Source: Aliikangiella sp. G2MR2-5
Lineage (GTDB): Bacteria; Pseudomonadota; Gammaproteobacteria; Enterobacterales; Kangiellaceae
Assembly (NCBI RefSeq): GCF_015687155.1
Contig: NZ_JADPQF010000001.1
Span: forward strand, 62,001-126,000
Length of the DNA: 64,000 bases
Direction: 5' to 3'
Shown: one piece after another, positions 1-64,000 of the stretch
Numbering within the stretch: position 1 is the stretch's first letter
How the letters are laid out: every line of letters begins with the position of its first letter
Program-made: the position numbers and the translations under genes
Notes under the pieces: model-generated
What the model was told of the DNA's origin: nothing
Seen by the model: only the letters and a program-made list of their open reading frames with translations
Databases searched by the model: none

Positions 1-906
1 GTAGGCCGTCAGGCAGCAATTGAAGATCGCGATCGTATCGCGGAAATTTTGACTGATACTGATATGGTTTTTATTACTGCTGGCATGGGTGGGGGCACAG
101 GTACCGGCGCTGCACCGGTAATTGCTGAGGTAGCTAAAGAAATGGGAGTGCTTACGGTAGCAGTTGTGACCAAGCCTTTCTTCTTTGAAATGAAAAAGCG
201 TATGGCTGTTGCCGAACAGGGTATTCAGGAGCTTCGTCAACATGTTGATTCACTGATTATCGTACCTAATGACAAAGTTCTTAATGTCATGAAAGGCAAA
301 AAGCTGACTGAAGCTTTTAAAGCTGCAAATGATGTTCTTCATGGCGCGGTTCAGGGAATTGCAGAACTAATGACTTGTCCTGGCCTAATCAATGTCGACT
401 TTGCTGACGTTAAAACTGTAATGTCAGAGAAAGGTACATCTATGATGGGGAATGGTGTCGGCAGCGGTGAAGATCGTGCTCGTAGAGCTGCAGAGTTGGC
501 AGTATCCAGTCCATTATTGGAAGATGTTGACTTAGCTGGTGCTAAAGGCATTTTGGTTAACATTACTTCTGGAGAAGATATGAGTATCGATGAGTTCTCT
601 GAAGTCGGTAGTGTGGTTCAGGATTTTGCAGCAGATGATGCAACTGTTGTAATCGGAACCGCGATTGACCCTGAACTCAAAGACGAAATCCGTGTCACAG
701 TAGTTGCCACAGGAATTGGTGGTCAGCCAGCACAAGCACCACAGGTTAAAGTAGATAATACCAAAAAAGCAGATGGTACCAATAACTACCCTGAGCTTGA
801 TAGACCGACCATTTTGCGCCAACAAGCCAGCCAACCTAAGCAGGCAGTTGGAAGCGACCTGGACTATCTGGATATACCTGCGTTTTTGCGCAAACAGGCT
901 GACTAG
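1..906 (+). CDS. ftsZ: Cell division protein FtsZ, C-terminal part (5' end outside window)
   Basis: FtsZ is the tubulin-like GTPase that polymerises into the Z ring at the division site. The frame is open from base 1, so the start lies upstream of the window. The tubulin signature GMGGGTGTG (about bases 82-108) binds GTP phosphates. The T7-loop stretch [11 protein letters not shown] (about bases 385-420) supplies catalytic contacts to the neighbouring subunit. After a short variable linker the protein ends with the conserved C-terminal peptide [14 protein letters not shown], which in the family binds FtsA and ZipA. lpxC follows on the same strand, as in many gammaproteobacteria. No terminator was recognised directly after the stop. 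Identity is certain; only the N-terminus is missing. Confidence 0.98.
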
Positions 907-1337
907 CCTGACGGTTTAGTCCAATTAAGCTGTTTAAAATAAACAGGGGATTTCGCTCCTGACCGGAGGGTATATCCATTGAGTTGTTAGTTTGTGAGTG
1001 CTAACTAATAGCCGCTTGATTAGGTATTGTGGCTGGTCATTTAACGACCGAGCCCCCCTTCACTTGGTTTAGGGTGGCCGGCCAGAAATGCAAACTATTG
1101 ATGAATTATTTGATAAGTTTGAGGAAAAAACAGGGTAATTATTAAGATAAAGCTTTGCCCTGTTGAGACCTGATAAGCAGATTTGAATAAATAATCGACA
1201 CTTGAATGTGTCATAAACTTGTAGTTTGTGCTAATATGCGGCAAATTTTGGTGTAACTCATCCGATGAGTTTAAAATTTGTTCAATCCGGCCTTTGAAGG
1301 CAAGACGAGCAGTAATCAATTGGAGAAATATTCACAA
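907..1337 (+). other. Intergenic region between ftsZ and lpxC
   Basis: About 430 bases without a convincing gene. It holds a candidate extended -10 promoter for lpxC (listed separately) and a G+C-rich stretch around 1030-1084 in which CTGGTC and GGCCAG could pair with a wobble. A 16-codon frame at 1088-1138 has no visible ribosome site and is not called. I see no T-tract terminator for ftsZ. Confidence 0.5.
1229..1237 (+). promoter_or_regulatory. Candidate extended -10 promoter of lpxC
   Basis: TGCTAATAT forms an extended -10 element (TGn followed by TAATAT) about 100 bases before the lpxC start. The -35 region at the proper distance matches consensus poorly, which extended -10 promoters tolerate. 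This is assigned by pattern alone. Confidence 0.35.
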
Positions 1338-2252
1338 ATGATTAAACAGCGTACCCTCAAGACCGCAATTCGCGCTACTGGCGTTGGTTTGCACACCGGA
1401 GATAAAGTCTATTTAACACTGCGCCCGGCGCCAGTGGACTCGGGCATTATCTTTCGACGTGTTGACCTTGATCCTGTAGTTGAGATTTGTGCGGCGCCAG
1501 AAAACGTGGGAGATACCACGCTTTCTACGTGTTTAGTCAAGGATGGCGTAAGAATTTCCACTGTTGAGCACTTACTGGCTGCTATGGCTGGTTTGGGTAT
1601 CGACAATGCCTACATTGATGTATCTGCACCAGAAGTGCCAATTATGGACGGCAGTGCAGGCCCATTTGTATTCCTGCTGCAGTCAGCAGGTGTGGAAGAG
1701 CAAAATAAAGCCAAACGATTCATTCGAATTAAGAAGCGTGTAGAAGTCAAAGAAGGCGATAAAGTCGCTATTTTTGAGCCTTTCGACGGTTTTAAAATAT
1801 CTTTTGGTATCGATTTTGATCACCCAGTATTTACTGCTGGTTCTCAATATTCTGAAATCGACTTCTCAGCAACTTCCTTCGTTAAAGAGGTCAGCCGTGC
1901 TCGTACTTTTGGTTTCATGAATGATATCGAGTACTTGCGCTCAAAGAATCTGGTTCAGGGCGGAAGTATGGATAATGCAATTGTTCTTGATGAATATAGA
2001 GTACTAAATGAAGACGGGCTTCGTTATGATGACGAGTTCGTTAAGCATAAAATTCTAGACGCGATTGGTGATTTGTATCTTTTAGGTAATAGCCTGGTTG
2101 GAGCCTTTACTGGTATTAAGTCTGGACATGCACTTAACAATAAATTGTTGAGAACTTTGATGGCAGATAAAGAAGCTTGGGAAGTAGTGACTTTCGAAGA
2201 TGCTGATGCTGCACCAATATCTTATATTATGAAGCCTGGTCTGGCAGTGTGA
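1338..2252 (+). CDS. lpxC: UDP-3-O-acyl-N-acetylglucosamine deacetylase LpxC
   Basis: LpxC removes the acetyl group from UDP-3-O-acyl-GlcNAc, the first committed step of lipid A synthesis in the cytoplasm. The protein is 304 residues, the usual family length. Zinc ligands are visible as H78 (STVEHL), H237 and D241 ([11 protein letters not shown]), and the catalytic-loop histidine is H264 (KSGHALNNK). The frame is open 20 codons further upstream, but the ATG at 1338 gives the conserved N-terminus MIKQRTLK and has GGAG twelve bases before it, so it is preferred. The gene is last in the ftsZ-lpxC run and ends at a strong bidirectional terminator. In E. coli LpxC is controlled by FtsH proteolysis through its C-terminus; the tail here ends GLAV, similarly hydrophobic. 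Confidence 0.97.
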
Positions 2253-2272
2253 TCAGTGAGTGACTTTGAGTT

Positions 2273-2296
2273 AAAAACCGGGGAAACCCGGTTTTT
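2273..2296. terminator. Bidirectional intrinsic terminator between lpxC and dciA
   Basis: AAAAACCGGG at 2273-2282 pairs perfectly with CCCGGTTTTT at 2287-2296 around a GAAA loop. The A and T tracts serve both strands, so it can stop lpxC from the left and dciA from the right. Confidence 0.85.
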
Positions 2297-2446
2297 GCGT
2301 TTTTAGTCACTGCAAGTTGTACGCATAGGTGGTTCTGAACATTCAAAAAGTGGCACTAGCTATTTAACTACCAAAGAAAAATCGCAGTTAAATTTTGTGA
2401 CCTTGAGCCCTATTTTATCTAATTCCGGCCCTAAAAAGCTCAAGAA

Positions 2447-2752
2447 CTAGCGGGGTTGGACGATAACTTCTATGTTCGCCAGACCAAAATAGCCTGATTG
2501 CCGAAAGTGATCAATCAGTTCAGGTAGTTGAAATCTGAGTTTATTGGCCCAGGCTGCGGAGTCAACAGCTATTACCAGAGTACTTTTACGTATATTTACT
2601 ACTCGACAGTGCTTTGAAAGTGTTGCATTAAGTTTGCTTTGTAAGGTATTGTTTAGCGTCTGAATTTTAGCCAGTTGATCAAGAAGTGATTTGATCTGGT
2701 CTGATGGCTCGGAAATTAGGTTATTCAGATTTTTAGGCGAGTAGCGACTCAT
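2447..2752 (-). CDS. dciA: DciA-type DUF721 protein, putative replicative helicase loader
   Basis: This 101-residue protein resembles the DUF721/DciA family, which recruits or loads the DnaB helicase in bacteria lacking the DnaC or DnaI loaders. The family core is recognisable in the central stretch, where the chain alternates a basic helix (LNATLSKHCRVVNIRKSTL) with the hallmark AWANKLRFQLPEL segment. It is shorter than many homologues and lacks a long basic tail. Gene order (lpxC, then this gene on the opposite strand, then an M23 peptidase) matches other gammaproteobacteria, which supports the call. It starts at an ATG at 2752 with only a weak upstream purine stretch. Helicase loading is inferred from the family, not seen in sequence. 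Confidence 0.75.
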   Translation of the reverse strand: MSRYSPKNLNNLISEPSDQIKSLLDQLAKIQTLNNTLQSKLNATLSKHCRVVNIRKSTLVIAVDSAAWANKLRFQLPELIDHFRQSGYFGLANIEVIVQPR

Positions 2753-2964
2753 AGGGAATATGCCTACCTTTTGGTAGTTAACTGATTGATTTATATAGAC
2801 TCAAGTCAATATTTATCTGATCAGACGAGGATAAGATAATAACAATTAAAAAGATTATAACAAATTCAGTTGATTAAACAGGAGTTTAAAGTAATTGTGT
2901 TACTCCCATAATTTACTGGACTCTCAGGGTAATGATAAAAAATCACGGGTTTAATAATTAGTCT

Positions 2965-3900
2965 ATGAGTATTACTATTTTACAACGTTCCCCACAGGGG
3001 ATGAGAAGCGTAAAATTAAAGAATCGCTATCTCTACAGTATTTTTGCTTTGCTTTTTTTGTTGCCAGCTGCAGCAGGAGTGAGTGGTTACTTTTATGCGA
3101 TGAAGCGAGCTCAGGTTGCTGAGGTTGATCAGGTAACTATTGATAACTGGAAAAGAGAGCTAGCCAGCCAGTGGAAAGATCTGGAAATGGCAAAGAAAGC
3201 ATCCCAGCAGCAAATTAATGCATTGACTGCAAAACTGGGTATGATGCAGGCACATATTCGACGTCTGGATGCCGCAGGAGAAAGAATTGTGAGTGTCGCC
3301 GGTTTGGATGCCAAAGAATTTAATTTCAGCGATACTCCGGCAATTGGTGGGCCAGAGAGCAAACCGACTGCTGAAGCGGCGAAAATAGAAGACTTATTTG
3401 CTGCGTTAAATCTGGTAGACGGTCAGCTTGATTCCAGAGAGCAACAACTTGATGTTCTTGAGTCCCTTTTAATGGATAAACATATGGGGGTTGAACGTTA
3501 TATTTCTGGTCGACCTATTCGTAAAGGCTGGATGTCTTCCTATTATGGCGAAAGAAATGACCCTTTTACCGGTAAACCCGCATGGCATGGTGGAGTAGAC
3601 TTTGCCGGAAAAGAGGGGGCTGATGTAGTTTCTACAGCCGCAGGGGTGGTTTCCTGGGTTGGTGATAGATATGGTTACGGACTGTTGATTGAAGTTAATC
3701 ATGGAGACGGTCTGGTAACACGCTATGGCCATAATAAAGAAGCCTTAGTAAAAAAGGGTGATGTTGTTAGTAAGGGGCAAGCAATAGGTAAGATGGGCAA
3801 TACCGGGCGGTCTACCGGAGCGCATGTTCACTATGAAGTGCTTAAAAAAGGAAGAAATGTGAATCCTTTGCCTTATGTAAATCGACGTGCAAAGGGCTAA
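2965..3900 (+). CDS. M23-family membrane-anchored peptidoglycan endopeptidase or amidase activator
   Basis: This is a 311-residue envelope protein. A single membrane segment at about residues 22-46 follows a short basic cytoplasmic stub. A probable coiled coil (about 50-105) and a linker lead to a C-terminal LytM/M23 domain (about 185-305). All metal ligands are present: H208 and D212 (WHGGVDFAG), plus H287 and H289 (GAHVHYEV). It is therefore likely an active D,D-endopeptidase rather than a degenerate EnvC-type activator. In many gammaproteobacteria such a gene lies between dciA and secA. Here dciA precedes it but secA is more than 9 kb away. A strong terminator follows. Confidence 0.88.
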   Translation: MSITILQRSPQGMRSVKLKNRYLYSIFALLFLLPAAAGVSGYFYAMKRAQVAEVDQVTIDNWKRELASQWKDLEMAKKASQQQINALTAKLGMMQAHIRRLDAAGERIVSVAGLDAKEFNFSDTPAIGGPESKPTAEAAKIEDLFAALNLVDGQLDSREQQLDVLESLLMDKHMGVERYISGRPIRKGWMSSYYGERNDPFTGKPAWHGGVDFAGKEGADVVSTAAGVVSWVGDRYGYGLLIEVNHGDGLVTRYGHNKEALVKKGDVVSKGQAIGKMGNTGRSTGAHVHYEVLKKGRNVNPLPYVNRRAKG

Positions 3901-3918
3901 ATGCTCATAGATGTTTTG

Positions 3919-3946
3919 AAAAAGCCCGCTTCCAGCGGGCCTTTTT
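3919..3946 (+). terminator. Intrinsic terminator after the M23 peptidase gene
   Basis: GCCCGCT (3924-3930) pairs with AGCGGGC (3934-3940) around TCC, preceded by five A and followed by CTTTTTATTT. Confidence 0.85.
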
Positions 3947-4411
3947 ATTTGGAAGTCTTATCTTTGATAGGGAAGTTCGTTGAGAAGAGAAGTTTGCAAT
4001 CGAAAGCTAAATTCGATTAATAGAGATTAGCGCAGAGAGGGTTGTAAATTAAGGTCATTAAAAGTTATCTTGATGTTCCTTTTTTTCTTCGAGCAGGACA
4101 TTCTAGTTCTGGATCTGATGAAATCCGATTGTTGATGAGGGCTTAAACAATATGGTTAAAGCTTCTTTTAGTGTAAATGTCTCGGGTTACTGAAAGTAGT
4201 ATTTTAAAGTAGTTCTGCTTTTTGTCTTTACCTGCAAATTAACCGGCCTTGTAGCATCAACTTTTGTTTTAAATGGCCTTAACTGCAATTCAATTAGGCC
4301 ATTAGTTTGTTTTTCCTTTTATTTAAATGCTCTAGTGGAGAATTCCCTTAGATTCAGCAGAATAATGCACTCCAGAGTTACAAGTTGATAGAAGCTTACG
4401 CCTTGAAGCCC
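3947..4411. other. Long non-coding stretch upstream of the leucine operon
   Basis: About 465 A+T-rich bases lie between the M23 terminator and the leu promoter region. I found no credible reading frame, RNA gene or large repeat here. It may simply mark the junction where the leu block was joined to the ancestral M23-secA neighbourhood. Confidence 0.4.
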
Positions 4412-4439
4412 TTGTTGCCGTAACGTCAAATAACATAAT
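4412..4439 (+). promoter_or_regulatory. Candidate promoter of the leu operon
   Basis: TTGTTG (4412-4417) and CATAAT (4434-4439) are separated by 16 bases and would give a leader of about 45 bases before the leader peptide. A second pair, TTGACC at 4456 and TAAATT at 4479 with 17-base spacing, scores as well but would start transcription almost on the leader ATG. Which one is used is unresolved. Confidence 0.4.
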
Positions 4440-4491
4440 TTAAAGTTATATCCTGTTGACCCCATTCGAATGATTCCCTAAATTCGACCTT

Positions 4492-4548
4492 ATGAACGCG
4501 ACACAAACTCAAAATACTCTTGGTTTAATCCTCCTCCTCATCAATTGA
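4492..4548 (+). CDS. leuL: Leucine operon leader peptide
   Basis: The peptide is 18 residues, MNATQTQNTLGLILLLIN. Six of its last ten codons before the stop region form a run rich in leucine (CTT, TTA, CTC, CTC, CTC) and isoleucine. It lies directly before a terminator with competing pairings and upstream of leuACDB, as expected for the stalling sensor of an attenuator. Three consecutive CTC codons sit at 4531-4539. There is no clear Shine-Dalgarno sequence, so translation efficiency is uncertain. It is too short for similarity to help; the call rests on codon content and position. Confidence 0.75.
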   Translation: MNATQTQNTLGLILLLIN

Positions 4549-4611
4549 TGGGGTTTTTGTGTTGCTGGTAAAGAATTCGAAAACCCTGAAGTGAAAGCTT
4601 CGGGGTTTTTT
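4536..4611 (+). terminator. Transcription attenuator of leuACDB
   Basis: Four segments are visible. Segment 1 (CCTCATC, 4536-4542, inside the Leu codons) pairs with segment 2 (GATGGGG, 4547-4553). Segment 2 in the extended form GGGGTTTT (4550-4557) pairs instead with segment 3 (AAAACCCT, 4580-4587), forming the antiterminator. Segment 3 in full (AAAACCCTGAAG, 4580-4591) pairs with segment 4 (CTTCGGGGTTTT, 4598-4609) to make a terminator ending in a T run. A ribosome stalled at leucine codons would mask segment 1 and favour 2:3, allowing read-through into leuA; otherwise 3:4 forms. The pairings are seen directly; the regulatory logic follows established leu and trp attenuation. Confidence 0.8.
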
Positions 4612-4719
4612 ATTGCTCGCTGTCCATTGCAGTGAGCTATTTTTGACAAATTTCCTATTTGTTCAGTGCTAACGAAATTGTCGGTAGGAAATACATTGCA
4701 TAGTCCCAGGGTGGAACAG

Positions 4720-4854
4720 ATGAAACATATAAAAGAAAGAGTTAAACGGAACAACTATTTGATCTTACTTTTAAATACTGCTCATTTTCTGGTTTGCAGT
4801 CTGCTCCTGTTTGGACTCACCTTCTCGCCTGGAGAGCGAAATTACAGCAATTAA
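4720..4854 (+). CDS. Possible leucine-rich 44-residue membrane peptide
   Basis: This small frame lies between the attenuator and leuA. ATG 4720 is preceded by a purine-rich GGTGGAACAG. The product has a basic N-terminal region (KHIKERVKR) and then a hydrophobic segment containing LILLL and SLLLFGL, like a one-span membrane peptide. Its leucine content resembles the leader peptide upstream. It could be a genuine small protein, a second translational sensor, or chance coding in an unusually long 300-base leader. I cannot choose between these from sequence alone. Confidence 0.3.
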   Translation: MKHIKERVKRNNYLILLLNTAHFLVCSLLLFGLTFSPGERNYSN

Positions 4855-4911
4855 TCAGTGGTTTAATTTGAAAGCAAATATATAAAACTTAAATTGAGAC
4901 GGGTAAGGACC

Positions 4912-6138
4912 ATGAGTTCCAAAAAAGAGAAGATAATTATTTTTGATACAACTTTGCGTGACGGAGAGCAATCTCCGGGAGCAAGTATGACCATTGACGA
5001 AAAAGTACAAATGGCTCATCAACTAAAAAATTTGGGTGTAGATGTTATTGAAGCCGGTTTTCCAGTGATATCTGAAGGTGACTTTTTGGCTGTACGTCAA
5101 ATAGCAGAGGAGGTACAGGGGCCGACTATATGTGCACTGGCAAGAGCCGTAGATAAAGATATTGAAGCTGCGGCTATGGCAGTAGAGCCTGCCACGAATA
5201 AACGTATCCATGTGTTCATAGCGACTAGTGATATCCATATGGAACACAAGCTTAAAATGACACCTGAACAGGTTATTTTAAAAGCGGTTTCTGCAGTCAA
5301 AAAAGCGAAGCAATATGTTAATGACATTGAGTTTTCTGCGGAAGATGCTGCTCGCAGCGACTTGTCATTTCTGGTTCAAGTGATTGAGGCCGTAATCGAT
5401 GCCGGGGCTACTACTGTTAATATTCCTGATACGGTTGGTTATGCTACACCCGCAGAGTTCGGAGAATTGATTGGAGAATTGAAATCCAGAGTTAGAAATA
5501 TTGGTAAAGCGATACTATCAGTGCACTGCCATAATGACCTGGGGCTTGCCACTGCAAATAGCTTGTCAGCAATTGCAAACGGCGCGCGACAGATCGAATG
5601 TACCGTTAACGGAATTGGAGAACGTTCAGGAAACTGTGCTCTGGAAGAGGTTGTAATGGCGTTAAAAACTCGCCAGGACAAGTTTTCAGTAGAAACCGGA
5701 ATAGAAACTCGTCAATTGGTTAACAGCAGCAGAATGGTCGAATCAATTACCGGTATCAATGTTCAGCCGAACAAAGCCATTGTTGGAAGAAACTCTTTTG
5801 CACACGAGGCAGGAATTCACCAACATGGAGTAATTGCCAAGCGTGAAACCTATGAAATCATGAGGGCTGAGGATGTTGGATTTGCCAGTAACGAAATTGT
5901 GCTAGGAAAGCATAGCGGAAAGCACGCAATAAAATTATGGCTGGAAAAAAACAATATTCAACTGAACGAGCAGGAAACAATCGCCTTGTCTCATCGCGTT
6001 AAAGCGCTAAGCGACATTCAAAAATCTGTTTCTGATGAAGATGTATTTAAGTTGCTAGATCAGCAAGCAGATAGTCCGAAAAAAGAAGAGCGTGTCCCGG
6101 AAGAAGCAACTCAGTACCTTGGCGGAAGGCGCTGGTAG
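4912..6138 (+). CDS. leuA: 2-isopropylmalate synthase, short form without regulatory domain
   Basis: LeuA condenses acetyl-CoA with 2-ketoisovalerate, the first step of leucine synthesis. The TIM-barrel catalytic domain is intact: [10 protein letters not shown] near the start holds the metal-binding aspartate, HCHNDLGLA supplies metal-binding histidines, and [14 protein letters not shown] and [11 protein letters not shown] follow. The protein is 408 residues against about 520 for E. coli LeuA. It stops soon after the catalytic and linker region, so the C-terminal leucine-binding allosteric domain is absent. leuC starts 36 bases later, leaving no room for it. The TTG at 4894 is an alternative start, but ATG 4912 gives the usual N-terminus. 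A related aldol-type synthase is possible, but operon context makes LeuA by far the best call. Confidence 0.93.
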
Positions 6139-6174
6139 TTAAGCTCGGGAAAGATAAAACTAAGGAATTTATAA

Positions 6175-7599
6175 ATGACAAAAAAAACACTTTTTGAAAA
6201 AGTCTGGGAAGCACATATTGTCTCACCTGAATCGAAGGAGACACCCGCAGTACTTTATATTGACACTCACCTTATTCACGAAGTTACTTCTCCGCAAGCA
6301 TTTAATATGTTGCGAGAAAAGGGACTCAAGGTTCGTCGTCCCGATCGCACTTTTGCGACAATGGATCATTCTACTCCGACGACTAAACCTAATGAAAAAG
6401 GCGAGTATGAATTTAGTGGTGAGAAAGAGAAAAATCAGGTCGAGCAGCTGAAAAAAAATTGCCGGGAGTTCGGTATTTCCCTATTTGAGCTAGGAGATAA
6501 ACGGCAAGGAATTGTGCATGTCGTCGGGCCTGAACAAGGAATAACACAACCCGGTAAAACAATTGTTTGTGGTGACAGTCATACATCAACTCATGGTGCA
6601 TTTGGTGCGCTAGCATTTGGTATTGGTACCAGTGAAGTGGGATATACTTTTGCGACGCAATGTATTCCCCAGCGAAAGCCTAAGACTATGGGAGTTAAAG
6701 TAGTCGGAAAGCTCAATTCTGGAGTGTCAGCCAAGGACCTTATTTTGGCTATTATAGCAAAAATAGGTATTGGTGGAGCTACCGGACATGTGATCGAATA
6801 TTTTGGTGAAGCGATTAAAAATATGAGCATGGATGAGCGCATGACTATTTGTAACATGTCTATTGAAGCCGGCGCTCGCGCAGGAATGATCGCGCCTGAT
6901 CAGATTACTTTTGATTACTTGCAAGGTCGTCCGTATGCACCAAAAGGAGATGCGTGGCAACGGGCTGTCGCTGACTGGTCAGAGCTTTTCACAGATCTGG
7001 GAGCAGAATTTGATTCGCTAGTAGAGATAGATGCAGGACAAGTTAAGCCAATGATTACCTATGGTACAAATCCGGAAATGGCGATTCCGGTTACTGAAGT
7101 CATTCCTGAAAATGCACCAAAGCACGCACTTAATTATATGGGCTTTGCTTCCAAAGAGTCACTGATTGGTAAAAATATCGATGTTGTATTTATCGGTAGT
7201 TGCACCAATTCTCGTTTATCAGACCTGAAAGATGCCGCTAGAATTTTTAACGGAAATCAGGTTGCGCCTGGAGTACGAGCTTTGATTGTTCCCGGTTCAC
7301 ATGAAGTAAAAGAACAAGCTGAAAATGAAGGTCTGGATCAAATCTTTATAAAAGCCGGCGCAGAGTGGCGTGAACCTGGATGCTCTATGTGTCTGGGTAT
7401 GAATGGGGATATTATTCAACCAGGACAAATTTGCGTTAGTACCAGCAATAGAAATTTTGAAGGACGACAAGGTCCTGGTGGAAGAACATTATTAGCAAGT
7501 CCGGCAACAGCTGCAGCTTCTGCAGTCGCTGGTAAAGTAGTGGATCCCGTTAAATATACAGAAAAAGTTGCTAATGAATGGCAAGGAGAGGTTGCTTGA
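6175..7599 (+). CDS. leuC: 3-isopropylmalate dehydratase large subunit
   Basis: LeuC and LeuD together isomerise 2-isopropylmalate to 3-isopropylmalate using a [4Fe-4S] cluster. At 474 residues it is full length. The cluster cysteines are C343 ([11 protein letters not shown]) and C403 and C406 ([11 protein letters not shown]). The aconitase-family signature around [14 protein letters not shown] is present. AAGGA at 6162-6166 precedes the ATG at good distance. The stop overlaps the leuD start (TGATG-type junction), so the two subunits are translationally coupled, in line with their obligate 1:1 complex. Confidence 0.97.
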
Positions 7600-8258
7600 T
7601 GAAAAATGACAACACTATAAATGGAACATCGAATTTTGCTACTGAGCAGTCGCAGATTTTTTCAAGAGAGCCTATTAAAAAAGTCGAAGGAGTGGCAGCG
7701 GTAATAGACATCGAAAACATTGATACCGACCAGATTATTCCTGCCGAATATTTGAAGATAACCAATAAAGAAGGACTCGGAGAGCATTTGTTTTCGAACT
7801 GGCGTTATTCTGGAAATTCAAATAGTGGACGAAGTGCTAACCCTGACTTTGTTTTGAATAAAACAGAGACAAAAAATGCGGAAATTCTTATTACGGGTGA
7901 AAACCTGGGGTGTGGTTCGTCAAGAGAGCATGCTCCCTGGGCCCTGTTGGATTTTGGAATCAAGGTGGTCATCAGTTCGTCAATCGCAGATATTTTCAGA
8001 AATAATGCAGTTAAAAATGGCTTAATGCCAATAGTTATTGATAAAGCTGAGCATCAGTTTTTACTGCAGCAAAATGCAAAAGTTATTGCTGTCGATCTCG
8101 TTTCGCAAAAAATACTCGTGGATAGAAAAATTATTAACTTTGAGATTGAGCCATTTGCTCGTTATTGCTTTTTAAATGGTATGGATCAGCTTGATTTTCT
8201 ATTTAGTCAAGAAACTTTGATTAGTAACTTCGAAAGCCGACAAGCACAATATATTTAA
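7599..8258 (+). CDS. leuD: 3-isopropylmalate dehydratase small subunit
   Basis: This is the swivel-domain partner of LeuC in isopropylmalate isomerase. Conserved stretches NIDTDQIIPAEYLK and GCGSSREHAPWALLDFG form the substrate-binding region. The ATG at 7599 overlaps the leuC stop and has AAGGAGAG nine bases upstream, so it is chosen over an in-frame upstream start at 7578. The 219-residue product has an N-terminal extension of about 20 residues compared with typical LeuD. leuB follows after 16 bases. Confidence 0.96.
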   Translation: MKNDNTINGTSNFATEQSQIFSREPIKKVEGVAAVIDIENIDTDQIIPAEYLKITNKEGLGEHLFSNWRYSGNSNSGRSANPDFVLNKTETKNAEILITGENLGCGSSREHAPWALLDFGIKVVISSSIADIFRNNAVKNGLMPIVIDKAEHQFLLQQNAKVIAVDLVSQKILVDRKIINFEIEPFARYCFLNGMDQLDFLFSQETLISNFESRQAQYI

Positions 8259-8274
8259 CATTTGGAGAAAAATA

Positions 8275-9321
8275 ATGACAATTCAAATTGCCTGCTTGCC
8301 TGGTGATGGTATAGGTCCTGAAGTCGCTGAGTCGGTAGAGACAGTACTGGAAGCTGTTGCAAAAAAATTTAATCAAGATATCAAAGTTGAACGTTATTTA
8401 ATCGGAGGTTGTGCGATCGACGAAACAGGTAGTCCATTACCACAGGAAACAATTGATGCGTGTAAAAAAGCTAACGCTGTATTTTTGGGGGCTATCGGAG
8501 GACCCAGGTGGGATGACCCAAATGCCTCTGTCAGACCTGAACAAGGGTTATTAAAACTTCGAAGTGAGTTAGGCGTCTTTTCAAATATTCGTCCATTAAC
8601 CGTTTTTCCAAAACTTCTAAGTGCTTCACCGCTGAAAGAAGAAGTATTAAAAGGAGTCGACTTTGTTGTAGTCAGGGAACTGACAGGTGGAATCTACTTC
8701 GGCGAGAAGACTCGAGGTAAAGATTTTGCTACCGATGAATGTCGTTACTCTGTTCAGGAAGTCGAACGGATAACTAAGGTCGCTTGTGAACTGGCGATAC
8801 AGCGCAATAAAAAATTAACTTCTGTAGACAAAGCGAATGTACTCGAAACCTCTCGATTGTGGAGAGATGTTGTTTCTGGTTATGTAGCTGAAAACTATCC
8901 AGAAATAGAGCTAGAGCATCAGCTGGTAGATTCTTGTGCAATGAAAATGATCCAGAATCCTGCTCATTTTGATGTAATTCTTACCGAAAATATGTTTGGT
9001 GATATTCTATCTGATGAAGCGAGTGTCCTGGCTGGTTCAATGGGGCTTCTTGCTTCGTCTTCAATTGGCGAGGATTGCGGACTGTTCGAGCCGATTCACG
9101 GCAGTGCACCGGATATTGCGGGGCAGGGGATTGCTAATCCATATGCATCAATATTAAGTGCAGCAATGATGCTGCGTTGGTTGAGTCTCGAAAATGAAGC
9201 TAAAGCGGTGGAGGCTGCGGTATACAGTGCTATTGAAAACGGGGTATTAACTCGCGATCTTGATAAAAATAGCGATACATCTACCAAAGACGCTACGCTA
9301 GCTGTTATCGAGTATCTTTAG
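8275..9321 (+). CDS. leuB: 3-isopropylmalate dehydrogenase
   Basis: LeuB oxidatively decarboxylates 3-isopropylmalate with NAD+. The 348-residue protein shows the family landmarks: GDGIGPEV near the N-terminus, the RELTGGIYFGEK loop, and the metal-binding signature LTENMFGDILSDEAS. The C-terminal NAD-contact stretch GSAPDIAGQGIANP is also present. GGAG lies nine bases before the ATG. It is the last leu gene; order A-C-D-B differs from the enterobacterial leuABCD. No strong terminator follows, only a weak hairpin at 9342-9363 without a T run. Confidence 0.97.
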   Translation: MTIQIACLPGDGIGPEVAESVETVLEAVAKKFNQDIKVERYLIGGCAIDETGSPLPQETIDACKKANAVFLGAIGGPRWDDPNASVRPEQGLLKLRSELGVFSNIRPLTVFPKLLSASPLKEEVLKGVDFVVVRELTGGIYFGEKTRGKDFATDECRYSVQEVERITKVACELAIQRNKKLTSVDKANVLETSRLWRDVVSGYVAENYPEIELEHQLVDSCAMKMIQNPAHFDVILTENMFGDILSDEASVLAGSMGLLASSSIGEDCGLFEPIHGSAPDIAGQGIANPYASILSAAMMLRWLSLENEAKAVEAAVYSAIENGVLTRDLDKNSDTSTKDATLAVIEYL

Positions 9322-9549
9322 CGTTATATCATTTTCTTTTCCTGCCTAATACAACTGAGGCAGAGTAGTCAAATAGCTCTGACCTCAGTCTAACCGGACT
9401 TTTCTTAATGATTTGTAATTTTTTCCTGCCACGCCGGGTCATTACTAGTGCATAGAAGTTTAATAGGTGGCGTTGATTGGATTTCAATTAGCCTATAGTA
9501 TTGACTGCCGTTTTTACACAAAGCCCCCTAAATAAGAGAGTTCGATTAT

Positions 9550-10572
9550 ATGAGCAGGCGACAGACCTTTTTGTTTTATCTAGTATTCATCCTCATTCAG
9601 CAGGCCTTTTCTTCGTATGCAGCTGCTTGGTCCAGCTCCGATATCGTTGCCTCTGTCAATGGGGAAACTATTGACCTGGATATGATTCGAAAGAGCAATC
9701 GTCTTGAGATCTATAATGCTGAAAAAGCACTTTATGATTTGCAGTATGCCTCCCTTCGCTCATTACTAATAAAGAAACTCATCTCCTTGGACCCTGCTTC
9801 CAAAGGAATGACGGAAGATCAGTATCTGAGCCGAAACGTTATTAAGCCTCGTGAAATAAGTGATCAGGAAGTTGACGCTTTTATCCAGTCCAGAAATATT
9901 CCAAAGAGTAAGATTAACACCAACTTAAAAGAACAGGTGAGACGGTTTCTATTGCAATCTGAAATCGCAGGCCAGATTGACCAATGGGTAGAGCAACAGG
10001 AAAAGAAGTACAAAATTGTCGTCAATCTAAAAGAGCCACTGGAGCCGCGTTTTGAGGTAAATATTAAACATTCTGCCTATCGGGGTAATGTTAATGCTCC
10101 GGTTACCATTGTTGAGTTTTCTGATTTTGAGTGTCCTTACTGCTCTCGCGCCAACGAGACACTCTATCAATTACAGGATATTTACGGTGACAAAATAAAA
10201 ATTGTGTATAAGCATTTTCCGCTTTCCAGTATTCATCCTATGGCGCAAAAAGCTGCAGAAGCTACAATCTGTGCGCAAGAGCAGGGAATGGAAAAATTCT
10301 GGGAACTACACAATGTGTTGTTTGAAAACTTCAGAAGCCTGACCGTCGGTCAAATTAAGGATTTTGCTAAGAATATTGGATTGGAACCAGCAGCGTTTAA
10401 TAGCTGCCTGACATCAGGAAAAAATAGCGAATTGGTCCAGCTGGACCTGAAAGAAGGAATGGAGCTAGGTGTTGAGTCGACCCCTGCATTTTTTATAAAC
10501 GGGCGTTTTATCAAGGGGGCTCTTCCCCTCGATAGTTTTAAAGAGCTTATTGATGAGGAGCTTGCCAAATAA
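9550..10572 (+). CDS. Periplasmic DsbA-fold thiol:disulfide oxidoreductase with SurA-like N-domain
   Basis: This is a 340-residue exported protein. A signal peptide occupies about residues 1-26 (hydrophobic FLFYLVFILIQQAF, cleavage near AAAW). Residues about 30-160 form a helical region resembling the N-terminal domain of SurA/PpiC chaperones (VASVNGETIDLDMI). Residues about 175-338 form a thioredoxin/DsbA domain with the active site C195-P-Y-C198 (FSDFECPYCSRA) and a cis-proline loop in GVESTPAFFING. It probably oxidises or isomerises disulfides of envelope proteins. Similar two-domain proteins are known in proteobacteria, but the specific substrate cannot be read from the sequence. It stands alone downstream of leuB, 228 bases away. 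Confidence 0.8.
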   Translation: MSRRQTFLFYLVFILIQQAFSSYAAAWSSSDIVASVNGETIDLDMIRKSNRLEIYNAEKALYDLQYASLRSLLIKKLISLDPASKGMTEDQYLSRNVIKPREISDQEVDAFIQSRNIPKSKINTNLKEQVRRFLLQSEIAGQIDQWVEQQEKKYKIVVNLKEPLEPRFEVNIKHSAYRGNVNAPVTIVEFSDFECPYCSRANETLYQLQDIYGDKIKIVYKHFPLSSIHPMAQKAAEATICAQEQGMEKFWELHNVLFENFRSLTVGQIKDFAKNIGLEPAAFNSCLTSGKNSELVQLDLKEGMELGVESTPAFFINGRFIKGALPLDSFKELIDEELAK

Positions 10573-10775
10573 CCAGGCAAGCCACCCTTATTGCCGATGC
10601 CGTAAAATACTCTAGCGCTTAGTTTTTATTGGCGCTAGTGATAAATTTTAAGATTTGTCTGAAGGATTGGCTCTTTTGTAGGATAATGCTTACATCATAT
10701 TAAGCGATTTCGTATCGCCAGAATACCTCTATTGAGATTATACTTACTATGGCTGCAGTCAAAGGGATTTTTAGA

Positions 10776-11000
10776 ATGAGTCGAAGTATCTACCGGAAAT
10801 CGGATCCAATAAATAGTCAGTTTGAGAAAAGTCCACGTTTGGTCGTCAATGATCAGGGCTTTTTCTATAAAGTTAGAGGTGGTCGCCTAAATGGTCCATT
10901 TGAGACCGAAAAGGAAGCTCGTTCAGATTTGCGAGTTTTCAAGCAAGTGCTTGCTATTGAAGAGCAACTGGATACTGAAAATTTGCGGATATTTTCCTAG
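10776..11000 (+). CDS. Small DUF6316-type protein
   Basis: This is a cytoplasmic-looking protein of 74 residues with no signal peptide or membrane segment. Its core (PRLVVNDQGFFYKVRGG, then LNGPFETEKEA) follows the pattern of short DUF6316 proteins: an aromatic-rich strand pair, R-x-G, then G-P-[FY] and an acidic helix. An in-frame ATG at 10749 would add nine residues, but AAGGGA at 10762-10766 points to the ATG at 10776. A second protein of the same pattern is encoded at 29158-29340. Function unknown. A strong terminator follows directly, so it is monocistronic or the last gene of its unit. Confidence 0.7.
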   Translation: MSRSIYRKSDPINSQFEKSPRLVVNDQGFFYKVRGGRLNGPFETEKEARSDLRVFKQVLAIEEQLDTENLRIFS

Positions 11001-11025
11001 TATCACCTAACTACCGATGTCTTTT

Positions 11026-11057
11026 AAAAACCAGAACCTTAGGGTTCTGGTTTTTTT
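11026..11057 (+). terminator. Intrinsic terminator after the DUF6316 gene
   Basis: CCAGAACC (11031-11038) and GGTTCTGG (11043-11050) pair around TTAG, with five A before and seven T after. It can act on both strands and may also insulate the convergent cheX-like gene. Confidence 0.88.
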
Positions 11058-11135
11058 ATGGAATCAACAAATCAATATCTAAGAGTGAAATTTGTAGATA
11101 GCTGCCTAAGAATTCACGATTTAGTTAAACTCCAT

Positions 11136-11609
11136 TCAAAACTCGAGCGAATTGATGCTTACTTCGACATAGAATTCGCCTGCTTCGGTTGAGAAAGGGA
11201 CAATAACCAAATTTGAAGTTTGTGGTCGAGTAAGCTCTCTGTTTGGACCTCGAATGACTTTGGGAATACCCATTTCAAATGTGTAGCCCTTGTCCTCCAG
11301 CAGTTCTCTCGCGTTTCCCGCGACCATATTAGCCAGCTCACCAACAAGATCCGCTACTTTGTCATTTAATTCATCAAACTCTTCTCCCAACATTTTTTCT
11401 GCAATGTGCAATATAACCGCTTTAGAAAAGGTCAATGCGATAGTGCCTGAGGCCTGAGGTGAGGATAGAGGGATTATCCCGGTGACATCTCCTTCGGGCA
11501 GGTTGGTTGGCTCCAGTTGGAAGCCGGAGGCCCTTGGTTTGAGGCTAGCCATAGTCACCAGTACATTTGACATTGATGAGAGAAAAGGACTGATGAATTC
11601 TATATTCAA
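11136..11609 (-). CDS. cheX: CheX-like CheY-P phosphatase family protein
   Basis: This 157-residue protein resembles CheX and the CheC/FliY family, which dephosphorylate CheY-P in chemotaxis. The family's catalytic E-x-x-N motif is visible as E91 and N94 in DLVGELANMVAGNA, within a domain of alternating strands and helices (GTIALTFSKAVILHIAEKMLGEE). The start is a TTG at 11609 with GGAG eight bases upstream; it gives the typical N-terminus NIEFISPFL. No chemotaxis or flagellar genes lie nearby, so it may serve another response regulator. It runs convergent to the DUF6316 gene, and a cysteine desulfurase gene lies upstream on the same strand. Confidence 0.78.
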   Translation of the reverse strand: MNIEFISPFLSSMSNVLVTMASLKPRASGFQLEPTNLPEGDVTGIIPLSSPQASGTIALTFSKAVILHIAEKMLGEEFDELNDKVADLVGELANMVAGNARELLEDKGYTFEMGIPKVIRGPNRELTRPQTSNLVIVPFSTEAGEFYVEVSINSLEF

Positions 11610-11705
11610 GATATCTCCAGTTAGCGGATAGCCAGCGATTAATGTTCGGATCTATACCAAAGTGTAGACCTTGAACTACCTGGTTTACAAAAACAGGCCT
11701 GATTA

Positions 11706-12893
11706 TTATCCCAATATCGAAATAACCTGGCTTAATCCATGTTGAAGCCGGGAAATATCTTCTTCGTCATTGTAGAGGCCGAGAGATACTCGAACACAGT
11801 GTTTATGACCGAGTGCTTTCAGGTAGGGTTGAGCGCAGTGATGGCCTGCTCTTACCGAAATATTTTCGCTTGCGAGAATACTGGCAATATCATGGGAGTG
11901 AAACTGATTGCTGGTAAAAGACAGTATATGATGACTTTCCGGATCAGAGATTACAGTAAAGCCTAAAGAGCGGGTATGTGATAATGCCTTTTGAATGAGT
12001 TGCTTTTGTCTACAGACTTCTTCTTCCAGATTAATCCTTGCCAGAAATGAAAGGCACGCACTTAAACCGGCAATACCAGGCATATTCGGACTTCCTGCTT
12101 CAAAACGGCTAATATCCTCAACTAACTGATAATTGCTATTAGTCAGATCAGCCTGGACCCGGTTAACTATTCCGCCGCCGAGTTTTAAAGGGGTCAGTTT
12201 TTCCGGTTCACGACAGTAGAGTGCTCCGATGCCCGCAGGCGAGTAGAGTTTATGTCCGGAAAATGCATAAAAATCACAATCGAGTTCAGTAAATTGAGGC
12301 TTACTGCCTGAAACCGCCTGGGCGCCATCGACCAGGGTGCTTACTCCATAATCTCTGGCTCTCTGAATCATATTATTTAGTGGTAATTTGAGTCCCGTTA
12401 AGTTACTTTCATGGCTAACAGCGAATAGAAGACAGTTTTGAGACAGATAAGTATCCAGTTTCTCCAGATCCGGGGCGCCATCGGTCTTGAGCGGAAGAAT
12501 GTTCAGTTTTGCGCCGGTAGTTTTTGCAAGTCGCATCCAGGGAAGCAGGTTTGCATGGTGCTCTAGCTGGGTAACCAGAATAGAATGGTTTGAATTAGCT
12601 AATCCCTGAAAATGGTTGGCCACCAGGTTTATCGATTCAGTTGTTCCGCTGGTAAAAATATATTGAGCAGGAGAGCCGCCAAACCGGCTTGATAACTGAG
12701 TTCTGGTTTTGCTAAGAAGCTCTTCCGCCATTTCACTAAAAGAATACATCCCTCTATGCGGGTTTCCATGCCCTTGTGATAGGTATCTACTCATCGCCTT
12801 GATTACTTCTTCTGGCAACTGACAGCTGGAGGCGCTGTCCAGATAGACCTGCTCTGAGTGCTTTAATGCGGGAAAAAGTGCTTTGATTTTCAA
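11706..12893 (-). CDS. Cysteine desulfurase, SufS/CsdA type
   Basis: This is a PLP-dependent class V aminotransferase-fold enzyme that moves sulfur from cysteine to acceptor proteins for Fe-S or other sulfur metabolism. Of its 395 residues, the PLP lysine is K215 (FSGHKLYSPAG) and the persulfide cysteine is C353 (VRAGHHCAQPYL). EHHANLLPW and VDGAQAVSG are further family landmarks. The start is TTG at 12893 with an AGGA-like site five bases before it. No SufE, CsdE or SufBCD gene is adjacent, so its partner must be elsewhere. CsdA and SufS cannot be told apart here. Confidence 0.9.
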   Translation of the reverse strand: MKIKALFPALKHSEQVYLDSASSCQLPEEVIKAMSRYLSQGHGNPHRGMYSFSEMAEELLSKTRTQLSSRFGGSPAQYIFTSGTTESINLVANHFQGLANSNHSILVTQLEHHANLLPWMRLAKTTGAKLNILPLKTDGAPDLEKLDTYLSQNCLLFAVSHESNLTGLKLPLNNMIQRARDYGVSTLVDGAQAVSGSKPQFTELDCDFYAFSGHKLYSPAGIGALYCREPEKLTPLKLGGGIVNRVQADLTNSNYQLVEDISRFEAGSPNMPGIAGLSACLSFLARINLEEEVCRQKQLIQKALSHTRSLGFTVISDPESHHILSFTSNQFHSHDIASILASENISVRAGHHCAQPYLKALGHKHCVRVSLGLYNDEEDISRLQHGLSQVISILG

Positions 12894-13232
12894 TAATCCT
12901 GAAGCAAGTAATGGAATATTGGGAGAGTAATTGATCTATAAGGGTCGAATCAAGTTAGTGGCCGAGCTTTGTTGAAAACTTAGTGTCACATTATTGAAAT
13001 TATGGTTATTTGCTTGAGTTTTGCCGATTTGTCCCCATCAATGAACGAACGCGGTCATATTTGCGGTAGAGTTGTCAATCTATCCAAGGTACAATTCCGC
13101 GGTTCATTTTTTCACAAGAGTGTTTGAAATAGCTTTTGGGGGCAGGTAATGCACAGCCGCCAAACAGTGCTATTTTTCTGTCTCAAAGTTGAGACTAATA
13201 AAATTTATAAAAATATCAGGAAGTTATAATCC
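12894..13232. other. Intergenic region upstream of secA
   Basis: This is a divergent spacer of about 340 bases between the cysteine desulfurase and secA. No secM-like arrest peptide is apparent. AAATAGC near 13128 and GCTATTT near 13170 could pair as a long-looped hairpin in the secA leader. AGGA at 13219 precedes the secA ATG at good distance. No promoter pair is convincing. Confidence 0.4.
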
Positions 13233-15941
13233 ATGTTTGGGAATATCCTAACCAAAATATTTGGTAGCCGAAATGACCGAGTAGTCAAACAGCTAAATAA
13301 ACGTGTGGCTAAAATCAACGCGCTGGAAGAAATCTACCAGCAAAAAAGTGATGAGGAGTTAACCGCCTGTACCACTGCTTTCAAAGAAAGACTGGCGAAC
13401 GGCGAAACTCTGGACGATATCCTGGAAGACGCTTTTGCCGTTGTGCGTGAAGCAGGTAAGCGAGTCCTTAATATGCGCCACTTTGACGTACAGATGATTG
13501 GTGGGATGGTCCTGAATGAAGGAAAAATTGCGGAAATGCGTACCGGTGAGGGTAAAACACTGGTGGCGACGCTGGCTGCCTACATAAACGCGCTAAGTGG
13601 TAAAGGCGTTCATATTATAACGGTCAACGATTACTTGGCGCAGCGTGATGCTGACTGGATGGGACCACTATATGAATCCTTAGGCTTGAGTGTTGGCGTA
13701 ATTCTTTCTGGCCAGGATCATGAAACCAAGCGCGCAGCCTATGCTTGTGACATAACTTTCGGTACCAATAATGAGTTTGGCTTTGACTACCTGAGAGACA
13801 ACATGGCTTTCTCTATTGAAGAGAAAGTACAAAGAGATTTACATTACGCAATTATCGATGAGGTCGACTCTATCCTGATCGATGAAGCAAGAACTCCACT
13901 GATTATCTCCGGAGCGGTTGAAGACAGCTCCGACATGTATCGTCAGATTGACAAGTTGATTCCAAAACTTGAGCCGCAAACTGATCCGGAAGATCAGCAA
14001 AGTGGTGACTACACTGTTGATGAAAAATCCAAGCAGGTTCACCTGAGTGAACAAGGACAGGAAAAAGTAGAGGAGCTATTGCTCGCTGCCGGTCTATTGG
14101 CTGAAGGAACATCGCTTTATAATGCCAGTTCGATTTCTCTACTACATCATGTTAATGCCGCACTGAGAGCTCATACCTTATTTAAGAAAGATGTAGATTA
14201 CATCGTTAAAGATAACGAAGTGGTTATCGTTGACGAGCACACCGGTCGTACAATGCCCGGACGTCGTTGGTCAGATGGATTGCACCAGGCGGTTGAGGCC
14301 AAAGAAGGTGTCGATATTCAAAATGAAAATCAGACATTAGCTTCTATCACATTCCAGAATCTTTTCCGTTTGTATGGAAAGCTTTCCGGTATGACCGGTA
14401 CGGCCGATACTGAAGCATTTGAGCTTAATCAAATTTATGGTCTGGAAGTAATCGTGATTCCAACTAATCGTCCGATGCAGCGTATTGATCACGGTGACCT
14501 GATTTTCCTTACCAAGCAGGAAAAATATATGGCCATTATCGAAGAGATTGAGCAACGTACTGCCAATGGTCAGCCAGTCCTGGTTGGGACCGCTTCAGTT
14601 GAGTCTTCTGAAATTTTGTCTAATGTTTTAAAGCAGAGAAAAATCAAACATCAGGTGCTTAACGCTAAGTTCCATGCCAAAGAAGCAGATATTATTGCTG
14701 AAGCTGGTCGTCCCGGTAATGTCACTATTGCCACTAACATGGCTGGTCGCGGTACCGATATCGTACTAGGCGGAAATCTTAAAGCTGATTTAGCCGCGCT
14801 TAAAAATCCAAGCGACGAGCAGGTTGCAAAACTAACTGCTGAGTGGGAAGAGCGCCATCAAAAAGTACTGGATGCTGGTGGTCTGGCAATTATCGGTACT
14901 GAGCGTCATGAGTCTCGTCGTATCGATAATCAGCTTCGTGGTCGTTCTGGCAGACAGGGTGATCCGGGAAGCAGCCGATTCTACCTTTCACTGGAAGATG
15001 ATCTGATGCGAATTTTTGCTTCTGAGCGCATGGCATCGATGATGCAAAAAATGGGCTGGGAAGAAGGTGAAGCAATCGAACACAAATGGGTTTCTCGTGC
15101 TATTGAAAATGCCCAACGTAAGGTCGAAGGTCGCAACTTTGATATCCGTAAGAGTCTGCTTGAATATGATGACGTTGCCAACGATCAGCGTAAGGTTATC
15201 TATGAACAGCGTGCTGACTTAATGTCGACCGAAGACGTATCAGAAACCATCGAGTCATTACGATATGACGTCATTTCCAGCGTATTTGCTCAGTATATTC
15301 CACCACAAAGTATTGAAGATATGTGGGATGTTCAGGGGCTGCAGGATCGTCTGCGTGCTGATTTTGCTATCGAATTGCCCGTCCAGAAATGGTTAGATGA
15401 AGACGATAATCTGCATGAAGAGAATTTACGTCAAAAGATCATTGATGCTTTATCTGAAGAATATCAGCGTAAAGAAGAGCTGGTTGGAGAAGTAGTCATT
15501 CGTCACTTCGAAAAATCGGTTATGTTGCAGAATCTCGACAGCGCCTGGAAAGAGCATCTGGCAGCTATGGATCATTTGCGTCAGGGCATTCATTTGCGTA
15601 GCTATGCGCAAAAGAATCCCAAGCAGGAGTACAAAAGAGAAGCTTTTGAGTTGTTTGCCGAAATGCTGGAAAACATTAAGTTTGACGTTATTGGTATTTT
15701 GTCAAAAGTCCAGGTGCGTGATTCAGAAGATGTTGAAGCGATTGAAGAGCAACGTCGACGTGAAGCGCAATCACACGATGTTCGCTATCAGCACGACCAG
15801 GAGTCAGCGATGCACCAGGGCGGTGAAGCAGATGATGCACACACTCCCTATAAGCGAGATGGTGACAAAGTTGGCCGTAATGAGCCCTGTCCTTGTGGTT
15901 CAGGTAAGAAATACAAGCAGTGTCACGGAAAATTAAAGTAA
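13233..15941 (+). CDS. secA: Preprotein translocase ATPase SecA
   Basis: SecA is the ATP-driven motor that pushes preproteins through SecYEG at the inner membrane. At 902 residues it is essentially the length of E. coli SecA. Walker A is MRTGEGKT (residues 102-109) and the DEAD-type Walker B is DEVD (209-212). Later landmarks are [19 protein letters not shown] and [19 protein letters not shown]. The C-terminal zinc site is intact (C886, C888, C897, H898 in [16 protein letters not shown]), which in the family binds SecB and phospholipid. mutT follows after 13 bases, as in E. coli. The usual ftsZ-lpxC neighbours are about 10 kb to the left. Confidence 0.98.
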
Positions 15942-15954
15942 CTTTAAAAATAAG

Positions 15955-16341
15955 ATGTCAATAATCCGGGTAGCTGCAGCTATTATTCTGCAGGACGATA
16001 AAGTTTTAATTGCTCAGCGTCCTGCTGATAAGCACAAAGGTGGCTACTGGGAATTTCCCGGTGGAAAAATTGAAAACGGAGAATCTCCGGTTGAAGCTCT
16101 TAAGAGAGAAATCTTCGAAGAGTTGAATATTCATATTCAGTCCGCGCGGCCTTTCACTACTGTTGATTTTGAATATCCAGAAAAAAAAGTCTCCCTTGAA
16201 TTTTTCATCGTTGAACAGTTCAAAGGAGAGCCACATGGCGTCGAAGGCCAGCCCGTTCTTTGGGCTAGCAAAAGCAAGCTGACAGACTTCAAATTTCCGG
16301 AAGCTAATCAGCCTGTGGTGGAGAAGCTTTTATTTGGCTAA
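15955..16341 (+). CDS. mutT: 8-oxo-dGTP diphosphatase MutT
   Basis: MutT hydrolyses oxidised guanine nucleotides and prevents A-to-C transversions. The 128-residue Nudix protein carries the box GKIENGESPVEALKREIFEE, with the catalytic REIFEE core intact. The glycine that usually follows EE-x is replaced by asparagine (EELNI), a mild departure. The start of the strand IIRVAAAIILQDDKVLIAQRP is typical of MutT. Its place 13 bases after secA matches the E. coli secA-mutT order, which makes MutT more likely than another Nudix hydrolase. Confidence 0.9.
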   Translation: MSIIRVAAAIILQDDKVLIAQRPADKHKGGYWEFPGGKIENGESPVEALKREIFEELNIHIQSARPFTTVDFEYPEKKVSLEFFIVEQFKGEPHGVEGQPVLWASKSKLTDFKFPEANQPVVEKLLFG

Positions 16342-16360
16342 GACTGGGTCATCTGGAGGC

Positions 16361-16606
16361 TCAGGCACTAGTAAACAGTATCAGTAAACCGATTCCCACC
16401 GCGATCATAGGGACTGCGTCCAGAAAGGCAGCCATTATCATTGTTTTTACCTGCAGGTCTTTAGCTAGCGATGGTTGACGAGCTGCTGATTCCACAAATT
16501 TCGCCGCAACTTTACCAATTCCAAGGCCTGAGCCAATAGCCGCGCCGGCGATAATGATGGCTGTTGCAATCAAGCTTGCCGCCTTGATTAAATCGACTGA
16601 TTCCAT
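16361..16606 (-). CDS. atpE: Solitary F-type ATP synthase c subunit
   Basis: This 81-residue hairpin membrane protein matches the rotor c subunit of F-type ATP synthase. The glycine-rich first helix (GAAIGSGLGIGKVAAKF), the polar loop with ESAARQP and the second helix AFLDAVPMIAVGIGLL with the ion-carrying aspartate are all present. The residue after that aspartate is alanine rather than the polar residue of sodium-binding types, so proton coupling is likelier. No other atp gene is nearby. The gene has its own AGGA site and lies convergent to mutT and divergent from a LysR gene. It may be an extra copy or belong to a dispersed operon. Confidence 0.88.
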   Translation of the reverse strand: MESVDLIKAASLIATAIIIAGAAIGSGLGIGKVAAKFVESAARQPSLAKDLQVKTMIMAAFLDAVPMIAVGIGLLILFTSA

Positions 16607-16646
16607 TGTTTGATCCTCATGTTTTTGTTGGCAGTAGAGATCTTAT

Positions 16647-16709
16647 ATTGTTTTCAATTGAATGATAATAATGTTATTTGTGATAATATTGTTTTTATAT
16701 GAGAACAAT
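16647..16709. promoter_or_regulatory. Inverted-repeat pair in the atpE-lysR divergent promoter region
   Basis: ATTGTTTTC (16647-16655) and GAGAACAAT (16701-16709) form an inverted repeat matching in 8 of 9 positions, about 45 bases apart, in the A+T-rich space between divergent atpE and lysR. LysR proteins often bind such sites and regulate the divergent neighbour. Operator function is inferred. Confidence 0.3.
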
Positions 16710-16723
16710 TGGCGGAGGTTTCG

Positions 16724-17650
16724 ATGAGTCGCTGGGAAGGCGTAGAAGAATTTGTTGAAGTCGTTAATAGCGGTTCCTTCTCCGCCGCGGCCGAGGTTTT
16801 GGGGATTTCCAAGAGTCATGTCAGTCAACAGATCAGCAGGATTGAAGAGAGGCTCGGTAGTCGTCTGCTGCACCGTACGACTCGCAAGTTAAGTTTGACT
16901 GAAGTCGGTGAAGCTTTTTATCAAAAATGTAGTCACATTGTAGAAGCTATGGATGAGGCTGAAACTTCTGTAACTCAGCTTCATCAATCCGTTAAGGGAA
17001 CTCTGAAGATAGCGTCGCCGTTTCTACTTGGTGAAACTTTTCTGGTACCAGCCATTTCAGAGTTCATGCTTGAATACCCTGAACTGGAACTGGAAATTGA
17101 GTTTACTAGTCGTCGAGTGGATTTGCTGGAAAATGATCATGATGTTGCACTTCAGGTAGGTGCTCGCAAGGACGTGAACGTGGTCAACGTTCCTCTAAGT
17201 CAGACGCGTTTTTATGTGGTTGCCAGTAAAGATTACATTCAGCGAGTGCATAAGCCTGTTACCTCGCCACGAGATCTGCAGAATCATCAATGTCTTCTTT
17301 TTATGGAGAAAGGTCGCAGCAAGCCATGGCGACTAAAGCGAAGCAATGATCAATCTGAGTGTCTTTTGAAAGTGAAAAGTCGTTGGCGCAGTAATAGTGG
17401 TCTCGCATTAAGAGCTGTAGCAAAAAGAGGGTTGGGGATAGCTTATTTACCGGACTACTATCTTCAGACTGAAGTCCTGAACGGCTCGCTCAGGGTACTG
17501 CTTCCAGAATGGAGTTTTAACCAAAGAGAAATTGTCGCTATATATCCGCATAAAAGACTGGTTCCGGCTAAGGTAAAGATTTTTACGGAGTTTTTAAAAG
17601 CGTATTTTCAAAGGCCCGAAAACCAGTTACAGATAGATTCGAATGTTTAG
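16724..17650 (+). CDS. LysR-family transcriptional regulator
   Basis: The 308-residue protein has an N-terminal winged helix-turn-helix (about residues 4-62: FVEVVNSGSFSAAAEVLGIS, then SHVSQQISRIEERLG) and a C-terminal effector-binding periplasmic-binding-protein fold (about 90-295). ATG 16724 is preceded by GGAGG at 16714-16718; a TTG five codons earlier is less likely. It most resembles the LysR group often annotated next to stress or detoxification genes, but the effector cannot be deduced. It is divergent from the solitary atpE, which is the obvious candidate target. Confidence 0.88.
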   Translation: MSRWEGVEEFVEVVNSGSFSAAAEVLGISKSHVSQQISRIEERLGSRLLHRTTRKLSLTEVGEAFYQKCSHIVEAMDEAETSVTQLHQSVKGTLKIASPFLLGETFLVPAISEFMLEYPELELEIEFTSRRVDLLENDHDVALQVGARKDVNVVNVPLSQTRFYVVASKDYIQRVHKPVTSPRDLQNHQCLLFMEKGRSKPWRLKRSNDQSECLLKVKSRWRSNSGLALRAVAKRGLGIAYLPDYYLQTEVLNGSLRVLLPEWSFNQREIVAIYPHKRLVPAKVKIFTEFLKAYFQRPENQLQIDSNV

Positions 17651-17715
17651 TACTATTGCACATACTAAGCTCCGACTATTCGATTTCGGCTATTTAATCT
17701 CGGTTACCGTATACT

Positions 17716-18165
17716 CTAATGTTGAATTCGTTGCGCGTTTTGCTGAATCTGCTCCAGACTCGGGGTTACCTCATAGCAATAATCATTGGTGCCTTGCCAG
17801 GTAATCTGATTAACAATGCTGTTACTGTCATAAGTTACCAGTCGCGAGCATTCGTCATCTTTTCCGCCGAGATCGAAAAGCGTAAGTCCGATACCTATGC
17901 CGGTATGACGGCTGCGCGTGCCTGTGCCGATAGAAACCGCAGCATTGCCGGGTTCGCTACTTTGATTAATCCACTCAGCATAGTGCCTGTCGCCTACATG
18001 CTGTTGCCTGCTGGGCAGACCCCAGTACTTGAACAGTTCATCAATATGCTGCCCCTTCCAGGCACTGATTCGGCTTTCCACCTGCTCAACCGGAATTGAA
18101 CTGCAAGCTGAAAGGCAAAGGGCTACGAGACTTAACAGTGCTCGGTTTAAAGCTTTGTAGTTCAT
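17716..18165 (-). CDS. Putative outer-membrane lipoprotein of unknown function
   Basis: The product has 149 residues. A signal peptide with lipobox L-S-A-C ends at C21 (LCLSACSS), so it should be lipidated; the residue after the cysteine is serine, favouring the outer membrane. The mature part has a motif WKGQHIDELFKYWGLPSR typical of small lipoproteins with SmpA-like or DUF-type folds, and two further cysteines (DDECSRL, NDYCYEV) that could bridge. The ATG at 18165 with GGGGAG upstream is preferred over an in-frame start at 18201. It is divergent from prfB. Function unknown. Confidence 0.7.
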   Translation of the reverse strand: MNYKALNRALLSLVALCLSACSSIPVEQVESRISAWKGQHIDELFKYWGLPSRQQHVGDRHYAEWINQSSEPGNAAVSIGTGTRSRHTGIGIGLTLFDLGGKDDECSRLVTYDSNSIVNQITWQGTNDYCYEVTPSLEQIQQNAQRIQH

Positions 18166-18277
18166 AGGCTCCCCTTTATTTCCAATTGATATCGATCCCA
18201 AGTTAGTACTGGGCTAAAGCGTTGACTTTTAGTAGAATACCGCCTTTTCATCCTAGCAAAAATAGCAAGACTTTACG

Positions 18278-19376
18278 ATGATCGAAGTAACATCCATAAA
18301 AGAGCAGATTAAAGACCTTCTGGCGCGCAAAGAGACGCTTAGGGGGTATCTTTGACTATGATGTCAAAAAAGAGCGCCTGGTAGAGGTAGAGAGAGAATT
18401 AGAGCTGCCTGACGTGTGGAATGAGCCTGAGCGAGCGCAAGCCCTGGGCAAGGAGCGTTCGAGTCTCGAAATTGTCGTTAAAACCATTGAAAACCTTGAC
18501 GCAGGGCTGGACGATGCAGACGATCTTCTGGAAATGGCGGTCGAAGAAAATGATCAGGATACGGTCGATGCTTTGCTCGGCGATCTCGATACCATGGATC
18601 AGGAACTGGCCAAGCTGGAGTTCCGCCGGATGTTTAGTGGCGAAATGGATACCCAGAACGCCTATATCGATATTCAGGCGGGTTCTGGAGGTACCGAAGC
18701 GCAAGATTGGGCTGATATGTTACTGCGCATGTACTTGCGTTGGTGTGAAAGCAAAGGCTTTGATGCTGAATTGATCGAAAAGTCCGATGGAGAAGTCGCG
18801 GGTATCAAGAGCGCGACGATTTACGTCAAGGGTGAATATGCATTCGGCTGGACACGCACCGAAACCGGAGTTCATCGACTGGTTCGAAAATCTCCGTTTG
18901 ACTCGGGCAACCGTCGCCACACTTCATTTGCCAGCGTTTTCTGTTATCCGGAAGTGAAAGACGATATCGAAATCGAAGTAAACCCGGCGGATTTACGAAT
19001 TGATACTTATCGTGCCAGTGGGGCCGGTGGGCAGCACGTTAATAAAACCGATTCGGCGGTTCGTATTACCCATATACCAACGAATACTGTGGTACAGTGC
19101 CAAAATGATCGTTCGCAGCACAAGAACAAAGATCAGGCGATGAAACTTTTGAAAGCAAAGCTCTATGAGCTGGAAATCCAAAAGCAAAATGCGGAAAAGC
19201 AACAGATGGAAGATTCCAAATCGGATATTGGATGGGGCAGCCAGATTCGCTCCTATGTACTCGATCAGTCTCGAATAAAAGATTTGAGGACCAGCTATGA
19301 GTCGACCAATACTCAGGCTGTGCTTGACGGCGATCTGGACGGGTTTATTGAAGAAAGTTTGAAGGCCGGGTTGTAA
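18278..19376 (+). CDS. prfB: Peptide chain release factor 2, expressed by programmed +1 frameshift
   Basis: RF2 releases completed peptides at UGA and UAA codons. The coding region is split: 25 codons from ATG 18278 run to CTT followed by in-frame TGA (18353-18355). The rest continues in the +1 frame from GAC at 18354 and gives 365 residues in all, the same as E. coli RF2. The UGA-recognition tripeptide S-P-F (VRKSPFDSG) and the peptidyl-release motif GGQ ([10 protein letters not shown]) are intact. Low RF2 slows termination at the TGA and lets the ribosome shift, so RF2 controls its own level. lysS follows 83 bases later, as in E. coli. Confidence 0.97.
18341..18356 (+). other. prfB programmed +1 frameshift site
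   Basis: AGGGGGTATCTTTGAC contains the internal Shine-Dalgarno-like AGGGGG, the slippery CTT and the TGA followed by C. This is identical in layout and sequence to the classic E. coli site. Translation must shift +1 here to make full RF2. Confidence 0.95.
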
Positions 19377-19459
19377 AGCCTGGTTTCGAGCAACGGGCTA
19401 AGAGCAATAATTTTTTAGAACCAATTTATTAATTTTAAAACTGAAGCAAAGAAAAAATC

Positions 19460-21022
19460 ATGAGCAATCAAGAAAATCAACCACAAGTGAATGAAGCGGC
19501 AACTGAAGATAACAAGTTAATTGCTGAGCGTCGTTCGAAACTTGAAAATATCCGAGAAAACTGTCCGGCCAATGCTCACCCGAACCATTTTAAACCGGAG
19601 CAATACGCTGATGATTTGCAAAAGGAATTTGGTGATAAGGATAAAGAAACCATCGCAGAGCTGAACAAAGTTGTCAGTATCGCCGGTCGTGTCATGGCTA
19701 AACGTGGTCCTTTCTTTGTGGTGCAGGATATGAGCGGTCGCATTCAGGCATACGCCAGTAAAGATACGCAAAAAGACATGAAAGAACGCTGGGGCGGTCT
19801 CGATATTGGCGACATCATCGGTGTTAAAGGTCAGCTTAAACTTTCGGGTAAGGGTGATCTGTTTGTCAGCATGGACGAGTATGCCTTACTCACCAAGTCG
19901 CTTCGTCCGCTGCCCGAAAAATTCCACGGTCTTGCTGATCAGGAAATGAAGTATCGCCAGCGTTATGTTGATTTAATCATCAACGAAGATACCCGCAAAA
20001 ACTTCCTGATGCGTAGCAAAGTGGTCGAAGGTATCCGCCGTTTTCTGGTTGAGCGAAATTTTATGGAAGTGGAGACGCCGATGCTTCAGGTGATTCCAGG
20101 TGGTGCGGTTGCTCGTCCGTTTGTGACTCATCACAACGCGATGGATATTGATATGTTCCTAAGAATCGCGCCTGAGCTTTACCTGAAACGCTTGGTAGTC
20201 GGTGGATTTGATCGCGTATTTGAAATTAACCGTAACTTCCGTAACGAAGGATTATCAACTCGTCACAATCCGGAATTTACCATGTTAGAGTTTTATCAGG
20301 CGTACGCAGATTATAACGATTTGATGGATCTGACCGAAGAAATGTTGCGTACAGTAGCGCAGGATGTGTTGGGGACGACTACCGTTATCAATACTGTAAA
20401 AGATGCTGAAGGCAATGTGACCGAAGAAATTACCTATGATTTCGGTAGCAAGTTTGAGCGCTTGTCCATGGTTGATGCAATCCTTAAATATAATCCTGAA
20501 TTCGACGAGTCTGTATTCCGTAATCCGGAAGAAAATTTCGAAAAAATTCGTGAATACGCCAAGCAGCTTCATGTCAAAGAGCCTGACGTTGAAGGCGTTT
20601 GGGGACCCGGTAAATACATTTGTGAAATCTTTGAAGAAACAGCAGAGCACAAACTGATTCAGCCGACATTTATCACTGAATACCCATGGGAAGTTTCGCC
20701 TTTGGCGCGTCGTAATGACCACAATCCTTTCATTACCGATCGTTTCGAGTTCTTCGTTGGCGGACGTGAAATCGCCAATGGTTTCTCGGAGCTTAATGAT
20801 GCTGAAGATCAGGCGGCACGTTTCCGTAAGCAGGTTGAAGAGAAAGATGCCGGTGATGATGAAGCGATGCATTACGACGCTGATTACATAAACGCCCTTG
20901 AGTATGGTTTACCACCAACTGCCGGTGAAGGGATTGGTATTGATCGCCTGGTTATGCTCTTCACTGATTCACCTACTATTAAAGATGTTATCCTGTTCCC
21001 GCATATGAAACCTCAGGGATAA
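19460..21022 (+). CDS. lysS: Lysyl-tRNA synthetase, class II
   Basis: This enzyme charges tRNA-Lys with lysine. Its 520 residues comprise an N-terminal OB-fold anticodon-binding domain (about 75-165, [21 protein letters not shown]) and a class II catalytic core. Motif 2 is [18 protein letters not shown] and motif 3 is [13 protein letters not shown]. An insertion around residues 305-345 ([15 protein letters not shown]) is within the family's usual variation. It lies downstream of prfB, a pairing conserved across gammaproteobacteria, and ends at a strong terminator. Confidence 0.97.
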
Positions 21023-21046
21023 GATAATCGCAGATTAAGTTTTAAG

Positions 21047-21076
21047 AAAATGCGCATCCATTGATGCGCATTTTTT
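21047..21076 (+). terminator. Intrinsic terminator after lysS
   Basis: AAAATGCGCATC (21047-21058) pairs with GATGCGCATTTT (21063-21074) around CATT, ending in six T. Confidence 0.9.
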
Positions 21077-21128
21077 ATGTTCAGGATGAACCTGCAAAAA
21101 AATACCAAATAAAAACAATGAGAGCTCC

Positions 21129-21638
21129 ATGAAAATTATTTTCAGTCACGGTAAAGAGAGCGGCCCTAAGGCAACTAAAATCACAGCCATGCAAACCGTT
21201 GCATCTGAGCTTAACATTGAAACGGAAAGTCTGGATTATCGAGGGCTCGAAACTGTAGAGACGCGAGTTGAAAAGTTACTCGAATACATTGAACAAGAAT
21301 GTCGGGATGAAAAAATCGTTCTTGTCGGTTCCAGTATGGGAGCTTATGTGAGTCTTGTCGCCAGCCAAAAGTTGAAAAATGTTATTGGACTGTTTTTATT
21401 GGCACCTGCGGTACATTTTCCCGGATACGAAGTAGAGGGGATGAGCTTTGAGAATTTACCGACGTCCATTATTCACGGTTGGAATGATGAAATTATTCCG
21501 GTAGAAAAAGCCATTCAGTTTGCGCAGGAGTATCAACTGGCCATTCAGCTGGTGGCGGATGACCACAGGTTGTCAGAGTCAATACCTTTGATTAATGAGC
21601 AGTTTAGGTCGTTTTTGAATAGTCTGAAAACTCTCTGA
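21129..21638 (+). CDS. Small alpha/beta hydrolase, UPF0227/YqiA-like
   Basis: The 169-residue alpha/beta hydrolase resembles the short YqiA/UPF0227 esterase group. A likely catalytic triad is S69 (nucleophile elbow GSSMGAY), D120 (HGWNDEIIP) and H146 (DDHRLSE). The N-terminus IIFSHGKESGP carries an oxyanion-loop HG. No signal peptide is visible, so it should act in the cytoplasm, probably on short acyl esters. The substrate is unknown. It lies about 100 bases after lysS with its own weak ribosome site (GAGAGC). Confidence 0.75.
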   Translation: MKIIFSHGKESGPKATKITAMQTVASELNIETESLDYRGLETVETRVEKLLEYIEQECRDEKIVLVGSSMGAYVSLVASQKLKNVIGLFLLAPAVHFPGYEVEGMSFENLPTSIIHGWNDEIIPVEKAIQFAQEYQLAIQLVADDHRLSESIPLINEQFRSFLNSLKTL

Positions 21639-21688
21639 AATTGACCATAATTTGAGAAACATGCTAAATTTTTTAAGATTAATTCTAA

Positions 21689-22153
21689 ATGGATAGAAAG
21701 ATATCTGCGAACACGCCGTTAGAAGAATATCATGGAGTGCCGAAAGGATGGAGCAAAGATGAGTTAGTTAAAACTCACCTTGCTTTGGGCGGAGAGTTTG
21801 ATATAAGTCCTGGAGAAATCTCTGAACCGGGGGCTCCTTCTTGGTTACCAGACCGCTATAACTGGCTACAATATCGAGCAACTTTGTATAAAATTGCTGA
21901 AGGCGTTAAATCTTGCGATAAAGCATGTCTTGAGCTGGCGGTAAGATACATTGAATTAAATTATTTTGGTTCCTACTCAGGCTTTATACGAGAGCGTCTA
22001 GCGAGAAATCTAAAAAACAAACCATTAAATCGACTGCAAGTGGAGCGTTTATGTCGTCACTTTCAAAATCAGATTGAAAATAAACAATGCTTCCAGGAAT
22101 TCAGAGAATATCTAAAGTTGTGGAAACTTATTAAAAAGCAGCTGAGTGATTAG
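21689..22153 (+). CDS. Hypothetical protein
   Basis: This 154-residue soluble protein is not a family I recognise. It has a proline- and glycine-rich N-terminal third (FDISPGEISEPGAPSWLP) and a helical, basic C-terminal half with four cysteines (two in KSCDKACLEL, then RLCRHF and KQCFQEF). It has no signal peptide or membrane segment. It starts 50 bases after the hydrolase gene without an evident Shine-Dalgarno sequence and may be read with it. Confidence 0.55.
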   Translation: MDRKISANTPLEEYHGVPKGWSKDELVKTHLALGGEFDISPGEISEPGAPSWLPDRYNWLQYRATLYKIAEGVKSCDKACLELAVRYIELNYFGSYSGFIRERLARNLKNKPLNRLQVERLCRHFQNQIENKQCFQEFREYLKLWKLIKKQLSD

Positions 22154-22195
22154 AAATTAGTCAACTCCAGCAAAGCCATAATTAAAACTTTACAT

Positions 22196-22975
22196 TCAAG
22201 GACAAGGAGGATTATTTGCAATCACTTCGCTTGCAATATTTCTAAAAATTGACTGTTCTTCAGCGCTTGCACCTACACCATCTAAATCTGGTAAATTACG
22301 AGCTTCTTTCCCGGTAATGACCTCATAAAAAACGTACGCTGTCAAAAGAGCGCCTTTGGGATTTGAATGATTACCATCACTGTCATGTAGAGATATATCG
22401 GGATGCCGAGCAATGACTTCATTCCAGACCAGACCTACCGGTGCTACACAGGCAGGTTCTGTTGCAGAAATACTTAAGTGGAGCTGGTGGATTCTCATGC
22501 CTTCCTCTGTATCTCCCTTACGTGGCCACTCTGGAAACAGAATCGGGATAGCCCCCCTCATTTTGATCTGTCTGATCCACATTTCCGCAGCATCGGTAGG
22601 ATAAGAATAGAGACCGGATGTAGAGTATTTTTGTGCCTGCAAAATAATATGTGTCCAGTTTCTCGCTTCGATACTTTCCTGAGTGACTCCGTCTCCAACG
22701 CGTTCATCTAAAAATTTCCAACCAGGAGCATTAAAGCTAAGTGCTGACTTATCTTTTTCTCCAGTCTCAATTAATTTCACAACTAGTCCCGGCAGGTTAT
22801 TTACCTCGCTATGACTGTTGCCTATAAACAAGAGCTCAAAATCTGCTGGAGGAGCTGAAGCCATGTCATATCCTGAATCACTTCCAGAATCATCTATATT
22901 ACAACCACTAAAAAAAAGAATAAGAAAAAGAAAAGAAACTAGTTTATGGCTTTTAGGTAAAAGCGAGCGAAGCAT
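22196..22975 (-). CDS. SGNH-hydrolase-like lipoprotein
   Basis: The 259-residue exported lipoprotein has a signal peptide with lipobox F-S-G-C25, followed by a serine- and aspartate-rich linker. The mature domain starts with FELLFIGNSHSEVNNLP (S54 the likely nucleophile), the GNSHS variant of the SGNH/GDSL block I. It ends with DGNHSNPKGALLTAYVFY, which supplies the block V Asp-x-x-His. It is probably an esterase or deacylase facing the periplasm or cell surface, but the substrate is unknown. AAGGAG lies eight bases before the ATG. It runs in the same direction as the large regulator gene on its right, about 100 bases away. Confidence 0.68.
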   Translation of the reverse strand: MLRSLLPKSHKLVSFLFLILFFSGCNIDDSGSDSGYDMASAPPADFELLFIGNSHSEVNNLPGLVVKLIETGEKDKSALSFNAPGWKFLDERVGDGVTQESIEARNWTHIILQAQKYSTSGLYSYPTDAAEMWIRQIKMRGAIPILFPEWPRKGDTEEGMRIHQLHLSISATEPACVAPVGLVWNEVIARHPDISLHDSDGNHSNPKGALLTAYVFYEVITGKEARNLPDLDGVGASAEEQSIFRNIASEVIANNPPCP

Positions 22976-23077
22976 TACACCACTCCTTCTGTTACGGGAG
23001 TGGCTATTACAACGTTTTTTCTCTCTGAATAAATTTCAAATAGATGATGAAAAAGTGATTTTTTCTAATTCAAGTAC

Positions 23078-25279
23078 TTAATGAAGAGGTACACTTTGAT
23101 AAATGTCTGCAATTTCCGAATCAACTTGGCTATAAATGACTCTTTTGCTGGATTCAGATATAGTGAAGTCATTAGTTTGGGTACCTGTTTTTTCGAGAAC
23201 AAGTTTCGACTGTCCTGTTTCAAAGTCGTAGAAATAAATACCCGGTACTTGTGTATTAATTCTGATGTAGTAAGCTCCCCTGGATGTCAGCTGCCAATGC
23301 AGCCAGTTTATTTTGTTGAACTCGGAGAGTATTAGTGACTCTTCTCCACCGCTGGCAGGGATTCTCCATAATCCGTCCTGATGAAATTTTGTAAAATAAA
23401 TCCAGCGCCCGTCATATGAAGCCCGAGGGCCATAGCCTCCCTTTTCTGTTAGTTGTTGAAACGAATAACCGCCTTTTTGAGCTAGACTGACCTTCCAGAG
23501 CTGCCAGTCACCACTCCTTTTACTGGAAACAATTAAATCGCTATTATCTGCCATAAAAGTATAATTGTAGGCGTCAAAGTTTTCGTCGACTACTGTCGTT
23601 AGCTCCCTGCTTTCCAGTGACAGTCGGTAAAGCTTTTTATTGTGTCGAAAGAGTAGTTGAGAATCATCATGTGACCAGCGTAGTGGAGAAAAATCGACTC
23701 CTTCATCAAAAAACGTTAACTGTTTTTCTTGTTCTTCTTCATCATGTAGCCATACTTGAGATTTACCACTACGATTTGAAAAAAATACGATTTGCTTCTT
23801 ATTATGTGCTGCGCGAGGTGATAAGTCCTGCCGCGAAGACTTGATCAGTGCTTTTCGCTCAATAGGTGACGGGGGTTTACTGGACTGAAACGAACCCAAT
23901 GTTGCGAACCATATATTCTGCTCACGTATTAATTCGACTGCCGATAGTCGGTTTTGAGTCGGTGAATAAGTTGGTTGAGTTAACCGTGGATCAAAAGCAA
24001 ATGTTTCCTTCGCAACTCCATCAATACTAACCTGTTCTACTTTGCCCTGACTGAAGAGTAATAACTCAGATGAGTTTTTCCATAAAACTCTGACCAGGCG
24101 TTGATCAATTTGATACTGGTACATAGGTTCTGATGTTTTTTCATTGATAATCAACACTTCTGTCGCTGTTTCGTCAAGATAGTTGAGAACAGCCAGGTAC
24201 TTGCCATTCGGCGACGCTTCAACCCAGAAATGGCCAAGTTCACTTTGTGGTGGAAGAGTCACCTGTTGCTTTTGTCCTGTATCAGGATGATATTTATAGA
24301 TGGTATAAGGCTCGTTAAGAGAAGGTCTATCCGAAAAAACAAAGGCATTTTGATTCGCAAGCCAACTAATTTTAGGCAAACTGCGGGTACCGCAATTTAG
24401 TAAGTGTCGAATCTCATCGCTATTTCCACTTTCCTGAACTCCTGGGACGGTTTTCAGCCAGATGCTACAGCTGCGTTCGTTTAAATTATCCCATCGCACA
24501 AAAGCAATCTTATCGTTTCCGAAAGAAATACTGGCGTTTATGTTCAAGGCGGCAGAACTAACCAGGGTCTGTTCGCTCTGAGTTTCAAGGTTTTTCAAAA
24601 CAATATGCCAGTTCGATGAACTCTCTGGTTGCCGGCTATAAACGAGATAATGGCCATCGAATGAATAGGCTGGATAAGCCTCCAGGCCAGGAGCGCTAGT
24701 CAGTGGAGAAAACGACAGATGATGCGTTTCTGAGTTCTTTGATCTTGGGGGAGTTTCATCATTTGAAGATAAAATGTTGAGTAATGATGAGTCAAAAAGC
24801 AGCGTTGATAACATTAGGGCTAGAATAATACTGATGCCGCCTATATAAACGCCAATCCTTCTGGAAAAAGCTCTCGTAGAAATCGGAGTTTGCTCATTTC
24901 TGATTACACTGTGAGCTGTTCTGATATTCGATAAGTCTTGCCTGATCTCTTTACGGGATACGGGTTGAACTTCACTGATTAACCGATAACCTTTTTTAGG
25001 GATGGTTTGAATGATTTTCGGAGACTGAGCAGAGTCGCCTAGTATCTTTCGAAGCTGGGTAATGGTGCGGTTTATTGCATTGTCGCTGACAACTGCTCCG
25101 CGCCAGACTTTGTCTACCAGAATCTGCCTGGTCACCAGCTGTTGCTGATGCTCCACCAAAAAAACAAGCACTTCCATTAGCCTGGGCTCGATACGATAAA
25201 CTTCTTCACCTCGTTCTACTGTGAGAAGTTCGGTATTAATTCGGCAGTCGGCTAGTTGAAATTCAGCACCAGATGACAA
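23078..25279 (-). CDS. Membrane-anchored winged-helix regulator with TolB-like beta-propeller sensor
   Basis: This 733-residue CadC/ToxR-like one-component regulator has an OmpR-type winged-helix DNA-binding domain (about residues 5-103; EPRLMEVLVFLVEHQQQLVT, IIQTIPKKGYRLI). A linker and a single membrane span (about 142-162) follow. A large periplasmic part has repeated PD40/TolB-like blades (for example YPAYSFDGHYLVYSRQP, LRWSHDDSQLLFRHNKKL, YGPRASYDGRWIYFTK). The propeller probably senses an envelope ligand and controls transcription across the membrane. The start is TTG at 25279 with GGGAG eight bases upstream. It is divergent from a metallo-beta-lactamase-fold gene, its nearest likely target. 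Confidence 0.82.
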   Translation of the reverse strand: MSSGAEFQLADCRINTELLTVERGEEVYRIEPRLMEVLVFLVEHQQQLVTRQILVDKVWRGAVVSDNAINRTITQLRKILGDSAQSPKIIQTIPKKGYRLISEVQPVSRKEIRQDLSNIRTAHSVIRNEQTPISTRAFSRRIGVYIGGISIILALMLSTLLFDSSLLNILSSNDETPPRSKNSETHHLSFSPLTSAPGLEAYPAYSFDGHYLVYSRQPESSSNWHIVLKNLETQSEQTLVSSAALNINASISFGNDKIAFVRWDNLNERSCSIWLKTVPGVQESGNSDEIRHLLNCGTRSLPKISWLANQNAFVFSDRPSLNEPYTIYKYHPDTGQKQQVTLPPQSELGHFWVEASPNGKYLAVLNYLDETATEVLIINEKTSEPMYQYQIDQRLVRVLWKNSSELLLFSQGKVEQVSIDGVAKETFAFDPRLTQPTYSPTQNRLSAVELIREQNIWFATLGSFQSSKPPSPIERKALIKSSRQDLSPRAAHNKKQIVFFSNRSGKSQVWLHDEEEQEKQLTFFDEGVDFSPLRWSHDDSQLLFRHNKKLYRLSLESRELTTVVDENFDAYNYTFMADNSDLIVSSKRSGDWQLWKVSLAQKGGYSFQQLTEKGGYGPRASYDGRWIYFTKFHQDGLWRIPASGGEESLILSEFNKINWLHWQLTSRGAYYIRINTQVPGIYFYDFETGQSKLVLEKTGTQTNDFTISESSKRVIYSQVDSEIADIYQSVPLH

Positions 25280-25474
25280 TTCTAAAACTCCCTGATTTCA
25301 AGTCTAACTTATTGATTTGGTTAATAATCACTTTTTCATCATCGATAAATAATCGGGCAGATATCGCCTAACATTGAGTATATCGTTAAGCTAGTGACAA
25401 AATCGATTGTTGACGACACTATAAGTGAGAAATCAGCTAATAATCAAACGAATTGGGAATGGGTATTAGGAACA

Positions 25475-26587
25475 ATGATAATAAACAGTGATAAATTTCT
25501 TGCGTATGTTTCTGGAAAAATGTGTAAGGGGCTAACGCAAAAACTATTGATACTATTTGGGACTAGTTGTTGGCTATTACTTTCGTCATCAGTTTTCGCG
25601 TTAGAGGAAAAATCATCTGCTCTAAAGCAAGTTAATGCTCAAGTTTATGTCGCATTTCAAAAAACAGCGCTACGTTTTAACGATAGTAATGTGATTATTA
25701 TTGAGGGTGACGACTCGCTGGTTATTGTTGATGCGAACGACAATCTTGAAAATGCTCGCATGCTAGTGGAGGAAGTCAAAGCCCTGAGCGAGAGGCTTGG
25801 CAGTAAACCGATAGAGTATGTGATTAATACTCACTGGCACAGCGACCATACCTTGGCAAACGCGATTTACAAACAGTCATTTCCCCAGATTCGTGCTTTT
25901 GTTGGACATCAGAACCTCCCTGAACTTATCGAAAACAAAACTATTCCGCAGCTAGAAGAAAAAATTAAAAGATACATTGTCGCGATAGAAAAAGCGGAGA
26001 AAGAGCTTGCCGCGGGAACTGAAGACAAGGAGCTGGCACAAAAGATTAAAAACGCCAAACAGCTCGTCGCCGAGTTCAAGCAACTGGATATCCCCAAACC
26101 AACGATTACCTTTGAACATTCCATGCTACTTGATTTCAAAGGGCCTAAGATAGAACTACTCAATTTTGGACGTGCACATACCGAAGGCGATACTATTGTC
26201 TATTTGCCTGAGCAAAAGCTATTACTCTCCGGTGACTTGTTCGATCAGTTGCCTTACGCGGGACATGGATACCCTTCAGAGTGGCTACATACACTCAAGT
26301 CAATCGAAAAGCTCGATTTTGATAGCGTTGTTCCCGGACATGGCGCTCTGCAAAAAGGTAAAGTCCGACTAAATGCCATAATCAGTCTACTTGAAGATGC
26401 GCTCGACCAGGCCAAGTCTGCGCTCAATGATAAAGTGCCCCAAGAAGACTTTATAAAGAGTATCGATTTGCAAGTTTATAAAGAGCGCCTGGGACCGCTG
26501 GATGCGACAGGGGAGAGGGCTTTTGGACATTTTATTCCAGGTTTTTTTGAGAGGGCTTATCAGGAGGTTAATGGGGAAATTAAGTAG
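25475..26587 (+). CDS. Exported metallo-beta-lactamase-fold hydrolase
   Basis: This is an MBL-fold protein with the zinc signature T-H-W-H-S-D-H-T and further metal ligands in NFGRAHTEGDT, LLLSGDLFD and SVVPGHG. A signal peptide precedes it (LLILFGTSCWLLLSSSVFA, cleavage before LEEKS). A helical insertion rich in charged residues (about 60 residues, EEKIKRYIVAIEKAEKELAAG) lies between the zinc motifs. The start is uncertain: ATG 25475, ATG 25520 (just before the signal peptide) and GTG 25394 are all open. It resembles the quinoprotein-relay or subclass B3-like hydrolases more than true beta-lactamases; the substrate is unknown. It is divergent from the propeller-sensor regulator. Confidence 0.75.
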   Translation: MIINSDKFLAYVSGKMCKGLTQKLLILFGTSCWLLLSSSVFALEEKSSALKQVNAQVYVAFQKTALRFNDSNVIIIEGDDSLVIVDANDNLENARMLVEEVKALSERLGSKPIEYVINTHWHSDHTLANAIYKQSFPQIRAFVGHQNLPELIENKTIPQLEEKIKRYIVAIEKAEKELAAGTEDKELAQKIKNAKQLVAEFKQLDIPKPTITFEHSMLLDFKGPKIELLNFGRAHTEGDTIVYLPEQKLLLSGDLFDQLPYAGHGYPSEWLHTLKSIEKLDFDSVVPGHGALQKGKVRLNAIISLLEDALDQAKSALNDKVPQEDFIKSIDLQVYKERLGPLDATGERAFGHFIPGFFERAYQEVNGEIK

Positions 26588-26621
26588 TTGGAAATCTTTT
26601 TCAGGGAAGACAGGAAATTAT

Positions 26622-27321
26622 CTAAAGGGGACTTCCGCTTTTTTAAAAGCTTAGCAAAATTATTAGTTCAAGAGCATTTCGCAGCGCTGCGCTTTCCTGC
26701 GAGTTTCTTTTGGCCAATGCCCCAAAAGAAACCAAAAGGTCATTACGCTGAGTTAACTATTCCCTACTGACTTTCAATTTAATCAAAGCCTTTGGCAACA
26801 CCCAACTTGAAGCCGATTCTTCAGGCAGGGTAAAAACTCGCTACGCTCAAACATTCACCCTGCTTGTCTGAAGAATCATCCATTCCACGAGTCCGTTAAG
26901 ACAGCTAAGTAAAGCAATAGAATCCCTTTAATAGCTTCAACCAGAACAGGTCGAAATAAGTTAAAGGTTTGGATGGATTTTACAGCTTGAATTTAACTCA
27001 ATTCGTAATTCCGGTGCTAAAGCAACCATGCCCAGCTTTTTGGCTGCAATTATACCGAGAGGGCGATAGCAATTGTCAGTCTTATCTATACAAAAGATTT
27101 GGGTGATACAAACGCGCTCATGTAAGAGTGCCAGCGCAGCGATAAGGGCTTTTTTGCCTAGACTTACAAGGATGTAAGGAATGCAGATTTTGCAGGAGCA
27201 AAAATCTGTCTTTGTGCAGCTCTTGGCAAAAGTGGGTCGCACGCAAGCACCGCGGTGCGAAATTCCTTTAAATAAAAACTTTTGCCAAGCTTTTACAAAA
27301 AAAGCGCAAGGTCCCCTTTAG
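26622..27321. repeat. 700-bp element with about 40-bp terminal inverted repeats
   Basis: The left end (26622-26659, starting CTAAAGGGGAC) and the right end (27280-27321, ending GTCCCCTTTAG) are imperfect inverted repeats. They share CTAAAGGGGAC, then GCTTTTTT and AAAAGCTT-GCAAAA with small gaps. Internal palindromes occur at 26704-26731 (TTTCTTTTGG and its complement), 26815-26877 (arms of 17-21 bases with a 4-base bulge), 27184-27208, 27222-27289 (12-base perfect arms) and 27247-27258 (GCACCGCGGTGC). It contains no transposase; frames of 60 and 93 codons inside it look like by-products. No clear target duplication is visible. It looks like a non-autonomous mobile repeat or MITE-like unit. 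Confidence 0.6.
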
Positions 27322-27410
27322 TGAGATACCCGCTTTTATCTCTAAGAAAACTTACTAATAAGCACTAATTATCAAAGCACCCTCCATAACCAACCGCTAT
27401 AGCCGGATCC

Positions 27411-27439
27411 TTCACAAGTAACATTCAGACTGATATATT
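27411..27439 (+). promoter_or_regulatory. Sigma70-type promoter of metA
   Basis: TTCACA (27411-27416) and TATATT (27434-27439) match consensus in five of six positions each, at the ideal 17-base spacing. The expected start near 27446 lies just before the MetJ-like boxes. Confidence 0.6.
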
Positions 27440-27448
27440 TGGCCTTTT

Positions 27449-27464
27449 AGATGGCTAGACGTTT
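27449..27464 (+). promoter_or_regulatory. Two tandem MetJ-like boxes
   Basis: AGATGGCT and AGACGTTT are adjacent 8-mers matching the met box AGACGTCT in about 6 and 7 of 8 positions. They lie just downstream of the predicted transcription start and 12 bases before the metA start, a position suited to repression by MetJ with S-adenosylmethionine. Whether the genome encodes MetJ is not visible here. Confidence 0.5.
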
Positions 27465-27476
27465 GAGAGGTAGGCC

Positions 27477-28544
27477 ATGCCTTTAGTGGCGTTTTCCCCA
27501 CTTCCTACATTTGAGCGCTTAATGGCGGAGCACCACGATGTGCTACCGCTGGATAAGGCTGAGCATCAGGATATTCGAGAGTTGCATGTGGGCTTACTTA
27601 ACATGATGCCTGATGCGACCTTGCAAGCAACTGAACGTCAATTCATGCGTCTGGTAGGGGATTGTAATCAGATTGTTCAATTTTATGTTCATCTGTTTAC
27701 TATTCCTGATATACCTCGCTCAACAGAAGCTCAGGCCTGGATTGATCAATACTACGAAACTTTTGACCAGGTCAAAGAGCATGGCCTGGATGCTTTGATT
27801 ATTTCCGGCGCTAACCCGGCCAATCCAGAGCTGGAAAAAGAGAGTTTCTGGCCGATGCTGACGGAAGTTATTGACTGGGCGGCAGAGAATGTCACTTCGA
27901 CGCTGTGTGCCTGTCTGGCCACTCATGCAGTGGTTCAGTATAAATATGGAATATGCCGTCAACCATTGCCGAATAAAAAATGGGGTGTTTACCGACATCG
28001 TCTGACCAAAACCGATCACCCGCTAACTCGCCATACCAATACAAAATTCGATGTGCCTCACTCCAGGTATAATCAGATAACACGCGAACAGCTGGAAGCC
28101 AAAGGATTAAGAACATTGGCGCAGAGTGAAGATGCTGGTGTCCATCTTGCGACAAGTGAGGATGGTATTCGACTGGTTTTCTTCCAGGGACATCCTGAAT
28201 ATGATGACTTCAGTCTGCTCAAGGAATATAAGCGAGAAATTGACCGCTGGCTGTGTGGAGAGCGCGCTGATTATCCGCCATTTCCCGAAAATTATTTTGA
28301 GAAACCTGTGGTTGAATACCTGCAGAAGTTTAAAGTTGAATTGGAAAACGCAAGAAAGAATGAGACTGCACGGCCAGAATGGCCGGAAGAGTGGCTCCTG
28401 GACCAGCTCGACAATACCTGGCGCGACACAGCGTTGTCGACCTTTAATAATTGGCTCGGACTAGTGTACCAGCTGACCAATAAAAATCCCAAGCTTCCAT
28501 TTATGGAAGGGGTAGACCCATCGGACCCGCTTAAGGGGCTTTAA
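27477..28544 (+). CDS. metA: Homoserine O-acyltransferase, MetA family
   Basis: This enzyme acylates homoserine in the first dedicated step of methionine synthesis. The 355-residue protein aligns by eye with E. coli MetA: the catalytic cysteine is C146 (STLCACLATH) and the His-Glu pair is H239 and E241 (FFQGHPEYDD). It is about 45 residues longer than E. coli MetA, with a C-terminal extension. MetA-fold enzymes use succinyl- or acetyl-CoA depending on few residues, so the acyl donor is not decided. A GAGAGGTAGG ribosome site, a good promoter and MetJ-like boxes precede it. It appears monocistronic. Confidence 0.9.
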   Translation: MPLVAFSPLPTFERLMAEHHDVLPLDKAEHQDIRELHVGLLNMMPDATLQATERQFMRLVGDCNQIVQFYVHLFTIPDIPRSTEAQAWIDQYYETFDQVKEHGLDALIISGANPANPELEKESFWPMLTEVIDWAAENVTSTLCACLATHAVVQYKYGICRQPLPNKKWGVYRHRLTKTDHPLTRHTNTKFDVPHSRYNQITREQLEAKGLRTLAQSEDAGVHLATSEDGIRLVFFQGHPEYDDFSLLKEYKREIDRWLCGERADYPPFPENYFEKPVVEYLQKFKVELENARKNETARPEWPEEWLLDQLDNTWRDTALSTFNNWLGLVYQLTNKNPKLPFMEGVDPSDPLKGL

Positions 28545-28651
28545 CACTAAAATGGTAATAAAAAGTATTCTGCCCTGGCATCGATCAACACTTGTTCCGG
28601 TAATCACATTAGACTAATCTTTAGGTTAGAGCATGATTTAAGGAGACTAGT

Positions 28652-28921
28652 GTGCACCGGCATGAAATGGCAGAAATTCTGTTCGATCTAAAAAAGGAGC
28701 TAGAGGACAATCAGGCGCTTGACTCGCATGAGCGCCAGACAATGGAAGCTCTTGCTGAAGAAATCGAAATCAAGCTTGATGATCCACAGGCAGATTTAAA
28801 TGGAGATCAGTATCTTCTTACCAAGCTCAAGGAAGCAGCTGAAGAGTTTGAAGCAAACCATCCCAAATTCACCAATATTGTGGGTCGAGTTTCGACTCTG
28901 CTATCAAATATGGGGATTTAG
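28652..28921 (+). CDS. DUF4404 family small protein
   Basis: The 89-residue acidic helical protein has two predicted helices rich in Glu and Leu (FDLKKELEDNQALDSHERQTM and an EAAEEFEANHP helix). It ends in a conserved-looking IVGRVSTLLSNMGI. The pattern fits DUF4404 proteins, which have no assigned function. It starts at GTG 28652 with AAGGAGA five bases upstream. Stands alone between metA and the DUF6316 gene. Confidence 0.75.
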   Translation: MHRHEMAEILFDLKKELEDNQALDSHERQTMEALAEEIEIKLDDPQADLNGDQYLLTKLKEAAEEFEANHPKFTNIVGRVSTLLSNMGI

Positions 28922-28928
28922 CTCTGGC

Positions 28929-28962
28929 TTCCAGCATTTCGCTTCTTCGAGGAATGCTGGAA
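28929..28962. terminator. Hairpin after the DUF4404 gene, possible terminator
   Basis: TTCCAGCATT (28929-28938) and AATGCTGGAA (28953-28962) are perfect 10-base arms around a 14-base loop. There is no T tract, so it may be a Rho-dependent or mRNA-stabilising structure rather than an intrinsic terminator. Confidence 0.4.
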
Positions 28963-29157
28963 ATCAGCCTGTATCTCATAACGCGTTAAAATTGGAACGT
29001 CGTCACAATCTCACTTCTCTGTAAGAGATTTCTCACAAAAAGTGGGGATATTTCCTACTCTTATTGCTCGTTTGAAAGTGTAATATGCCCACATTCCATC
29101 GCGGAATGAAATTTCTTTAATTCAGGGTTAAATAACGAGAAAAATTAGGCTACGACA

Positions 29158-29340
29158 ATGCGTAAGGAAGATCGCTCTAGTATCGCTGATAAAAATGACT
29201 TTGAACGCTCCGATAGACTCTACCAGACCAATGACGGTTGGTTTTTTACTATTCGACAGGGAGCATCTTTTGGTCCTTATCAAACTCGCCAACATGCAGA
29301 ACAAAATTTGCAAAGCTTTGTCGAGCTAGTTGCTAAGTAG
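29158..29340 (+). CDS. Small DUF6316-type protein, second copy
   Basis: This 60-residue basic protein has the pattern SDRLYQTNDGWFFTIRQGA, then FGPYQTRQHAEQNL. Its order of aromatic, R-x-G, G-P-[FY] and helix matches the protein at 10776-11000, though overall identity is low. It has no signal peptide or membrane segment. DUF6316-type proteins are uncharacterised. The ribosome site is weak (TTAGG). The fklB gene follows about 100 bases later. Confidence 0.65.
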   Translation: MRKEDRSSIADKNDFERSDRLYQTNDGWFFTIRQGASFGPYQTRQHAEQNLQSFVELVAK

Positions 29341-29443
29341 ACCTGCCCAGCTCGTTAGCGGGCTATGCTGCCATTTTTCCTGTTTCCTACATTTATTGGC
29401 TGGATGTGTTACAATCGGCGGCTTTTAAACATTGGGTAATTTC

Positions 29444-30064
29444 ATGAGCCAAAAATACGAGAGCTTTGAACTTAAAGCGAGTTATGGTGTTGGCCGTAAC
29501 ATGGGCGCACAACTTCTTAATCAGCCGTTTGACGGTCTGGATATTGAGGCGGTTGCTGCAGGATTGATTGACGCATTCTTGCAAAAAGAGAGTCAGGTAA
29601 GTAACCCTGATCTAGAAGAAGCTTTCCAGCATATCAGCAAAATTATGCAAGAGAAACAGGCTCAGCTTTCAAAGGAAGCAGCTGAAGCAGGTCGACTTTT
29701 CCTCGAAGAAAACGAGAAGAAAGACGGCGTTAATGTGACCGAGTCCGGGTTACAGTATGAAATCCTGACAGAGGGAAGCGGCGACAAGCCAAGCGCTACC
29801 TCGACTGTGCGTACTCACTATCATGGCACTTTGATTGACGGTACTGTTTTTGACAGTTCTTATGAACGAGGTCAGCCAGCAGAATTTGCTGTTAATGGAG
29901 TGATTAAAGGCTGGACTGAAGCTTTACAAATGATGACAGTTGGCTCTAAGTGGCGTTTAACAATCCCTTATGAGCTTGCTTATGGTGAGCAAGGTGCAGG
30001 CGGCGCGATTGCTCCTTATTCGACTCTGGTTTTTGATGTCGAGCTTCTGGATATTGTTGCTTAA
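29444..30064 (+). CDS. fklB: FKBP-type peptidyl-prolyl isomerase, FklB/FkpA type
   Basis: The 206-residue protein pairs an N-terminal helical dimerisation domain (about residues 5-90, KASYGVGRNMGAQLLNQ) with a C-terminal FKBP domain (about 115-206). Family landmarks VRTHYHGTLIDGTVFDSS, GVIKGWTEALQMM and IPYELAYGEQGAGGAIAP are all present. It catalyses proline cis-trans isomerisation. No signal peptide is present, which fits cytoplasmic FklB (FKBP22). ATG 29444 is preferred over a start four codons earlier because it matches FklB N-termini. A terminator follows. Confidence 0.92.
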   Translation: MSQKYESFELKASYGVGRNMGAQLLNQPFDGLDIEAVAAGLIDAFLQKESQVSNPDLEEAFQHISKIMQEKQAQLSKEAAEAGRLFLEENEKKDGVNVTESGLQYEILTEGSGDKPSATSTVRTHYHGTLIDGTVFDSSYERGQPAEFAVNGVIKGWTEALQMMTVGSKWRLTIPYELAYGEQGAGGAIAPYSTLVFDVELLDIVA

Positions 30065-30101
30065 GCGCTGTTCTCAGGAATACAAATACAGAGAAACAGA
30101 G

Positions 30102-30132
30102 AAGCCGCACCGCATCGGGAGCGGCTTTTTTA
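30102..30132 (+). terminator. Intrinsic terminator after fklB
   Basis: AAGCCGC (30102-30108) pairs with GCGGCTT (30121-30127), with a 12-base loop and a following T tract. Confidence 0.75.
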
Positions 30133-30151
30133 TTGCCCCATCGAGGTTAAG

Positions 30152-30850
30152 CTAGAGTAATTTGCACTTATCCCACAACGACATAAACTCTTGTTCAAAC
30201 TGAGTTATTAAAGCTCTATCATTTGAAACAATAATATTTTCCTGATTATATTCGGTCGCGCTTCGGGTCCAGTTAAAACTGCCACTGATCACATGCTTGT
30301 GGTCAATCAACGCAAACTTGTGGTGCATATGATTGGCACTTCGATCCACTTTAATTGCGATTCCCTTATTGGCCAGATGATAAATATCACTTCCCAGATC
30401 TTCCGCTTTATCATTGTCGGTAATTATTCGTATTTGAACTTTACGGTGATAAGCATCTAATATAGTACGGCTGATATTGTCATCAGAAATGGTAAAAACA
30501 CAGATATCAATCTGTTTCTTTGCGTGCTTTATTAGTGATGTAATTTTCTTAACTGGCGCTTTTCCGGGACTAAAATATGCCTGATTTAGAGAAGTTTCAT
30601 GCTGGTTTTGTACCTGAGCAATCAAACGAACTATTTCTTCAAGCCACTTTAGAGAGTCCAGATAATGTTCCTGGTTGATAATAAAGTTATCACGCACCAG
30701 TTCAAAGGCTTTATTGCGAACAAAATTAAGTTGATCGGGTTCGTTCTGGAGCTTGTCGAAAAGAGTTTTAAAAGCCTGTTTTTCTGGTTTTGACAATTTG
30801 TAGTCAGCATAAGAAACAGTTAAAAGCTGTTCTATGTCGGCTAGTTTCAT
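30152..30850 (-). CDS. Single-HKD phospholipase D-like nuclease domain protein
   Basis: The 232-residue protein has a helical N-terminal region (about 1-90) and a C-terminal PLD-fold domain (about 95-225). One HKD motif is present as H176-x-K178-x4-D183 (MHHKFALID), followed by the GSFNWTRSATEYNQENIIV block typical of the Nuc/mitoPLD endonuclease-like group. Such enzymes act as dimers with one motif per subunit. There is no signal peptide, unlike plasmid Nuc, so it may be cytoplasmic. The substrate (nucleic acid or lipid) cannot be told. It lies 26 bases downstream of a membrane-protein gene on the same strand and is probably co-transcribed with it. Confidence 0.75.
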   Translation of the reverse strand: MKLADIEQLLTVSYADYKLSKPEKQAFKTLFDKLQNEPDQLNFVRNKAFELVRDNFIINQEHYLDSLKWLEEIVRLIAQVQNQHETSLNQAYFSPGKAPVKKITSLIKHAKKQIDICVFTISDDNISRTILDAYHRKVQIRIITDNDKAEDLGSDIYHLANKGIAIKVDRSANHMHHKFALIDHKHVISGSFNWTRSATEYNQENIIVSNDRALITQFEQEFMSLWDKCKLL

Positions 30851-30876
30851 AAAGTCCCTGTTTTCGTCAGCTACAG

Positions 30877-32172
30877 CTATTCCGCTATATTAACGATAAA
30901 TGGAATTCCCGGCCACAATTCCAGATGCAGATCTACTCGCCAGTGCTCCAGTATTTCTCGAAAGTTGGTGATTTTTCCAAGATCTGAGTTGGAGTCGAGC
31001 TTTATCTTAACCTGTCGGGTCTGGCCCGCAGGAATTTCGAAGCCGGCCAGATCAATTTGGGCGATGACTTTTTCTTTTTTCTCAACCCAAATTTCACTGT
31101 TCTCAATTACGATATCAAATTCTGTCGGGTTTTTAATTTCTACGTTAAATGACATCTTAGACAATGCTTTACCATTTAGCAGCTGTGAAAAATTCGGTAA
31201 GTCAAAATCAAAAGAATCCCAATCGACATCGTACTGAGCTTTTAGTAGCTGGCTTTTATGGTGCAAACTGGTTACCAGTCCACCGTGTAAAAAAAGCATA
31301 AAGGTTAATGTGATCAGCATACAGGAATAGGCGATCACCTTATTTTTTTGTCGTGGAGGCCTGGTATTCTTGACTTCTCCCATTAAACTGCAGGCAATGC
31401 GGGTACCTGCAGGTACGGCCAAAGTCAGGAAGAATATATTGGCGATAAAAAGTATTCCGGTTAGCTCTACTAAAGTCAGCTCTTCAAAACGCATAGCAAA
31501 TTGAGCAATGCCAATAATTGGTAATGAAAAGAGTACACCAAAACCTAAAGTTACCCAGGGACGCTTGAACAAAGCTTTTAGCATTAACGTGTAACCGACT
31601 CGGTGGCGCTGTAAGGTCGGGGATATAAAGTCTATCCCGAATGTATAAAACAAAAATAAATAACTGAGGATAATCGAAAGCCAGCTTGCCCAGGAATAAG
31701 GATAGTAGCCAATCCAGAGAATAATTGACTGTGCGGTAAGATAGAATAGAAAGAGCTTCACTTCTTCCCACGCCTGAATCATCAGCGGAAACTCCCGCTC
31801 GGAGCCATCACTCAGGCCTGATTCTCTTTCAAAAACTGCCGAATATTGTTCTTTAATCGGGAAAAGAAACATTGAAGCAAGAACTAACGAGCCGGACATA
31901 ATGGCGTTGGCGACAACTGTTTTGGCTTGAGAGTCATAAAGAAACATCGCGAGTTGTTCGGATATTTCATGCCAGGAAGTCGGGAAAAAATAATCCAGCA
32001 ACAGATTTTTCAGGTTTTGCTCATTTTCCAGTAGCTGCCAGGTGAATAGTGAGAATATCGCCAGTCCGGCTAAAAGATAAACAAATAGCCATTGGAAGGT
32101 TTTACTGCGAATAAGCAAAATGGACTTCGGGGCGTGGAAAAAGGCTTCAGATAATTGTCGAGTTAAAGTCAT
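30877..32172 (-). CDS. Multi-span membrane protein with LEA14-like C-terminal domain
   Basis: The N-terminal 270 residues of this 431-residue protein hold about six hydrophobic segments (for example TFQWLFVYLLAGLAIFSLF, PWVTLGFGVLFSLPIIG), a pattern reminiscent of EI24/CysZ-type proteins. One further span (about 285-305) leads to a soluble C-terminal domain of about 120 residues. That domain has a beta-sandwich pattern (FNVEIKNPTEFDIVIENSEI, GFEIPAGQTRQVKIKL) like LEA14/WHy domains. I do not recognise the whole architecture. The PLD-like nuclease gene follows it by 26 bases. Confidence 0.6.
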   Translation of the reverse strand: MTLTRQLSEAFFHAPKSILLIRSKTFQWLFVYLLAGLAIFSLFTWQLLENEQNLKNLLLDYFFPTSWHEISEQLAMFLYDSQAKTVVANAIMSGSLVLASMFLFPIKEQYSAVFERESGLSDGSEREFPLMIQAWEEVKLFLFYLTAQSIILWIGYYPYSWASWLSIILSYLFLFYTFGIDFISPTLQRHRVGYTLMLKALFKRPWVTLGFGVLFSLPIIGIAQFAMRFEELTLVELTGILFIANIFFLTLAVPAGTRIACSLMGEVKNTRPPRQKNKVIAYSCMLITLTFMLFLHGGLVTSLHHKSQLLKAQYDVDWDSFDFDLPNFSQLLNGKALSKMSFNVEIKNPTEFDIVIENSEIWVEKKEKVIAQIDLAGFEIPAGQTRQVKIKLDSNSDLGKITNFREILEHWRVDLHLELWPGIPFIVNIAE

Positions 32173-32897
32173 AAATCAGTGGGCTTGGCTAATATTCGTT
32201 TTCTGGACTGATGGATGTCGATTAATTAGGACGTCAGTCTATCGAATAAAGTCGGAAAATGTAAAAAAAATTGTAAATATTGTCTTCTTGAGTCGATTAG
32301 CCTGTTTTGTGTAATGAATGTACGAAAATTGGATTTCTCCAACTATCATTGCATATGATAGCTTCAATATTTTAGTGGTTAGAAGATAACTTTATGTTTT
32401 ATAAAGTTATTTTGGTTCGGAGCAACCATGGGATATTCAAGATAAACCTATCCAAATAACGATATGTTGAGATCACAATTTTGGAAAGAAATTAATTTTT
32501 TACCTGCGCTAGCGCTATTAATTAATTTAGTTATACTACGACACTATGAAGAGTTTCTACAAAGTAAGAATTTATTGAAAGTAATTCTACTTTACTAAAA
32601 GTGGTTAAAAAGTAGGTATCGAAAAAATACAATTCCAAAAAATGGAAATAGCTCTAAGTTTCACATAAGACCCTGTAAAAATGGATTATAAGAAGTCACT
32701 GTAATCAACCTTTTCCATTCTGAAAGCGGTGAGTTTGTGGGAGTTATACGTAATGAAATGTGTCTTTATTAAGTTTTTTATGCTGGAGAGACTCTGATAA
32801 TGCATAGCCTCCTGACAGCTATTAGTAGGAGCTTAAGCACAAGATACCCACTGAGTTACATGTAAGGCTTTAAATAAAACTTTAGGAAAATAGTAGT
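32173..32897. other. Long A+T-rich intergenic region
   Basis: About 725 bases between divergent genes at 30877-32172 (minus) and 32898-33641 (plus). Apart from one weak small frame (listed separately) I recognise no RNA gene, repeat or strong promoter. Its composition is visibly more A+T-rich than neighbouring coding DNA. Confidence 0.4.
32464..32598 (+). CDS. Possible 44-residue hydrophobic peptide
   Basis: ATG 32464 opens a 44-codon frame with a central hydrophobic run (FLPALALLINLVIL), compatible with one membrane span. No Shine-Dalgarno sequence is visible and the composition is that of the surrounding A+T-rich DNA. It may be chance; reported because small membrane proteins surround this locus. 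Confidence 0.2.
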   Translation: MLRSQFWKEINFLPALALLINLVILRHYEEFLQSKNLLKVILLY

Positions 32898-33641
32898 ATG
32901 CCAATTTTTATTTTGGGGATCTTAATACAAGTCGCTTTTGTAATTCATGTCGTTAAAACAGGAAGAAGCACGACGTGGATTTGGATAATCGTAATGTTGC
33001 CTTTGGCGGGCTCTATTGCTTACTTTCTTTTGGAAGTACTTCCAAACCTATCCAGAAGCAGGACAGGAAGAAGTGCGACAAAAAAGATCGTCAATACCTT
33101 AAATCCAAATAAGAGCATCAATCAGGCCACGGACAATTTCGAAGTAGCAGACACCGTCGATAACTCAATGCGCTTGGCGGATGAGTTAATGACAAAAGGA
33201 ATGTTTAAGGAAGCGCTTGAGTTGTACCAGCGTTGCTTAAAAGGAATTCATAAGACTGATCCCTATATCATGTCTCGATGTGCCAGGGCTCAATTTGAAA
33301 CCGGCGATTATAATGGTTCAAAAAAAATGCTAGATGGGCTTATAGAAGCAAACCCGGATTTTAAGGATGCAGACTGCCATTTGCTCTATGCGAGAAGCCT
33401 GGAAAAACTTGGAGACACTGACGGCGCGACTAAAGAGTATGAAGTGTTGGTTGATTATACCACTAGCCCTGAGTCAGCTTATCATTATGCGATGATGTCT
33501 CGAGAGCTGGGGCAGTCTCAGAAAGCAAAGGAATTGCTTAGTATCCTTGTAAAAAAGTCAGCAACTCAAGGCAAGCACTATCAATCGCTCCATGGTGAAT
33601 GGATAAAAAAATCAAAAAATACGCTAAAAGAACTCGTTTAA
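32898..33641 (+). CDS. Membrane-anchored TPR protein with PLDc_N-like N-terminus
   Basis: In this 247-residue protein two membrane segments (about residues 2-18 and 26-46: TWIWIIVMLPLAGSIAYFLLEVLP) resemble the PLDc_N leader found in cardiolipin synthases. A linker follows, then three to four tetratricopeptide-like repeats (about 85-225; for example GMFKEALELYQRCLKG, GDYNGSKKMLDGLIEANPDF, GDTDGATKEYEVLVDY). No PLD catalytic domain follows. It is probably a scaffold at the inner membrane. AGGAAAA lies about ten bases before the ATG. The gene opens a run of three membrane-protein genes on the same strand. Confidence 0.68.
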   Translation: MPIFILGILIQVAFVIHVVKTGRSTTWIWIIVMLPLAGSIAYFLLEVLPNLSRSRTGRSATKKIVNTLNPNKSINQATDNFEVADTVDNSMRLADELMTKGMFKEALELYQRCLKGIHKTDPYIMSRCARAQFETGDYNGSKKMLDGLIEANPDFKDADCHLLYARSLEKLGDTDGATKEYEVLVDYTTSPESAYHYAMMSRELGQSQKAKELLSILVKKSATQGKHYQSLHGEWIKKSKNTLKELV

Positions 33642-33835
33642 AATAACGTCACCTATGTTAATTTGTGCGAGCATTATGGGATAACGAAAGCATAATTTAT
33701 TTTTGTGGGAACACTCGTCATTGGCGAATATAACAGAGTTATCTACGTTTTATACTCGAGTATTGTGAATCTAACCAATCACTACGAAAGTTGAATTAAT
33801 ATACGGATGTTTATTTGTAAAGAAGGAAAGTAAAT

Positions 33836-34057
33836 ATGGATGATGTAAAAAAATCGAAACTAACCGGTGGGACTCTTTTTATTATTGCAATACTAATATT
33901 GATTTTTGGGAATGCTAGAACAATAGAAGTTATTGATAAGTTGAATTCTATTCAAAATACATTGGATAAAGTTCAAGAACAAACCTATAAATTGCAGGCT
34001 GAAATCGAAGAGTTGCGGAAAGAAAACGAAAAATTACGTGAAAACAAATCTGAATAA
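33836..34057 (+). CDS. Small membrane coiled-coil protein
   Basis: The 73-residue protein has one membrane span (about 10-26, GGTLFIIAILILIFGNA), then a strongly predicted coiled coil with heptad Leu/Ile positions (IEVIDKLNSIQNTLDKVQ, LQAEIEELRKENEKL). An AAGGAAAG ribosome site supports real translation. Function unknown; such proteins often oligomerise. Separated by about 200 bases from each neighbour, suggesting independent transcription. Confidence 0.6.
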   Translation: MDDVKKSKLTGGTLFIIAILILIFGNARTIEVIDKLNSIQNTLDKVQEQTYKLQAEIEELRKENEKLRENKSE

Positions 34058-34281
34058 ACGGCTAGCGGATTTTTTGCGTCGAAACAAAAGTGGTCTTTTC
34101 TGTCAAATATCGTGCTTATACTGCGAAAACTACTCCTTCTCTGTCTTTGGTTTTACAATAATTAATTGGACACATATTAAACCAGATCTACATGAAAGAG
34201 AGAACTTCGATATTTAACCGGAGTACGAAAAGAAACGTCTGGATTAACAGCTCTTTTTAGCAATTCGTAAGGATTTAAGTT

Positions 34282-34695
34282 ATGGAAATACAGCCTCAAC
34301 TTTTCGGCGGTGCGGTAGTCGCACTCCTTTTCCTCGTATTTAATGCTACATTGACCAAAGAAATTTTGACTTGGGAACCTTCGCCAGTGAAAAGGACTCT
34401 ACTTTTGCTGGTCGTCTGGCTTGTTCCTGTAGTTGGTGCATTTTTCGCTTATAAATATCTTGATCTCAGTTGGTTTAAAAAGCCAACGAAAAAATCGAGC
34501 GGAGAACAAAATGTTGTCAGCGGGGCTTTATTAGAAATTGACGCAATATTTAACCCGGGCCAAAGACACGTTATTGAAGCCAGACAAAAAGAGCAGATGG
34601 AACTCAGTGAAGACGGGCAACAGCACAATAGTGACCGTGAAGAAATTGAAACTATCCTAAAAAAACAAGCTGACGAGTCAAGTAAAAATACATGA
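34282..34695 (+). CDS. Two-span membrane protein of unknown function
   Basis: This 137-residue protein has two membrane segments (about 7-24 and 40-58, RTLLLLVVWLVPVVGAFFAYKYLD) like phospholipase-D N-terminal (PLDc_N) or small transporter-associated modules. A highly charged soluble tail of about 75 residues follows (EIDAIFNPGQRHVIEARQ, then a Gln/Glu-rich end). TAAGGATTTA precedes the ATG. It shares its hydrophobic-hairpin-then-soluble-tail layout with the TPR protein at 32898, although the soluble parts differ. Function unknown. Confidence 0.6.
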   Translation: MEIQPQLFGGAVVALLFLVFNATLTKEILTWEPSPVKRTLLLLVVWLVPVVGAFFAYKYLDLSWFKKPTKKSSGEQNVVSGALLEIDAIFNPGQRHVIEARQKEQMELSEDGQQHNSDREEIETILKKQADESSKNT

Positions 34696-34728
34696 CGAGA
34701 GTTTGAATTTCGACTATTTCAACTTCCG

Positions 34729-36237
34729 TTATAGGTGACGCTTCTGCCTCGCCGAGCGCTTATGCTGAGAGACTTTTTCTACCTGGTTCTGGGTCGACAG
34801 TGTTAGCCCAAGGAAATTACCTTTCAATTTGGACTCTGCATAATCTTTTTCAAGCGCCTGAGTAACCGCTGTATATCTTTCAGGAAAGAGATCTTCCACA
34901 GCTTGAGCGACGTACTCGTATAGCTTTTTCAAGTTAATCTGATGAGTCTGACCAGTCTTTTCAAAAATCCAGTCAGTAATAGCCATAAACTCGTCAAAAG
35001 GTTGGTCGGATAATACATGCGGCAGGGAGTACTTAAAACGGCCGGAGTTGCCAATCATATCCCAATAGCGGGCGAATCGGTTGACTCTCTGCAAGGTTGT
35101 AAAATCTACTCTGTCATTCGACAGGATATTAAATGGCGGGAGCGGGTTAAAGCGTAAGTCGAAGCTTTCCGTATGACGAATAATCGGACTGCCTTTTAAG
35201 CGCTTTAAAATACCCATTTGAATTTCATGGGGGTTACAGACAAAAAGCTCGTTAAAACTTTGTTTGAATGTTTCCAGTGTTTCTCCGGGTAAACCAAAGA
35301 TCAAGTCGGCATGAATATGGGCAGTGGTTTGCTCTTTCAGCCAGACCAGATTGTCTTTCGATTTTTGGTTATTCTGTTTGCGACTGATATGTGCCTGAAC
35401 CTCTTCATTGAACGTCTGTATTCCGACTTCAAACTGAAGAGAACCTTCAGGGAATTTTTGTAACGCTTCTTTCAGTTTTTCCGGTAAATGATCGGGAATA
35501 ACTTCGAAGTGAAGAAAAAGCTCATTGTCCAGTCGTTCGAGAAAGAAGTCCAGGATCTGCAAAGTGGTTTTAATTTTTAAATTAAAGGTGCGGTCGACAA
35601 ATTTAAAATGGCGCGCTCCACGTTGATAGAGCTTATCCATTTCTTCGAGAAAGCGCTCCAGCTCGAATGGATAAGAGGTCTTGTCCAGCGATGACAGACA
35701 AAATTCGCACTTAAAAGGACAGCCTCGAGAAGCTTCGACATAGAGAAGACGATGCTTGAGATCTTCTTCAGTATAAAGGTCATAAGGAAGTTGCAGATCT
35801 TTCAATTCAACTGGCTTTGAACGAAGAATTTTCTGCTCAGGTGATTTGCCATCAAGAATTTCGTTGCAAAGTTTATTAAAACTCAGATCCGCAGCACCAG
35901 TAACAATATAGTCGGCAAATTTGACAATCGATTGACCTTCGGTTTCGTAACTAACTTCAGGACCGCCCAGAATAATTGTTATCTGCGGGGCAACTGTTTT
36001 CAACTGGCTGATAACTGCCTCTGTTTCAATCACATTCCAGATATATACACCAAAGCCAACAATGCTCGGGTTGGATTCCAGAATCTGTTCGACGATATCA
36101 ATAGCCCGTGTTTTGATGGTGAACTCTTTAATCTCACATTTTGATTGGAGTTCACCCAAATTGGCGTAGAGATAGCGTAAGCCAAGACTAGCGTGAATAT
36201 ACTTAGCGTTGAGGGTGGCGAGAATAATTTTTGACAT
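34729..36237 (-). CDS. B12-binding-fold radical SAM protein with DUF4080 domain
   Basis: The protein has 502 residues. An N-terminal cobalamin-binding-like Rossmann domain (about 1-140, LATLNAKYIHASLGLRYLYA, SIVGFGVYIWN, ITIILGGPEVS) lacks the D-x-H-x-x-G cobalamin motif. The radical SAM core holds the [4Fe-4S] cysteines C173, C177 and C180 (SRGCPFKCEFCLSS). A C-terminal DUF4080 domain follows. The reaction is unknown; members are predicted tRNA, lipid or cofactor modifiers. It starts five bases after the rimO stop, so both are probably one transcript. Confidence 0.82.
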   Translation of the reverse strand: MSKIILATLNAKYIHASLGLRYLYANLGELQSKCEIKEFTIKTRAIDIVEQILESNPSIVGFGVYIWNVIETEAVISQLKTVAPQITIILGGPEVSYETEGQSIVKFADYIVTGAADLSFNKLCNEILDGKSPEQKILRSKPVELKDLQLPYDLYTEEDLKHRLLYVEASRGCPFKCEFCLSSLDKTSYPFELERFLEEMDKLYQRGARHFKFVDRTFNLKIKTTLQILDFFLERLDNELFLHFEVIPDHLPEKLKEALQKFPEGSLQFEVGIQTFNEEVQAHISRKQNNQKSKDNLVWLKEQTTAHIHADLIFGLPGETLETFKQSFNELFVCNPHEIQMGILKRLKGSPIIRHTESFDLRFNPLPPFNILSNDRVDFTTLQRVNRFARYWDMIGNSGRFKYSLPHVLSDQPFDEFMAITDWIFEKTGQTHQINLKKLYEYVAQAVEDLFPERYTAVTQALEKDYAESKLKGNFLGLTLSTQNQVEKVSQHKRSARQKRHL

Positions 36238-36242
36238 AAAGT

Positions 36243-37682
36243 TTATTCTTCTTCGTCTTCCAGTTCTTCGTCTTCTTCATCATCAACTTTGACACCCCAC
36301 AGATCGTGCTCATCAGAATGAATGATCTGTACCCAGACTTTATCTCCGGGCTTTACATCGAACTCATCCGTTAAATGTACGACACCGTCAACTTCTGGTG
36401 CGTCACAATAGGTTCGTCCAATCGCACCATCACTGGTGACTTCATCAATCAATACCTGATATTCGTTGCCAATTTTCTGTTTGAGTTTTTCTGCGCTAAT
36501 CTCAGCTTGCACGGCCATAAAGCGTGAAAGCCTTTCCTCTTTTACTTCTTCCGAAACAGGGTTTGGAAGTTCATTCGCGGTAGCGCCTTCTACAGGTGAA
36601 TATTTAAAACAGCCAACTCGATCGAGCTTGGCTTCACGCAGGAAGTTGAGGAGTTCTTCAAACTCTTCTTCTGTTTCTCCAGGAAAGCCGACAATGAAAG
36701 TTGAACGGATCACCAGCTCTGGACAAATTCCTCGCCATTTTTTAATACGTTCAAGTGTTTTATCAATATTACCCGGTCGTTTCATCAATTTAAGAATTCG
36801 AGGGCTGGCGTGCTGGAATGGAATATCCAGATAAGGCAATATCTTTCCTTCAGCCATCAATGGAATCACTTCGTCCACATGTGGGTAGGGGTAAACATAG
36901 TGGAGTCTTACCCAGACTCCCATTTTGCCAAGTTGTTGGCAAAGCTCAAGCATCCTGGTTTTAACAGGCATACCTTCCCAGAACCCGGTGCGATATTTGG
37001 TATCGACGCCATAGGCGGAAGTATCCTGAGAAATGACCAATAATTCTTTTACACCGGCATTCACCAGACGTTTAGCTTCACTTAATACATCACCAATCGG
37101 ACGAGAGTCGAGATCGCCTCGCATGGACGGGATAATGCAGAAGGTACAACGGTGATTGCAGCCTTCCGATATTTTCAGGTAGGCGAAGTGTTTGGGGGTC
37201 AGTTTGACTCCGTGGTCGGGGATCAAGTCGGTAAAGGGATTGTGTAGAGGTTTTTCTACATGCTCATGAACCTGATTTAGAACTTCTTCGTAGGCATGCG
37301 GACCGGTTATCCCTAGGACGTTGGGGTGAAGTTCTCGGATTTCGTTCTCTTTCACACCGAGGCAACCGGTCACCAGAACCTTGCCATTCTCGGCAAGTGC
37401 CTCACCAATCGTATCAAGTGATTCCTGAACGGCCGAATCGATAAAGCCACAAGTGTTGACTATTACCAGTTGTGCATCATTATAGCTGGGAACTACATCA
37501 TAGCCTTCGGTACGAAGCTGGGTCAGAATGCGCTCCGAATCCACCAGATTTTTAGGGCAGCCAAGGCTGATAAAACCTACTTTAGCGCCACTGTTCTCAG
37601 TTGTCTGCTGGCTATCAGCTAGTACCTTCCGGGGCGTTTCCAGGGTAGTCGTTTGATTTGGTGTGAATTTTTCTACTGTCAT
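36243..37682 (-). CDS. rimO: Ribosomal protein uS12 methylthiotransferase RimO
   Basis: RimO adds a methylthio group to the conserved aspartate of ribosomal protein S12. The 479-residue protein has the UPF0004 domain with three cluster cysteines (C42, C78, C107) and the radical SAM triad C175-x3-C179-x2-C182 ([17 protein letters not shown]), then a TRAM domain near the C-terminus. [12 protein letters not shown] favours RimO over MiaB. It has an N-terminal extension of about 30 residues and an acidic tail ([13 protein letters not shown]) not typical of E. coli RimO. The DUF4080 radical SAM gene follows at once. Confidence 0.95.
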
Positions 37683-37894
37683 GAAGTTTTACTGCAGCAC
37701 TTACCGCGAAAAAAGTGGGCGGATTATACATCAATCACAAAATAAAAGCAGGTTAAAAAATGTACAACCCTGATAATTGAAACAGGCTATTTGAAAGAGA
37801 CTATTTGACTTCGAGGACAAAATCTCTTGCATAGCTATACAGGCCTGATTCTGGGTTATAATTGAGACAAATTGACTGTTTAGTTACATATTAA

Positions 37895-39031
37895 ATGCTT
37901 TTTTCCTGGTTTGAGTTACTACTATTTGTCGGTGTCATCCAAGGCAGCGTCACCAGTTTTCTACTGTTTAAAGAATGTCACTCTCGGGTACAGAACCGCT
38001 TGCTTGGATTCGCGATACTTGGATTCGCCGCAATTTGTGTTAAAACGGCAATTTATTCTATCGGTCTTGAAAATAAATATAATTGGCTGGGACATATTCC
38101 TCTTGCGTTTGAAACAGCGATTCCTCCTTTGGTTTATTTATATTGCGAATCTCTCACCGATCCTAAATTTAAGCTGACCAAAACGAGAGCTCTGCACTTT
38201 ACTCCATTTGGCCTTTTCATGCTTTATGCTGTTTGTTTTTATACAAATGTGCTTTTGGTCGATACAAATCAAGCAAAAGGGGCACTATCAAGTTTGTATC
38301 ATTTAAGTACAGTAAAAGAATTTGAAGACTATTTTACCGTGGTTTCCATTGCGATATATCTGGCATTCGGTTCTGCCGCGTTGAAAAAATACCGTTTACA
38401 AGTTAACAACTTTACTTCCGATAATAGCCATAGTGTTTTTTCGTGGCTAAGAAATATCCAGATTTTGATGCTCGTACTCATCGTTTTTCTAGTTGTTAAT
38501 ATGGTCATGGATAGAACAGTGTTGACTCAGTCGGATTCAAATAATCATTGGAAAATCTATTTTTTGTATCTGGCGGGAGTCATTTACTACCTCGGCTTTA
38601 AGGCCGTAAAATCCCCTATAATTTTGAAGAGACAAGAGAAAGAGTCGTCGCGAATAAAAGAAGAAATCGATGAAGTCAAAGACGCAAAAGCAAGAGAACT
38701 CGTAACGAGGATTAAGAATATAGTCGAAGAAAATAAACTTCATTTGAATCCAACTTTTAGCATTCAGGAGTTGTCAGAGCTGGTACGGGTAAATCAAGGT
38801 ACAGTGTCTCAGGTTATCAATCGACACATTGGTTTGACTTTTAGAGACTTTATTAACCAACAACGCATTGAAATGGCCAAAAAGCTGTTACTTTCGAATA
38901 AAGATAAAAATATATCCATTCTTTCGCAGGCTATGGAATGTGGATTTAACTCTGAGGCAAGCTTCTACCGAGTATTTAAAAAGCATACAGGCAAGTCGCC
39001 TACGCAGTACATAAAAGCATCAACAGACTAG
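37895..39031 (+). CDS. AraC-family regulator with N-terminal membrane domain
   Basis: The 378-residue protein has about seven hydrophobic segments in its first 240 residues (LFSWFELLLFVGVIQGSV, LGFAILGFAAICVKTAIYS, and others). A C-terminal double helix-turn-helix of AraC type follows (about 285-375; FSIQELSELVRVNQGTVSQV, AMECGFNSEASFYRVFKKHTG). Such membrane-embedded AraC proteins are common in marine gammaproteobacteria and sense membrane or small-molecule cues; the signal here is unknown. No clear Shine-Dalgarno sequence. An amidohydrolase lipoprotein gene lies downstream, separated by a weak hairpin. Confidence 0.85.
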   Translation: MLFSWFELLLFVGVIQGSVTSFLLFKECHSRVQNRLLGFAILGFAAICVKTAIYSIGLENKYNWLGHIPLAFETAIPPLVYLYCESLTDPKFKLTKTRALHFTPFGLFMLYAVCFYTNVLLVDTNQAKGALSSLYHLSTVKEFEDYFTVVSIAIYLAFGSAALKKYRLQVNNFTSDNSHSVFSWLRNIQILMLVLIVFLVVNMVMDRTVLTQSDSNNHWKIYFLYLAGVIYYLGFKAVKSPIILKRQEKESSRIKEEIDEVKDAKARELVTRIKNIVEENKLHLNPTFSIQELSELVRVNQGTVSQVINRHIGLTFRDFINQQRIEMAKKLLLSNKDKNISILSQAMECGFNSEASFYRVFKKHTGKSPTQYIKASTD

Positions 39032-39050
39032 AATATCCGCTAATAAATAC

Positions 39051-39079
39051 TCTCATTTCATGAATTGAGAAGGTTTTTT
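39051..39079 (+). terminator. Weak hairpin with T tract after the AraC gene
   Basis: TCTCA at 39051-39055 and TGAGA at 39066-39070 flank a short palindromic centre (TCATGA), followed by GGTTTTTTA. The stem is short, so termination may be partial. Confidence 0.35.
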
Positions 39080-39164
39080 AACAATTTCTATCTAAAGTAT
39101 TTCGAATTACTAACTTACTAATGCTACGTCCTGGATAGCATTGTTCAATTCGGAAAAGCAGTTT

Positions 39165-40580
39165 ATGAAATCTTTAGTTCGATCTCTTTACATCTTTGCA
39201 GTTATTACCAGTTTCACTTTCTTTGTTACTAGTTGTAGTTCCATATCATCCGTCGAATATAAGAAATTTCAGCAACCTGCAACAGATATTTTAATTACTA
39301 ATACCAACGTATTGAGTGAAGACGGAAGAGCTATGCTCCCTAATCAAAATGTTTTAATTCAGAATGGTCTGATAACGGCCATTACCGTCAATGCTATTAG
39401 CTCTGAATCGGCACTGGTAATTGACGGGCAAGAAAAGTATCTAATACCAGGATTAATCGATTCGCATGTACACCTGCAGGACTCTGAAAATGACCTGTTG
39501 GTTTATTTGGCGCACGGAATAACCTATGTTAGAGAAATGTCAGGAAATGACCAGCATCATAAATGGAGAGAGGAAATTAACGAGGGTCGTGTCGCTCCTT
39601 CAATTGAAGTTTCATCGGAGAAAATTTCTAGCAAGTCGGGACTGTGGGGTTTAATCAATGAATTTTTTTGGACTCGAATCAATATTTCAAGCGAGCAAGA
39701 TGCAATGGCGCTAGCTGAATCTCTGAAAGATGACAATTATGCCAATGCAAAAATTAGTTCAGATATTAACAAAGAAATGTATTTTGCCATTACCAAGGCT
39801 GCTAAAAAAACTAGCTTGAGTGTTACGGGGCATATACCAGGCACAGTTAGTTTTGAGGAGTTTCTTGAAAGCGGACAAGGCGAAATCGCTCACATTGAAG
39901 AGCTAGTTAAGATGATGAACAGGGAGTTTGGTTATTTCACAACAGCAAATGGTGATGACTTTCTTAAATTTATTGAGGAGCGTAGTCGCGAAGTTGCCGG
40001 AAAGTTAAAAGAACGCAACATATCAGTAAGTAGTAGTTTCTGGTATATGCAAAGCATTCCAGAGCAAGTCAGCAATTTACCCGACTTAATCGAAGAACTG
40101 GATTTGTCTTTCACCAATCCGGAAAGAGTCACAGAGTGGATGCCTGAAAAAAACGATTTTGCACTAAATCATACACACCTGATTGAGTGGTGGTCCATTT
40201 TCGCCAAAGCGAATGAAGTTGTGCTGCGAGAGCTGATTAAAAATGAAACCGTTATTTTGGTTGGTACTGATGCAATGACTAGTTTGGTCATACCAGGGAT
40301 TTCACTGCATCAGGAGTTAGCCGCTTTAGTGAATGCCGGTATGAGCAATACTCAAGCAATTAATAATGCGACTCGCATCCCCGCTGAATGGATGGGCGTA
40401 AAAGTTGGAAAATTGTCCAAAGGATATGCAGCAGATATACTTATTTTAAATAATAACCCGTTGGAAGATATAGACGCGACAAGAGATATCCAGGCGGTTA
40501 TCAAAGGTGGGCGTTTATACAAAAAGGAGCTACTTGAAAGTATGCTAGATAGTATTCGACGTACATATTCCCATCGGTAA
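39165..40580 (+). CDS. Amidohydrolase-family lipoprotein
   Basis: The 471-residue exported metallo-hydrolase has a signal peptide with lipobox V-T-S-C24, so it is lipid-anchored. The TIM-barrel amidohydrolase features are PGLIDSHVHLQ (metal ligands H101 and H103), TGHIPG, AHIEE and the C-terminal VGTDAMTS with the metal-binding aspartate, then LSKGYAADILIL. It resembles imidazolonepropionase- or prolidase-like exported amidohydrolases; the substrate is unknown. The ATG at 39165 gives the signal peptide and has GGAAAAG upstream; an in-frame ATG lies 24 bases earlier. Located downstream of a membrane AraC regulator that may control it. Confidence 0.82.
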   Translation: MKSLVRSLYIFAVITSFTFFVTSCSSISSVEYKKFQQPATDILITNTNVLSEDGRAMLPNQNVLIQNGLITAITVNAISSESALVIDGQEKYLIPGLIDSHVHLQDSENDLLVYLAHGITYVREMSGNDQHHKWREEINEGRVAPSIEVSSEKISSKSGLWGLINEFFWTRINISSEQDAMALAESLKDDNYANAKISSDINKEMYFAITKAAKKTSLSVTGHIPGTVSFEEFLESGQGEIAHIEELVKMMNREFGYFTTANGDDFLKFIEERSREVAGKLKERNISVSSSFWYMQSIPEQVSNLPDLIEELDLSFTNPERVTEWMPEKNDFALNHTHLIEWWSIFAKANEVVLRELIKNETVILVGTDAMTSLVIPGISLHQELAALVNAGMSNTQAINNATRIPAEWMGVKVGKLSKGYAADILILNNNPLEDIDATRDIQAVIKGGRLYKKELLESMLDSIRRTYSHR

Positions 40581-40670
40581 TTTAAATTGCGCAGTTATTC
40601 GTGCTGCCATTATTGTAGCGGGATCTTTTTGTCGATCTACTCAAGGTGATGGTGTCAATTGCGGTACCAT

Positions 40671-41651
40671 CTAAAGTGGAGTCTTTCTGAGCTCGGTGGT
40701 AGGATGAAATGCAAACCATGCAAACCAATATAAGCGTATAACTTTAAACTCTTCCTGGGTTTTTGCTTCGAAAGCTTTTACCTGACCTTTCTCCAGCTCC
40801 ACTCTGATAACTCGATCAGCAAAAGTTTCCACATGAAACCGTTTTCTTTTAAGGTAGGTTTCTTCCAGAGCAAGATATCGCCCCTCTATTTCTATGCCAT
40901 AGACGAAGGTCTTTCCTGCGAGGCGAGCATCAGTAGCGGATACCGGAAACATTAACTTGTTGGTGTTTTCATAATTTCCGTAAAGCGGTTTTCGATATCG
41001 CTTTCTTGAACCGGGAGGAAATTTAAGGACCTTTGCTTTCGGATAGCTGTGCTGGACTTCTTCCCAGGTTCCAATACCGCTGGATATAATCGGTAAACGA
41101 TTTCCGGTTTGTGGACCGACAATCGCTTTTCCCGTTACCTGTTGCCACAAACTATAGGTGATTTTATCGTACAAGATAAGATCACTATTATGTAGCAGAC
41201 CAGAAACGCCCAAATGAGTATATTGATTTTCTATCTTTGGTATAAACGCGACAACTGAGCCACACAAAGGACAATAGGTCATTACTACTGGCTCGCCATT
41301 AAATTTATCATTCACTACTTCATGTAACTGCATTATCTGCTTTGGATATATTTTGGTTTCGCCACGATAGGTCAGAACAAACATAATATCTCGATTTCTA
41401 AACTCATTATATTCGTCAACCCGGGCAAACTCTGGGCTGTCTATTGACTGAATACAGTTGACTTTTGCACAGCCCTGATGAATATCTTGCAAACTGACAG
41501 AGCGTTTTGATTGGGCCGAGTACTTAAAAGTTTCACGCAAAATATCTACTTCGTAACCTCGTGCACTTGATTGTTCCGATATAAAAAGAAAAAGGAGTGT
41601 TGTTGGTATCGCAATATAAATATATCGAAATGAGAAGTTGATTTGACCCAT
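40671..41651 (-). CDS. DUF3179-domain exported protein
   Basis: The product has 326 residues. An N-terminal signal anchor (IYIAIPTTLLFLFISEQSSA) is followed by a DUF3179 domain with the landmarks IYPKQIMQLHEVVND and VMTYCPLCGSVVAF (a CPLC pair) and a later GVSGLLHNSDLILYD. Proteins of this family are predicted envelope enzymes or metal-binding proteins; no activity is established to my knowledge. ATG 41651 is chosen over GTG 41663 because of GGAACAG upstream and a better signal peptide. Convergent with the amidohydrolase gene. Confidence 0.8.
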   Translation of the reverse strand: MGQINFSFRYIYIAIPTTLLFLFISEQSSARGYEVDILRETFKYSAQSKRSVSLQDIHQGCAKVNCIQSIDSPEFARVDEYNEFRNRDIMFVLTYRGETKIYPKQIMQLHEVVNDKFNGEPVVMTYCPLCGSVVAFIPKIENQYTHLGVSGLLHNSDLILYDKITYSLWQQVTGKAIVGPQTGNRLPIISSGIGTWEEVQHSYPKAKVLKFPPGSRKRYRKPLYGNYENTNKLMFPVSATDARLAGKTFVYGIEIEGRYLALEETYLKRKRFHVETFADRVIRVELEKGQVKAFEAKTQEEFKVIRLYWFAWFAFHPTTELRKTPL

Positions 41652-41788
41652 CTGCTGTTCCACTGATCGCTTTTACTACTAAGAGTGCAAAGAACAATAA
41701 ATGTTACAAATGGCAAAAGACAGTTTAAATGCGGTGTGAACCATTTCAAAAAAAGCGTTATAAATTTACACTTTTTAATAATTAAAAT

Positions 41789-41839
41789 TTGTATATTACA
41801 GGATTGTTACATAGAATTCGCGCGCCTTAAGTCTTAAGG
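41789..41839 (+). promoter_or_regulatory. Promoter and palindrome before the outer membrane protein gene
   Basis: TTGTAT (41789-41794) and TAGAAT (41812-41817) are 17 bases apart. The predicted start near 41824 abuts a perfect palindrome CCTTAAG-T-CTTAAGG (41825-41839). This could be an operator for a repressor or part of the 5' leader structure. Function inferred from position. Confidence 0.5.
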
Positions 41840-41903
41840 TAACTTATATATTGGAACAGATTTTAACCAGTCTAAAATTTTAATATTTATTAGGGAATTA
41901 AAA

Positions 41904-42593
41904 ATGAAATTAAAAGCATTATTCGTAGCTATGTCTTTAGCATCCAGTGCGGCAATGGCAAATGACTACAACACACAAGTAGACCTTGATTACTATGACT
42001 ATGATAGCTTCAATGCTACCAGCATCACTGGAACTTACTATTTTGATCAAGTGAGCCTGGATAGTACTGCCTGGGGTGATGCTGCGTTTATGGGTAAGAA
42101 CAGTAATGTATCACTGAATTACACTGATTTAGACGGTGATTACAACACAATTACGCTAAGAGGCGAGTTTTATGGCCAAGGAAGTAACAACTTTTATGGT
42201 GCGTTAGGTTATACCGATATCGACGGTGACGATTCTGTTGTTTCTGGTGAAGTAGGTTATTTCTTTGAAGACAACTGGTTGATGTCGATCGAGACCACAG
42301 ATGAAGATGACTCTCTAATCTGGTTAAAAACCAAATACATTACCAAGCTATCAAGTGGCGGATTTTTCAATGTTGAAGCATCTATCGACGATGAAGAAAA
42401 CGATGTTGCTGTTAAAGGCGAGTATTTCTGGAATCCTCAATCTAGTGTGGCCTTAACTCTGGCTAGTCACGAGGGCTTTGACTATAGAATAGATTTTGAA
42501 CACTTCTTCAACAAGCAATTTGCTTTAAAAGTCGGTTATACCGCTACTGATGGAGATGATGTCATCATGGCTGGCTTAACAGGCCGCTTCTAA
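41904..42593 (+). CDS. Outer membrane beta-barrel protein
   Basis: In this 229-residue protein a signal peptide ends at about residue 19 (SSAAMA before NDYN). The rest alternates polar and aromatic residues in about ten strands (VDLDYYDYDSF, TYYFDQVSLD, GEFYGQGSNNFYGALGYTD, and so on). It ends with phenylalanine (GLTGRF), the BAM recognition hallmark. The loops are very rich in Asp and Gly (DIDGDDS, TDEDDS), suggesting a cation-facing surface. No specific porin family is recognised. An AGGGAA site and a good promoter with a palindrome precede it; a strong terminator follows. Confidence 0.8.
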   Translation: MKLKALFVAMSLASSAAMANDYNTQVDLDYYDYDSFNATSITGTYYFDQVSLDSTAWGDAAFMGKNSNVSLNYTDLDGDYNTITLRGEFYGQGSNNFYGALGYTDIDGDDSVVSGEVGYFFEDNWLMSIETTDEDDSLIWLKTKYITKLSSGGFFNVEASIDDEENDVAVKGEYFWNPQSSVALTLASHEGFDYRIDFEHFFNKQFALKVGYTATDGDDVIMAGLTGRF

Positions 42594-42630
42594 TTTCCTG
42601 TTCTTCTAAATATTTTTCTGGTTCTACATA

Positions 42631-42662
42631 AAAAAGGCCTCGCACTATTGCGAGGCTTTTTT
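42631..42662. terminator. Bidirectional terminator between the outer membrane protein and RND genes
   Basis: GCCTCGCA (42637-42644) and TGCGAGGC (42649-42656) pair around CTAT with A-rich and T-rich flanks. It can stop the barrel gene (plus) and the RND operon (minus), which converge here. Confidence 0.88.
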
Positions 42663-42671
42663 ATGCCTGAG

Positions 42672-45600
42672 CTAGTTGATTGCTTCACTTTCAGTCAACT
42701 TTCTTCGGTTTTCTTCAGCATGCTCCTTAGCCTTAGCAAATCCAAAGTCCTCCAGTATTGAGTAAAGGCAGGGGACAACGAAAAGAACTAATAGTGTTGA
42801 AGTTGCAATGCCGAATACAATGCTAACCGCGAGTGGAATCAATACCTGCGCTTGCAAACTGGTTTCAAACATTAGAGGCGTCATACCTGCAATGGTTGTT
42901 ATTGAAGTAAGGAATACTGCACGGTAACGTTCGTAGCTTGCCTGTGCAGCCGCATCGTGAACCGTCAACCCTTCAGCTACATGCTTTTTGACAAATTGAA
43001 CGAGTAGTATTGAGTCATTGACTACTATTCCTGCTAGTGAAACGAAGCCAAGTGCGGATGGCATCGTAAAGTTCAGACCCATTAGTAAATGCCCCCAGAT
43101 CACGCCTATCAATGCCAGAGGAATTGCCACCAGTACCACGAGTGGTTCGACGTAGCTTTTAAACTGAAAAGAAAGGAGTAGGAAAACACCAATAATTCCG
43201 ACAATAAACGAGCGGGCCATTGATTTTTGAGTAACTGCACCGTTTTTAATTTCACCTTCAAAGCTTATTGTTAATTCAGGATAGTTTTCTTCAAATTTTG
43301 GTAGCCATCGTTTTTGCACGTCATTTAATATTTCTTTGGTATTTCCTTCGAGCGTATTGACGTCGCCATAAATAGTTACGGTACGCAAATTATCTACACG
43401 TCCGATTCTGGAAAAACCACGAGTTGGCTCAATATCAACCACTGAGCTTAATGGGATTAAGGCGCCAGTCGCAGGATTGACTATTGCAAAATTATCGAAG
43501 TCGACGAACTCATCTCGAGAAGTTTGTGCAAGTTTTACTGTGACTTCATAGGTCTCAAACCCTATATTGGTTTCTAGTACTTTTGCACCCTGATAGGCGC
43601 TACGAACCTGATTAGCAATCGTTTTTGCATCAAGCCCAAGGTTGTAGGCTCCGGGCTTAAGCTTCAGTGTGAACTCTGGTTTTCCGGGGCGCAAATCGTC
43701 AAGAATATTTTGCACTCCGGGATAACCCTTCAGCCATTTCTGTAATTCATGAGATGCTCGTGACAGCTGCTCAAAATCATCACCGGAAATACGGATCATG
43801 ATCGCGCGACCACTCGGACCTATTTGAGGTTCTTTGTACGAAAGGCTGGTAGCCTCAACCACTTCACCGACTGAAGCTCTCCACTCATCAATGAAGTGCT
43901 GCATTTTTGTTTCGCGAATTTCTGCGGTTAGCAGATCGACGGTTATCGTGGCCAAATGTGGTCCTGTTTCCATCGCATCGGAATTTTCTGAGTAACTCAC
44001 ACTCACAGATTTGACTAATTTTTCCTGTTCACCTTGTGACAACTTCTGCTCAGCGGTATTTATACCGGTTAGAATTTTTTCTACTATTTGTTCTGTACGA
44101 ACTAATGGTGTGCCTGAAGGCATTAACAGGCGAGCCTGAACAATATCTCCTTCAACGGCTGGAAAAGCTGTAAATTTTAATATTCCAGAAATCAACAGAC
44201 TTAAAGTCAAAAGAAAGAATGCGGTAACGCTACCAATAAAAGCATAGCGATACTCGATTAGACGTTTGACCAATGCCAGTATTTTTCTGCGGCTATTTTC
44301 GAACTTCTGTTCAAACCAGATTCGAAATTGGGAATCTTCTTTTGTTTGGGCATGAGACAATGAGTGAAACAGGTGACTTGGCAGAATGAAGAATGCTTCG
44401 ATCAGTGAAACACTGATAACCGAGATCAATACAATTGGAATGACTTTTAGAATTTGTCCCAAATCGCCTTCCAAAAATACCAGACCGAGAAAAATGCATA
44501 AGGTTGTTAAGAAAGAAGAGAATACTCCTGCGGCTACCATTTGGGTTCCATCGATTGCTGCTTGTAGAGGTTTTTTCCCTTTCTTGATCTGACTACCAAT
44601 CGACTCTGCTATTACAATGGCATCGTCCATTAATATACCCAGAGCAAGAAGTAATGCCACCATGGAAATCATATTAATGGTAATTCCCATAAAGCTTAAG
44701 ATATAGAAACTGGCCAGGAAAGACGCTGGTAATCCCATAACAACCCAGAAAGCATATCGAATCGTAAAAAATAGCCACATGACACCGAATACCAGTAATA
44801 ATCCTTGCCAGGCATTGGTGCCGAGCATATTGAGTCTGTCACTGACAATGCTGGTCGCATCCTGGGTCAGATCAAGTGAGATACCTTCTGGAAGTCTGCG
44901 CATTTCTTCATTCATTACAGCTTTAACCGCGGATAGAACATCCAGACTATCGTCGATAGTGTTCTTATTTATCGAGAGAATAGCGGCAGGTTTTCCATTA
45001 AACCGAATTTTTTCTTCTGCCAGTTCAAAAGTATCTTCGATAGTCGCAATATCACCAAGACGGACTTCATTTCCAGCACTTCCTTTCAGGACTATCAGTT
45101 CTTTTAGAGCGTTGACAGTTTGACGTTCATCATTGAAACGTATTTGAGTTTCACGCGTGGCGGTTTCGATACTGCCTGATGGCAAGTTGATATCCTGTTG
45201 TCCGAGAACTCTGGTCAACTGGTCAAGACTGAGGCCGTAGCGTCTAAGGTTTTCGTGACTGACAGCGACTCTTAGCTGTCTTGTTGAGAAACCGGTAATT
45301 CGTACCAGAGGGATATCAGGATGTTGCAACAAATTTTGTTTAACTTCTTCTGCCAGGGTTCTTAGCTCTGACGAAGGAAGCTCTGCGGTTAGCGCAACTG
45401 CTACCACATTCTGAGTTCGACCCAACTCACTGATGTTTGGTGATTCTGCTTGTTCTGGCAAGTCACTAATGCCATCTACTGCAGATTGTATATCGTCTTT
45501 AAAGTTTTTAAAGTCGCCTTGCTCTAACATTTTTACCGTCATGATTCCTATACTCTGACGAGCCTGGCAGACTTTTTCGTCAATAAAGCTGATTCCGTCC

Positions 45601-45806
45601 AGAGCATCTTCAAGAGGTTGGCAAATTTCGAGTTCAACGTCCTGTGGTGTCGCCCCGGGATAGACAACCTTAATTTCTACTTGCCAACTATTGACCAGCG
45701 GGAAGGTTTCTTTTTTGAGTTGCGGTAAAGTAATAATCCCCAAAACGAAAAACAGAATCATCAATAAGTTCCCTGCGGTGGGATGAGCAGCAAAAAATCG
45801 AATCAT
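42672..45806 (-). CDS. RND efflux transporter, HAE-type permease
   Basis: This 1044-residue proton-driven inner-membrane pump has the RND architecture: a first membrane span, a large periplasmic porter region, then two six-span bundles. The pair of aspartates in LALGILMDDAIVIAESI (TM4) is the proton relay. It belongs to the AcrB-like HAE family of the type found with simple adaptors. The ATG at 45806 overlaps the adaptor stop (ATGA), so translation is coupled. It ends at a bidirectional terminator. No outer-membrane factor gene is adjacent, so it must borrow a TolC. Substrates may be drugs, solvents or fatty acids. Confidence 0.92.
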   Translation of the reverse strand: MIRFFAAHPTAGNLLMILFFVLGIITLPQLKKETFPLVNSWQVEIKVVYPGATPQDVELEICQPLEDALDGISFIDEKVCQARQSIGIMTVKMLEQGDFKNFKDDIQSAVDGISDLPEQAESPNISELGRTQNVVAVALTAELPSSELRTLAEEVKQNLLQHPDIPLVRITGFSTRQLRVAVSHENLRRYGLSLDQLTRVLGQQDINLPSGSIETATRETQIRFNDERQTVNALKELIVLKGSAGNEVRLGDIATIEDTFELAEEKIRFNGKPAAILSINKNTIDDSLDVLSAVKAVMNEEMRRLPEGISLDLTQDATSIVSDRLNMLGTNAWQGLLLVFGVMWLFFTIRYAFWVVMGLPASFLASFYILSFMGITINMISMVALLLALGILMDDAIVIAESIGSQIKKGKKPLQAAIDGTQMVAAGVFSSFLTTLCIFLGLVFLEGDLGQILKVIPIVLISVISVSLIEAFFILPSHLFHSLSHAQTKEDSQFRIWFEQKFENSRRKILALVKRLIEYRYAFIGSVTAFFLLTLSLLISGILKFTAFPAVEGDIVQARLLMPSGTPLVRTEQIVEKILTGINTAEQKLSQGEQEKLVKSVSVSYSENSDAMETGPHLATITVDLLTAEIRETKMQHFIDEWRASVGEVVEATSLSYKEPQIGPSGRAIMIRISGDDFEQLSRASHELQKWLKGYPGVQNILDDLRPGKPEFTLKLKPGAYNLGLDAKTIANQVRSAYQGAKVLETNIGFETYEVTVKLAQTSRDEFVDFDNFAIVNPATGALIPLSSVVDIEPTRGFSRIGRVDNLRTVTIYGDVNTLEGNTKEILNDVQKRWLPKFEENYPELTISFEGEIKNGAVTQKSMARSFIVGIIGVFLLLSFQFKSYVEPLVVLVAIPLALIGVIWGHLLMGLNFTMPSALGFVSLAGIVVNDSILLVQFVKKHVAEGLTVHDAAAQASYERYRAVFLTSITTIAGMTPLMFETSLQAQVLIPLAVSIVFGIATSTLLVLFVVPCLYSILEDFGFAKAKEHAEENRRKLTESEAIN

Positions 45807-47182
45807 TGTGCTAGCTCCATCCACTGAGTCAGTAATGCTCTTGTTCTTTCGTCAGGATGTATCTTGACCGCCATTCCATTGACGGCGGGAAACACATCAG
45901 AGGTAATCAAGGTTTTTCCTTTTAAAGCCATTGAATTTGATAAAACAATCTCATTTTGTAGCTGGTAGTTTTCCAGTTCATAACGTGTCAATTTTTGTTC
46001 TTCGTCTACCAGGTAGATTTCATTTTTATGCAATGCAAGTCGAGGAATAACTATATAATCGTTTGTCGCACCTTGCAGTTTGACCTCCATATACATTCCT
46101 TCGAGAAGTGGAGGGCGCTTTCCCGGTACCATTTGTCTATAGCTACCACTGATACTAACTGTGACTCCTATTGTACGGCTTTGAGGATCAAGGTTATCAC
46201 TAAGTCGTTCTACTTTTGCCTCCCAAACAGTTGAAGGCTCCCCGGCAATATAGGTTTGCGCGGTTAACCCCAGAGAGCTGAGAATGTTGCTCATATTGCC
46301 GTTTAGCATTTGTGCCATATTTTGTGTCTTACTTGTATCAAAGCTTGCCGCGATTTGGCGAAACTGATCGACTGGAAACTGTGCAGTAATTAGCATCTTT
46401 TCCATTCCAAAAGCATTAAACAAAGGAGCATTGAGCGACACATATTGCTCCTGTTCTACAGAAACCTGGCTAATACGACCATCAAAGGGAAGAGTAATAT
46501 TGGTTCTCTCAAGGTTGCGTGAACTCTGTTTTACCTTTGCTTCCGCTATTGCAATTTGAGCTTCTACCACCGCCATATCGCTGGGGAGTGTAGTCTCGAG
46601 ATTTTTCAGTTTTTGAACTTCCTGCTTTTGTTGCAGGTAGTTTTGCTGTTCCTGATCCAGACGTGATTGAGAAACCGAGCCACTTTTGTGGAGTTTTTTT
46701 ACGCGGTTTAATTCATTTTCTCTAACTTTGAGCTTTTCTACGGCGAGCTTTAACTCCAGCTCATTGTTGTCAATTGTCAATTGCATTTCTTTCAGGTTGG
46801 CCTGTTTAGCAAGAAGATCGGCTTCTGCCTGACGTAGTGCTAACTCGTAGTCTTTATCATCAATTTTGATCAACAATGTTCCCTGCGGCAGAATCGCCCC
46901 TTTTTTTAGCTCAGGGTGAACGTAGGTTATTCTCCCACTTATTTCAGCTCGTGCTTCTAGTTTATGGTCCGCCTCAACTACGCCAAATCCGGTAATGCTC
47001 GGCGCCACCTGATATGGCTGGATAACAATTGTATTGACTGAGGTTTTAGCGTGAGCCTGTGGCTCATGCTTTAAGTCGGGCTGAAGTTCGACAATGGTTA
47101 TAGTGATCAATAACCCCAGGAGTACTATAAGGATCAGAGACCAGCGACTTTTTAAGGTAAATTGTGAATGATTAAATTGCAT
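45803..47182 (-). CDS. RND periplasmic adaptor (membrane fusion protein, HlyD/AcrA type)
   Basis: In this 459-residue protein a membrane anchor (about 14-32, SLILIVLLGLLITITIVEL) precedes a lipoyl/barrel-sandwich half motif (ARAEISGRITYVHPELKKG). A long alpha-hairpin coiled coil (about 110-215), the second lipoyl half (TNITLPFDGRISQVSVEQEQYV) and beta-barrel plus membrane-proximal domains follow. It bridges the RND pump to an outer-membrane channel. It starts one base after tetR and overlaps the pump gene by four bases, so the three genes form one operon. AAGG precedes the ATG at seven bases. Confidence 0.92.
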   Translation of the reverse strand: MQFNHSQFTLKSRWSLILIVLLGLLITITIVELQPDLKHEPQAHAKTSVNTIVIQPYQVAPSITGFGVVEADHKLEARAEISGRITYVHPELKKGAILPQGTLLIKIDDKDYELALRQAEADLLAKQANLKEMQLTIDNNELELKLAVEKLKVRENELNRVKKLHKSGSVSQSRLDQEQQNYLQQKQEVQKLKNLETTLPSDMAVVEAQIAIAEAKVKQSSRNLERTNITLPFDGRISQVSVEQEQYVSLNAPLFNAFGMEKMLITAQFPVDQFRQIAASFDTSKTQNMAQMLNGNMSNILSSLGLTAQTYIAGEPSTVWEAKVERLSDNLDPQSRTIGVTVSISGSYRQMVPGKRPPLLEGMYMEVKLQGATNDYIVIPRLALHKNEIYLVDEEQKLTRYELENYQLQNEIVLSNSMALKGKTLITSDVFPAVNGMAVKIHPDERTRALLTQWMELAQ

Positions 47183-47183
47183 G

Positions 47184-47816
47184 TTATGCCTTCTCCTGAC
47201 GACAGCCAGTCATGAATAGTTGATAAATGTGTTCGGCCCATTGAGGCTTATCAATTTGCTCGTCAGATATGTCCCACACTCCCTGACGAATTGGCGCAAT
47301 GACAATTGGAAGCATGATCATTCCAACCAGTGAAAATGCTGCCCATTTAGGATCCAGATCGCTTCGCATACGACCTTGATTGATTTGTGTTTTGATTAAT
47401 TCGGGTAAAAATTTAGCAATTCGCCTAGGAACTCCCTGAAAAAAGGCTTCCTTTAATTTCGAGTCTTCCGCCAATACTTCATCATGAATAAAACGAACCA
47501 TCTCCCTGTTTCTGGTAGCCATCTGAAGCATGGCTGAGATAAACGCGCGGATAGGATCTTCAGATTCCAAAACATTCTGGATATGTCCAAATTGACGTTG
47601 TGAAATTTCTTCGAATAGTGCGACAAAAAGACCTTCCTTGTTTTTAAAGTAATAACGGACCATTGCTGAATTAAGCGCTGCTCGTTCAGCAACTTCTCTC
47701 ACCGTCACACTGCGATAAGACTTCTCTTTCAGTAATTCTGCCGCAGCTTTTAGTAGCTTGCCACGTTGTTCCTGGTGCCGATCTTCATCAAACGGCCTGC
47801 CTCGAGGTGTATTCAT
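47184..47816 (-). CDS. TetR-family repressor of the efflux operon
   Basis: The 210-residue protein has an N-terminal helix-turn-helix (about residues 18-65, LLKAAAELLKEKSYRSVTVR, then AERAALNSAMVRYYFKNKEG) and a helical ligand-binding domain. It is the first gene of the tetR-adaptor-pump operon. A perfect inverted repeat nine bases before its ATG is the obvious autoregulatory operator. The inducer is unknown, probably a substrate of the pump. Confidence 0.92.
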   Translation of the reverse strand: MNTPRGRPFDEDRHQEQRGKLLKAAAELLKEKSYRSVTVREVAERAALNSAMVRYYFKNKEGLFVALFEEISQRQFGHIQNVLESEDPIRAFISAMLQMATRNREMVRFIHDEVLAEDSKLKEAFFQGVPRRIAKFLPELIKTQINQGRMRSDLDPKWAAFSLVGMIMLPIVIAPIRQGVWDISDEQIDKPQWAEHIYQLFMTGCRQEKA

Positions 47817-47824
47817 GAAAAACG

Positions 47825-47860
47825 TATTATTTAATTAAACAATTGTGTAATTAAATAATA
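47825..47860. promoter_or_regulatory. Perfect 13-bp-arm palindrome, likely TetR operator
   Basis: TATTATTTAATTA (47825-47837) and its exact complement TAATTAAATAATA (47848-47860) flank AACAATTGTG, which itself contains the palindrome CAATTG. It sits just upstream of tetR, where binding would block transcription of the whole operon. Symmetry and place are direct; binding is inferred. Confidence 0.7.
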
Positions 47861-48044
47861 AATTACTGTTTTACGCAAGTATATATGGATGAAAAATAAT
47901 CAATTATTAATTGTATTGGTGAATATTGTGGATTATCAAAAATCTATAATTTTTCTATTTTCGATTAACTATAGGTTTTTTAAAGGAATTTTAGTGTCTT
48001 TTTATGCATTCTAACTGCCACGTTAAACACAAGAGGAATTTTGA

Positions 48045-49694
48045 GTGAAAAAGAAACACTACTTGATTATGACCGCAATAACTATGGTATCAGCGCCTTC
48101 ATATGCGGTAGAGCCTATTGAGCCGGTAATGGTTACCATTCCTGGCGGGAGTTTTGAAATGGGCTCCCTAGCCAGACAAAGTACGCAACCTGTTCACAAG
48201 GTAGAACTAAATACTTTTAGTCTGGGTAAGTATGAAGTAACCGTTAAAGAATTTGGTCAATTTATCAAAGCTACCAATTATCCGGCGCCAACTGAATGTC
48301 GCCACGAGCTGGATGGCTGGTTTAAGCTCTATTCGAAAGGAAATTGGGAAGTGAATAAGCTTAATTCAAGCCAGTTTCAGCCGGTGGTATGTATTAACTG
48401 GAAGGCGGCGCAGGCATATACTCAGTGGTTAGCGAAGGAAACTGGAAAACCTTACCGGCTAGTATCAGAAGCTGAGTGGGAGTACGCTGCAAGAGCCGGA
48501 ACCGATACCGATTACTTTTTTGGTGATGACGAGGAAATGAGCGAGGTCTGTCAGTATGCCAATACTGCTGATCTCTATGGTGAATCAATCTTGCAGATGG
48601 AAGCTAATACAACTTACTTCAACTGGTCTTCCGGTCTGGCAAATTGTGTCGACCATTCTGCTTATGCCAGTATTGTAGGCATGTACAAAGCAAACCCCTA
48701 TGGTCTTCACGATATTGTTAGTAATGTGTTGGAGTTTACCGCTGATTGTTATGTCGGTGGCTATGAGGGAGCGCCAACAGATGGCTCTGCGAGAATCGAA
48801 GAAAAGTGTGAGCGTCGCTCAACTCGCGGTGGTAGCTGGCATTGGACACACTGGCCACACGCCTTTCGCTCTAATATTTCGGAAGATTTTGCAGGCGGAG
48901 TAGATGGCTTTCGAGTGGCTCTGGATGGAGCGGCACCCGAGCTTTCAACCGCAACAAGGCGTTTTCTGAAAGAGCTGGGCGAAGCGCAAGTTATTGAACG
49001 TAAAAGACGGCAGGCTATTCCTAAGCTACCTGATCCCGTCACCGGGTTTAAACTGGAAAATGTTAAAGAAGGTATCAAACTTTCCTGGGATGCTGATGAA
49101 AAGGGAGTGGTTGATAGTTATCGAATTTACCGAAATCAGGTTCCCGGTAAAATGTTCGAGCTGATAGCGACAAACATTAAAAGCAACTCTTTTATTGACG
49201 CAAATTTTGGCGAACACAGGTATGAGTACACCGTAGTAGCAGTGAAAAACCATTTGCAAAGTGCCTATGCAGATCCCGTCACTAAACCTTCCGGGTGGTT
49301 AAGTATTGAGTCAAAGATTGAAGCTGAGTGGGCAACCAGCATAGAAGGCGCCTCTGTATCTTTTTCATCGGATAATGAACGAAAAGGCAGTGTTTTAACG
49401 GGAAGCGAAGGAATTTCAGATTCCGCAATTATCACCTACCATGTAGATGTCGACAGTGCTGGGAGTTATCTTCTCGAATACCGGGTAGCATCAATTCAGG
49501 ATACAGAAGGTTTCGAAGTATATATAAACAACAAAAAGCATGGTGCTAATCCTGTTTTGAAAACTGATGGATATCACAAGTGGCAAACACAAACTGGTGT
49601 CAGGCTAAAACTAAAGGAAGGTAAAAACAGGATAACTTTCAAATCACTTGATTCTCACTGGAAGCTAAACTGGTTTTCTCTGAAAAAAATTTAG
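48045..49694 (+). CDS. Secreted SUMF1/FGE-fold protein with Fn3 and C-terminal CBM-like domains
   Basis: The product has 549 residues. A signal peptide (about 1-21, ending APSYA) precedes a formylglycine-generating-enzyme-like domain (about 28-292; MVTIPGGSFEMGS, FSLGKYEVTVKEFGQFI, SEAEWEYAARAGT, RGGSWHWTHWPHAFRSN). The last block normally carries the catalytic cysteines after RGGSW; here those positions hold no cysteine, so it is probably not an active FGE. A fibronectin-III-like domain (about 325-400) and a CBM6-like beta-sandwich (about 415-549) follow. Start is GTG 48045 with AGAGGAA upstream. It likely binds a polysaccharide at the surface. Divergent from the efflux operon. Confidence 0.72.
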   Translation: MKKKHYLIMTAITMVSAPSYAVEPIEPVMVTIPGGSFEMGSLARQSTQPVHKVELNTFSLGKYEVTVKEFGQFIKATNYPAPTECRHELDGWFKLYSKGNWEVNKLNSSQFQPVVCINWKAAQAYTQWLAKETGKPYRLVSEAEWEYAARAGTDTDYFFGDDEEMSEVCQYANTADLYGESILQMEANTTYFNWSSGLANCVDHSAYASIVGMYKANPYGLHDIVSNVLEFTADCYVGGYEGAPTDGSARIEEKCERRSTRGGSWHWTHWPHAFRSNISEDFAGGVDGFRVALDGAAPELSTATRRFLKELGEAQVIERKRRQAIPKLPDPVTGFKLENVKEGIKLSWDADEKGVVDSYRIYRNQVPGKMFELIATNIKSNSFIDANFGEHRYEYTVVAVKNHLQSAYADPVTKPSGWLSIESKIEAEWATSIEGASVSFSSDNERKGSVLTGSEGISDSAIITYHVDVDSAGSYLLEYRVASIQDTEGFEVYINNKKHGANPVLKTDGYHKWQTQTGVRLKLKEGKNRITFKSLDSHWKLNWFSLKKI

Positions 49695-49712
49695 TGACAA
49701 ACAAAAGTCATT

Positions 49713-49745
49713 GCCTTGTGAGCTTTGCGCTCACAGGCTTATTTT
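49713..49745 (+). terminator. Terminator after the SUMF1-like gene
   Basis: GCC-TGTGAGC (49713-49723, one T bulged) pairs with GCTCACA-GGC (49729-49738) around TTTGC, followed by TTATTTT. Confidence 0.65.
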
Positions 49746-49888
49746 CAGTCTCTTTTACATATTTTTACTTTCGATTCTGTTTACTAAGACAGGAGAATAT
49801 TGGAATGACGATTGCGCGATAAATTTACTCGGGTTGAGTTGTAAAGCTTTTGATATAAAATATCCGTTTAGCAATACAGTTTCTGCAC

Positions 49889-51865
49889 CTAATTCCAATA
49901 TCCGAGTTCAAATAGTTTATTTTTATTCATCCTTTTCCAGCGCACGGTTGAATTTTGTTCAATAAATTGAATTAGTTCCTCTGATTTTATTGTTTCTGAG
50001 AGGTGATTTTTATTGTCCAGAATCAGCAGTGCTGCATCAAGTGCATCGTAAATTTCATTTGCCATCCTTGCGGATGTATATGTGAGCATGCTTAATTGCT
50101 CTCCCTCTTTCCATCGCTTTCTGGCAATACTTATTTTCGCTCTGGTCAACATTGCAAATGATGAGCGCTGCCAGGGTTTTATGGTGGCCATAGTTGCCTC
50201 ATAATCTTTTTTTTCCAACAAAGCTTCACGAGCATGTTCAGCTGCAACATAGAAGTCGTTTTTGTAAAGCGGGTAGTAATTAACATCCAGTATGCGCAAA
50301 TAGTATTCGAGTTTTTCTGTTTTGTTTTTTGCACTCCAGGCGAGATTACTCAAAACGCCAATCTGATGTTCTTCATTTAGCTGGTGTAACTCCAGCAATT
50401 GCTGAGCCAGGTTTAAGTGTGAGTGTTCGAGTGCTTTCTGGTTAATTTTTGCAGCCATAAAGGATTGAGTTAGATGAGCTTTGACTTCCTGTAACGGCTC
50501 CGCTGCTAATCGTGCTTTATTGGCCGCCGTATTCAGGTATTCAGAACTTTGTCGATAGTCCTGTGCTACAAAAGCACTCCACGCCATTTGTGTAAGAGCT
50601 TTCGACTCCAGATTCAATTGTTCTAAATCTTTAAATATCTTCATCGCTTCGTTCGCAGCTTCTCCTGATTGAGGCCATTGACCTAGTTTTGAAGCAATAT
50701 CTGCTTTTGCTAAATTGAGTAGCCCTTTGTAGATTGGCTGAAGATCGGCTTTATCTTGTAGGGTCACCAGGTTTGCAGCTAGCTCTAACTCTTCGATTTC
50801 CGTGTACATTTTTATTAGCTGTAGGGCAATTATCGGATCTTCAGGGTTAGCATTGTGAAGCAAAGTAATTTGAGATAGCGCTGCATTGAATGAGTTGAGT
50901 GAAAAATAACCTGAAGATATCAGCGGGGTAAGTAACTTACTGAATTTTTGAGACAGTGCTTCAGGGCTCTCAGCGACTATATATCCCTCCCAACCTCGAA
51001 ATTCTCCTTGTAGATAAAATCTAAATAGTATTTCTGAACCTCTGGTATTCAATAAATGAAATTTGTAACCAAACAGCAATGATTCATTGTTTCCTGCTAC
51101 AGTCTGCCAGGTTTGGAATGGAGAGTCGAAAATAGACTGGTTGTTGAATTCTCTATTTTCTAAAACAGAAAATTCGTTGCTGTTTAGCCAATATTGCATG
51201 ATAGCATCTAGCCTTTTTGTAGAATGCTCATCTCGGAAAGGGGGAACCAATATTTTTGTTGAGTAGCTATTGCTAGCTTTGGAATGGCTAAATTTTTTCC
51301 AGCTGATAGTGGTCACTATGCTAGTGAAAAGGATGATTATTAGCAAAACGAAAGGTGAAGTCTGATTAAATATTCGCTTGAGACTATTTGTAGTCAGACA
51401 CGCTAGCCTTTTCGTGAAAGGCATATTTGCATTGCTAATTTGAATGACCTTACTCTGTAGTTGCTTAGCATTCTCTGCTTTATTGACCGTCTTTTCTGGT
51501 GCGACACAGTGTTCAATGTATTCGTTTTCAAGCGCATTGCAGGGTAGTGAGGTGAGAGAAGGAGAAGGGGGTATTACCGCAATGGGTAATTGCCATTGAT
51601 ATCCGCGCTTGGAAAAAGTCTTAATGGCGCTGGTTCCAAAAAGAGCTCTGAGGTGACTGATATTCTGAAAAACTGCCTGGTCTGATACTACTTTTTCTTT
51701 CCATACGAGATTAAGAATTTCATCTTTGCTTACCACTCGTTCAGCGTTTTCCAGCAGAAGGGAAAGGACTTTGGCCTCGTTATGGCGAATGGAAACCAAT
51801 CTCTCCTGCTTCTTCAAAGTCAGGCTTTCGGAATCAAATATATAGTGGTTAATCTGATAGTGCAT
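49889..51865 (-). CDS. Membrane-anchored winged-helix regulator with TPR-like sensor
   Basis: The 658-residue protein is a second CadC/ToxR-like one-component regulator. An OmpR-type winged helix (about residues 5-95; RHNEAKVLSLLLENAERVVS, TFSKRGYQWQLPI) leads to a linker, a membrane span (about 171-188) and a periplasmic part. The latter has helical repeats (about 320-640; for example EDPIIALQLIKMYTEIEELELAANL, GQWPQSGEAANEAMKIFKDLEQLN) resembling TPRs. Its architecture differs from the propeller-type regulator at 23078. It faces two unknown genes on the other strand. The target is unknown; neighbouring secreted enzymes are candidates. Confidence 0.78.
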   Translation of the reverse strand: MHYQINHYIFDSESLTLKKQERLVSIRHNEAKVLSLLLENAERVVSKDEILNLVWKEKVVSDQAVFQNISHLRALFGTSAIKTFSKRGYQWQLPIAVIPPSPSLTSLPCNALENEYIEHCVAPEKTVNKAENAKQLQSKVIQISNANMPFTKRLACLTTNSLKRIFNQTSPFVLLIIILFTSIVTTISWKKFSHSKASNSYSTKILVPPFRDEHSTKRLDAIMQYWLNSNEFSVLENREFNNQSIFDSPFQTWQTVAGNNESLLFGYKFHLLNTRGSEILFRFYLQGEFRGWEGYIVAESPEALSQKFSKLLTPLISSGYFSLNSFNAALSQITLLHNANPEDPIIALQLIKMYTEIEELELAANLVTLQDKADLQPIYKGLLNLAKADIASKLGQWPQSGEAANEAMKIFKDLEQLNLESKALTQMAWSAFVAQDYRQSSEYLNTAANKARLAAEPLQEVKAHLTQSFMAAKINQKALEHSHLNLAQQLLELHQLNEEHQIGVLSNLAWSAKNKTEKLEYYLRILDVNYYPLYKNDFYVAAEHAREALLEKKDYEATMATIKPWQRSSFAMLTRAKISIARKRWKEGEQLSMLTYTSARMANEIYDALDAALLILDNKNHLSETIKSEELIQFIEQNSTVRWKRMNKNKLFELGYWN

Positions 51866-52085
51866 TAAATACAGATACGAGAATTGTTTCAGTTTTTCTA
51901 TAGTGTAACGGATTAATAGTCGGAGTGAGAAACTTAATTAGCCAGACTGTGTCTATTTCGCTTGAAAATAAGGGGGCTTTGATAGCTAATAAAAATACAA
52001 GAAGCTATACTAGGCAATATTTCGAGCCCAGACTCTTTCGAACACTCGATGGAGTTTGGGCTTTTCATTCGTTATTGGAGTATTT

Positions 52086-52634
52086 ATGGCAGATCAAGAT
52101 TACCAAGAAGAAATGCTGGTTAATTTCTTGCGTCAGTCAACCATAGAAGGTTTGCTCAATCCTTCTGTAGCAAAAAGCCGACTACAGGCAGTAGAGAATC
52201 TTTTTATTGAGCTAACCGACGAAGAGCGACTTGATTTACGTAAAGTAGATGTCGATGTTCTATGTGGACGCTTTCACAAGCTGCATGACAGTAGTATTCG
52301 TTCTGAAGTACTGGAGCTATACAACAAGAGAGTGAAGGCTGCACTACTGGATTATTTTTCCTGGCTGGAAAATCCCAAGTCTTTCTTTTCTATTGGTGGA
52401 GATAATATCCGAAAAGACAAACGATATCAGATGTCTGAAAAGGAAGTGTCATTTGAAGAAAAAGCACTTGAGGATATTACTCTGGCAACAGCAGAACGCG
52501 CTACAGATATTTTTTCCATTCCTCTGCGCGAAGATAGAACAATATACGTTCAGAATTTGCCAATCGATTTGACAGTGGCTGAAGCCGATAAGATTGCGAG
52601 AGTAATAAAAGCTCTGGCTACAGAGGAAGCATAA
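52086..52634 (+). CDS. Hypothetical soluble protein, paired with next gene
   Basis: The 182-residue product is not a family I recognise. It is acidic and helical, with two low-complexity charged stretches and a patch SWLENPKSFFSIGGDNIRKDKRY in the middle. It has no signal peptide or membrane segment. ATG 52086 with GGAG five bases upstream is chosen over an in-frame start ten codons earlier. The next gene begins three bases after its stop, so the two products likely act together, one cytoplasmic and one at the membrane. Confidence 0.6.
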   Translation: MADQDYQEEMLVNFLRQSTIEGLLNPSVAKSRLQAVENLFIELTDEERLDLRKVDVDVLCGRFHKLHDSSIRSEVLELYNKRVKAALLDYFSWLENPKSFFSIGGDNIRKDKRYQMSEKEVSFEEKALEDITLATAERATDIFSIPLREDRTIYVQNLPIDLTVAEADKIARVIKALATEEA

Positions 52635-52637
52635 AGC

Positions 52638-53240
52638 ATGGTAACCAATAATAGTCGAATGCTTCTTGTTGCACCCATGGCCATTTTTGGACTATCAGGA
52701 ATAGGGTTCTATCTATACTTTATGTATGCCCCGGCTGGAGGAGCCTTTCATGACAACCTGGTACCTGAGTTGCTAGGTTTTTGTCTCGAAGGTTTTTTTC
52801 TGGTCGGTCTATTAACATTAGTGCAGGCTTCAAGAGAAAGGGCGAGAAAAAAGGAACTCTGGCTCTCTCTTCGTGGCGTATTGCGAGGTATTTTATCCAA
52901 TGTAGATATTGCTTTTCTTTCGCCTAATACGGAACCTGCCGAGACTAAATTATTGGAAGAAGACAAAGAAATCGTTGGCCATTATATGAAAGAGTTAAAG
53001 GACAACCGACTTAATTTAAGGGCAATGACTTCTCTTAAAAAAGAGTCGATAGCAACACTTTCTCTGGCACGAGATATGATTCCGGTGGCTGCTCAATTAA
53101 GTGCAGAACATATGCGCTGGTGGATTGCTATTGTTGATTCTATGCGACAATTATCAAAAGCCAGCAATAGAGAATCTATAGAACAGAACTTGTTTTTACT
53201 GCTTGAAAATATGAATGAATTTGACGGCCTGGATTTGTAG
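52638..53240 (+). CDS. Two-span membrane protein of unknown function
   Basis: The product has 200 residues. Two membrane segments (about 9-28, LLVAPMAIFGLSGIGFYLYF, and 42-62, VPELLGFCLEGFFLVGLLTL) are followed by a helical cytoplasmic-looking domain of about 135 residues. The family is unknown to me. It is translationally close to the upstream gene (three-base gap) and ends in a perfect hairpin that includes its stop codon. Confidence 0.6.
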   Translation: MVTNNSRMLLVAPMAIFGLSGIGFYLYFMYAPAGGAFHDNLVPELLGFCLEGFFLVGLLTLVQASRERARKKELWLSLRGVLRGILSNVDIAFLSPNTEPAETKLLEEDKEIVGHYMKELKDNRLNLRAMTSLKKESIATLSLARDMIPVAAQLSAEHMRWWIAIVDSMRQLSKASNRESIEQNLFLLLENMNEFDGLDL

Positions 53241-53269
53241 AAGCATTACCTGAAACAGTAATGCTTCTA
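53238..53269. terminator. Perfect 12-bp hairpin at the end of the two-gene unit
   Basis: TAGAAGCATTAC (53238-53249, starting with the stop codon TAG) pairs with GTAATGCTTCTA (53258-53269) around CTGAAACA. The T tract comes only about 14 bases later (TTTGTTTTTT), so intrinsic termination may be inefficient. The converging chitinase gene ends at 53298. Confidence 0.5.
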
Positions 53270-53297
53270 CAGGGTTGGACTATTTGTTTTTTACCGC

Positions 53298-56200
53298 CTA
53301 ATAACTACAAAGTAGCGTCCAGCTATCGCCTGAACCCGGTATAGCGCTGGTCCAGTATTTCGCCTGATAGAGTGTGCTTTGATAGCGCATTCGGTCTCCG
53401 GTTTCAGCGTGATTCGGGTTACCCGCCCAATCAGTGCGAGTCCAGTTGGGATATTCATTATACTGGGTTGGATCGATATTCATCGATTCACAAGTGTCGC
53501 CGCCGGGATTTCCGCCGCCTGAATCAAGTTCTCCTTTTGGTAGTTCCGGGTGTTCCTGTTTGATGGCGAACTCCTTACCATTAATTTTTACCGTCCAGTT
53601 TGAAAGCATCGATACAGGGAGATAGTAACGGACTTTGATTGCCCATTCGCCGCCATTGGCTAACGTCATATAACCTGGCAAGGCAAATTTGACTCGATGG
53701 AAGTTGTTTTCCAGTCCGCCAATATTGTTACCCGCCGCGTTTGAACCATCGTTGATGACAGACAAACCGGCGCCACTTTGGTCATTCATCGATCCTGGTG
53801 CAGAAGTGGAATAATCAAAATAAAATTCAGTGCCGCCAGGAAGCGTAACACCGGTATTATTTTTGATAACTACTTCAGGAGTGATGGGATAATTACTGTC
53901 ACCGAGAGCAAAGCCTCTGACAGAAACCTGTACGTCAATCTGACTTGTGGGTAATGTGATTTCAGCTCGCTTATTTCCATATGGCGTCGCCGACGCAAAC
54001 TTATTGGCGATAGCTTCAGTCATGCTGGATCCCATTTCATATTCACCTTTTGCGGTATTGAATTGGAAATCACCGGCGAGTTCCCAAAACATAATGCCGC
54101 CGATACCTTTATCAACAACATAGTCAGCTTTGTGGTTAATTGATTCGAGATCTTCAGTTGAAAGAAAAACTTTTTTCTCGGCGTTCCAGAGCCATGGCGT
54201 AACCATGGTCGAATTGTAGAATCGTTGATAATTTCCCTGTAGTTGGTGGGCAGGGTTGTTAACCGGATCCAGACCGTAACTTTCTACATAGCTTCCGAGA
54301 ATTCCTGTTTCCAGGTTTTTGGCATGCCACATTGGATTAGAACCCGCACCCATTTCTTCACCGAGAGAGTTTTTATCGTGCCACAGATTATCGATCCCGA
54401 TTGCTCCATAGCCGCAGTTGTTGGTTTCTCCGGTGCCGGTTCCCGGCGGGCACTGTGATTGATCCGGTAACGATGCCGAGCCCCACAGACCATTGGTACC
54501 GCCCTGAACGCCTTGCCAGCCGCGAGTGTAGTAGGGGACACCGATATTGATCCTACCTGCCGGGACCGAACCACGAAAATAATGATAAGCCCAGTCGGTA
54601 TTTAAATACCCTATATTTTCGTAAGCACCTCCGTATGCATTCCATGCAAGTAGTTCGGCATCTTCACCATTATCAAACAGTGCTGCATTTGGGCCGACAA
54701 ACTGGTTCCAGGCGCCGTGCAGGTCGTAGGACATTATGTTGATATAGTCGAGGTATTTTGCTGACTCATAAACTTCCATACCGCGTAGTAAGTAGCCAGA
54801 AGAAGGTGCTGCTACGGTCAGCAGGTAATGAATACCATCTTGTGCTCCAGCAGCATCCAGTTTTTGCCTGAGGACTTTCATCAATTCGACATAGGAAGCA
54901 TTCAGTCCCCCTCGTAATCCATTGGAGATTGCAAAGTCATCCGGATTTCCTGCATCTTTCATACTGGTGGCATATTCATAATCGATATCGACGCCATCGA
55001 ATCCATAAGTACGGATAAAGTCGACAGCTGAATTAGCAAAAGTATTGATGCCAGTGTGATTAATTGAACCATCCGCATTAGTAGTCATACTGTAGAAGCC
55101 TCCGCTGGCTACTCGATTGCCATTGGCGTCAAAAAAACCACCAGTCTCGGCCCAGCCACCAACAGAAATCATGGTTTTGACATGCGGGTATTGTTTTTTG
55201 AATTTATTGAGCAAATTGAAATGCCCTTTATAAGTATAAGAGGGATCCATTTCTGCACCGATAACATCCGGCCATTCCATTCCGGTTGCCGGGTTATTTG
55301 CCGTGTTGGCGCCAACTGACACTTTGTTGTTAGCGTCCACATGGGCAAAAGCATAGTTAATATGAGTCAGGTGTTCCCATGGGATCTGGTGGGCCAGATA
55401 GGCTGGTCCATTATTGCCGGTTCTCCAGCTGGTAAAATAGCCAATTACACGACGAGTTTTTCCACCCATTTTTTCACGCCCTTCAGAATCGTAACGTGTG
55501 CAATAGGGTGATTTAACACTCGGTGTTGTGTAAAGCCCATCAGGACGGCAGTCTGTTTGTGATACAGGATCGTCGCTAACAGTCACCGTAACTTCATCGA
55601 TTGAAGTGAACTCACTATCATCAACCATATAGGAAAGAACGTAGATACCCTTTGCAGAAAAAATCGCAGATGAATTTCCTTTATTGACATCAGCAAAGGT
55701 TACATTACCCGGTCCGGAAACTTTTTTCCAAAGTTCGGTGAGCGGGCTACTTTTTCCATCATCACTAAAGCGTCCGTTTAATTGTGTCGACTGATTAGTC
55801 ACTGCACTGAAATCATTTCCTGCGTTTGCAACCGGCGGTTGATTAACCTGAGGCTCGGTAACATTGACAACCATTTCATCGCTGACCGTAAACTCATTAT
55901 CGTCGACCGAAAGGCGTAAAGTGTAACTGCCCGTTGTAGAAAAGGTCGCGCTGGTATTCGCGCTCGACGCGTTGGCAAAGGTTGTTATTCCCGGGCCTGT
56001 TACTTGCGTCCAGTTTGAAGTAACGGGTGTTGATATACCGTCATCGGAATAATTTCCGCTCAGACTAGCACTTTTCCCGATCTCAATTGAACGATCGGGA
56101 CCGGCATTAACTATCGGAGGTTGATTAACTACGCCGCCATTAACGGTGATAGTTTTAGAGGCACTCTGTGTACAGGACTCAGGAGACACTCTGTCATCAC

Positions 56201-56519
56201 AAAGCTTGACCTGATAAGTATATTGGCCACCTGACGACTGCTTGATTTTCAGCTCCGCGCTTTGCTGATTTTGACCATTTGGGGTAAGTGAGGCGGAGTG
56301 AATGACATTGCCATTTTCCAGCAGGTACCAGACGTTTCCATTGTTACCCCACCACATATCCCAGTGAATGGTGTATTCGGCGGGTGCATCATAAGTTGTC
56401 GGCATCCAGGCTATATTCGGTGTTCCTGGTGCGGCGCTAGCAAATGGAGAGTTCATCAATAATGATGATGCCAGAATTGACCAGATAAAATTTCTGGCCA
56501 GTTTGGATTTTTGTTTCAT
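53298..56519 (-). CDS. Secreted multidomain GH18 chitinase with C-terminal chitin-binding domain
   Basis: The product has 1073 residues. A signal peptide (about 1-29) precedes an Ig-like N-terminal module (about 33-127, [15 protein letters not shown]), two PKD-like domains (about 133-222 and 226-316) and a GH18 catalytic barrel (about 355-870). The barrel's D-x-x-D-x-D-x-E signature is [11 protein letters not shown], with acid E515. A beta-domain found after several chitinase barrels comes next, then a Gly-rich linker and a CBM5/12-type chitin-binding end ([20 protein letters not shown], aromatic [13 protein letters not shown]). It hydrolyses chitin outside the cell. Third and last of three chitinase genes on this strand. 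Confidence 0.93.
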
Positions 56520-56632
56520 TTCTTTCCCATCCGTTTTAATTGTTTTGAGTGGACTGGATGTTGCTCGTGCTTTCTTTTTCTCTCCTCTCCGATCAAAGCG
56601 ATGAAAAGGAGTAATAATTTTTGTTTTTAAAC

Positions 56633-58534
56633 TTACTCGAGAACTTCGACATCAAAATGCTTTTCGACACACTTTTGATAGTCGCCGGGAATGAGCAAGG
56701 AATACGCCGTTTGATAACCAACAGTTTTGCACATAAAACTTTTTCCCTCCGGCATGTCAGCATGGTAGCTCCAGTCCTGATCGAGGCTGATTAACATAGC
56801 GCCAGCACCTTCGGTATCGAACCGTCCCTGATTGGCACAGCCAAGCACTTCATTGTCTGCGATTGGCACTTTGAGTGCAGCGGCATGTTCTTTGTAGTAG
56901 GCAATCCGGTTAAGCGATTGTGCTTTCTCTTCTCCATTTGCCGTATTGCACTCAATACCACCATTAATGATGTTGGTGGTTGCACCAAAACCTGCGGTTA
57001 TGCCAAGACTCAAGTCATGTTCATTTGGTTGCCAGGTACCGTCGATCACATGCAGCATGCTAGGCTTGGGGGGTTGCGGATAGACAAAAAAGAAAACTGC
57101 CGAAGCAAGGTTTAGCCAGGTTCGAGCAACTCTGTCCGGATCTTTGAGTAACACGCTGGTATCAGCAAACATGGCCTGAGAGAAAGGGCCATAGTTGTAG
57201 TTGTAACTAAGCTGTTTAGCGCCGCGCCCAAAAAACTTCTTAAAACTGCCATCGGAATTTTTTCCACAAGGCCAGGTTTGTCCCTGCCAGGTTGTCGGAG
57301 AGCATTCTGCATTGTATTCACAACCTGGACCTTCTTCACTACAACCGAGTTCTCTTAAGTGAACCAGCCCTTGACGCCACTCTTCAATCGATGAGTTCGG
57401 ATTATGGCCGCCGGTTTCCTGAGTAAAGTGAGCAAACATTGTCGCCAGTGATTTTCTACAAATGGCTTCGCTATCGCGGCCATCGGTGTAAGTACCGCAG
57501 AAAGCTTTGAATTTGGCAACGGCTCTTAAAAAGCGGGTGTAGGAATAGTCCCCATGTCTTTCAGCAAAAGTGTAGTTCCACTGGCTTTCATTCAAAATAG
57601 CTTCCACTCGCTTTACATTTTCCGGGTTATTGACTCTGCCCGGGAGCACCGCTTCCACTTCCGTATTGGCGCGAGTTTCTATCGAGCCTTTGACCAGCTG
57701 AAACTGTTCTGATGAAGTTAGTTGTGCTTCCATCGCATCGATTTCAGCCTGGGTCAGTGTGTAGCCTCCACCGGGTTTGGGAACCGGATTGGGCTTGTCC
57801 GGGTTAGGATTACCAGCGCTCTTAATCACGGTAACTGTTTTACTGTCACTGGCACTACAAACTTCCTGCTGATCATTTTTGTTGCACAGTTCAATCTTGA
57901 ACAGGTAGTCGCCGATACTGGTCAGATTCGTTTTATGTGAGCCCGATTGCGCAGAAGCCGCTGCAATATTTTCACTGAAAACTCGAATGCCGTTTTGATT
58001 TAAATGCCAGATACTTCCTGACTCTCCGGACCATTTATTCCATTTAATTTCCGGACTGACTTCTCCGACGCTTAAGTCCAGATTTCCCTGAATATTGTCA
58101 AGGGTAGGTGTTCCCGGCTTCTTTAACTCGCCACCGCCACTACCGGCGCCGACCTGAATAGTTTTATTCGCACTGTTTGCGCAGGCTTCATCTTTACCTT
58201 CAAGATTACACAGGCTAACTGCAAACGCATAGCTACCTTCACTGAGGTCACTCAATTGAAAGCTCGCGGTTTGTGCACTTTGTCCATTTGGCGTCAGGCT
58301 GGCCGAGTGAACAACTTTTCCATTCTGAATTAATCGCCAATGATTTCCATTTGTTCCCCACCACATATTCCAGGTGATGGTAAATTTTGCCGGTGCTTCA
58401 TATTGTGTTGGCATCCACGCGATGCTTGGCGCTTGCGGTGTCGCCGGAGAGGCGAACACTGTGGGCGAAATACCGTAAGATAAAATGGCACAGGCGAGAG
58501 CTGCGGCACATGAAATAGAATGCTTTATTTTCAT
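56633..58534 (-). CDS. Secreted GH19 chitinase
   Basis: The 633-residue protein has a signal peptide (about 1-29, ending TVFAS), then two copies of the Ig-like module shared with its neighbours (about 35-128, [17 protein letters not shown]; and 140-237, [17 protein letters not shown]). A Pro/Asn linker leads to a GH19 catalytic domain (about 265-633). The general acid is E373 ([13 protein letters not shown]), and [19 protein letters not shown] is the second hallmark. GH19 enzymes invert configuration and cut chitin by a mechanism unlike GH18, so this complements the two flanking GH18 enzymes. The gap to each neighbour is about 105-115 bases. Confidence 0.93.
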
Positions 58535-58576
58535 TTTGAAAATCCTGAATTTATTGACTCAATCGTTGAGTTAAAC

Positions 58577-58617
58577 TCACTTTCCGCTTCGGTCAGAACT
58601 GGTAGAACGGAAAGTGA
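58577..58617. other. Long-loop hairpin between the GH18 and GH19 genes
   Basis: TCACTTTCCG (58577-58586) and CGGAAAGTGA (58608-58617) are exact complements with a 21-base loop. On the chitinase (minus) strand no T tract follows, so it is more likely an mRNA processing or stability element than a terminator; on the plus strand TTTTTT follows. Confidence 0.45.
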
Positions 58618-58637
58618 ATTTTTTCGTAGAGTGATAA

Positions 58638-61205
58638 TTATTTTTTCGGGTGACCGAGACCTTCATGCATGGCGTTTAAAATTCTGCCGTTGTCAGCATC
58701 TATCTCCCAGGCAAATACGCCGCCCAATTGATGCTGAAGCACATAAGCGCCTTTGGCTTTGACCGAGCGTTCTGTATCCAGCGTGATCAGAGTACCTGTC
58801 AGCGGGTTCCACAAATATTCGGCTTTGGCAACCGGATCCCTGCTAAGCTCGAAACCATTTGCGCCTTGCGTTGGCCCATTCATAAAGTCTGCTTCGAGCT
58901 TTTTGTAGTCTTCGATACCGTCTTGCCAGGTGCCTTTAATACCGCCGTTTCCGCTGCCGGCAAAAGGGTTTCCGGGTTGAGCGCCGGTTACGCCTTGCCA
59001 GCCGCGACCGTACATTGCTACACCCATGGTAATTTTGCCTGGTGGTACATTGCGGCCAATCAGGTGTTGAATTGCATCATGGCCATTAAAACCGATATTG
59101 GTTGTTGAGTAGAGGTCACTTTGATACAGCGACGCCTGATGACCCAATTCGTTGTTCCACGCACCGGCATAGTCGTAAACCATGACGTTGATGTAATCCA
59201 TCGGTACATGCGCTCGCTCCCAGTTAATTTTACCGAGCTTCTCTACGCCACCACTCACTGCCGCGGTTAGTTCATAAGTCCGTCCTGTTTCCACGCTCAA
59301 AGCATCAAGCGCCGCACGTAGTTCAATCATCAGGTCAGCAAAGCCGTCGCCGTCTTCGGGCGTTCCGAGAGAGCTGTTAGCACCGCCGCCGCCAGGAAAT
59401 TCCCAGTCAATATCAACTCCGTCAAATATTGGGTAGTCACGCAAATACTGCATCATGGAGTTGATAAAGATTTTTCGAGCGTTGGGGTTTATGCCAATCT
59501 CATATAGCGGATCGGAGAGTGTCCAGCCACCGACCGAAGGAATTACCTTAATCGCCGGGTTCGCTAATTTCATTCGGTGAAGTTGGCCGAAAATACCAGC
59601 AATACCTTTACCGTCCTGATCGCCCGGATAAAGCTTTTCCAGTGCAGCAAACTTGTCGTGCACTACAACTTCAAAATCCTGCTTGCCCTGGCATTGCTGC
59701 ATAAGAACTGCATGCGAACTGGGTACTTCGATGCGTAATGATTCATTTGCGCCGCAAATAGGAACAAAGCCATAGAAAATATGAGTAAGGTTATCATCAG
59801 GAATATCGGCTACATGAAAGTTACGACCATAAATGCCCCACTCAACAAAATAAGCCGCAACCATTTTTTTTGTAGAGTTATCATAAGCAACGTTGTTCTG
59901 CTTTAGCGGATGAGGGTAATCCCCTGCGTCGCTCGGCCAGCCACTAGATGACCAGACCTTTACACTTTTGGCAGCGCTATCTGAACAGGCCTCTTGGCCG
60001 CCAGAAACATTACAAAGTCTAACGACTAGTTCGTAGTTTCCTGTTGCATTAAAGCTGTGACTATAGCTGCCAGATTGACTACCTGAACCTGCAGCCAATG
60101 ATGCTGTATGTACAACTCTCCCATTTTCCAACAAGCGCCATTCGTTACCGTTTACGCCTGACCAGAGATCCCAGCGAACATTCAAAATAGCAGAGCCATT
60201 GATCAGCTCGAGTTCGTTGGCGAACCAGGCAATACTTGGCGTTCCCGGTGCTTCAGGTGCCGGCCCGTCACTAATAGCAACCATGAGTTGATCGCTAACA
60301 GTAAATTCGGAATCGTTCACGCTATATTCGAGAACATAATTGCCAACAGCATCGAAAGTTACATTAGATGTTCCGCTTGTGGCGTTGCTAAAATTGACTA
60401 TTCCAGGACCTGATATTTTTTTCCAGTTTTCGATTATCGGAGATGATTTACCATCATCGGAAAAACTGCCACTAAGTTGAAGAGACTGATTGATATTTCC
60501 GCTCAAATCATTACCGGCACTTACTACCGGTGGTTGATTTGGAACATCGGTGGAGACGGTAACTATTAACTCATCGGATACTGTAAACTCGGTGTCATTA
60601 ACAGTTAGTCGCAAAACATAATCACCTGCAGATGCAAAAGTTGCACTGGTTTTTGCGCTGTTTTGATTAGCAATTGAAACAGTGCCCGGACCGGAAACTA
60701 CCTGCCAGCTTGCACTAACAGGCGTCGCGATACCATCGTCGCTATAGCTTCCATTTAGCTGCGTGATCAGGTTAACTTCTGTTTGCAAGTCGCTTCCGGC
60801 ATTCACAACAGGTGGTTGGTTTATCGGATTGCCGCCGCTAACTGATATCGTTTTTGCTGCGCTTTGGCTACAGTCCTCACCACTATTATCGGCAATACAA
60901 AGCTTCACAACATAGCTGAATTCGCCGCCGCTATTTTTATTAACAGTAAAGGACCCTGTCTGACCGTTTTGACCATTAGGAGAAAGATCGGCAGTATGGA
61001 TTATTTGACCGTTTTCCAACAAGTGCCAACGATTACCATTGGTTCCCCACCACATATTCCAGGTTACTTTATATTGTACTGGTGCTTCATATTGGGTCGG
61101 CATCCAGTCAATGCTTGGGGCTCTGGGAGCCGTAGTAGCCGCCGGGGTGTAGCTTGCAAATGACCATAAAAATAGGCCCGCAATCAACAGTTTATTTTTC
61201 ATCAT
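58638..61205 (-). CDS. Secreted ChiA-type GH18 chitinase
   Basis: The product has 855 residues. A signal peptide (about 1-24) precedes an Ig-like module (about 28-122, [17 protein letters not shown]), two PKD-like domains (about 129-220 and 224-313) and a second Ig-like module (about 319-417, DLWSGVNGNEWRLLENG). A GH18 barrel closely resembling Serratia ChiA follows (about 445-850: AAYFVEWGIYGRNF, FYGFVPICG, PSVGGWTLSDP, acid E602 in FDGVDIDWEFPGG, MYGRGWQGV, FAWEIDADNG). ChiA-type enzymes are processive and act from the reducing end. First of three chitinase genes on this strand; the other two follow at 105-115-base gaps. Confidence 0.95.
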   Translation of the reverse strand: MMKNKLLIAGLFLWSFASYTPAATTAPRAPSIDWMPTQYEAPVQYKVTWNMWWGTNGNRWHLLENGQIIHTADLSPNGQNGQTGSFTVNKNSGGEFSYVVKLCIADNSGEDCSQSAAKTISVSGGNPINQPPVVNAGSDLQTEVNLITQLNGSYSDDGIATPVSASWQVVSGPGTVSIANQNSAKTSATFASAGDYVLRLTVNDTEFTVSDELIVTVSTDVPNQPPVVSAGNDLSGNINQSLQLSGSFSDDGKSSPIIENWKKISGPGIVNFSNATSGTSNVTFDAVGNYVLEYSVNDSEFTVSDQLMVAISDGPAPEAPGTPSIAWFANELELINGSAILNVRWDLWSGVNGNEWRLLENGRVVHTASLAAGSGSQSGSYSHSFNATGNYELVVRLCNVSGGQEACSDSAAKSVKVWSSSGWPSDAGDYPHPLKQNNVAYDNSTKKMVAAYFVEWGIYGRNFHVADIPDDNLTHIFYGFVPICGANESLRIEVPSSHAVLMQQCQGKQDFEVVVHDKFAALEKLYPGDQDGKGIAGIFGQLHRMKLANPAIKVIPSVGGWTLSDPLYEIGINPNARKIFINSMMQYLRDYPIFDGVDIDWEFPGGGGANSSLGTPEDGDGFADLMIELRAALDALSVETGRTYELTAAVSGGVEKLGKINWERAHVPMDYINVMVYDYAGAWNNELGHQASLYQSDLYSTTNIGFNGHDAIQHLIGRNVPPGKITMGVAMYGRGWQGVTGAQPGNPFAGSGNGGIKGTWQDGIEDYKKLEADFMNGPTQGANGFELSRDPVAKAEYLWNPLTGTLITLDTERSVKAKGAYVLQHQLGGVFAWEIDADNGRILNAMHEGLGHPKK

Positions 61206-61530
61206 TTTAGTCCTCAGAATATTGCGTTTTATTTTTTATTGGTGTTAGTTCGTCGCTTTCAAAATTAGTCGTGATTTTTTACAGACAATAAAAAGCCATC
61301 ACGCTGTCTTGCATGTTATTTTAAAATTATATTGATGCTTTTTTATTCAACTACACATAAAAATGACAGCGTTGTCAAATTTGTTAGGTGAGATGTCCAA
61401 GAATTTACAGTTATTTTTAACGAAATATCTCGTCAAGAGAAAAATCGAATAAAGGAGAACGTAAAAGAAATTGGGGTTCTGTTAGATATTAATTCGCGAT
61501 AGCTTCTCAGATTACTTGAAGAAACAAGCA
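61206..61530. other. Intergenic region upstream of the chitinase cluster
   Basis: About 325 A+T-rich bases between the kinase gene and the first chitinase. It should hold the chitinase promoter, but no motif pair stands out on the minus strand and no operator-like palindrome was seen. Confidence 0.4.
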
Positions 61531-62490
61531 TTAATTTTCAAAATCAATCGGTTTAGGAGAGCGGTACTGGTTGAGCGTAATCGTGATATCAGCAAGATCA
61601 TCCAGTACGATTAGTGAATGTCGAGTGAGCCTTTCAAAAAGAGAAATAAACTGGATAATTTCCTGTTGGTTCATTGTTTTTATTGACCCTTCAGTTTGTT
61701 TAGAGCGAGCTAATTGGCTAATCAATTTTTCTTCCTGCTCGTTTCGCCAGTGCGCAATAACTTCCCAGTTAGGGGCCTTCAAAAATATTAAATAGTCGAT
61801 CATCACAAAGAGTGATTGATAGTTTTCTTTTAATTGTTGATTAACCCAGCGGCGCCATTTACCTTCGGGATCCTGTGTTTTTTCTAATTCATTTATCGGA
61901 CATCTTAAAGCGTCGTCACTTTCAGGCGGAGTAGCGACGCACCAACCTTCAAATATAATGATTTGGGGGGCATCAGTTACCAGTCGTTGATGTTCTGGAG
62001 TACAGGGCTCATCGCGGGATTTGTCAAAAAGAGGCAACTTCACGGGTTTGAATTTATCTGTACGGCTAAGTTGTCTAAGCAGTGAGATCCCTAGTGCAAC
62101 ATTGTGAGTTCCTGGTACCCCGCGTTTTTTTAACAGGGGGTGGATTTTATCGGCAAGTTCGGCTCGGTCTTCTCCTGACAGGTAAAGGTCGTCGATAGAA
62201 AAGTTTAAGACTTCAAGAGAAAAGCAGGATTTAAGCAAAATATTTAACAATCTGGCCAGCGTCGACTTGCCGGAACCTTGAGCACCATTAATGCCCACTA
62301 CAAATGCTTTGTGTGGATTGTTTTCTCTATGTTCGAGGTATTTCGAATAAAGCTGAGTTAATAGTGGAAGGTAAGCTTGCTGCAAAGAGTGACTAAATAA
62401 ATCAAATTCGATCTTTTCCTGTTGGCAAAAAAACCATAGGTGACGAGCCACCTCATTAAGATCGACTTTTTGATTTTCACTACATTTCAT
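61531..62490 (-). CDS. P-loop kinase, D-glycerate 3-kinase-like
   Basis: The 319-residue cytoplasmic protein has Walker A GINGAQGSGKST and the phosphoribulokinase/uridine-kinase-fold landmarks FSIDDLYLSGEDR, RGVPGTHNVALGISLL, LPLFDKSRDEP and IIFEGWCVATPP. This pattern fits the plant/YggC/Tda10-type D-glycerate 3-kinase group. The ATG at 62490 is preferred over a TTG at 62529. A terminator separates it from the prolyl oligopeptidase gene on the right. Substrate assignment is by family only. Confidence 0.8.
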   Translation of the reverse strand: MKCSENQKVDLNEVARHLWFFCQQEKIEFDLFSHSLQQAYLPLLTQLYSKYLEHRENNPHKAFVVGINGAQGSGKSTLARLLNILLKSCFSLEVLNFSIDDLYLSGEDRAELADKIHPLLKKRGVPGTHNVALGISLLRQLSRTDKFKPVKLPLFDKSRDEPCTPEHQRLVTDAPQIIIFEGWCVATPPESDDALRCPINELEKTQDPEGKWRRWVNQQLKENYQSLFVMIDYLIFLKAPNWEVIAHWRNEQEEKLISQLARSKQTEGSIKTMNQQEIIQFISLFERLTRHSLIVLDDLADITITLNQYRSPKPIDFEN

Positions 62491-62582
62491 TGGTTTAACC
62501 GTTTGGTGAATGACTAACGGATAATACAATTGCCGTTGCTTTTATTTTAACCAGTGTATCCATTCCTTGAATAATAGACAAT

Positions 62583-62606
62583 AAAAAGCCCGGCTGTCCG
62601 GGCTTT
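62583..62606 (-). terminator. Intrinsic terminator after the prolyl oligopeptidase gene
   Basis: On the minus strand AAAGCCCGG pairs with CCGGGCTTT around ACAG, and a TTTTTAT tract follows. It ends the peptidase transcript before the kinase gene. Confidence 0.85.
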
Positions 62607-62627
62607 AAGTTTATCTGGATAAAACAA

Positions 62628-64000
62628 CTAGTCGATCGACTCGACTCCCATATTAAATAATGTGAATGCGTAGATATCTGCATATTGTTCAATGGTTTTA
62701 GAAACTGGCGTGCCAGCGCCATGGCCTGCGTTGGTTTCAATTCGAATCAAGGTTGGTGCTGCACCAGCTTGTTTAGCTTGAAGCTCTGCAGCGAATTTAA
62801 ACGAATGAGCAGGAACGACTCGATCATCATGATCGCCAGTTGTTACCATAGTCGCCGGATATTTGACGCCAGCTTTTACATTGTGAACCGGGGAGTAGCT
62901 TTTGAGATATTCAAACATGTCCTTACTTTGTTCCGCGGTGCCATAGTCATAGGCCCAGCCAGCGCCAGCGGTAAAGGTGTGATAGCGAAGCATATCCAGT
63001 ACACCTACTGCGGGTAGTGCTACCTTCATCAGATCTGGACGCTGTGTCATTACCGCGCCAACTAGCAGGCCGCCGTTGGAACCGCCTTTGATTGCAAGAT
63101 AGTTGCTCGAAGTATAATTTTCTTTTATCAAATGCTCACCGGCGGCAATAAAGTCATCAAATACATTTTGTTTGTTCATTTGAATACCCGCTTTGTGCCA
63201 TTTTTTGCCGTACTCACCACCTCCGCGCAAGTTAGCCACTGCATAGATACCGCCCTGTTCCAGCCACACTGCATTGGCTACACTGAAAGAAGGTGTCAAG
63301 CTAACGTTAAAGCCGCCATATCCGTAAAGAATTGTCGGATTCTTGCCGTTTAACTTAATTCCTTTTTTATAAGTGATAATCATCGGGATTCGGGTGCCAT
63401 CTTTTGAGGTATAAAATACCTGCTTGGACTCATAATCATCGCTATTAAATTTTGCGCCCGATTTTCGATATATACTTGATTTACCACTTTCTACATTGAA
63501 AGAGAAAATGGTTGATGGTGTTTTATAGTTCGTAAACGAGTAATAAAGAGTTTTGTCACTACTCTTACCTGAAGGGGAGGATGCGCTACCCGGTCCAGGT
63601 AATTCAATTTCTCTAATTTGATTTCCGTCATAATCAAACTGAACGATTTTAGACAAAGCATCCACCATGTAGTCCGCAAAGATATAACCACCACCGGTTG
63701 TAGGCGACAGAACATTTTCTGTTTCCGCTATAAAGTCGACCCATTTATCCGGGGTTGGAGAGTTTGTGTCAACGGTCACTACTTTTTTATTGGGAGCATT
63801 AAGGTTGGTGACCAGATAGAGTTTGCTTCCAATGTTGTCCAGAATATAGGTATCTGAGTCAAAGTGATCCAGGATGGTAACTAAAGGGCTATCTGCTTTA
63901 GTTAAGTCTTTAAGATAAAGATCATTTCCTGAAGTAGAGACAGCGCCACTGATAATCAGGTAGTTGTCATCTTCAGTTACTGTGCCTGACACATAGCGTC
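62628..64000 (-). CDS. Prolyl oligopeptidase (S9A), C-terminal part, cut by window edge
   Basis: This serine peptidase cleaves short peptides after proline. Only the C-terminal 457 codons are in the window; the frame stays open to base 64000 and the true start is beyond it. Part of the beta-propeller is present, then the alpha/beta-hydrolase domain. The nucleophile serine is in [11 protein letters not shown], the aspartate in [11 protein letters not shown] and the histidine in [30 protein letters not shown] and [16 protein letters not shown] are family hallmarks. Whether a signal peptide exists (periplasmic forms are common in marine bacteria) cannot be seen. A terminator follows. Confidence 0.95.

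Follow-up and report, generated by a model that had tools for sequence, protein, structure and literature searches.

The gap ahead of metA in Aliikangiella sp. G2MR2-5 raises the question of what a long palindrome represents in DNA that annotators see as an empty gap. Within the window, by which we mean the whole 64,000-nucleotide stretch that was analysed, a palindromic noncoding element of 700 bp with two arms and no gene of its own lies at 26622-27321. The intergenic gap that holds it extends over 889 bp from the end of a metallo-beta-lactamase-like gene (26587) to the start of metA (27477), in good agreement with the 900-base gene desert before metA in the original prediction. We consider it probable (roughly 0.7) that this region represents a copy of a two-armed, noncoding and non-autonomous element that is intergenic in many Gammaproteobacteria, is moved in trans and is shuffled by recombination. 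If this is true, a large bacterial class owes many of its palindromic gaps to one structured element, and TwoAYGGAY, an orphan RNA family, gains a genomic setting. Two questions would then be open to test: what enzyme mobilises so long a noncoding palindrome, and whether binding sites for CsrA, a global regulator, are carried by selfish repeats.

The element starts with CTAAAGGGGAC at 26622 and finishes with the complement of this sequence at 27321; its parts are listed in the table. Terminal inverted repeats of about 40 bp had been proposed, and repeats are indeed present at the ends, but they are longer than this, with 114 bp at 75% identity by BLAST; a repeat search of the ends reports inverted arms of 89 nt (71%) and 21 nt (81%). 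A perfect 12-bp inverted pair (27222-27233 and 27278-27289) and the palindrome GCACCGCGGTGC (at 27247) were both located as described, and a 13-nt inverted pair surrounds the P3 loop, but where at least five further inverted repeats had been claimed the repeat search finds four pairs in 26400-27600. The ORFs overlapping the element (60 aa and 93 aa) have no Pfam match, in keeping with the proposed lack of a transposase. There is no terminator-like site within the element, and its region has three promoter-like sites compared with 1.7 in shuffled sequences. Folding of both strands beats 20 of 20 shuffles (z of -6.3 and -9.5), as is expected of any long inverted repeat.

Table. Positions in the window of the element, its arms and its bordering sequences.
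Feature	Positions	Strand	Remarks
Whole element	26622..27321	.	Ends CTAAAGGGGAC ... GTCCCCTTTAG, common to homologous copies
Weakly conserved sequence just outside left end	26609..26621	+	..AGCTTATTAT in several other copies
Weakly conserved sequence just outside right end	27322..27334	+	TGAGATAGCTGTC in L033; related in other copies
Left outer end, 55 bp	26622..26676	+	Identical to right outer end of copy L032
Left end module	26671..26746	+	Model R2, 62.2 bits, E 1.6e-16
Hairpin P1, left end module	26679..26702	+	
Hairpin P2, left end module	26703..26732	+	GTTTCTTTTGG..CCAAAAGAAAC
Hairpin P3 of arm A	26815..26877	+	Conserved 19-nt loop AACTCGCTACGCTCAAACA at 26835-26853
Right arm, type C, inverted relative to left arm	26938..27262	-	Arm boundary approximate
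Right end module, split by GGA-hairpin insert	27143..27268	-	Model R2, 24.9 bits, E 3.6e-5
GGA-loop hairpin CTTACAAGGATGTAAG	27163..27178	+	Outward strand of right arm
Second GGA-loop hairpin TTTTGCAGGAGCAAAA	27188..27203	+	Outward strand of right arm
Right outer end, 59 bp	27263..27321	-	

The element is dispersed in its own genome (G000), as had been suspected: 44 BLAST matches, which rule out a single-copy sequence, reduce to nine aligned copies plus partial ones, or about ten copies in all. Eight of the nine have both ends and one lies at a contig start. Read by eye, their alignment resolves into half-elements of three types, A, B and C, each about 250-350 nt long and joined in inverted pairs; the window copy, L030 and L031 are A-C, L032 combines A with an inverted B, and the other copies are B-C. 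The outer 55 bp are also shuffled, with the left end of the window copy (on arm A) identical to the right end of L032 (on arm B) and 98% identical to the arm-C ends of L034 and L035. The suggestion that the element is a composite of repeat units is thus borne out by the arm types and the shuffled outer ends. Copies L034 and L035 have cores that are 99% identical and flanks that are unlike, but since L035 sits at a contig start, assembly effects may contribute to this likeness. We note that the assembly breaks inside a copy at the end of contig C33 (L044) and the start of C34 (L035), and these contig ends could together make up a single element.

Each arm starts with two adjacent hairpins, P1 and then P2, which we refer to as the end module and whose base pairs co-vary. 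In 30 end modules from the own genome and its relatives, 97.6% of pair cells are standard, compared with 80.6% after shuffling and at most 54.8% after sliding, and double-changed cells number 68 against 20.1 in shuffles; two of the five covariation measures, both-side changes (61 of 500 shuffles as high) and further pair types (75 of 500), are unremarkable. Among 89 matches from wider taxa (86 distinct), in an 86-row alignment fitted to a model that already bears the structure, 96.8% are paired, versus 75.7% shuffled and at most 54.7% slid, while the number of further pair types is nothing unusual (equalled in 248 of 500 shuffles). In the left arm there is also a third hairpin, P3, whose 19-nt loop is conserved and whose stem differs between lineages. 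Its loop, AACTCGCTNCGCTCARACA, occurs with two or fewer mismatches in 28 distinct contexts among the loci gathered. Because RNAalifold returned no pairs for a MAFFT alignment of 19 P3 sequences, we compared stems formed from a sequence's own sides with those from crossed sides, using 20 of the 28 sequences (the other eight look like near-copies, and some of the 20 are closely related): the mean stem is 9.1 bp for own sides and 3.9 bp for crossed ones, and stems of at least 6 bp form in 95% and 20%, respectively.

This architecture is common to many lineages, a recurrence that goes beyond the original prediction, as does the occurrence of a known RNA family in some of them. The end-module model R1, which contains own-genome sequence, matches 59 of 149 relatives (own genome included), with no match at the threshold used in the other 90, among them the same-genus genome G004; it also matches 50 of 369 genomes of the class at E <= 1e-4, again counting the own genome. 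The broader model R2, which contains no own-genome sequence but whose rows were gathered using R1, matches 73 of 398 genomes of the phylum, own genome included, of which 18 lie outside the class and give weak matches (best E 6.2e-7). Across the window, the only R2 matches beyond the two end modules of the element have E values of 0.29 and 0.91. Copy numbers per genome are lower bounds, because 32, 13 and 12 candidates were scored per genome in the sets of 149, 369 and 398. End-module matches are often paired plus/minus over roughly 440-850 bp, as in the ten pairs (478-737 bp) of G003, of the same genus, and the three (563-564 bp) of G234. Among the pattern matches listed are genomes named Xanthomonas, Lysobacter, Pseudomonas, Aggregatibacter, Kangiella, Methylophilus, Dyella, Psychromonas and others, and also metagenome-assembled genomes (MAGs) labelled Oscillospiraceae, Alistipes and Verrucomicrobia, where contamination is possible; paired end modules occur in addition in a MAG labelled Cystobacterineae. 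On contigs of the Oscillospiraceae-labelled MAGs (L202, L231), with the same caution as to contamination, the end modules are likewise paired. A search of the open-access literature, supplements excluded, with end-module fragments and the P3 loop found nothing related.

Related genomes provide sites without the element. In G001, of the same genus, the regulator, the lactamase-like gene and metA (46%, 51% and 81% identical to the neighbours in the window) stand in the same order, and the gap before metA is 185 bp with no end-module match; the window gap minus the element is 189 bp. The metA loci of G003, G005 and G006 also have no end-module match, but there the lactamase-like gene is not beside metA. 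A second example comes from G839, of another genus, where the query for one element site matched somewhere in 251 of the 298 genomes of that genus. In seven of ten relatives, taken from the best matches and not at random, its site is empty, with 47-93 bp compared with >600 (G1144, G875, G853, G1049, G1023, G870 and G925); the element is present in G555 and G915, and a shorter one with an end module in G737. The dispersed copies, the ORFs without Pfam matches and the empty site in a same-genus relative support the original view of a non-autonomous mobile repeat, but the two signs of transposition that it recommended looking for did not appear. No clear target-site duplication was seen in 26 copies from three genomes (G234, G000 and G003), and neither a transposase-bearing or autonomous copy nor a mobilising enzyme was found among the loci examined. 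The loose likeness of own versus crossed flanks is 5.11 versus 5.88 in G234 and 3.25 versus 3.41 in G000; it is slightly higher for own flanks in G003 (loose 3.11 versus 2.29, tight means 1.56 versus 1.18), where model ends stood in for known element boundaries. There was no signal of pairing between the 30-nt flanks outside the element ends.

Several candidates for carriers or longer copies were considered and set aside. In G267 a 1171-bp pair (L346) encloses an ORF of 237 aa that bears cysteines (L346 1241-1954, G267:C14), for which Pfam and PADLOC give nothing up to E 1 and NCBIfam a single match (E 0.065) well below the cut-off of that family. Matches to this ORF occur in six of the 369 class genomes, including G267 itself, and at only its own locus of the six are there end modules; we therefore take it as incidental cargo and reject L346 as an autonomous copy. 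Weak tblastn matches to the ORF fall in eight plasmid and four phage records. A 1722-bp pair (L338) contains masked letters and other repeats and was discarded as a longer copy, and plasmid or phage carriage was dropped after distant blastn gave no match. The end-module pattern has a single match on a viral contig (L157 11488-11557), which the end-module model also hits.

The known RNA family is TwoAYGGAY (RF01731), reportedly a probable RNA from gut, Gammaproteobacteria and Clostridiales (PMC2864571). Rfam scans, which covered part of the gathered loci, place it within related elements at L140, L336, L337, L342, L343 and L159, and wherever an end module flanks it, it reads outward. All 30 matches in G234 lie inside element segments, 21 of them above the family cut-off, and by our reading 11 of 17 in G013 are flanked on the outer side, at no more than 100 bp, by an end module, all in the outward sense; for the other six none is listed. 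A search of ten genomes gave matches in six, above the cut-off in two, and none in G000, G003, G011 or G260; 14 control genomes also gave none. TwoAYGGAY makes up only an inner part of an arm, and the window, A. coralliicola and two other genomes are without a match. The window as a whole has no Rfam family at the gathering score, and relaxing the search brought up three matches, none better than E 0.3 and all well short of their gathering scores, with no TwoAYGGAY up to E 5. The family belongs to clan CL00106, which we take to be the CsrA-binding clan. A paired-arm element with an end module is not mentioned in the literature passages that concern TwoAYGGAY.

GGA-loop hairpins, too, favour the outward strand. 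In the 92 arms of 46 hand-picked paired elements, a set that excludes unpaired arms and in which copies from the same genome are not independent, 67 lie on the outward strand (8.7 in shuffles) and 11 on the inward strand (5.0 in shuffles), a few of those counted being P1 or P2 themselves (two in Oscillospiraceae and one in Endozoicomonas, for example). Most of them come from G234 (24), Lysobacter (13), Pseudomonas (12) and some own-genome copies (8), and both GGA hairpins of the window copy are on the outward strand. None was found in the 20 arms of A. coralliicola, the four of Methylophilus or the two of Aggregatibacter, and the eight arms of G013 have one. The Aggregatibacter small RNA family AaHKsRNA22 (RF02902), named after one genus, maps to the outward strand of one element arm in Aggregatibacter (L165 4504-4604, minus strand).

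These observations best support a scheme in which each arm is a structured unit, with the end module followed by an inner module consisting either of P3 with its conserved loop or of GGA-loop hairpins or TwoAYGGAY. An enzyme encoded elsewhere would insert the copies, and homologous recombination or gene conversion would then mix them, which would keep the copies of a genome alike while the sequence drifts between lineages. The co-varying hairpins, conserved loops and strand bias suggest that the arms act at the RNA level, perhaps as small RNAs or structured 3' tails that arise by outward transcription or read-through, and arms with GGA hairpins may bind CsrA/RsmA; any role as CsrA decoys would probably be limited to the lineages that have such hairpins. 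Conservation of the hairpins could instead serve recognition of single-stranded DNA.

Alternative explanations account for parts of these data. One is that the arms are a selected regulatory RNA, acting as CsrA/RsmA decoys in the manner of CsrB/RsmZ, with copies kept for that function. The outward bias of GGA hairpins, the position of RF02902 and the presence of TwoAYGGAY in the arms of several lineages, two CsrA-binding motifs being predicted for this family in a published analysis (PMC4333381), all argue for it. We nonetheless find it doubtful, since GGA hairpins are missing from whole lineages and such a role cannot be general, and the window copy is below the TwoAYGGAY curated score. The single ACANGGANGT of the window falls inside the element, but with about two expected in 64 kb on both strands this is no enrichment. 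CsrB, CsrC and RsmX/Y/Z are single-locus small RNAs that likewise carry GGA motifs in hairpin loops, whereas the present motifs are in dispersed arms and in some lineages only. To a similar degree we doubt that these are old, fixed repeats that gene conversion keeps alike within a genome and that now move little or not at all: the shuffled arms and outer ends of G000, the lack of clear target duplications and the eleven longest G234 matches to one copy, which are 78-86% identical with none near-identical, are as this would predict, but relatives have empty sites, and L034 and L035 are nearly identical at unlike loci.

Two further explanations concern the means of movement, and both appear to us improbable. 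A classic MITE, moved by a DDE transposase through recognition of its terminal repeats, would be short, dispersed and noncoding with terminal inverted repeats, and the element is all of these; however, it shows no clear target duplication, no parent transposon was seen among the loci examined, and the exact TAAAGGGGAC occurs in 0 of 28 scanned loci of relatives even though the hairpin end module is kept; across lineages, hairpin structure is better conserved than sequence at the ends. An outsized relative of REP/REPIN sequences, on whose single-stranded hairpins a RAYT (Y1 HUH) transposase would act, would fit the hairpin ends, the inverted pairing of units, the intergenic placement and the lack of a clear target duplication. 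REP/REPIN units are generally high-copy palindromes of 20-40 nt, however, whereas the present units are about 250-350 nt in about ten copies. One account of REP/REPIN gives over 100 copies per genome. The R0-R200 repeats of P. fluorescens are intergenic, palindromic and lineage-specific, as are REP, BIME and REPIN sequences, and R26 (352 bp) and R200 (320 bp) are about one arm in size, a comparison of size and not of sequence (PMC2718517). Compared with all of these the present element is much longer, two-armed and conserved in structure across the class. Returning to the mobile, recombination-shuffled element that we prefer, a bolder extension of it seems unlikely, if less so than either of these two means of movement: that one ancient mobile, two-armed, RNA-bearing class runs through the Gammaproteobacteria and perhaps beyond, with TwoAYGGAY as an interchangeable inner module and outward transcripts feeding the CsrA/Rsm network.

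The genes neighbouring 44 elements are convergent in 18 cases, co-directional in 22 and divergent in four; as neighbour we took the longest stop-free stretch, a rough criterion that cannot be relied on where GC is high. At L138 and L139 (G009:C1) end modules occur in runs of mostly alternating orientation, forming several tandem elements, and at L057 1300-2100 on the same contig there is a GGA two-hairpin module resembling that of the window, beside sequence that presumably corresponds to the end of a 5S rRNA gene. At L137 (G013:C10:130000-147500) several elements crowd adjacent intergenic gaps, as if locally spread, near genes that we take to resemble secA and mutT.
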